From the NCBI GenBank assembly GCA_016212505.1, contig JACRGB010000019.1, positions 1-32,918 of the forward strand: 32,918 bases of DNA, read 5' to 3'. Of this stretch, positions 1-32,918 are shown in pieces (the stretch's first letter is position 1; each line of letters starts with the position of its first letter). The stretch is from Microcaldota archaeon. Lineage in GTDB: Archaea; Micrarchaeota; Micrarchaeia; Anstonellales; Bilamarchaeaceae. The notes beneath the pieces were generated by a model that was not told the origin of the DNA, searched no databases, and saw only the letters and a list, made by a program, of their open reading frames with translations. Position numbers and translations under genes: made by a program.

Positions 1-139
1 AAGTTCTTCAGGACGGTTAGTGATGTTGATCTGAAGACTGTAAGAAAATATGTGCAAAATCAATCAGTACAAAAAACTCTTGTGAGTTTTTGACATCCCA
101 AAAAAGGAAACCCCACCCTTTAGGGTGGGGAGGATGTCA
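1..139 (+). mobile_element. 3' end of an IS200/IS605-like element: C-terminus of a TnpA-like Y1 transposase plus terminal hairpin
   Basis: Frame 1 reads KFFRTVSDVDLKTVRKYVQNQSVQKTLVSF* (1-93), resembling TnpA (Y1 transposase) C-termini. Followed by nested inverted repeats TGACATCC(91-98)/GGATGTCA(132-139) and CCCCACCCT/AGGGTGGGG (111-130). Confidence 0.55.
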
Positions 140-183
140 TATGGCTCGCAACAATCGGTCAGGATGAAAAAACGGTTTCAAAT

Positions 184-762
184 ATGTTCGAGATCCCTAC
201 GAAAGATGCCGAAAAAACCATCCGCCTTCTAAAAGAACACAAAGAAGTGCTTGAAGTCCCGATAATCCAGCAGAATGCCCGGCTTACTCATATAATTATA
301 AAGCAGAAAAAGCACCTTGCAACTGCTCCATACCTTGCAAAGGCAAATGTCGCCTGGATTTCGCCAACCTGGACCGAACCCGGCGGGCTTGACCGGGTGA
401 CTATGATTGCGCCAAGTTTCGAAAACCTCAAGAAGTTCATGGACCTGGTAAGCGAAAAAGGTTATGATCTTAAAATAAAATCCAAGCGCTATCTGGATGC
501 TAAGAGTAATGTTTCCTTAGAAGCTTTTCGGAGCTCCGGGTTTACCAAGCTCCAGACTGCAAGCGAACTTTTGACAGACCGGCAGATGGAAGTATTTGAT
601 CTTGCGTGCAAGTATGGATATTATGAAGAGCCAAAGAAGGTTTCGATTAGGGAACTTGCTGAAAAGCTCGGTGTAAGCGAAAGTACCTGTGCCGAGCTGC
701 TGCGAAAATCCGAAAGGAAACTGATGCCGATATTAAATGAGATTTTGAGGATTATTCGCTAA
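184..762 (+). CDS. HTH_10 (Bat/DmsR-like) archaeal transcriptional regulator, probably 5'-truncated
   Basis: C-terminal LTDRQMEVFDLACKYGYYEEPKKVSIRELAEKLGVSESTCAELLRKSERKL matches HTH_10. The frame stays open upstream of the ATG to about 124, where it runs into the IS hairpin. Confidence 0.8.
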   Translation: MFEIPTKDAEKTIRLLKEHKEVLEVPIIQQNARLTHIIIKQKKHLATAPYLAKANVAWISPTWTEPGGLDRVTMIAPSFENLKKFMDLVSEKGYDLKIKSKRYLDAKSNVSLEAFRSSGFTKLQTASELLTDRQMEVFDLACKYGYYEEPKKVSIRELAEKLGVSESTCAELLRKSERKLMPILNEILRIIR

Positions 763-1799
763 GATTTTTCCCACTTCTGGTCCGGAAATTTTGTTTTTCC
801 CGTATTTACAATGAGCATTTTCTTGTTTTTTGGAAGGCTATTTTTCATTTGAAGCATTAGTGCCAAACCTGCAATCCCCGAAGGCTCACAATTTATCCCA
901 TTATCTTCTGCAACTCGTATTGCCTTATCCAAATATTTTTCTTTAACCGAATAGACGGAGCTCATTTTACCCGCAGTATTTGTGTAAATGTAATACTTTA
1001 TCCATTGTTTCGAGTAATTTGCAAATGGGAGAAATGGTGCATACAGCTTGTCTGCCTTGCTTTTAGGATCAAATGTTGTTGCTCCTAAAAATGAGCATTT
1101 CCTTAAGTCATTTTTTCTTCCCTTAAACCGTGGATCTTTGAATTTGTATGTGAGTTCCCGTTTTACGATATTCATGATATTTTCATACAATTGGCCAGTT
1201 CCAAAAGGGATGAATACAAACTCTGCATTGCTGTTTATGATCTCATAACTCATCCAGTCATAAAATCGTATTGTAGGATCATACGCCTCGTTAGAAGTTA
1301 TATCGAACCCATCTGAATTTTCTGTTAGCCTTAGGATGTCCTCCCAATTCAGTAATTTTTTCCCAAGGTTTCTTTTAAAGATCATACACCCTATCTTCTT
1401 CAAATAATTAGTAATTTTTGGCTTTGTATTGGCATCTATCAGAACCCGCAGGTTCGGCAGCCCGTATTTTCTAAGCTGGCTTTGGATTGCAAGAGCTGCT
1501 GATCCTGAACTAAGGATTGATAATTCCGGCAGCCTCGGTATGATGCCCTGTTTTTTTGCAAGTAAAAATTGTTTATATGTGACTATGATTTCCCACGCCA
1601 TCCGGTCCTTATGCGTCCCAGTTGGGTTTATGCTTTCATCTTTTAGCCAAACGTCACTAAATCCAGGTACCTCAATTTTATACGTCGCAGTTGCGGGAAA
1701 TTTTGGATTTCCCGGTGGAAATTCCGGAGCGTGAGGATTATTTTCACTAGGCACAACTATGGACTTTAGTATTTTTTCTTCCTTTTGAGTTAAGCTCAT
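759..1799 (-). CDS. PLP-dependent enzyme, threonine synthase/cysteine synthase-like (PALP fold), divergent
   Basis: WLKDESINPTGTHKDRMA (PLP-Lys motif) and SSGSAALAIQSQLRKYGLP; glycine-loop region is PFGTGQ. Confidence 0.82.
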   Translation of the reverse strand: MSLTQKEEKILKSIVVPSENNPHAPEFPPGNPKFPATATYKIEVPGFSDVWLKDESINPTGTHKDRMAWEIIVTYKQFLLAKKQGIIPRLPELSILSSGSAALAIQSQLRKYGLPNLRVLIDANTKPKITNYLKKIGCMIFKRNLGKKLLNWEDILRLTENSDGFDITSNEAYDPTIRFYDWMSYEIINSNAEFVFIPFGTGQLYENIMNIVKRELTYKFKDPRFKGRKNDLRKCSFLGATTFDPKSKADKLYAPFLPFANYSKQWIKYYIYTNTAGKMSSVYSVKEKYLDKAIRVAEDNGINCEPSGIAGLALMLQMKNSLPKNKKMLIVNTGKTKFPDQKWEKS

Positions 1800-1813
1800 A
1801 TAAAGATCCCGAT

Positions 1814-1863
1814 GAAAAATTTTGTGAAAATTTTTCAGAATTGTAAATTAACAAATTTACAAT
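1814..1863. repeat. Two inverted repeats upstream of the PALP gene
   Basis: GAAAAATTTT-gtg-AAAATTTTTC (1814-1836) and ATTGTAAATT-aaca-AATTTACAAT (1840-1863), between a minus-strand TATA-like box (~1873-1882) and the start at 1799. Confidence 0.7.
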
Positions 1864-1902
1864 ACGAAAATAAATTTTATAAATCCGTAGATTTCCAATG
1901 GT

Positions 1903-2709
1903 CTAATCCGCAAGACTAAAAATTGAAAAATCCAATTTCTTTTCTTTTTCCAGCCTTTTTGCTAATTCTTCCAAAAACATCTTCTTTATCTTCATGTAAT
2001 TTTCCTTTCCAACTTCTACATTTGCGATTGCATATCTTTTTGACTTAACATTAAAACAGAACATACAATCATTCAAGTTCTCGCAGTTATAGCAAAAATA
2101 GCAGTCGCTGCAGTTATTAGAATCACTAACTTCAAAGCAGCGGTTTAGATTCTCTGAATTAAAACATCTTATGCAGAATTTTGAGGAGAATAAGTAATAG
2201 CAGCCCATGGTATATTCAGATTGCCTTGGCCAAAAAGAGAAAAGCGAGTATTTCGAATAAACCAGCCCCGTTCCCTTTAGGCAAACATGGGACTCATAAT
2301 ATAATGAAGATTGCTCAACACTTACATTTTTTCCATACTGAGTGTCCATGGTTGTCATTGATATGTTTTGCAGCACAATTGAAGCATTTTTTAAAGAAAG
2401 TTTCCGGAGTTCAGATTCGCTTAACTGGTTTTTGCCTAATTTTTCATATGCCTCATTTATTGTCACAATTTTTGGCTTAACATCTTGATAAAACTCAAAC
2501 TGCTGTGGAATGTAAACTGGTTCATCGCTTATTGCAGATTTTATTGTTTCAATATTTGATACATTTTTACTCAGCCACTCTTCATAATCTAAGTAACCGC
2601 TAAGCTTTCTGCCCAGGATGATTGAAGTCATGGTCTGGAATATCTTCTCAAACTCTGTTTGACTATTATTGAAACCTTTTGATTTCAATCCCTTTTCGAA
2701 TTCATCCAT
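1903..2709 (-). CDS. Uncharacterised Cys-rich protein (paralog of the neighbour)
   Basis: FCIRCFNSENLNRCFEVSDSNNCSDCYFCYNCENLNDCMFCFN followed by KSKRYAIANVEVGKENYMKIK. Confidence 0.8.
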   Translation of the reverse strand: MDEFEKGLKSKGFNNSQTEFEKIFQTMTSIILGRKLSGYLDYEEWLSKNVSNIETIKSAISDEPVYIPQQFEFYQDVKPKIVTINEAYEKLGKNQLSESELRKLSLKNASIVLQNISMTTMDTQYGKNVSVEQSSLYYESHVCLKGTGLVYSKYSLFSFWPRQSEYTMGCYYLFSSKFCIRCFNSENLNRCFEVSDSNNCSDCYFCYNCENLNDCMFCFNVKSKRYAIANVEVGKENYMKIKKMFLEELAKRLEKEKKLDFSIFSLAD

Positions 2710-2740
2710 TTTATCACTTCATGATCATTACTTGTGAATA

Positions 2741-3517
2741 TTATTTTCCTAATATTATATCGATAATCGAAGGCACTTTTTTGTTCTTCTTAAAATCTTC
2801 TACAATCTCAGCAACTAACTTGTGTCGTAGTTCATTATAGCGCTCTTTGCTAAGCTGGACATTTCCAATCAAATAGCTCTTGTTCCTTTGGTTAAACGAA
2901 AACATGCAGTTGTTGCAGTCTTCCATACTTCCGCAATAATAAAGGTCTGATGCAACGTTGATGTGGAAACATTCCATGCAACGGGCCATCTTATAGGGAT
3001 CAAGAATTTTTATACAAAACTGTATTTCCCCTCCCCAGCAGCAGCCAAATGAATATTCAGGTTTTCGGATTGAAGTTGTGTATGCAACGTACTTTCCGTC
3101 ATAAACATCTTGGCAGCCTATTGCATAATTAGTGTTCACACAACGATGGGAATCAAGTACGTTAGTTGAGTTTCCCAAGACAACATTGCCTGTATAATAT
3201 GCTTTTTCACGAGCTGCTTCCATTATTGAATCAATGTCTTTGATTTTGTTTATATCAAAAGGAATTTTTGACATTTTATTGGTATACTCTTCCAATTCAT
3301 CCTGGCTCATAACTGGTGCAGTTTTTGGAATTCTTTTCGAGGAAATACTCACGTCTTTCCCACTAAGCGCTGATTTTCTCATTTCTATCGGATCAGTATA
3401 TCTTTTGAGATAATCAGTAAATTCGAGCAAATCCCCGGCCTCTGTTCCTAAGAGGACTTTGCAGGTATTCCCCCACGCCCGATTTATTTGTGCAAGCGCC
3501 ATCTCATCTTTAGTCAT
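2741..3517 (-). CDS. Uncharacterised Cys-rich protein (paralog of the neighbour)
   Basis: FCIKILDPYKMARCMECFHINVASDLYYCGSMEDCNNCMFSFN followed by RNKSYLIGNVQLSKERYNELR; same architecture as the 1903-2709 product. Confidence 0.8.
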   Translation of the reverse strand: MTKDEMALAQINRAWGNTCKVLLGTEAGDLLEFTDYLKRYTDPIEMRKSALSGKDVSISSKRIPKTAPVMSQDELEEYTNKMSKIPFDINKIKDIDSIMEAAREKAYYTGNVVLGNSTNVLDSHRCVNTNYAIGCQDVYDGKYVAYTTSIRKPEYSFGCCWGGEIQFCIKILDPYKMARCMECFHINVASDLYYCGSMEDCNNCMFSFNQRNKSYLIGNVQLSKERYNELRHKLVAEIVEDFKKNKKVPSIIDIILGK

Positions 3518-3637
3518 GATTCTATCTCCCGGTCAGCATGTTCATGCCAAAAGTCTTATTTATTGTTGGCACCGCTCCAGAGCGGTTTGAGAATGTTAAT
3601 GCTACTTTATTTTAATATTCGTCAGTCTTATCCCTGT

Positions 3638-4495
3638 ATGAATAAAAATCAAAACCAACAATTTCGCAAAGTAAAGCGGGATACTGCTTCAGGCCCGCGA
3701 AGGTTCAAAGCTCATCCTCCTAGAGATCTGCGAACCATGGGTCAGCGAATGATGAACGACTGGCAGAGGCTAAAAGATATCATTCATGGTGCAGATCTGA
3801 TCATAGAAGTAGTTGATGGAAGAAACATTAACGGCACAAGAATTCCACTTGCTGAAAAGTTTTCCGGCTCGAAAAGACTTCTTATTATTGTAAATAAGCT
3901 GGATCTAATAATAGGTGGAGCCCCTAAAGCCGTACTTCCTAAGGGATCATTATATGTAAGTGCGAAAAACCCAAATCGGGATGATCGCAATATCATAATC
4001 AAAGCAATAATGGAAAAAACCCATGTTCGTCCCATTCATGCAGTTTTAGTTGGTTATCCTAATGTTGGTAAAAGTACGCTAATCAACCTGCTTGCAAAAC
4101 GAGCGGCTGCAAAAGTTTCAGCTGTTGCCGGAACAACAAAAGATCTGCAATGGGTAAATATTACTGATGATCTGGTTATTTCTGATTATCGCGGTATTTT
4201 CCCAGAAGGAGAAAATAGAGATGCGTTAATTGGAAAGGGCGCACTGAATGTTAAGGGTGATCCTGAATATTATGCACATAAGTTTGCAGAAAAAATCCTA
4301 AGAAGTCAAAAACTAAGAAAATGGCTCGAAACTTATTATGATATTGATCTTGCTAAAGCAAATGTCAAATATTCAGAAGACCTTTTGGTTTTGATTGCCA
4401 CACGGCGCGGGTTCTTTATTAAAGGCGGGATACCAAACCAGATGGAAGCATCAAAGAGTTTGCTCAGGTCAATGATGGAAGCGCCGGAGATTTAA
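3638..4495 (+). CDS. Circularly permuted GTPase (YlqF/RbgA/YawG-like)
   Basis: G4 motif NKLD precedes the P-loop GYPNVGKST, which precedes DYRG: permuted order. Start taken at the ATG at 3638 (MNKNQNQQ); the longer ORF from 3488 overlaps the divergent gene. Confidence 0.88.
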   Translation: MNKNQNQQFRKVKRDTASGPRRFKAHPPRDLRTMGQRMMNDWQRLKDIIHGADLIIEVVDGRNINGTRIPLAEKFSGSKRLLIIVNKLDLIIGGAPKAVLPKGSLYVSAKNPNRDDRNIIIKAIMEKTHVRPIHAVLVGYPNVGKSTLINLLAKRAAAKVSAVAGTTKDLQWVNITDDLVISDYRGIFPEGENRDALIGKGALNVKGDPEYYAHKFAEKILRSQKLRKWLETYYDIDLAKANVKYSEDLLVLIATRRGFFIKGGIPNQMEASKSLLRSMMEAPEI

Positions 4496-5550
4496 TCGAT
4501 TTCAACTTCGCCTTCCCTTATTCTGGCAAGGCAGGCAAGCCGGTATCCATGGTATGCTCTTCCAATTTCAACTTCTCTTTCATCTGGGGGTTCTAAATTT
4601 TCCATTCCTGTCGTTACTCTTATGCCACAGCGAAGGCATGAACCGTGCATGCAACTGAAATACGCTCCATTTGGTAACTCCGGTAAATTAGATAACGAAC
4701 TTCCTTCAGGCAACTCAAAACTTTTTCCAGTTCTAAGTACCCTTACCTTTGCCATTTTTACTTCTGGCAAATTTCGGTATTTTCTACACGGGCTCTCTAG
4801 CGAAATACGATGTAATGCTAAAATATTTTGAATGACTGTGTTTGCATAAAGAGGGAGAAGACACTCAATTCCAGGTTTCCAATTTAACCATAAAGTACAG
4901 AATAAATAATTCTTGCCGCTTAACAATACTGGCCCCACTCTTGAATCTTCTATCAATAGGTTTACTGCAGAACTTGGCACATCTAACCAGATATCCCCTT
5001 TTCCAAATCTCCTGCCCTTATTTTCTGGGAATTCTGCTACTTCTGCTTCGCTCATTCTTTTTTTGATATAAGGAAACACGCATCTATCTGCACCATATGC
5101 ACCACTTAAGCGCGGAAATTTTTCCTGTAATTCTACTTTTTCAGGTTCGCTATGCACAACAAAATTATTTCCATCTTCTTCCAAAACCCAAAATGGATGA
5201 TCGACAAAAAGAACTCCTTTTTCATTTTTATATTGATCAGGAACTACGAAAACCCATCTTTGTCCTGTTTCATCATCATACCACTCAACTCTATTTCCAA
5301 GTTCATGACCTTTCTTGGCATATGCAGCCATTTTTCCAGTGGCTATCGGTAGGTGCTCTGAAATAGCTCCAATATATTTTGAATCTAGCATTCCTCTATT
5401 TGGATAGGCGAGTATGCCCTGCACCTGCTCAGTCTCTTTTAATGCATTAACAAAAGTACGATTAGTGTTTATGAATCTAAAATATCTGGAGTGAAGTTCC
5501 TGATTTAGTTTACCTAAATTTATTTTGAATTTTGGACAGGCATTTTGCAT
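4492..5550 (-). CDS. Unknown N-terminal domain fused to a C-terminal plant-type [2Fe-2S] ferredoxin
   Basis: C-terminal SCMHGSCLRCGI...YRLACLAR (CX4CX2C...C). N-terminal region paralogous to the 5590-6672 product (GQRWVFVVPDQY...VDHPFWVLEEDG). Confidence 0.8.
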   Translation of the reverse strand: MQNACPKFKINLGKLNQELHSRYFRFINTNRTFVNALKETEQVQGILAYPNRGMLDSKYIGAISEHLPIATGKMAAYAKKGHELGNRVEWYDDETGQRWVFVVPDQYKNEKGVLFVDHPFWVLEEDGNNFVVHSEPEKVELQEKFPRLSGAYGADRCVFPYIKKRMSEAEVAEFPENKGRRFGKGDIWLDVPSSAVNLLIEDSRVGPVLLSGKNYLFCTLWLNWKPGIECLLPLYANTVIQNILALHRISLESPCRKYRNLPEVKMAKVRVLRTGKSFELPEGSSLSNLPELPNGAYFSCMHGSCLRCGIRVTTGMENLEPPDEREVEIGRAYHGYRLACLARIREGEVEID

Positions 5551-5589
5551 TATGTTATAGTTGTAGCAAATAAATAAAAATGTTCTATT

Positions 5590-6672
5590 TTAACTATCAA
5601 CATTCTTTTCAGAAACCCTAACCTCAACTTCCCCTTCTTTTATTTTTGCCAAACAGATTAAGCGCTTATTATCCGGATCCGGGAAACTCGCCAACTCCTT
5701 TAGTTCCATAATACCTGGTTTTGATAGGTTTTCTTTTCCTCTTAAAACCTCCACAAGACATACCCCGCAATATCCTGCTTCACAAGAAAACCGAATATCG
5801 GAGTAACCGCGTAGACAATTTAATGTGCTGCCTTTGAGGACAGGAATCTGCTGGGTCTTTTGGTCAGAATGAACAATGACTCCGGCAATTTGATCCTCTC
5901 CTAAACCCCGCAATCTACGAACAGGATGTTCTTCAGGCAAGCCTTCTAGGGCTATTCGGTTTTTGATTTTTTCTCTTGCTCTAAAGCGAATGCCAATTAG
6001 GATGCATTTCCAAGAAGGGTTCCAATCCATGGCAAATCTATGTATATGTAAGTGAGTAAGATTTGAATCATATGGAGACCTATAACCAGAATACTGCTTA
6101 ACAATTGGGCCAACATAAGTTGAAGCTCTTCTCAGATGCCCTATATCTACCCAGAAGTTCTTTCGGCGACCACCTCTAACGATCAGCCGAAACGTTTCTG
6201 AGCTAACCGAGGCACTAATGGGCAGATGGTCTTTTTCATCAAGTTCGTACCATCCACTACAAGAAGGAAAAGAAGGGAAACGATGCACTCTGGCCTGCTC
6301 ACTATGGATAACCCGGTTTATTCCGTCTACTTCCAAAACCCAAAAAGGATGATGGACAAAAAGCAGCGCATTTTTTTCTTGTCGATACTCTTTTGGCACA
6401 TGAAAAACCCATCGTTGTCCTGCTTTCCGATAAATCCTTTCAATAGTTTTACCAAGTTTTTCTGTAGGTCTAACATGAGCTGCAATAGTGCCTGTGGCTA
6501 AGGGCGAGATATCCCTATCTAAAAAAAGCCCTGGCCCTACACCACAAATGATGCGATTATCTTTTTCGGCTCTAGCTAAACCCTCTTCAAAAGGAAGTCG
6601 GTGCCGGATGATGGGAGTAAAAATCATACCTTCTAAAGAATGAAATGGAGATCTGGTTTTTCCCCTCACCAC
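5590..6672 (-). CDS. Unknown N-terminal domain fused to a C-terminal plant-type [2Fe-2S] ferredoxin (paralog)
   Basis: C-terminal SCEAGYCGVCLV...KRLICLAK (CX4CX2C...C); GQRWVFHVPKEY...VHHPFWVLEVDG shared with its neighbour. Confidence 0.8.
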   Translation of the reverse strand: MVRGKTRSPFHSLEGMIFTPIIRHRLPFEEGLARAEKDNRIICGVGPGLFLDRDISPLATGTIAAHVRPTEKLGKTIERIYRKAGQRWVFHVPKEYRQEKNALLFVHHPFWVLEVDGINRVIHSEQARVHRFPSFPSCSGWYELDEKDHLPISASVSSETFRLIVRGGRRKNFWVDIGHLRRASTYVGPIVKQYSGYRSPYDSNLTHLHIHRFAMDWNPSWKCILIGIRFRAREKIKNRIALEGLPEEHPVRRLRGLGEDQIAGVIVHSDQKTQQIPVLKGSTLNCLRGYSDIRFSCEAGYCGVCLVEVLRGKENLSKPGIMELKELASFPDPDNKRLICLAKIKEGEVEVRVSEKNVDS

Positions 6673-7460
6673 AATCTCGTAACTCCTGCGCTAATATAAC
6701 GCTGCTCGGAAAAACTTGGAAGTTTCCCACTAACAAAAACATCCAGCATCGTATTGCTGTTGATGAAAAATCGGTAATGCAAATTTAGGTTTTTCCAATC
6801 CGCCAGACTTCTTCCACCAGCTCCAGCTGATAGGAGATGATCCCCGTACCTAAATTGCCCTCCAATCCCTTGCCCATTATATTCAACTCCTGATCCAGAA
6901 AATCTTGCATTAGCATTCAATGATAAAGTTAATTCAATCGGTCCAGCCAAAAACCGCAGTTCACTTGCTGCCTTTACCCCGTTTTGCCCTGCGTCATATT
7001 CAATTCCACTTCTCCATAGCAATTTTCTTAACTTGTAAATATGTGCTAATCCAAATTTCCCTTCTATGTTTCCTGCGGAATCTAGCAGTGCCCCACCAAG
7101 AAATAATCTCTCTGAAATAGGAAATGCCAATGCCAACATTAAGTTTGTTTTTTTGGCATCAAAATCCTGATTTACGCTTAATACTCCATGAACTTTTCCT
7201 CCTAATTTTGAACTTAACATCAACCAGCCCGCTAGCTTTGAATCTTGATCCAATCCTAATTCCAAATATCCCCAATTCCCATATTGAGGCCAAATGGCTG
7301 GATTTCCATGCATTCCTTCACCAGAAAAATTAGGATAAGGTCTGACTTCTGTAGCATGTGCCGGTTCCTCTGCATTAGCTCTTCCATGAAATCCGGCAAA
7401 TGTGGCGATTGCAATAGTTCCAGCCAAACCTATTTTCTGACTATATTTTCGGTTTCTCAT
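6666..7460 (-). CDS. Secreted beta-strand-rich (beta-barrel-like) protein of unknown function
   Basis: Signal peptide with ANA|EE cleavage-like site, alternating hydrophobic/polar segments, C-terminus ...YISAGVTRLW. SD-like GGAGG precedes the ATG. Overlaps the downstream ferredoxin gene by 7 nt. Confidence 0.6.
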   Translation of the reverse strand: MRNRKYSQKIGLAGTIAIATFAGFHGRANAEEPAHATEVRPYPNFSGEGMHGNPAIWPQYGNWGYLELGLDQDSKLAGWLMLSSKLGGKVHGVLSVNQDFDAKKTNLMLALAFPISERLFLGGALLDSAGNIEGKFGLAHIYKLRKLLWRSGIEYDAGQNGVKAASELRFLAGPIELTLSLNANARFSGSGVEYNGQGIGGQFRYGDHLLSAGAGGRSLADWKNLNLHYRFFINSNTMLDVFVSGKLPSFSEQRYISAGVTRLW

Positions 7461-7559
7461 CTCTATCCCTCCACATAAATGTTATCCTTTAATAACTATA
7501 TAAATAATTGTGGTGTTGTAAGGATACCATTATATTCTATTCTTGTTATTGATACCCTA

Positions 7560-8312
7560 ATGAATTGGAAGAAAATTGGTTTTTCAGATGGTGAAGGCAA
7601 GGTTTACGAAGCAATACTTAGGAGTGAAAATCCTAACCTTCAGTTGATTCATGAATATACTGGAATTGAAAGGCGGAACGTATACGATATAATAAACAAA
7701 CTAATCTCGAAAGGCTTGGTCAACTACAATATCGAAGATAAGAAAAAAATTTATCACATTACCCATCCAAAACAAATTCTAACTTATCTTAATGAACAAG
7801 AGCAAGAAATTGATCAGGCAAGATTAGAAGTCGCTAAAGAATTGCCCAATATGATAAAACTTTTTGAGAGCAGCAAGGAAGAAATAAAGGTTCGAGTTTA
7901 TCGTGGCAAGGAAAGTGTAAAAACAATTTATGAAGACCTGCTGAATTATCCGGACAATTATTTTATCGGAGCAAATTGGGGCGTGAAAAGATACTTAGGA
8001 AATTTCTGGAATAAATGGAATGCCCGCAGAATTGAGAGGAAAGTATTCTGGCACGATATTCTGATTTCAGAACCTTTAGTAACAACCTTGACCCCATACA
8101 AAAAAGAAAAACTAAAATTTTATGAGTACAAATTGCTTCCTCATGAATTTAACAGCCCGCATTTTATTGTAGTTTTTGGAAATAAAGTTGCGAATATCAT
8201 TTGGAGTGAAAATCCATTTGCCTTTGTTTTGGAAAACCAAGGCGTTGCTAAAAACTATATGAATTATTTTAATTTCCTCTGGAAAAGGCTGCCTAAACCA
8301 AAAAATGGTTGA
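7560..8312 (+). CDS. TrmB-like HTH transcriptional regulator
   Basis: N-terminal wHTH (GEGKVYEAILRSENPNLQLIHEYTGIERRNVYDIINKLISKGLV) plus C-terminal sensor-like region. Start at 7560 preferred over 7479: a TATA-like box (TATATAAAT, ~7498) lies inside the longer ORF. Confidence 0.78.
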   Translation: MNWKKIGFSDGEGKVYEAILRSENPNLQLIHEYTGIERRNVYDIINKLISKGLVNYNIEDKKKIYHITHPKQILTYLNEQEQEIDQARLEVAKELPNMIKLFESSKEEIKVRVYRGKESVKTIYEDLLNYPDNYFIGANWGVKRYLGNFWNKWNARRIERKVFWHDILISEPLVTTLTPYKKEKLKFYEYKLLPHEFNSPHFIVVFGNKVANIIWSENPFAFVLENQGVAKNYMNYFNFLWKRLPKPKNG

Positions 8313-8314
8313 GT

Positions 8315-9784
8315 CTAACCTTTAACATTCCCAATCGGAATCAGCTTTGCAACTTTCTTTGAAATTCCAGCATTATGGCTCACATCAATTACTTCATCAA
8401 TATCCTTGTATGCTCCGCCTGCTTCTTCAGCAAGACCAGCATAAGAAACACTCTTCACGTAGATCCCGCGCTTTTCCATATCCTTCTGAAGTTGCTCGCC
8501 TTTCCACATGGACTTTGCTTTAGTTCTTGACATGGTTCTTCCAGACCCATGGGCAGTTGTAAACCAGGTTTCAGCACCACTTTCAGTTCCAGCAAGTAAG
8601 TAGCTGCCAGTTTCCATTGAACCGCCAATAATTACTGGCTGACCATCATCCCTATATCTTGGCATAAGTTCTTCCCGGCCCGGACCATAAGCAGCTGTTG
8701 CACCTTTTCGATGGACAATTAACTCACGCCAGGATCCATCAACTAAATGTTTCTCCAGGCTCGCCCGGTTATGTGCAACATCGTAAACCTGTTTCATGCC
8801 TAATTTTTCAGCATCCATCTTGAAAACTTCAGAAAATACTTCCCTGAGCCTATGAACAATTGTTTGACGATTAGCAAAACTCATATTAACTGCGCATTTC
8901 ATTGCAGAGAAATAGTCTTGCCCTTCCGGAGAATTGAATGGAGCGCAAGCTAATTCTCTATCCAGAATTTTGATTTTGTATTTACTTTCCATGACGTTTA
9001 GGAAAAGGTTAAGGTAATCTGTAGCGACCTGATGCCCAAATCCGCGAGATCCGCAGTGGAACATAATCACTATTTGGTCTTCGAATAATCCCCATTTCTT
9101 AGCAAGTGTTTTGTCAATTATGTTTTCAGGCCGAACGTGCTGGATTTCCAAATAGTGATTTCCGCTTCCTAGCGTTCCGATCTGGTCTTTTCCTCTTTCC
9201 ACGGATTTTCCACTTACCTTTTTCTCATCCGCACCTTCTGCCCGTCCGCCAAGTTCGGTTACTTCCAGATCATCTTTCCATCCATAACCGTTATTTACGC
9301 ACCATTCTGATCCTTCTTCGATTACTTTTCTGAAAGTTGGTTTATCTAACTTAACAAATCCGCTACTTCCAACTCCTGCTGGAACTTTTTCGAATAAGCG
9401 ATTAACTAATTGTTTTAGGTGCGGTTGGACATCTCTGATCGTCAAGTTGGTCAGAATCAATCTCATTCCGCAGTTAATATCAAAACCAATTCCACCTGGA
9501 GAAATTACTCCTTCATTTGCATCAAATGCAGCTACTCCGCCAATTGGAAAACCGTAGCCACTGTGCCCGTCTGGCATACAATAAGCATTTTTCACTATTC
9601 CAGGTAATGTTGCAACGTTAGTTATCTGGTCATAAACATGCATGTCCATCTGCTTTAACCCTGCTTCATTAGTATAAATTCTTGCAGGAACACGCATTCC
9701 AGGTTTGAAATCTGTTCCGATTTCCCAAATGTAATCAGAAATCTTTTTGAAGCTCGGCATTTTGAAATCCTTGTTGTAATCCAT
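8315..9784 (-). CDS. rtcB: RNA-splicing ligase RtcB
   Basis: MPDGHSGYGFPIGGVAAFD, GGIGFDINCGMRL, FHCGSRGFGHQ, YDVAHNRA, HRKGATAAYGPG motifs. Confidence 0.97.
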   Translation of the reverse strand: MDYNKDFKMPSFKKISDYIWEIGTDFKPGMRVPARIYTNEAGLKQMDMHVYDQITNVATLPGIVKNAYCMPDGHSGYGFPIGGVAAFDANEGVISPGGIGFDINCGMRLILTNLTIRDVQPHLKQLVNRLFEKVPAGVGSSGFVKLDKPTFRKVIEEGSEWCVNNGYGWKDDLEVTELGGRAEGADEKKVSGKSVERGKDQIGTLGSGNHYLEIQHVRPENIIDKTLAKKWGLFEDQIVIMFHCGSRGFGHQVATDYLNLFLNVMESKYKIKILDRELACAPFNSPEGQDYFSAMKCAVNMSFANRQTIVHRLREVFSEVFKMDAEKLGMKQVYDVAHNRASLEKHLVDGSWRELIVHRKGATAAYGPGREELMPRYRDDGQPVIIGGSMETGSYLLAGTESGAETWFTTAHGSGRTMSRTKAKSMWKGEQLQKDMEKRGIYVKSVSYAGLAEEAGGAYKDIDEVIDVSHNAGISKKVAKLIPIGNVKG

Positions 9785-9882
9785 TATTCTACACCTCTAA
9801 TATCTATAGATAAAAGACGATAAAAATAAATATAGAGATATCTGATTATGGTTTGATATAATAGCGACCAAGATGATATCAA

Positions 9883-11529
9883 ATGGCAGAACCGCGCACC
9901 CAAGAAAATGCTCGAGCTAAGGATTTAACTCAAAATCAATGTAGGGGTAGGGTTCGGAGCCACAATCATACTGGTCAGGAAGGTCTTTCTGTAAGGGATG
10001 AAGGCCGTCAAAAAATACTATTTTTGATCGATTGCACTCCGAATCCTGTAGAAGTATCTAAACTGATGGATGCTTGGGTGGCCACCCATCCTGACCCAGA
10101 CGCTGCAGCACATGTTGCAGAACTGCAGAAAGCAGATAAACTTCTTGCCCTCCTCAAAATTCGTGCTGACTCTGGAGATAAAACTGCACAGACTGAAATA
10201 ACTAAAATCTTATCCATGAGTTCTTCATTAACTGGGAAAGCTAAGGAAAGTTTTGATAGTTTGGCACGCAAAAACCTAGGAGAAAATTACTTAGACAAAT
10301 ATTCCAATCCTGTTCAAGACAATTTGTTTGCACTACAGCAACAACAAAATTTAGATTTGTCAACATTACAATTTCAGGAAAATCAGCCCCTGCCTTCAAC
10401 TCCTCAGGAATCTCAATTTGATTCCATTGCCATTCCAATCCCAAATGATCTGAGTAATGGCGACCTGAGCAACTTTGTTTTTATGCGAGATGTCGATTTC
10501 AAAGCAAACGGCAATTCCTACGCTGGCCAAACTTCAATTGAAAAAGCAACTTTCGAGCAAACTATCGAAATAGATCGAGCTCAAAATCCTGCCCCTGGCC
10601 AAAATAACCAAAATAACCTTTCTGATGGGCAATCAGAAGCTCAAAGCCAAGATGCTGCTCCAATATTAATCAAAACTTCTTCAGGTGTCGGTCTTTTTGG
10701 CAAATATCTTTTTGAAGACCCTCGGCTAATGCCACTAAAAGTTGATTCTACTGTCTCTGGTTCAAACGATGAGGAAGATGAGCAAGATGAGGGAGATGCT
10801 GCTCTCAAACCGATTTCCTCCAAATCGCTTACTGCTGCGGAACAAAATGTGGCAAAGAAACCTTCCCTTAGACTTATTTTTGGCAATTTATCTTCAACTA
10901 TTTCAACTATAAACGCAGATCGATCATCTAAGGATCCGCCTCCTTCCCCTTCAGATGCTGGAACTGCTGCTGTGATAACAAAGCCAAAAAAACAAAGGAA
11001 AATCAAGAACTCGTCTCCGAAAAGAGCTGCACCGAGCAAAGTCAAACTAAAAACTAAACTCGAAACCGGTTTAGGTCCAGAAGTAAAATCGATGAAATCT
11101 ATGAAAATAAAAACTAAAAAGTCAGAAAAAATCTCGCAAAAGCTCGCCGTTCAAAAGATTATTCGTGAAAAGAAGGCGAGAACCCTAATTCCTAAAAAAG
11201 ATGCATCTAAAGGCGCCTCTCCTAGGCCTGTTCTTTCTCCCTCCGAAGCTCCCGCTCCTACTGAACTTAGTAAAACCAAATCAAAAGCTCTGTACTCCTG
11301 GCGTAAAACCAAAAGGGGAAAAAATATCGGGAAAGTCAATGAATTAATAAAATCCATCAAACCAGCTAGTTCCCGATCGCCTACTTCCAAGAAAGATCAA
11401 TCCAAAAAACCCCAAACAACTGCCAAACTATCTGATAAAGAAAAAGAAAAACAAAAACTCAAAAATATACTGGCTCTGATCCTCTCAAAAAGGGACAACA
11501 AGAAGAAAAAAGCAGGCAAGAGAAGATAA
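9883..11529 (+). CDS. Hypothetical protein with long low-complexity, Lys/Ser-rich, likely disordered C-terminal half
   Basis: 548-aa ORF; C-terminal half is dominated by K/S/P/T/R (e.g. KPKKQRKIKNSSPKRAAPSKVKLKTKLE, ILSKRDNKKKKAGKRR). Confidence 0.65.
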   Translation: MAEPRTQENARAKDLTQNQCRGRVRSHNHTGQEGLSVRDEGRQKILFLIDCTPNPVEVSKLMDAWVATHPDPDAAAHVAELQKADKLLALLKIRADSGDKTAQTEITKILSMSSSLTGKAKESFDSLARKNLGENYLDKYSNPVQDNLFALQQQQNLDLSTLQFQENQPLPSTPQESQFDSIAIPIPNDLSNGDLSNFVFMRDVDFKANGNSYAGQTSIEKATFEQTIEIDRAQNPAPGQNNQNNLSDGQSEAQSQDAAPILIKTSSGVGLFGKYLFEDPRLMPLKVDSTVSGSNDEEDEQDEGDAALKPISSKSLTAAEQNVAKKPSLRLIFGNLSSTISTINADRSSKDPPPSPSDAGTAAVITKPKKQRKIKNSSPKRAAPSKVKLKTKLETGLGPEVKSMKSMKIKTKKSEKISQKLAVQKIIREKKARTLIPKKDASKGASPRPVLSPSEAPAPTELSKTKSKALYSWRKTKRGKNIGKVNELIKSIKPASSRSPTSKKDQSKKPQTTAKLSDKEKEKQKLKNILALILSKRDNKKKKAGKRR

Positions 11530-11547
11530 AATACTTGTGGTTTTAGT

Positions 11548-12468
11548 ATGTTCATGAATTCTCGCGGTATTTTCTTTTGTCTCATTGTTTTGTTTTCACT
11601 ATCCTTTGCCAACTCCATGAATATTAGTGGCAGCGTGGATAATTCTGGGCAAATCATCCTCATAATAAAATCCGAATTTTCGGATTATTCCGGCCAAAAA
11701 GTTTATCTTAACCTTTCAGGTCCAGTAGAAAGTGTTACTGTTAACGATCGAAGCGGCTTTGTCTTAGATTCGTCCACTCAGAAGCAGGGCAACAATACCA
11801 TTATTTCTGTTACTGTCCCCTCAGATTATCTTGAATTTGAAATAGTTACCGATTCACTCACAACAAAATCTGGTTCCTTATGGAATTTCAATCTTGATCT
11901 GGGCTCATCATATAATGTATCTGCAATTAGTGCTTCGCTTACCCTTCCAAAAGGCGCTTTGATAAAATCCTCAAATGGTGCTGTAGGCGGAAGTGCTGAT
12001 AGCCTTTCTATTTTCTGGAAAACTAATAACTTGGACCCGCAGCATCGTCTTGGCTTAAAAACCTCTTATGAATTAAGTTCCCAGGAATCAACTGATTCGA
12101 ATCTAATCCTGATTGCGGCAGGGCTTTTCGTAATAGGATTAGGTGTAATCATTTACTATGTGCTTGCGAACAACAAGAAGAAAACTTCGCAAAATCAAAG
12201 TCCTTCGTCTTCATTGTCTCCTACTGCCCTCGACCCATTAGACTCCAACGATGTCTTTAAGACCCTTGATGAGGTTGATAAACAGATAATCCGGGAAATA
12301 TATGGCCAAAAAGGAAAAACCACCCAAGCTTACCTTTATCTCAATACCCATATTGCAAAAGCAACACTATCTAGGAGAATTGCATCACTATTTTCAAAAG
12401 GAATAATAACAAAATCCCAAAAGGGAAACCGGAACCTAATTACACTTGGCGAGATGTTCAAAAAATAG
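11548..12468 (+). CDS. Membrane-anchored winged-HTH protein with extracellular domain
   Basis: Signal peptide, ~170-aa beta-rich ectodomain, TM segment LILIAAGLFVIGLGVIIYYVLA, cytoplasmic wHTH LDEVDKQIIREIYGQKGKTTQAYLYLNTHIAKATLSRRIASLFSKGIITKSQKG. Confidence 0.72.
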   Translation: MFMNSRGIFFCLIVLFSLSFANSMNISGSVDNSGQIILIIKSEFSDYSGQKVYLNLSGPVESVTVNDRSGFVLDSSTQKQGNNTIISVTVPSDYLEFEIVTDSLTTKSGSLWNFNLDLGSSYNVSAISASLTLPKGALIKSSNGAVGGSADSLSIFWKTNNLDPQHRLGLKTSYELSSQESTDSNLILIAAGLFVIGLGVIIYYVLANNKKKTSQNQSPSSSLSPTALDPLDSNDVFKTLDEVDKQIIREIYGQKGKTTQAYLYLNTHIAKATLSRRIASLFSKGIITKSQKGNRNLITLGEMFKK

Positions 12469-12573
12469 CAAAAAGATTGCCTCTTCGAGAGAACTTGTTC
12501 CACTTGTTCCGCGTAATATATAAATATCGTTCCAGGGGGTTAGTTGTTGCCTTTGTGAAAGGCGGTGATAAAA

Positions 12574-13668
12574 ATGGATAAAAGATATGTGTTTTTGCTT
12601 GCACTTTTGCTCGCAATTCCGCTGGTTTCCGCTGTGCCTATGATGGGTCAAAGAATGATGGAAACCAAGGAAACTAAAAATATCGAAAAAAGAGAATTAG
12701 CTGAACCAAAACAAATGATGCCCGAGCGGGTAGATGTGCCCGGCAAGGATATGATGGAAGATAAAGGACGTATGATGGCTAGTCCAGGAAACATGATGGG
12801 GCGAAGTATGAATGTTTCTCTTGCAGATATCCGATGCAAAATTGATTTTACAAATGCCCTCATAAACGCAATTGACTCTCATGATCAGAACGCCAGTTTG
12901 GGTAACTATTCTTCAAAGCTTAGTTCCGACCTGGTTCAGCTTCAAACTTACGCGGCAAACTCTGATGTTTCTGGTTACCGGGAGTACCTACACCAAACCT
13001 ACGAACCGGATTTCCGTGCTGCTAAGGAGGCCATGAGGGACTGGAGGCATGAAAGATTACGCAACGATACTTCACGCAATGATACGAGGGAATTATTGAA
13101 ATCCGAGGATCTTCGTCTCCGCAAGAATTACGAAAGCTGCAATTTTGGAATGCTAAAAAGCATGGCTGTAAACCGCGCAGACAATGCGCTTATTCCCTAT
13201 GAAAACCGCGTTGCAAACCTAAAATCAAAAGGAACGAACACCAGTAAGATGGAAACCCTTTTGTCTGATGCAAAATCCCAGATACTTTTGCCGCTACAAG
13301 TTGCAATTTCTTCTGCCAATGACAGCAAGAGCCTAAAAAATGCATTCGAAAGCTATTGCTTTTTTGATGACTGCAAAAACGGCACAAACTTCCATCTTGC
13401 CTCTAAGTTCGATGTTGCGATGCTAAGCTCGGTGCTTGACCAGATAAGGGCAAATCCTGCTTCCGGAAACTACAGCTCGCAGATCGCAAGTGCCCAAGCG
13501 TCACTAGATTCGGCAAATTCAGTGATCGCTTCCGCTGGAACTTCGCAACTTAGCCAAAGCCAAAAAAGGGAAATCGCCCAAGACCTAAATACTGCATCCA
13601 AAACCATAAAGGACATGATATACTCGGCACGAAAAGCGCCACAAAGAGGTAGGATGCATGAAAACTAA
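12574..13668 (+). CDS. Secreted protein with Met-rich N-terminal region
   Basis: Signal peptide RYVFLLALLLAIPLVSA, then MM-repeats (PMMGQRMMETK...KQMMPE...DMMEDKGRMMASPGNMMGRSMN). GGCGGTGAT SD-like before the ATG at 12574. Confidence 0.7.
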   Translation: MDKRYVFLLALLLAIPLVSAVPMMGQRMMETKETKNIEKRELAEPKQMMPERVDVPGKDMMEDKGRMMASPGNMMGRSMNVSLADIRCKIDFTNALINAIDSHDQNASLGNYSSKLSSDLVQLQTYAANSDVSGYREYLHQTYEPDFRAAKEAMRDWRHERLRNDTSRNDTRELLKSEDLRLRKNYESCNFGMLKSMAVNRADNALIPYENRVANLKSKGTNTSKMETLLSDAKSQILLPLQVAISSANDSKSLKNAFESYCFFDDCKNGTNFHLASKFDVAMLSSVLDQIRANPASGNYSSQIASAQASLDSANSVIASAGTSQLSQSQKREIAQDLNTASKTIKDMIYSARKAPQRGRMHEN

Positions 13669-13936
13669 ATCTTTGGTTTTTGTCGGGCTTTTGGCCCTGC
13701 TAGTGCTCTTTGGATGCCTCAAGGGGGGAGAGAATGCTCCGGCCAAATCGAATGCGAATGTAAGCTATTCGATAAACGGCTCGAATTTCGGTAATCTAAG
13801 CGATTCTGACATTTCTCCAATTTCTGTGACTGGCAGCGGGTCAAACGATTCAGCAGTTATTTCTGACATCTCACTTATTGATGATCAGAACGATTCGCTG
13901 CTGATATCCGAAGAGAACATTATCGAGCCAGGGTAA
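13658..13936 (+). CDS. Small predicted lipoprotein
   Basis: MKTKSLVFVGLLALLVLFGC lipobox-like motif; start overlaps the 3' end of the preceding gene. Confidence 0.65.
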   Translation: MKTKSLVFVGLLALLVLFGCLKGGENAPAKSNANVSYSINGSNFGNLSDSDISPISVTGSGSNDSAVISDISLIDDQNDSLLISEENIIEPG

Positions 13937-13965
13937 TTTTTCTTTTTTCATTCTTTTCTTATTGT

Positions 13966-14014
13966 ATGGTAAATCTGATAATTTACCATGCGGACAAAAT
14001 TTTGGATTTTGTCC
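13966..14014. repeat. Two tandem perfect hairpins downstream of the lipoprotein gene
   Basis: ATGGTAAAT-ctgata-ATTTACCAT (13966-13989) and GGACAAAAT-tttgg-ATTTTGTCC (13992-14014, followed by TCTTTT). Confidence 0.7.
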
Positions 14015-14016
14015 TC

Positions 14017-14025
14017 TTTTAAAAA
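14017..14025 (+). promoter_or_regulatory. Candidate TATA box of the tRNA-Glu gene
   Basis: TTTTAAAAA centred ~29 nt upstream of the tRNA 5' end (14050). Confidence 0.5.
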
Positions 14026-14064
14026 CACTTGGTAGCAAGATAGAACCAAGCTCCTGTAATCTAG

Positions 14065-14149
14065 GAACCCTTTTGGCTTTTGTCCTTCTTATGGCAAAAG
14101 TGTTTCATCCCAAAACCATTAGGTAAACTAAGTCAAAAAGGTTGGATAG
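14065..14149 (+). other. tRNA intron 1 (85 nt, D-loop, after position 15)
   Basis: BHB: exon ATCT(14059-14062) pairs with intron GGAT(14144-14147). Bulges AG^G and AG^A. Outer helix AACCCTTTT(14066-14074)/AAAAAGGTT(14135-14143), one mismatch. Confidence 0.88.
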
Positions 14150-14174
14150 ACCGGTCAAGGATGTCAGACTCTCA

Positions 14175-14230
14175 GAAACTTTTTAGGGAAAAAGTTTCAT
14201 CAAAAACGCTCCCTTCAAAAGTTTAGGGAA
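14175..14230 (+). other. tRNA intron 2 (56 nt, canonical 37/38)
   Basis: BHB: exon CTCT(14169-14172) pairs with intron AGGG(14225-14228), one G-U. Bulges CA^G and AA^C. Helix AAACTTTT(14176-14183)/AAAAGTTT(14217-14224), perfect. Confidence 0.92.
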
Positions 14231-14251
14231 CTCTGAATACCCGGGTTCAAA

Positions 14252-14305
14252 TTCGCTTTTTAGCAAAAAGCTCGCAAAAACGTGCTTGCTAAAAAGTTAT
14301 GAAAT
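14252..14305 (+). other. tRNA intron 3 (54 nt, T-loop, 59/60)
   Basis: BHB: exon TTCA(14246-14249) pairs with intron TGAA(14300-14303). Bulges AA^T and AT^T. Helix 14253-14264/14288-14299 including CTTTTTAGC/GCTAAAAAG, one mismatch. Confidence 0.9.
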
Positions 14306-14331
14306 TCCCGGCAGGAGCATTTCTATTTGCT

Positions 14332-14369
14332 CTAAATGCTCCCTTTTGAAAAACAGGGGGAGCATTTAG
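14332..14369. repeat. 12-bp perfect hairpin just downstream of the tRNA
   Basis: CTAAATGCTCCC(14332-14343)...GGGAGCATTTAG(14358-14369). Confidence 0.75.
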
Positions 14370-14592
14370 TCCTAGCCTAATATGGTCAGGTGAGCATTTA
14401 CTTGCGCTCTGAGCGCCTCTTTTCTTGCCCTTCTTACCAATTTTGAACTGAACATTAGACCTATTTAAAGGCTGGCCTGAGGGGGGTTAGGCGATTGACT
14501 AAGGCGTATCATGGTTGCTTTATTGAGTTCTGTTGCAATTTCATCAGGTTGAATAAATTGTCACAGTCGCCAGATAGAACACTGTAAAACTT

Positions 14593-14613
14593 TTAGTACT
14601 ACCATAGTACTAA
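14593..14613. promoter_or_regulatory. Operator-like palindrome O1 (two TAGTACTA boxes)
   Basis: TTAGTACTA-cca-TAGTACTAA. Confidence 0.7.
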
Positions 14614-14645
14614 TTATATCCATATTTAGGCAAAGGAATATAAAT

Positions 14646-14668
14646 TATAGTACTAAATTAGTACTATA
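14646..14668. promoter_or_regulatory. Operator-like palindrome O2 (two TAGTACTA boxes) overlapping the AbrB start
   Basis: TATAGTACTAA-A-TTAGTACTATA, 23-nt perfect palindrome; the TATA-like ATATAAAT lies between O1 and O2. Confidence 0.75.
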
Positions 14669-14838
14669 TGGCAACCCTGCATGTCGCTGAGCCAAGTAAG
14701 CAGGCTACAGTGCGTATACCTAAGGATTTGATTGATGCGTTGGAATGGAAAAACAATGATACTTTGCTAATCTCCAAACCTCCGGGTCAGAAATATCTCA
14801 TCGTTGAGAACATTGGTGGGGTAAAGCGACAGAAATGA
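14668..14838 (+). CDS. AbrB/SpoVT-like small DNA-binding protein (56 aa, absent from the ORF track)
   Basis: MATLHVAEPSKQATVRIPKDLIDALEWKNNDTLLISKPPGQKYLIVENIGGVKRQK*: AbrB-type swapped-hairpin signature (vRIPKdLidaLeWknnDtLli). Confidence 0.75.
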   Translation: MATLHVAEPSKQATVRIPKDLIDALEWKNNDTLLISKPPGQKYLIVENIGGVKRQK

Positions 14839-14847
14839 GGCGAGAGC

Positions 14848-15657
14848 ATGAACAATCCTGATAATTTAGATGTACAAAAACAATTGGAACAAGAAATTAC
14901 AGAAGACCCACCAAGGGTGCTAGAAAAAAGGGGCAAGACAAAAGGGGGAATGATAAACAAACATGCGAAACTGCAAAATCTCGCACAGCAAGAAGATAAA
15001 GATCTCGAACTTACGAGTATATGGAATTTTGGTACAAGAGAAAAAGGTTTCGGCTCACATGTCTTTCACGGTAACTGTATACCTCAAGTAGTAAGGCAGT
15101 GCGTTCTAAGATACTCTAAAGAAGGCGATGTGATCTTAGATAGTATGTCTGGTTCTGGAACAACACTCGACATTTGTAAAGAATTGGAGAGAAAGTGTTT
15201 GGCTTTTGATATTAACCCAGTCCGTCCTGATATTCGGAAAGCTGATTCGTCATGTTTACCATTAAGCAATAATAGGGTATCATTGATTTTTATACATCTT
15301 CCGTATTGGAACATGGTTAGATACTCTGAAGAAAAAGAAGACCTTAGTAATATGTCACTAGATCGGTTCTATGCAAAGTTGCACGCAATATTTGCAGAAC
15401 AAAAACGTGTACTGAAACCAGGCAGTCATATTTGTGTTCTTATAGGTGACAAGATAAAAGAGGGAAAAAGTATTCCATTGACATTCGAAACGTATAATAT
15501 AATGAAAAATTATTTCACCTACAAAGATTATGCCGTCAAGATTACAAAAAACGCTACAAGTGTCGTGAATAAAGGAAGGGTTGTACTCGCAGAATTGGCA
15601 TGGAACAATTTGTTAAAACCTTCTCATGATGTACTACTAGTCTTTCAGAAGGATTAG
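14848..15657 (+). CDS. DNA methyltransferase (N6/N4-type), motif I before motif IV
   Basis: DSMSGSGTTLDICKELERKCLAFDINP (motif I) followed by FIHLPYWNMVRYS (motif IV-like); FYAKLHAIFAEQKRVLKPGSHICVLIGD. Confidence 0.82.
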   Translation: MNNPDNLDVQKQLEQEITEDPPRVLEKRGKTKGGMINKHAKLQNLAQQEDKDLELTSIWNFGTREKGFGSHVFHGNCIPQVVRQCVLRYSKEGDVILDSMSGSGTTLDICKELERKCLAFDINPVRPDIRKADSSCLPLSNNRVSLIFIHLPYWNMVRYSEEKEDLSNMSLDRFYAKLHAIFAEQKRVLKPGSHICVLIGDKIKEGKSIPLTFETYNIMKNYFTYKDYAVKITKNATSVVNKGRVVLAELAWNNLLKPSHDVLLVFQKD

Positions 15658-18144
15658 TTAGGGAGTTTGTGTTTTTGTTTCAAATGCTTTTATGTAGTCC
15701 TCCATAAGTTCGGGTGGTACTGTTCTTACAACCGTATCTAAAGCTTGTATAATTTTTTCTGGAGAAGATTGAATACTAACAACATCTCGTTCATTTATAG
15801 AGATCATGTGCCCTACGATACTCTCTAAACTTTTGACTAATGTTCTTAATTCACTGAGGCTATACCTTTCTAATATGGGATTTTTTACTCTGATTGCTGA
15901 GAGGTAAGGTAGTTCTGGATCTTCTCGTGATAGTTTCATCGTAGTTTCAAGAAGCTCTTTTATTGGCTTTGGTTTTACCACCCTATTCTTAACGCTTTCA
16001 ATCCAAGCTGAAGTTTCAAGGACGGTATGGCAAGTCTCAAGAAATTGTTTCATCTCTGCAAGGTTTACCTCTCTTGGACCTGCAAGTAAAACAAGCGTAC
16101 GTAAATCAGAAGCTCGCATTACTGAAACCTTCTGTATTTTGGCTTCTTTATTTATACTAGATTCAGACTCTGTGGCTCCTTCATAATCAATTGCTACCAC
16201 AACGGAATAATTGGCATTGTAGGCATTTCGATGTTTTACATTTGCGCTTAAACTTGCATCTTTAGCCTTAATACTTTTTTTCTTAGTACTTTTGGCATCA
16301 TAGGTTAGCGAGAAATCCTTTTTCACGCCATCCTCACGAAGGTATGCTTTTGCTTCACCATCTGGGTTTCCATTACCTCCTATTTTCGTAGTTTGAAATC
16401 CTAAATTATTAAACGCATGATATACCGCATCTTCAAGGCCCTCTTCGTCTGCAATACTATCTTTTAATCTCATTGCAACTTGAACTGTATTCGGATTGTC
16501 ACTGTATGTGAGTTCGCGAAGGAGTTCATCCCTACGTCCCATGACCTGTCGTATGGATGCAGAGTCAATCCCCATCTCGATCATAAACGCTTCAGTAAGT
16601 ATTTCATTTGCTGCAATAAGTTTTAATGGAAGATAAAAAGTCTGAAGTTCTGTTGCAAAATTGGCTACAAATGGATGGAGTTGGTTAAGCTTTATTTTTC
16701 TCTCGACAAGATTAAACTCAGCTATGGGTTTTTCCGAACCCAAATTGGCAATTTCAACCTCTTTGATTATTCCATCTTCGCTAAACAATTCCCTTTCAAG
16801 CTCATCTAAAATTGTTTGTTTTTGTACTTCGGTAAGATTCCCAGGTATTTTTGTAAACATGAAATCGTCTACTTCTCCATTGAAAAACTTCCGTACCGCA
16901 ATTACTAGTGGTCTGCGAGAAAGGGCTACAGAGGTTCTAGCCAGTTTATAAGATGGATTTCTCGATTTCTCCTCCTTCTCAAAATAATTCATAAGATAGG
17001 ATCTTACTTCGTTAAATTTCCGTTGGAGATATGTTTGTAAATCTGATAATCCCGGAGAAGTGGCTACGGATTCACGTCCCGAAGTAAGGGTTGCATCCAG
17101 TTCATCTGCATGCACGATAAAACGCATCCTGTTAAACGTAGCGTGGTGAAGCGCTTCCATCGTCCCTACAAGTGGTTCATTTATGTTGATAAGCCGTCCC
17201 CGTACCATAAGGAATATCCCATGGCTTCTTCCAGTTTCTTGGGATTTTCCTCTGAGTAAAGATTCTTCGTAAAGTTCAATTTGTCCTCTTACATTGTTTA
17301 GATGAGGCAAATTAATGCATGGTTTATCATTCCATGTTGAGACGCTATACTCAGTATTATTATCTTTTACAATTTTGTCATCTTCACCAATCACCCATTT
17401 TTTAAGCGGGGCGACATCCATTTTGCTTGATTCAAGTTTGTTTCCATTATAGTATAAATTAAAATTTGGATTAAGGGGGAGAGCGGTACTTAATACCCAT
17501 TTAAGTCGTCCTTCCGAGATTGTCTGAGCCTTTGGAGTAAGGTCATACATTATAGCCATTGTCCACGAATCAGAAGCATTTTTTCCCCATAAATCAAAAT
17601 TTACCATGTTCTGTCCATTAATTATAATAATTGGACTCAAAAGTTTGATTACTTCTTCCTCACTTAGTTCTCGTTCTGAGAGAAAAATTTGTTTTCCTTT
17701 TGGATCTGTAGTCTGAAGACGATTATAATCCATAGTAACAGCAAGAAATTTATCCTTTGTTTTAGTAATATGAGTAAGTTTTCTTGAAAGAACAAATGTA
17801 GCTAGTTTTCCTATTCCAAATTTACCTATTGGTGGCCGTTCTTCATTTATCTTTCCATTACGTTTCTTAGACTCACCTATAACCCACAGGTCTATCAATC
17901 CATTATTATCCATACCGGTTCCATTATCACATACCCAAATCGCAGCGTTAGGTATGGTCATATCAGGCGGAACGTAAAGGGAAACTATTTTTGCATAAGC
18001 GTCATAAGAATTACTTACTAGTTCTTCAAAAGCTTTATTTGGACTGGAGTATAGATTTGCAGAGAACAACTCGAGTATTTTACTATGTAAGTGTACGGGT
18101 ATTTGCCCAACTTCTTTACCCGTGTTGTCTAAATCCATATGCAT
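15658..18144 (-). CDS. GHKL/HSP90-like ATPase with internal PD-(D/E)XK-like nuclease domain (MORC-like restriction component)
   Basis: N-terminal EELVSNSYDAYA, VCDNGTGMD, GKFGIGKLATF (GHKL motifs). Later YHAFNNLGFQTTKIGGNGNPDGEAKAYLREDGVKKDFSLTYDAKST (PDG...DAK). Confidence 0.8.
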   Translation of the reverse strand: MHMDLDNTGKEVGQIPVHLHSKILELFSANLYSSPNKAFEELVSNSYDAYAKIVSLYVPPDMTIPNAAIWVCDNGTGMDNNGLIDLWVIGESKKRNGKINEERPPIGKFGIGKLATFVLSRKLTHITKTKDKFLAVTMDYNRLQTTDPKGKQIFLSERELSEEEVIKLLSPIIIINGQNMVNFDLWGKNASDSWTMAIMYDLTPKAQTISEGRLKWVLSTALPLNPNFNLYYNGNKLESSKMDVAPLKKWVIGEDDKIVKDNNTEYSVSTWNDKPCINLPHLNNVRGQIELYEESLLRGKSQETGRSHGIFLMVRGRLININEPLVGTMEALHHATFNRMRFIVHADELDATLTSGRESVATSPGLSDLQTYLQRKFNEVRSYLMNYFEKEEKSRNPSYKLARTSVALSRRPLVIAVRKFFNGEVDDFMFTKIPGNLTEVQKQTILDELERELFSEDGIIKEVEIANLGSEKPIAEFNLVERKIKLNQLHPFVANFATELQTFYLPLKLIAANEILTEAFMIEMGIDSASIRQVMGRRDELLRELTYSDNPNTVQVAMRLKDSIADEEGLEDAVYHAFNNLGFQTTKIGGNGNPDGEAKAYLREDGVKKDFSLTYDAKSTKKKSIKAKDASLSANVKHRNAYNANYSVVVAIDYEGATESESSINKEAKIQKVSVMRASDLRTLVLLAGPREVNLAEMKQFLETCHTVLETSAWIESVKNRVVKPKPIKELLETTMKLSREDPELPYLSAIRVKNPILERYSLSELRTLVKSLESIVGHMISINERDVVSIQSSPEKIIQALDTVVRTVPPELMEDYIKAFETKTQTP

Positions 18145-18227
18145 ATTACCTCTTCTTTTAATATATACTTTGCTTTTTAGCTAGTACGTACCCCCCATTT
18201 CGTTATTCTTTTTTATTAGTTTCAATA

Positions 18228-19586
18228 TTATATCTCCATCTTTTTCTCCTTCTCCGCTATCTTAACATTAACATGAAATCCTTTGAAATCTTCTGCCCTT
18301 TGCGTATGTATTGGAATCAATATTTTTGGATTAATTGCCTTGACTAAATGCGCTAAATCCTGCTTGCTTGCGTGGCCCGAGCAGTGTGCTTTATGGAATT
18401 TAACTCCGAAGTGCTTCATCCAGTTCTCCAAGACAGTTCTCTCAGCTTCGTTTTCTTCACCCTCGAGAAAATGCTCCGAAGAGGAATAGATGTAATCTGC
18501 ATTTTTCGGTTGGAGATAAACGAGCTCCATGAGCTTGTTAAAGCCCATGTGCATAACAAGCTCCTTTTGGTTCTTGGAGATGTCCTTATAGGTAACCATC
18601 TTAGGCATATATTTGCGTTCATATACCTTGTAATCTTTTTCCTCGAATTCACCGCTTTTGGAAAGCCTGAAATAGATTTGGATATTCTTATCAGCCATTA
18701 CATCTGGCAAGACAGGTATTTTTTCTTTTAAGCTATCGAGTATAAATGCAAATTTAGTATCAACCACGAGCTTTTTCTTGTTCTTTATGGCTGCACGATA
18801 AACAGACATGAACCTATCGATATTTGACATGGAAAAATAAACAAAAACAATTCCCTTCGATTCTTTTACTATGCCGTGAATTTTGTCTTCAACTTCTTCT
18901 TCTGTATAATTATGTTCTTGCTCGCTCCCCATCCGCGTACCTTCTGTAAGCATAGCATACGGTTTTGACTTAGCAGCTTTTTCGATAAATTCATGGGTCA
19001 TATTGCTTTGTGGGCCATGAAGCCTCAGGTCACCAGTATAGATTAGTGGCCCCTTACTTGTATGTACAATGAATCCGTATGCTCCGGGTATTGAATGCTC
19101 CACATGTATTGGTTCTATAACCAAGTGTTTGATCTTGAGTTTATCTCCTGATTTGAAGAGGTTGAGGCTGGTGTGTTCTCCTATATCAACCAAAGATGAG
19201 TAAAGCTTGTGATATGCCTCTAATATTTTGTGCGTTCCATGCCCCATATAAACCGGTATCGATTCATCTAAGAATTCCAAATGATTTACGTGATCTGAAT
19301 GAGAATGTGAAATGAAAACCGCATCGATATCTGGTTTTTCATATTTTAGGTCGGTTCGGTCTAGCATCTTTTTACTATAAAGTCGGGGCACTTTTGGCAA
19401 TAAATCGAATTCGAAATATACTTCCAAACCGTGTGCCGCTCTCGGCTGAAGATATTCGTAGAAATAGTCCTCTCCAAAGTCAAAGCTCTGTCCAAAGTCT
19501 AAGTAAATTCTGGCGTCCTTATCTTCTAGAAGAATTTTGTTTCCGCCTATTTCATTTGCCCCGCCATAAAATGTTAAGGATACCAT
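18228..19586 (-). CDS. RNase J-like metallo-beta-lactamase/beta-CASP nuclease
   Basis: FYGGANEIGGNKILLED, HSHSDHVNHL, YTGDLRLHG, TEGTRMG, HCSGHAS, IPIHTQ. Confidence 0.87.
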   Translation of the reverse strand: MVSLTFYGGANEIGGNKILLEDKDARIYLDFGQSFDFGEDYFYEYLQPRAAHGLEVYFEFDLLPKVPRLYSKKMLDRTDLKYEKPDIDAVFISHSHSDHVNHLEFLDESIPVYMGHGTHKILEAYHKLYSSLVDIGEHTSLNLFKSGDKLKIKHLVIEPIHVEHSIPGAYGFIVHTSKGPLIYTGDLRLHGPQSNMTHEFIEKAAKSKPYAMLTEGTRMGSEQEHNYTEEEVEDKIHGIVKESKGIVFVYFSMSNIDRFMSVYRAAIKNKKKLVVDTKFAFILDSLKEKIPVLPDVMADKNIQIYFRLSKSGEFEEKDYKVYERKYMPKMVTYKDISKNQKELVMHMGFNKLMELVYLQPKNADYIYSSSEHFLEGEENEAERTVLENWMKHFGVKFHKAHCSGHASKQDLAHLVKAINPKILIPIHTQRAEDFKGFHVNVKIAEKEKKMEI

Positions 19587-20254
19587 TATATCAACCCCAA
19601 CAATTCCTCGAATTTTTCTATTTCGTAATCTGCGATATCATTGCTCTTGAACATTTGTCCATATTTTGCTAAGCAAGTTCTCATTCCAACTGCCTTAGCG
19701 CCTTTAATGTCACGAGTTGGGTTATCACCAACGAATAAAACGGCATCAGGTAAAACGCTAAGTTTTTTCAGTGCCAATGTAAACGCAGATGGGTGAGGTT
19801 TGAATTTGTGTGTATCTGAATGCGTAATCACAAAATCAAACTCGTTTTCTAAGCCCGTAATGATAAGCCTCTACCATGCCTTGTTTCTCGGGGCATCTGA
19901 GATTATGCCGAGTTTCAAGCCAATTTCTCTTAACTTTTTTAGTGTTGGTTTGACCATCGGGTAAGATCTCAGTACTTCGGATTTTCTTTGTAGATAAGCC
20001 AAAATACCAGCTTGTTGGATTTTTTCGGCTAAATTCACTTCTAGGTTGTATTGTTTGACTACCTCGTAAAATGTTTTTTGGTATTCGATGCCTTTTACAT
20101 CATAGACTGAGAAAATTTTTCCGTAAACTTTGATCTCTTCCTCCGGAAAGCCTTGCTTTACCATAGCCTTGGCTGCCGCTTTTGCAGTTTCCTTTTTGAA
20201 TGTAAGGAAATCGAGAAGAGTATTATCAAGGTCAAATAGAACGGCTTTGAACAT
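19586..20254 (-). pseudogene. HAD-family hydrolase interrupted by a single in-frame TAG
   Basis: 20254-19871 (FDLDNTLLDF...IISDAPRNKAW) stops at TAG 19873-19871. The same frame continues RLIITGLENEFDFVITHSDTHKFKPHP...VGDNPTRDIKGAKAVGM to 19586. Confidence 0.75.
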
Positions 20255-20263
20255 ATTAACACG

Positions 20264-20284
20264 TGTCTATATTTTTTATAGACA
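20264..20284. promoter_or_regulatory. Candidate operator upstream of the CARF-HTH gene
   Basis: TGTCTATA-TTTTT-TATAGACA inverted repeat just upstream of a TATA-like GGTTTAAAAG (~20289-20298); ATG at 20322. Confidence 0.5.
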
Positions 20285-20321
20285 TATTGGTTTAAAAGAT
20301 TAAGTATTCTAATCAAATTAT

Positions 20322-20918
20322 ATGCCAGAAACTGTCCTTATTGCGACTTTCTACTCATTCCAACCGTTTGTTGCTGCTGCGCACTCGTTTTCTCCGTCTA
20401 AAATGATCGTTATCATAGCTGAGGATAGTCTCAAGAACGAAAAGGTAAACCAAGACTTAGAGAAGGTACGTGATGTTTACGGCAAAATAGCTACAATTGA
20501 GATGGTCAAGGTAATAGGGTCTGATCTTTTGGCCATTGCAGCAAAAACCGTAGAATTAATCGAGGCGAATAGAAACAACCAGATTATTGTAAATGTATCT
20601 GGTGGTTGGAAGCTACTTGCACAGGGTGTGTTATACGGATGTTATGCAAGGAAAGATCTGATAGATCGTATAGTGTGCAATAATCTGGAGAATAATTCTA
20701 TTGTGGAATTGCCCAAATTGACCTTTGGCTTGAGTTCAGTAAAGCGAGAATTGCTTGAAGAAATTTCTAAACGTGGGAATAAATCTATATCTAAGATTGC
20801 CGATAAACTGAACAAAACACGAGGTATGATTTACCAACATTTAAAAGAGTTAAAAGAAAATGGATACGTAGACGATAAATTTTACATTACTGACGCTGGG
20901 AGGATGGCGTTGCTATAG
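20322..20918 (+). CDS. CARF-domain winged-HTH protein (Csa3-like)
   Basis: TVLIATFYSFQPFVAAAHSFSPSKMIVI...IIVNVSGGWKLLAQGVLYGCYA (Rossmann-like CARF with NxxGGxK-type motif), C-terminal wHTH KSISKIADKLNKTRGMIYQHLKELKENGYV. Confidence 0.78.
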   Translation: MPETVLIATFYSFQPFVAAAHSFSPSKMIVIIAEDSLKNEKVNQDLEKVRDVYGKIATIEMVKVIGSDLLAIAAKTVELIEANRNNQIIVNVSGGWKLLAQGVLYGCYARKDLIDRIVCNNLENNSIVELPKLTFGLSSVKRELLEEISKRGNKSISKIADKLNKTRGMIYQHLKELKENGYVDDKFYITDAGRMALL

Positions 20919-20926
20919 GTGTATTT

Positions 20927-21676
20927 ATGGTAAGTTTCAAATTAGCTGCTTTGAAAATTTTAAAAGAGTCAAGTGAACCACTTCATTATGAGGAGATTAC
21001 TAAAAAAGCACTTGAACAGAACCTGATTGAGACCTCCGGGGCAACTCCAGAAGCAACAATGAACGCTCAACTAAGTGTAGACATCAAATTGAATGGTGCA
21101 AAGTCCCCATTCTTACGAGCCAAACCCGGTTATTTTACTTTAAATCCGGCATATACCCAAGAGGAAGAAAAGAAAGCAGAACAAGCCGAGTTAATCAAAG
21201 AAGAAACGGATAAAACGTTAAATGAAGAACAGATAAGTACTCAGTATATCGGGAAGGCTGGCGAGCATTTGGTTGTAAGCGAACTTCTTTTTAGGGGGTA
21301 TAACGCGAGCATAATGAGCGTTGATGAAGGATTGGATATAGTAGCTACGAAGGATGAGAGATTATTTAATATCCAAGTTAAAACTTCAACCGAAAACAAG
21401 TTTGATTTGCATCTGTCGGACATTCGGATAAGCTCATTCGAAAAGCATAACAGGAACAACACGTATTACATCTTTGTTTTGAAAGGAAAACAGACGAATT
21501 TCTTGATCTTACCGTATCATGAAATCCAAAAGAACATAGATCAGGAAAATATTTTGGTCATTAACAAAAATACTCGTTATCGTGTTAATATGAGGATGAG
21601 GGATGGAAAACTATATCTGGGCAATAAAGATAATGACGCTTCGTATTACCTGAATAATTGGGGGTTAATAAAGTGA
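20927..21676 (+). CDS. HARE-HTH domain fused to a PD-(D/E)XK nuclease-like domain
   Basis: N-terminal FKLAALKILKESSEPLHYEEITKKALEQNLI...MNAQLSVDIKLNGAKSPFLRAKPGYFTL (HARE-HTH). C-terminal GKAGEHLVVSELLFRGYNASIMSVDEGLDIVATKDERLFNIQVKTS. Confidence 0.8.
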   Translation: MVSFKLAALKILKESSEPLHYEEITKKALEQNLIETSGATPEATMNAQLSVDIKLNGAKSPFLRAKPGYFTLNPAYTQEEEKKAEQAELIKEETDKTLNEEQISTQYIGKAGEHLVVSELLFRGYNASIMSVDEGLDIVATKDERLFNIQVKTSTENKFDLHLSDIRISSFEKHNRNNTYYIFVLKGKQTNFLILPYHEIQKNIDQENILVINKNTRYRVNMRMRDGKLYLGNKDNDASYYLNNWGLIK

Positions 21677-21682
21677 TTACGC

Positions 21683-24433
21683 ATGGAACCCGAAGATAAA
21701 GCAAGACACGAACTCATTAATCCTGCGTTAAAAGTCGCGGGTTGGGAAATTCAGCATTATAGTACCGCCAGTCCACAAACATGCAAAGGAGTCGCGGTTG
21801 AATATTTTCAAATGGGTTCCGGAGTAGGAGAAGCAGATTACGTTCTTTTCGTTAATGGAGTGGCTGTTGGTATAATAGAAGCAAAAAAAGTAGGGGAAAC
21901 TTTAGTAGGTAAAGAAACCCAATCAAACAGATATGCGTATGGATTTCCAGAAGAGTTTGACCACATAGATTTACCTCTTCCATTTGTTTATGAATCATCA
22001 GGAACTGAAACCAGATTTACAAATTTCTGGGATCCGAAACCTAGAAGCAGAGAAGTTTTTAGTTTTCATAGACCAGAAACTTTCGAAAAATGGTTGAGTA
22101 ATGGAAAGGAAACTATAAGGGCAAATCTCGCTAAACCAATTTCATTAGAGAATAAGAGATTGTGGCCAAAACAAAAAAGAGCCATAGAGAATACTGAAGA
22201 CTCGTTATCAAAAGGAAAACCAAGAGCATTAATCCAAATGGCTACTGGTTCGGGAAAAACTTATACTGCAGTTAATCTATGCTACCGCCTTATAAAAAAT
22301 GCAGGAGCCAAAAAAATACTTTTTCTTGTAGATCGAGGTAATCTTGGCGAACAAACTGAAATAGAATTTCAAAATTTTGAAGTTCCTAAAGACGGACGGA
22401 AGTTTACTGAGCTCTACAATGTTAATCGGCTTACTACGAATCATATTAATGAATCGGATAAAGTAGTGATTTCAACCATACAAAGAGTATATTCGATGTT
22501 AAAGGGTGAACAAGAACTAGACCCGATGCAAGAAGAAAAGTCTGGTTTCGAAGATAATACTTCGATGGAGCCGGCTCCTGTAGAATATAATCCAAAGATG
22601 CCGATAGAAACCTTTGATTTTATCATAGTGGATGAATGTCATAGATCAATTTACAATCTATGGAAACAGGTTCTTGATTATTTTGATGCTTTTTTGATTG
22701 GTTTGACTGCTACACCATCAAAAAGCACGATTGGTTTTTTCAATAACAATCTCGTTATGGAGTACACCCATGACGAAGCAGTAGCAGATCAGGTTAATGT
22801 TGATTTTAGTGTTTATAACATTAGAACAAAAATAACAAAGAAAGGTTCGAAAATTTCCAAAGGCGAAACAATCCTAAAAAGGGACATGCGAACAAGAAGA
22901 AAGAGATGGGAAACATTAGACGATGAAATTGAATATGAAGCTGGGCAATTGGACAGAACAGTAGTTTCAAAAGACCAGATAAGAACGGTTATTCGAACTT
23001 TTAGAGATAAAGTAAAAACTGAAATTTTCCCAGGTAGAAAACACGTCCCAAAAACTCTGATTTTTGCTAAAGATGATAATCATGCGGAAGAGATCGTTCA
23101 GATCGTGCGAGAAGAATTTAATGAAGGCAATGCATTTGCTGCAAAAATCACATATAAAACAGAAGGACAAAAACCAGAAGATTTGATCAGACAATTTAGA
23201 AACGAGTTCAACCCAAGGATTGCGGTTACGGTAGATATGATCGCAACAGGTACTGATATCAAACCTCTGGAAATCGTATTTTTTATGAGACCAGTAAAGA
23301 GCAGGAATTATTTTGAACAAATGAAAGGAAGGGGCGTTAGAGTCATACCTAACGATGATTTTAAGGCAGTTACCCCTGATGCGATGGCGAAAGAAAGATT
23401 TGTTATTGTTGATGCAGTTGGGGTATGCGAAAGTGAAGATCTTAACGAAACAAGACCAATGGAACAAAATCCTAATACTTCATTTGCAAAGCTGCTAAAA
23501 GCACTTCAATATGGCAAACCCAAGAGAGAGAACTTATCTTCAATGGCAAGTAGACTTGCGCGTTTGCATAAAAAATTAACTGAAGAACAGAATAAGGAGA
23601 TAGGAAGCATTAGTAACGGAAAACAACTAACTGATTTTGCCAGAGATTTTGTGCAAGCTATAGACGAAGATAGAGTATTTGAGCACGCACAAAAAGAATT
23701 TGGTGAAAACCCAACGAAAAAAGAGCTTGAAGAAGTCGCTCATAAAAGAATGGTCGAATCTCTAAAGCCGTTTATAGGAAACGCAAAGCTTATGACAAGA
23801 CTTCCGGAAATCAAAAAAGAAGTAGAACAGATCATAGATGTTGTTTCAATAGATGAAGTTGAAGAAGCAACCTACTCCCCTCTTGCAAAAGAAAAAGCAA
23901 AGCAGATTGTCGGGTCTTTCAAAAAATTCATCGAAGAGAATAAGTCAGAACTTTTAGCATTACAAATGTTTTATAATAAAGGAAAAATGAGCTGGAAAGA
24001 GCTCAAGGAGTTAAGTGAAAAAATAAAGGCTCCGCCGTATTGCTTGACTACTTCAAATTTATGGAGAGCGTATAAGCAGCTAGAAGAGAAAAAAGTCCAC
24101 GGTCGTTCTTATGATAGGTTAGTTGACTTTATCTCCTTGCTTGCATTTGAACTGGAAAAAACCCCAGAATTACAGCCCTATTTAGATACTGTTGATAGAA
24201 GATTTGCCGAATGGTTAGGTAGACAAAAAGAAGCGGGTGTTTCATTTACGCAAGAACAGCTTAATTGGCTGGAAAAAATAAAGGAACACATTGCTACCTC
24301 GGTAGAAGTATTACCGGACGATTTAGAATCTGCTCCATTCAGTCAAATGGGAGGTTTGGGAAAGGCAACCAAAGTCTTTGGGCCTAGCTTTAATAAGCTC
24401 TTAGTACAACTGAACCGCGAGGTTGGTGGATAA
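21683..24433 (+). CDS. hsdR: Type I restriction endonuclease subunit R
   Basis: GEADYVLFVNGVAVGIIEAKK nuclease motif; QMATGSGKTYTAV, DECHRS, LTATPSK, DMIATGTDI, QMKGRGVR helicase motifs. Confidence 0.95.
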   Translation: MEPEDKARHELINPALKVAGWEIQHYSTASPQTCKGVAVEYFQMGSGVGEADYVLFVNGVAVGIIEAKKVGETLVGKETQSNRYAYGFPEEFDHIDLPLPFVYESSGTETRFTNFWDPKPRSREVFSFHRPETFEKWLSNGKETIRANLAKPISLENKRLWPKQKRAIENTEDSLSKGKPRALIQMATGSGKTYTAVNLCYRLIKNAGAKKILFLVDRGNLGEQTEIEFQNFEVPKDGRKFTELYNVNRLTTNHINESDKVVISTIQRVYSMLKGEQELDPMQEEKSGFEDNTSMEPAPVEYNPKMPIETFDFIIVDECHRSIYNLWKQVLDYFDAFLIGLTATPSKSTIGFFNNNLVMEYTHDEAVADQVNVDFSVYNIRTKITKKGSKISKGETILKRDMRTRRKRWETLDDEIEYEAGQLDRTVVSKDQIRTVIRTFRDKVKTEIFPGRKHVPKTLIFAKDDNHAEEIVQIVREEFNEGNAFAAKITYKTEGQKPEDLIRQFRNEFNPRIAVTVDMIATGTDIKPLEIVFFMRPVKSRNYFEQMKGRGVRVIPNDDFKAVTPDAMAKERFVIVDAVGVCESEDLNETRPMEQNPNTSFAKLLKALQYGKPKRENLSSMASRLARLHKKLTEEQNKEIGSISNGKQLTDFARDFVQAIDEDRVFEHAQKEFGENPTKKELEEVAHKRMVESLKPFIGNAKLMTRLPEIKKEVEQIIDVVSIDEVEEATYSPLAKEKAKQIVGSFKKFIEENKSELLALQMFYNKGKMSWKELKELSEKIKAPPYCLTTSNLWRAYKQLEEKKVHGRSYDRLVDFISLLAFELEKTPELQPYLDTVDRRFAEWLGRQKEAGVSFTQEQLNWLEKIKEHIATSVEVLPDDLESAPFSQMGGLGKATKVFGPSFNKLLVQLNREVGG

Positions 24434-25774
24434 ATGACCGACATAGTTCCATTTGGCAGTATCGTAGATATTACTAAAGGTAAGAAGGTTGATATTACAA
24501 ATCAAAAAACAGAACGATCAGTTCCTTACTTATTAATAGATACTTTAAGAGGTGCAAAGCCCGAATTTTTTACCGAAGATAAAAATTATACTGAAGCAAT
24601 TAACAGCGACATACTTATGGTTTTCGACGGTGCAAATTCTGGGTTGGTTGGAACTGGGTTAACTGGGGCAGTCGGTTCTACAATTGCTAGACTTAGACCC
24701 AAAAAAGATGTAAATACTAAATACCTTACATATTTTCTATGCCTTAATTTCTCATCATTGAATCAAGATATTAAGGGTTCTGCAATACCTCACATAAAAC
24801 CAAAAAAACTTGCTGAACTAAAGCTTAGATACCCTTCAAAAGAAGAACAAGAATTAATCTCTCAAGAAATAGAAAAACAACTTAGTAGATTGGATGAAGC
24901 AGTTACTTCGCTAAAAGCAGTAAAACAAAAATTAAATGTTTACAGAAAAAGTGTATTCAAGGCGGCATTTGAAGGAGAATTTTCAAGGCGGTGGAGGAAA
25001 AAACAATCTAATCTAACTGGTATTTCCCTAGAAGATTTACAGTTACAAAGAATGAAAAGAGCTATGATTCTCAAGAATCAAAAGAGTACACTATCTTTTG
25101 GGGAGTGGAAGAAGAAACATATTTTACCAATACAGATTCAAGAAAAATATGCTAGAACTGCCCCATCAAATTGGTTGTGGGTTAATCTTGGTGAAGTATT
25201 CGATGTTTATGTAGGGTCGACTCCAAATCGTTCAAAAAAAGAATATTGGGGGGGCAATATCCCTTGGGTAAGTAGTGGAGAGGTAGCATTTTGTTCGATT
25301 TATGACACTAAGGAAAAAATTACTTCAGTAGGATTTGAAAATTCATCAACTAAACTCCATCCAAAAGGAACAGTGTTATTAGGAATGATTGGTGAGGGGA
25401 AAACCAGAGGCCAGGTTGCGATACTAGAAATTGAAGCGTGTAATAATCAAAATTCAGCGGCAATACGAGTTTCTGAAGTAAATCAATCGCCCAAATACGT
25501 TTATTATTATCTGAGTTTTATCTATGAAAAAAATAGAAAATTAGGTTCTGGGAATAACCAAAAGGCCTTGAATAAAGAAAGAGTGCAGATCATCCCGATT
25601 TTACTTCCTCCTTTACTAGAACAAGAGGTTATAACAAATGAGATAGAGGCTCGTTTTTCAGTTATAAAAAAATTGGAAGAAACTATTGATCGGTCCTTAC
25701 TTAAAGCTGAAAAACTGAAAAAATCTATTCTTAAATCAGCCTTTGAGGGAAGGCTCGTGGAGTATGGTGGATAA
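24434..25774 (+). CDS. hsdS: Type I restriction specificity subunit S
   Basis: Two TRD/coiled-coil halves: PLLEQEVITNEIEARFSVIKKLEETIDRSLLKAEKLKKSILKSAFEGRLV; SKEEQELISQEIEKQLSRLDEAV. Confidence 0.94.
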   Translation: MTDIVPFGSIVDITKGKKVDITNQKTERSVPYLLIDTLRGAKPEFFTEDKNYTEAINSDILMVFDGANSGLVGTGLTGAVGSTIARLRPKKDVNTKYLTYFLCLNFSSLNQDIKGSAIPHIKPKKLAELKLRYPSKEEQELISQEIEKQLSRLDEAVTSLKAVKQKLNVYRKSVFKAAFEGEFSRRWRKKQSNLTGISLEDLQLQRMKRAMILKNQKSTLSFGEWKKKHILPIQIQEKYARTAPSNWLWVNLGEVFDVYVGSTPNRSKKEYWGGNIPWVSSGEVAFCSIYDTKEKITSVGFENSSTKLHPKGTVLLGMIGEGKTRGQVAILEIEACNNQNSAAIRVSEVNQSPKYVYYYLSFIYEKNRKLGSGNNQKALNKERVQIIPILLPPLLEQEVITNEIEARFSVIKKLEETIDRSLLKAEKLKKSILKSAFEGRLVEYGG

Positions 25775-25775
25775 A

Positions 25776-27227
25776 ATGACTGACTCAAACCAATTAGTAA
25801 ACAGATTATGGAATTATTGTAATATTCTACGAGATGATGGACTATCATACGGTGATTATGTAGAGCAGTTGACCTATCTCCTATTCCTCAAAATGGACTA
25901 TGAAAGAATGCATGCCCCATACAATAAAAAATCGGATATCCCACCAAAATATAATTGGGAATCGCTCCTAAATAAAGATGGTGCGGAACTAGAAGCACAC
26001 TATATCGAAACTCTCCAAAAACTGGGGGCGCAGGAAGGGATTATTGGTGTAATTTTTAGAAAAGCCCAAAACAAAATACAAGATCCTGCAAAGCTAAGGA
26101 AACTAATTGTTGAGCTAATTAACAAAGAAAACTGGCTTAGTCTTGAAGCGGATGTCAAAGGAGATGCATACGAAGGATTGCTAGAGAAAAATGCTGAAGA
26201 TGTAAAGGGTGGTGCAGGACAGTATTTTACACCAAGATCTTTGATAAACGCAATAGTGGAGGTTATGAAACCTGAGCCAGGAATGAAAATTCATGATCCT
26301 GCTTGTGGCACTGGTGGGTTCTTGTTATCGGCTTACAACCATATCGTAAAAAATCATAAACTAGATAGGGATCAAAAAGAAGTACTAAAACATAAATCAT
26401 TTTCTGGTAACGAAATTGTTGCAATGGCTGCTAGACTTTGCGTTATGAATTTATATCTGCATGGAATTAACGGTGAAGAAAACCCCATAAGTCCAGATGA
26501 CTCGCTAAAAAAGAATCCCGGGGCCATATATGACATGATCTTAACTAATCCCCCTTTTGGTAAGGCCTCTTCTGAAACCATCGTAACCGAAGAAGGGGAC
26601 ACGGCAAAGAAGGATTTGACTGTTTTAAGAGACGATTTTTGGGCAAAAACCGGCAATAAACAACTTAATTTTTTACAGCATGTAAGAAGTATCCTCAAGA
26701 TTAATGGCAAAGCCGCGATTGTATTGCCGGATAATGTTTTATTCGAAGGAGGAGCTGGAGAAACGATTAGACAAAAACTTATGGAAACCTGTGATCTTCA
26801 CACAATTTTGAGATTACCCACTGGATTATTTTATGCTCAGGGGGTTAAGGCAAATGTCTTATTCTTTGACAAAAAAGCTGCATCTAAAGATGCCTGCACC
26901 TCTAAAGTTTGGATATATGATTTGAGAACAAACACACATTTTACACTTAAAGAAAATCCACTCAAATTGGATCATCTTCAGGATTTCGTTTCTTGTTATA
27001 ATCCAGAAAATAGACATCAACGAAAAGAAACTGAAATATTCAAGTGTTTCACTTATAAAGAGATCATGAAGAGAGATAAGAAAAACTTGGACATATTCTG
27101 GCTTAAAGATGAAAGTCTTGAAGATTTAGACAAGTTACCTAGCCCAAATGTTTTGGCAAATGAGTTAGTTGAAGACCTTGAAGATGCACTAGAACAATTA
27201 AAGGAAATCTCAAGTGATTTGAAATAA
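25776..27227 (+). CDS. hsdM: Type I restriction methyltransferase subunit M
   Basis: GQYFTPRSLINAIVEVMKPEPGMKIHDPACGTGGFLLSAY, ILTNPPFGKAS. Start taken at ATG 25776 just after the hsdS stop; 25764 also possible. Confidence 0.95.
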   Translation: MTDSNQLVNRLWNYCNILRDDGLSYGDYVEQLTYLLFLKMDYERMHAPYNKKSDIPPKYNWESLLNKDGAELEAHYIETLQKLGAQEGIIGVIFRKAQNKIQDPAKLRKLIVELINKENWLSLEADVKGDAYEGLLEKNAEDVKGGAGQYFTPRSLINAIVEVMKPEPGMKIHDPACGTGGFLLSAYNHIVKNHKLDRDQKEVLKHKSFSGNEIVAMAARLCVMNLYLHGINGEENPISPDDSLKKNPGAIYDMILTNPPFGKASSETIVTEEGDTAKKDLTVLRDDFWAKTGNKQLNFLQHVRSILKINGKAAIVLPDNVLFEGGAGETIRQKLMETCDLHTILRLPTGLFYAQGVKANVLFFDKKAASKDACTSKVWIYDLRTNTHFTLKENPLKLDHLQDFVSCYNPENRHQRKETEIFKCFTYKEIMKRDKKNLDIFWLKDESLEDLDKLPSPNVLANELVEDLEDALEQLKEISSDLK

Positions 27228-27304
27228 ACTCGCCAAGATTTTTACAAAATCCTGTCAAATTTTACAGTAATCATAAAATAGTCTAACGAGATATTAAATT
27301 GACC

Positions 27305-28141
27305 ATGAAAACCAAACACATGGTCGTAATCGGAGACGCCTTTAAGATGGCAGAGCTGGATGATGAATCCATCCAGCTGGTTGTGACAAGTCCGCCTTAT
27401 TTTAATGTCAAGGACTATGGCACTGAAAATATCGGTTCAATTGATAGCTACGCCAGCTATTTGAAATCATTAAGGCAGGTATTCGAGGAATGTTACCGAG
27501 TCTTGGCAAAAGGACGTTATGCCTGCATAAATATTTCTGACATAATCAGCGACAGAAGGAAATATCCTCTACATGCCCATTGCATAAGCATACTCCAAAG
27601 ATGCGGTTTCAAGTACGTTGACAATATCATCTGGAAAAAACCATCTGGCAGAAAAAACGGAAACTGTTCAGGAGCCTTAAAGCGCTTTGGCCTGCTAATT
27701 CAGCATCCGTATCCGATGTACTATTATCCAAACAACGTTTACGAGTTCATTCTTGTTTTTAGAAAAGGAGATTTTGATTATAAGACGCTAACCCATGACG
27801 TAAAGGAAGATTCGAAGATCAATATTCGTTATGCCAAACTTCACTGGAATACTGACATCTGGGAGATGATGCCCGAAACAAGAAAAGGCCATCCGGCAAT
27901 GTTTCCTGAACAGTTGCCAGAAGCCCTGATCAGATTGTACACCTACAAAGGCGAGGCTGTCCTAGATCCTTTTCTAGGAAGCGGAACCACTTGTGCTGTA
28001 GCAAAAAGATTGGATAGGAGTTCAGTAGGGTACGAGATCAATGAGGCTTATCTGGATCTGATAAAACGTAAAACAGGTTATCATGAGGATCCACATTCTT
28101 TTGAAATCATAATCAAAAAACCTCGAGGTGAAATGATATGA
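27305..28141 (+). CDS. Beta-class DNA methyltransferase (SPPY type, N4-cytosine or N6-adenine)
   Basis: VVTSPPYFNVKDYG (motif IV) precedes VLDPFLGSGTTCAVAKRLDRSSVGYEIN (motif I). TTG at 27299 is an alternative start. Confidence 0.9.
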   Translation: MKTKHMVVIGDAFKMAELDDESIQLVVTSPPYFNVKDYGTENIGSIDSYASYLKSLRQVFEECYRVLAKGRYACINISDIISDRRKYPLHAHCISILQRCGFKYVDNIIWKKPSGRKNGNCSGALKRFGLLIQHPYPMYYYPNNVYEFILVFRKGDFDYKTLTHDVKEDSKINIRYAKLHWNTDIWEMMPETRKGHPAMFPEQLPEALIRLYTYKGEAVLDPFLGSGTTCAVAKRLDRSSVGYEINEAYLDLIKRKTGYHEDPHSFEIIIKKPRGEMI

Positions 28142-28434
28142 AAAAAGAGTTAGCGGTAGCCCTGCTTTTGGCTGGCCTTGCTTTTGCGGATCTTGTGATT
28201 CCGCCTGACCAACCTATTTGCAGGCTTTATGGGATGATACAGATTCTGGGGACTGTTGCAGGCATTCTAGTTGCTGCCTATGCCGGGTTTATCCTTGCCA
28301 GTAGCCACGAGATAACGGAGAAGAATGCAGCCAAGGCTCTACTGGGTGGTGTGATTATCGGCCTGATAATCATCTGGATAGCTCCTGTGCTTGTGAAAAC
28401 CTTGGTAAATTCTAACGGAATCTGCGGGTGGTAA
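28138..28434 (+). CDS. VirB2/TrbC pilin-like small membrane protein
   Basis: Signal peptide plus two TM segments (MIQILGTVAGILVAAYAGFILA; LLGGVIIGLIIIWIAPVLV), C-terminal NGICGW. ATGA overlap with the methyltransferase stop. Confidence 0.6.
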   Translation: MKKELAVALLLAGLAFADLVIPPDQPICRLYGMIQILGTVAGILVAAYAGFILASSHEITEKNAAKALLGGVIIGLIIIWIAPVLVKTLVNSNGICGW

Positions 28435-28435
28435 A

Positions 28436-28654
28436 TTGACCTTAGATGCAATAGCCGACAGCATAAAAACGCTTGCCGTACTTGCCGGAGTAATCGTTAT
28501 CTCGTACTCCGGCTTTATGCTGATGACAAGCAAGGAATCGATCCAGCGTGAGCAATGGAAAGAGATAATCCTAGCTGTCGTGATCGGCCTTTGCATTGTT
28601 TTTCTTGCTCCTTTGGTAGCTTCCACGCTTAGCGGGGGCAAATATTGCGGGTGA
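28436..28654 (+). CDS. Second VirB2-like small two-TM protein
   Basis: TTG start; LAVLAGVIVISYSGFMLMTSKE...EIILAVVIGLCIVFLAPLVASTLSGGKYCG parallels the preceding protein. Confidence 0.55.
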   Translation: MTLDAIADSIKTLAVLAGVIVISYSGFMLMTSKESIQREQWKEIILAVVIGLCIVFLAPLVASTLSGGKYCG

Positions 28655-28658
28655 AAAT

Positions 28659-29801
28659 ATGAAAGAACTAATACTACTGCTGTTGGTAGGGATTTCATTC
28701 GCAGTCCCTGCCTGTCCTTATTACCCGTATAAAGATTATGTTGCAGCCAGCCAGTATCAAAGCCCTCAAAAGCCAGCGGATACGTTTCTGCAATATTGCA
28801 GTTGGAGTTTGAATCCAATTTGTATCCTGACAAACGTCTTCAATACTACCGAGGACAAAAAAACCTTCATAGCCGAATCAATAGCCAATAACTCATTTGA
28901 TAAAATCCTTGACTGGAACCAGAAACTATCTTTTGGGAAGTGGTTTAACACAACCAAAAGCTCAAAGAACATTAAGGATGCGTGGGTTAGCCTTGCCTAT
29001 TTCAGCCCTTCAGTTTACTACAATGGCACGTATTTGCTCAATTCAACAAGCAAGATTTTCACAAAACAGAATTTCACCTTTGTAGTGGACACTAGAAAAT
29101 TATCTGGAGATTGTAAAGACAATTTCAGGATATGCGGCTATGGTTATTCGATTACCACGAGCTCAAACATCACGGCAACCTTAAACGTAAAAAGCGAGTA
29201 TTTGGTAGACCGCTACCATTTGGTAACCCATTGCGGAATGTTCGGCTGCTGGGTTACCTGTGATTATTACAGAACTGATAGCTTCAAGGATAGTTTGAGT
29301 ACTTCCGATTCCAAGAAGATAAAATACGAAAACTTCAGCGTTGGCTCAAACTATTCAATCGCCAAATATTACAATGGCTTAGCCGAGATTTTCATTAATG
29401 TAAATAATTCAAATGTGCATTTTCAGATTGGCAATTCCACGTTTGACAAAACAAGTTATCTTTACAGGATCAGGTACGAGCTGGAGCCTTACAATGCCCT
29501 TGTAAAAGAACTCATTCCGGTAAACAAAACCTCTGAATACGGGCTAAGCATTTTGGAGAGAAATAATTCCACGTTCAGGATTCTTGCCCCGTATTCTGCA
29601 AATTGCTCATTGACAATTTCTGAGCATTTCAATTCAAAGACAATATCTGGCTGCAATATTTCAAATATTGGAAATTCCAGTTTCCAAAAGGTAGAGGTAA
29701 AACAACCCGCAATTTTTGATTCCTTGTTTTACCTTGCGACTCTTGGAATTGCGTTTTATATTCTCTATAAAATTGGAAAAAAGGTGATGCCTCATGCTTA
29801 A
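28659..29801 (+). CDS. Secreted, C-terminally membrane-anchored Cys/Asn-rich protein in the T4SS-like operon
   Basis: Signal peptide, many N-x-S/T motifs and cysteines, C-terminal TM FDSLFYLATLGIAFYILYKIGKKV. Confidence 0.6.
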   Translation: MKELILLLLVGISFAVPACPYYPYKDYVAASQYQSPQKPADTFLQYCSWSLNPICILTNVFNTTEDKKTFIAESIANNSFDKILDWNQKLSFGKWFNTTKSSKNIKDAWVSLAYFSPSVYYNGTYLLNSTSKIFTKQNFTFVVDTRKLSGDCKDNFRICGYGYSITTSSNITATLNVKSEYLVDRYHLVTHCGMFGCWVTCDYYRTDSFKDSLSTSDSKKIKYENFSVGSNYSIAKYYNGLAEIFINVNNSNVHFQIGNSTFDKTSYLYRIRYELEPYNALVKELIPVNKTSEYGLSILERNNSTFRILAPYSANCSLTISEHFNSKTISGCNISNIGNSSFQKVEVKQPAIFDSLFYLATLGIAFYILYKIGKKVMPHA

Positions 29802-30747
29802 ACAAACCTTAGTACTATTGCTATTGCTGCCTTTGATATTCCCAGCATCCATAGATGTCCAAATACAAAACCAATCATGTCCGAACAATGCTGATTTCCT
29901 ACAGGTACTTTACAATCTGCCAACCTGTATCGTGGAGAAATTCTTCAGTTCACTAATCAGCGGTTTTGTTTATTCTGCAACTCAATTCCTCGAGAATGCC
30001 CTGAACTTCATAGTAAAAGGCCCAGATATCACACTGTTCTGCTCACCCTACTCAAAGATAATGAAAATTCTTGAAAGCCTGTACACAATTGCTTTGATGG
30101 GTGTAGGTGCTTACTTTATCCTAACTGCCACAGAAGTAGAAAAAAGGGCAACTGCAAAACTCTGGCTGGAAAGGATTTTCCTAATGATAATTGCACTAGC
30201 ATTTTCCTTCAATCTTTTCCAGATGATTCTTGACATAAACCAGTACATAACAACTTCGATTTATGACCAAGCTTTTGCTAACACGCTAAACATAAACATC
30301 GTTTTTTCGTCCTTGATATTCGCCTTTGTAATATCGTTTAATTTCATTTTTGCAGCTGCACTGACATTTCTAACTGTACTCATTCGCTACATAATGATTC
30401 CTTTCCTGTTGCTTTTATTTCCATTCGGTATTTTCCTGTATTTTATTCCATTCACAAAACAATGGGGTGCATTCCTGCTCAAGTTTATCTTACTGATAAT
30501 TTTCATGACTAGTATTGATGCGGTTCTGATAGCTGGAATTTCATATTTGTTTAGCGTAAACGATCCGAATCTAACTGGAGGATTTATCCAAGGAATGGCG
30601 CTTATGCTTGGCTTTGGCCTTATCGGCATTGTAAACTTGATAATCTACATCATAGCCGTACTTTCACTCGTTACTACAGCAGTGAAACTGTTTGAAGGCG
30701 TGCTTTCGGCAGCCTGGAAAATAGCCTTGTTGGCAAGCCTGTTGTGA
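29794..30747 (+). CDS. Polytopic VirB6/TrbL-like membrane protein
   Basis: Signal peptide and about six hydrophobic segments; position directly before the VirB4-like gene. Confidence 0.6.
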   Translation: MLKQTLVLLLLLPLIFPASIDVQIQNQSCPNNADFLQVLYNLPTCIVEKFFSSLISGFVYSATQFLENALNFIVKGPDITLFCSPYSKIMKILESLYTIALMGVGAYFILTATEVEKRATAKLWLERIFLMIIALAFSFNLFQMILDINQYITTSIYDQAFANTLNINIVFSSLIFAFVISFNFIFAAALTFLTVLIRYIMIPFLLLLFPFGIFLYFIPFTKQWGAFLLKFILLIIFMTSIDAVLIAGISYLFSVNDPNLTGGFIQGMALMLGFGLIGIVNLIIYIIAVLSLVTTAVKLFEGVLSAAWKIALLASLL

Positions 30748-30751
30748 TCCT

Positions 30752-32800
30752 ATGGCCTACGATATTCCAGATGAGATAAAATACCGGGAGAAAATAATCT
30801 TCAACCTTGATTGGAAACAGCTAGGGTACGCAGTAGTTTTCGGGCTATTGTCATTTTTCAGCTATAACCTGATTCCACTACAAGGAGAGTTTAGGTTTGT
30901 TGTCCCTGCAATAATCGGCATAGCTGGAATTGGATTTATCTTTCTGAACCTAGAAGATAAACTTCTTGGTCGCATCTCATTCTTTCTCAATGTCCGCAAG
31001 GCTGACTACAACAGTCTCCAAGGGCATAAATTTTTTGGAGTAAGGGAAGTTAAGGAAAATTTGATATGGCTCGATGACGGCTCGAAAATTGGGATGTTCA
31101 AGGTTCAACCTATCAATTTTGGTCTGTTGGACAATGCAAGAAAGAAAACTCTTCTGGCTAATTACAAGGCCTTTTTGAACCAGCTGACTAGCCCCATACA
31201 GATACTTGTCAAAACAGTACCTGTTGATCTTGATGACTATTTCGAAGAGATAAAAAACAGCAGAACCCGAAGGGATCTGGTCTCCCTATACGCCAATTTC
31301 AAACAGTTTGAAGTTGAACTCATGGCAAAAAACGAGGTAAAACATCGAAATTACTATGTCGTTGCAAGGTACCATAATGGCCTAAAGATGGAAGCCATAA
31401 GCAACCAACTCCTCCTCACCAAAGAGAACCTGGAGGCGTGTGGGCTTACCTGTGCTAGGCTAGAAGATGCGGATCTTGTAGATTTTCTCATGAGCTATGG
31501 TGGTGATGATTTAAGCGGAGGGAAGCCAGAAACGAAAGATGAATTTCGCGACATGCTCACACCCTCCGTTACATTTTATCCAGATCACGGCATTGTCAAT
31601 GGTGAATATCATAGAATCGTAAAAGTTACTGGATATCCGAGGAAAGTCGAGGATGGATGGCTCGGCGCATTTCTCTGCAAGAATGAGGATTATGATATTT
31701 CTATCCATCTCCAACCTTCATCAATAGCTTATACTTTGGTATACCTCCACAATCAGATAATCCAACAGACTGGCGACCTTTATGCAAGCACAGCCAAGGG
31801 GACTCCCAACCCTGCCTTGGAGATTAAGAGAGCAGATACAATGAGGGTTTACGATTCCCTCTACAAGGGTGAGGAAAAAATGTTCAGCGTATCCGCATAT
31901 ATAGACAACAAGGCCGCCACTTTGCAGGAACTTGACCTGCTAACAGAAAAATGCAATTCAAACCTAAATGCACAGCTGATGGTTCCGGGGCTTACGAGCT
32001 GGAGAACGGCAGACGCGATCAAATCAACACTCCCCCTAGCAAACGACAGGTTGAATGCAACTCGTGAGATACTTAGCGGGGCACTCACAGCCACGTTTCC
32101 ATTTATAGCGGCTGGCAATCCAACCAACAGGGGCATATTATTTGCACACGAAATACAGACTCTCAATCCGATATTCATAGATCTTGATAACCAGACCAAC
32201 AAGCACTTTTTCATAATTGGTGTTTCAGGATCCGGAAAGAGTTACGCTGCAAAATATTTTGCTGTGCAGCAGCTGTTCAAGGAGCAAACCGATCTTTATA
32301 TCCTTGATCCAAACGGCGAATACAGCGGTCTATGCAAGGCTCTCCACGGTGAAGTTATAGAAATTTCAAAGGATTCGGATTCCATCCTGAATCTGTTTGA
32401 TTTGGGTGGAGAGGATTTCGGAGGCAAAATGCTTCAATTGGTTTCAGCCTTTGACATCATAATGGGTGGACTGAATGAAAGCCAGAAAGCACTACTTAGC
32501 GACGCCATCATAAACTTATACGCAAAACGGGGAATAACTCCAACTAAAGAGGAGACATGGAACCGAACACCGCCAAGATTTAGCGACCTCAAAGATGTTC
32601 TGGAAGCTATGCGCAAGGAATTCCACCAGCTCTCTCCCCAAGCAAAAAGCCTCGATGCACTTTATAGAAGGGTAAAAATGTACTGTGAAGGAAATGTCTT
32701 CGGTTTTTTGGATCAGGATACTAGAGTAAATGCCAATAATGGAATCATCTGCTTTGATCTTAGCAAACTGCCGGATGCTATAAATCGGGTTGCGCGCTAA
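30752..32800 (+). pseudogene. PrgI(VirB3)-VirB4-like conjugation ATPase, C-terminally truncated
   Basis: N-terminal YREKIIFNLDWKQLGYAVVFGLLSFFSYNLIP (PrgI-like), Walker A IIGVSGSGKSYAAKYF. Ends ...IICFDLSKLPDAINRVAR* with no later Walker B/DEAW region. Confidence 0.8.
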
Positions 32801-32801
32801 T

Positions 32802-32918
32802 CCCCACCTTTTCTAAGGTGGGGTCGTAAAAGCGCAACAAATGGTAAGGGGTTAAGGGGAAAAGCCAGATTTTCCCCTTAAGTATCTAATTTTTACCGGA
32901 ATATTTTTGCTCAGTAGT
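32802..32918 (+). mobile_element. Putative terminal sequence of an IS200/IS605-like element
   Basis: Hairpin CCCCACCTT-TTCT-AAGGTGGGG (32802-32823), similar in sequence to the hairpin at 111-130, then a 12-bp perfect hairpin TTAAGGGGAAAA-GCCAGA-TTTTCCCCTTAA (32852-32881). Confidence 0.45.

Follow-up and report, generated by a model that had tools for sequence, protein, structure and literature searches.

A tRNA-Glu(CTC) gene interrupted by three bulge-helix-bulge introns in a Micrarchaeota genome rich in disrupted tRNA genes

Between a small ORF without a known family, which ends at position 13936, and a DNA methylase gene, which starts at 14848, a sequence-only reading had placed a tRNA-Glu(CTC) gene broken by three introns. 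The DNA belongs to the window, the whole stretch of 32,918 nucleotides that we analyzed, and its host is a member of the Micrarchaeota, in agreement with the proposal of a source outside the Thermoproteales. The locus raises the question of whether such a gene works and, if so, how it came to be interrupted three times. From the anatomy of the gene, its conservation, the presence of the splicing enzymes, and the homology of the introns, all of which are observed, we consider it very probable that this is a working and apparently single-copy tRNA-Glu(CTC) gene, with transcription and splicing predicted, whose three bulge-helix-bulge (BHB) introns are cut by an epsilon-2 EndA and whose exons are joined by RtcB, introns 1 and 2 being older and intron 3 a gain. 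Beyond the sequence-only reading are the gain of the T-loop intron, the membership of two introns in a proliferating hairpin family, and the interruption of the majority of tRNA genes that we could locate in the genome.

To locate the gene, we used a purpose-written finder that builds a tRNA from its arms, each allowed one intron obeying the BHB rule. Applied to positions 13950 to 14420, the finder returned a single solution, on this strand, with a score of 20.6, and none on the other strand; 600 other pieces of the window gave no solution. The identity, coordinates, and intron lengths were those proposed, with 195 of the 270 nt of the gene (72%) being intron, and splicing leaves a perfect 75-nt tRNA in which all four stems are perfect. 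The BHB helices were likewise as predicted, with 4/4 central pairs at each of the three junctions and inner helices of 4/4, 4/4, and 3/4 pairs. ARAGORN accepted the spliced 75-mer as tRNA-Glu(ctc) and found no tRNA in the unspliced DNA of the window, even when introns were allowed, and Rfam, including its tRNA model, matched no RNA gene in the window, so that the gene is indeed missed by standard searches, as had been suspected. When the precursor was folded, enforcing all three BHBs gave −78.9 kcal/mol, versus −83.7 kcal/mol without constraint, a cost of ~5 kcal/mol. The unconstrained fold already contained the acceptor, anticodon, and T stems, with the exact bulges not formed at all three sites.

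Table 1. Features of the tRNA-Glu(CTC) locus and the splicing ligase gene in the window
Feature	Position	Strand	Sequence or evidence
RtcB, tRNA-splicing ligase, 489 aa	8315..9784	-	PF01139, E=2.3e-167
Putative TATA box	14017..14025	+	TTTTAAAAA; ~25 nt upstream of exon 1; proposed from its sequence
Exon 1, tRNA-Glu(CTC)	14050..14064	+	GCTCCTGTAATCTAG; finder, kept in congeners
Intron 1, D-loop, 15/16, 85 nt	14065..14149	+	BHB ATCT/GGAT; homologous D introns of 79-94 nt in G003-G008
Exon 2, anticodon CTC	14150..14174	+	ACCGGTCAAGGATGTCAGACTCTCA; finder, congener comparison
Intron 2, anticodon loop, canonical 37/38, 56 nt	14175..14230	+	BHB CTCT/AGGG; hairpin module 14179-14205
Exon 3	14231..14251	+	CTCTGAATACCCGGGTTCAAA; finder, congener comparison
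Intron 3, T-loop, 59/60, 54 nt	14252..14305	+	BHB TTCA/TGAA; hairpin module 14256-14279; absent in G003-G007, G010, G012
Exon 4	14306..14319	+	TCCCGGCAGGAGCA; finder, congener comparison

Several other features of the window were noted. Just 5′ of the gene, at 13955 to 14016, lies a two-hairpin repeat with many other copies in the genome, one of them upstream of tRNA-Gly(CCC), and 3′ of it is a stable hairpin common to G008. At 14312 to 14370, as at loci L001, L018, L228, and L071, the last 3′ bases of the tRNA recur ~50 to 110 nt downstream, a pattern that small insertions using tRNA ends might leave. Farther on, at 20927 to 27227, is an apparent type I restriction-modification cluster, its type I genes named from translations only, preceded by a HARE-HTH/PD-(D/E)XK protein.

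Orthologues were sought by BLAST in 17 genomes of the genus together with the finder. In at least seven congeners, tRNA-Glu(CTC) carries D- and anticodon-loop introns, with the splice motif kept by compensatory changes. Both introns (51 to 86 nt) are present in G003, G004, G005, G006, and G007; G008 has three introns (94+76+86), G012 has 94+126, and G002 and G014 have two each, while G010 retains the anticodon intron only and G001 has a single 52-nt T-loop intron. The exons are nearly identical across congeners and the introns diverge. In the D-intron helix, exon position 10 pairs with the intron as A-U here, as G-U in G007, and as G-C in the others; in the anticodon-intron helix, CTCT stands opposite AGGG, GGAG, or AGAG; and both sides of the inner splice helices change. 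Together, these patterns are the most compelling indication that the splice motifs are genuine and maintained by selection.

The enzymes that such splicing would require are encoded in the genome. In addition to RtcB, we found an EndA of 394 aa (PF02778 and PF01974), residues 6 to 394 of which align to the ARMAN-2 epsilon-2 enzyme 4FZ2 (E=1e-132), bearing out the suggestion of a three-unit splicing endonuclease. It has the size (~390 to 400 aa) and the alpha-N/alpha/beta-C fusion, alignable to 4FZ2 over its full length, that characterize the epsilon-2 class, and in that alignment catalytic residues Y236, H251, and K282 are conserved, as are Y160 and K161 of the ARMAN loop, which have been linked to a broad substrate range (PMC6379350, PMC12397907). 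Almost every one of the 43 family genomes has an EndA frame of epsilon-2 size. Because these include genomes with intact tRNA sets, the enzyme permits intron invasion but does not alone explain it. In nearly all of the 43 genomes, a second EndA-like protein of ~150 to 210 aa stands beside the epsilon-2 enzyme (in this genome, L021, 1219-1785 of contig C31); by eye, the catalytic Tyr and His of the protein in this genome seem to be lost and the Lys kept, and it may be a noncatalytic partner. The transcript would fold so that a bulge-helix-bulge closes each intron, the epsilon-2 endonuclease would cut in each bulge, and RtcB would join the four exons to give the 75-nt tRNA.

The locus is one of many interrupted tRNA genes in this genome (G000; 1.48 Mb in 46 contigs, ~90% complete). 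The standard tRNA model reported only 6 tRNAs above its cutoff, of which inspection showed 5 to lack introns [Ala(TGC), Gly(CCC), Ser(TGA), Pro(TGG), and Glu(TTC)]. With introns allowed, about two dozen further tRNA genes were recognized, either with the finder or by eye, among the loci reached by family, pattern, and BLAST searches, and most of the tRNA genes located are interrupted. The first version of the finder picked wrong anticodon arms in some genes; a relaxed version settled most of these, and those that it too misparsed (L218/L219 Asn, L222 Ile(GAT), and L008) were read by eye. Three introns are present in Arg(TCT) (99+69+56) and Lys(TTT) (46-47+61+78), both of which ARAGORN accepts once spliced, and Thr(CGT) has D-, anticodon-, and T-loop introns, the finder's split of its T-loop insert being regarded as an artifact. 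tRNA-Ile(UAU) (L214, contig C4, reverse complement of 1344-1605) resolves into introns of 56+42+56+33 nt, four in all, which exceeds the published archaeal maximum of three; the third and fourth, at 53/54 and 59/60, have relaxed motifs with 3/4 central pairs. Its orthologue in G004 (L074) has the last three of these introns (43+55+33) with better motifs, and that in G001 (L246) appears by eye to have four introns, having been rejected by the finder because of relaxed motifs. Only one other Glu gene was located, L005, an uninterrupted TTC isoacceptor. The genome yielded no intact tRNA-Glu(CTC), and since the assembly is ~90% complete, such a copy could be missing from it.

These data bear on what else the locus might be. 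The intact tRNA-Glu(TTC) could in principle read both Glu codons, the genome is repeat rich, and intron 3 is recent, all of which would suit a dying pseudogene, that is, a redundant and no longer spliced tRNA into which repeats have inserted. We regard this as very improbable, given that the spliced tRNA is perfect in its four stems, that all three BHBs are intact, including that of intron 3, that congeners keep the gene interrupted with compensatory changes, and that most other tRNA genes located in the genome are interrupted in the same way. Still less credible, to the point of being negligible, is a chance assembly of a tRNA-like pattern in AT-rich DNA, for all that the region is repeat rich: any solution at all was obtained in just 5 of 1,000 dinucleotide shuffles, with a maximum score of 14.2 versus 20.6 for the real sequence, so that none reached it, and the orthologues in several other species already refute the idea.

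A different view would accept splicing but hold that the introns are retained because they themselves do something useful, perhaps as guide or regulatory RNAs, and not through passive spread. The structured, strongly covarying hairpin module described below and the persistence of introns 1 and 2 in most congeners speak for it. We think it unlikely, however, as G001 lacks introns 1 and 2, G010 lacks intron 1, the introns diverge fast, and nothing in the window matches Rfam. A working gene with two older introns, common to most congeners, and a third gained in this lineage remains the reading that we prefer.

The T-loop of tRNA-Glu(CTC) is uninterrupted in G003 to G007, G010, and G012, and the T-loop introns of G008 and G001 differ in sequence from intron 3. 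That the three are unlike suggests three separate insertions into the same loop of tRNA-Glu, and intron 3 looks like a recent, lineage-specific gain. Its relatives are T-loop introns of the same genome, in Leu(GAG) (87% identity over 63 nt), Gly(TCC) (81% over 72 nt), Arg(TCT) (86% over 44 nt), and Leu(TAA) (76% over 70 nt). Near-identical introns shared by tRNAs of several isotypes in a genome are the mark of Thermoproteales-type intron transposition, and the simplest reading is that intron 3 was copied between tRNA genes of one genome, most likely from the T-loop intron of another tRNA gene here, such as tRNA-Leu(GAG), the direction and mechanism being conjectural. A candidate target site duplication flanking intron 3 (AAATTC at either end) was discarded, as it gave no clean fit to the T-loop of the congeners.

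Introns 2 and 3 both contain a hairpin with a CTTTT/AAAAG core and an AGG-type loop, followed by CAAAA(A)C. A generic pattern for this module found 21 copies in the genome, versus 5 in a reversed control, and by inspection ~17 of the 21 lie in tRNA genes; a strict 30-base core pattern had no match in the genome, because the copies vary. Among 127 distinct copies genus-wide, which have 39 different 5′ flanks, 101 show full Watson-Crick complementarity between the four bases on either side of the enforced core; over all copies, these positions yield 458 pairs, versus a mean of 204 and a maximum of 236 after shuffling. Such complementarity shows that the stem covaries and that the copies belong to one structured family. 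The intron family that carries the module appears to have reached the majority of the tRNA genes that we could locate in this genome, which is why ordinary software misses them, and the module may be mobile. Across 43 genomes of the family, module copies and model-detectable tRNAs are anticorrelated (Spearman −0.51, relatedness uncorrected): G012 has 87 copies and 2 detectable tRNAs, and G013 has 2 copies and 39 tRNAs. G029 and G042 have few copies yet few detectable tRNAs, so there must also be a contribution from gaps in the assemblies or from introns of other families.

The module is not confined to tRNA genes, although it is rarer elsewhere. G001 has 39 copies, most in tRNA genes (by finder or by eye) and a few right after tRNA 3′ ends; of the remainder, one is at the SRP RNA 3′ end, and others are beside putative small RNAs or between genes. 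At L254, L259, and L269 of G001, the module starts directly after the last tRNA base, and at L245 (contig C3, ~14468) it follows the 3′ part of the SRP RNA, which it may interrupt. In G007 (L280/L077, contig C36, ~219047-219076), the hairpin core lies within the 23S rRNA gene, possibly as an intron. A sequence recurring at L052, L057, L059, L065, L067, and L250 (AACTCAAGATC..TCATC .. CTCAG/GATGA) has a full two-hairpin element in its middle; it has no Rfam match and resembles a small RNA gene that the module has split. Among unrelated archaea and bacteria, a closely similar hairpin plus GATCAAAAAC core is dispersed in Methanosarcina (L093, L099), where it is in tandem, in Acutalibacter (L091), and in Woesearchaeota (L138, L141, L167), where it lies between long direct repeats. 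Methanosarcina, ANME-1, Clostridia, and Cloacimonadota have a core that is similar, and possibly homologous, to the Micrarchaeota module; the examples inspected looked intergenic. A viral origin was also considered, but there were only 2 module matches among 2.9 million viral contigs.

Dispersed, structured copies inside and outside genes are the hallmark of MITE- or introner-like elements. Filled and empty sites were seen for the tRNA-Glu T-loop, no mobilizing enzyme was linked to the module, and by eye its copies showed no clean target duplication. We offer as a tentative proposal, one we would not yet favor, that this genus of Micrarchaeota hosts a small mobile palindrome, of the form N4-CTTTT-RGG-AAAAG-N4′ followed by CAAAAC and sometimes a mirrored right half, which has a preference for structured-RNA genes as insertion sites and acts there as a BHB intron. 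It might then be an archaeal counterpart of introner elements that disrupts nearly the whole tRNA set, with up to four introns per gene, in species whose sister species have tRNA genes that are almost all intact.

Heavy tRNA intron invasion is thus found in the Micrarchaeota too, besides the Thermoproteales and some Asgards. The standard tRNA model reports 2 to 6 tRNAs in some species of the genus versus 39 in another, and because the completeness of genomes from uncultured archaea and their decoding repertoire are gauged from tRNA counts, genomes of this kind will be misjudged. With filled and empty sites available inside a single genus, the way in which archaea gain tRNA introns, a long-open question, becomes directly testable. 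Our literature search, beyond which lay the key 2010 and 2011 papers, returned no description of such features in Micrarchaeota.

Multi-intron tRNA genes of Thermoproteales were reportedly described by Sugahara in 2007 and 2008, and the relaxed-motif introns and epsilon-2 EndA of ARMAN-2 are said to have been described by Fujishima in 2011. In Thermoproteales, tRNA genes have up to three BHB introns at canonical and noncanonical sites and are missed by standard searches (PMC4090602, PMC8450103). The genes described here resemble them in all these respects and in that tRNAs of more than one isotype within a genome have closely similar introns; they differ in phylum, in having an epsilon-2 rather than an alpha-beta EndA, in the four-intron tRNA-Ile(UAU), and in the covarying hairpin module common to many introns, which, unlike the introns transposed in Thermoproteales, also occurs after tRNA 3′ ends, at the SRP RNA, in 23S rRNA, and between genes. 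ARMAN-2 and Micrarchaeum, of the same phylum, have relaxed-motif introns and an epsilon-2 EndA (PMC12397907, PMC6379350) and share with this genome the ARMAN-specific loop of that enzyme, the differences lying in the extent of invasion and the number of introns per gene. In the Asgard lineages Atabeyarchaeia and Freyarchaeia, 92 to 95% of the tRNA genes are interrupted, more than half by several introns, with many at noncanonical sites (PMC11291895); the intron-rich tRNA set, with several introns per gene and noncanonical sites, is similar here, but the phylum is different, and the accessible part of that report makes no mention of a shared hairpin module. Multi-intron archaeal tRNAs, noncanonical sites, Thermoproteales intron transposition, and intron-rich Asgards are established (PMC4090602, PMC8450103, PMC11291895), and the tRNA-Glu locus alone extends a phenomenon already known to a new lineage. 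Three features go beyond this: a gene with four introns, insertions made repeatedly and independently into a single T-loop, and the connection of introns to a hairpin module that is dispersed.
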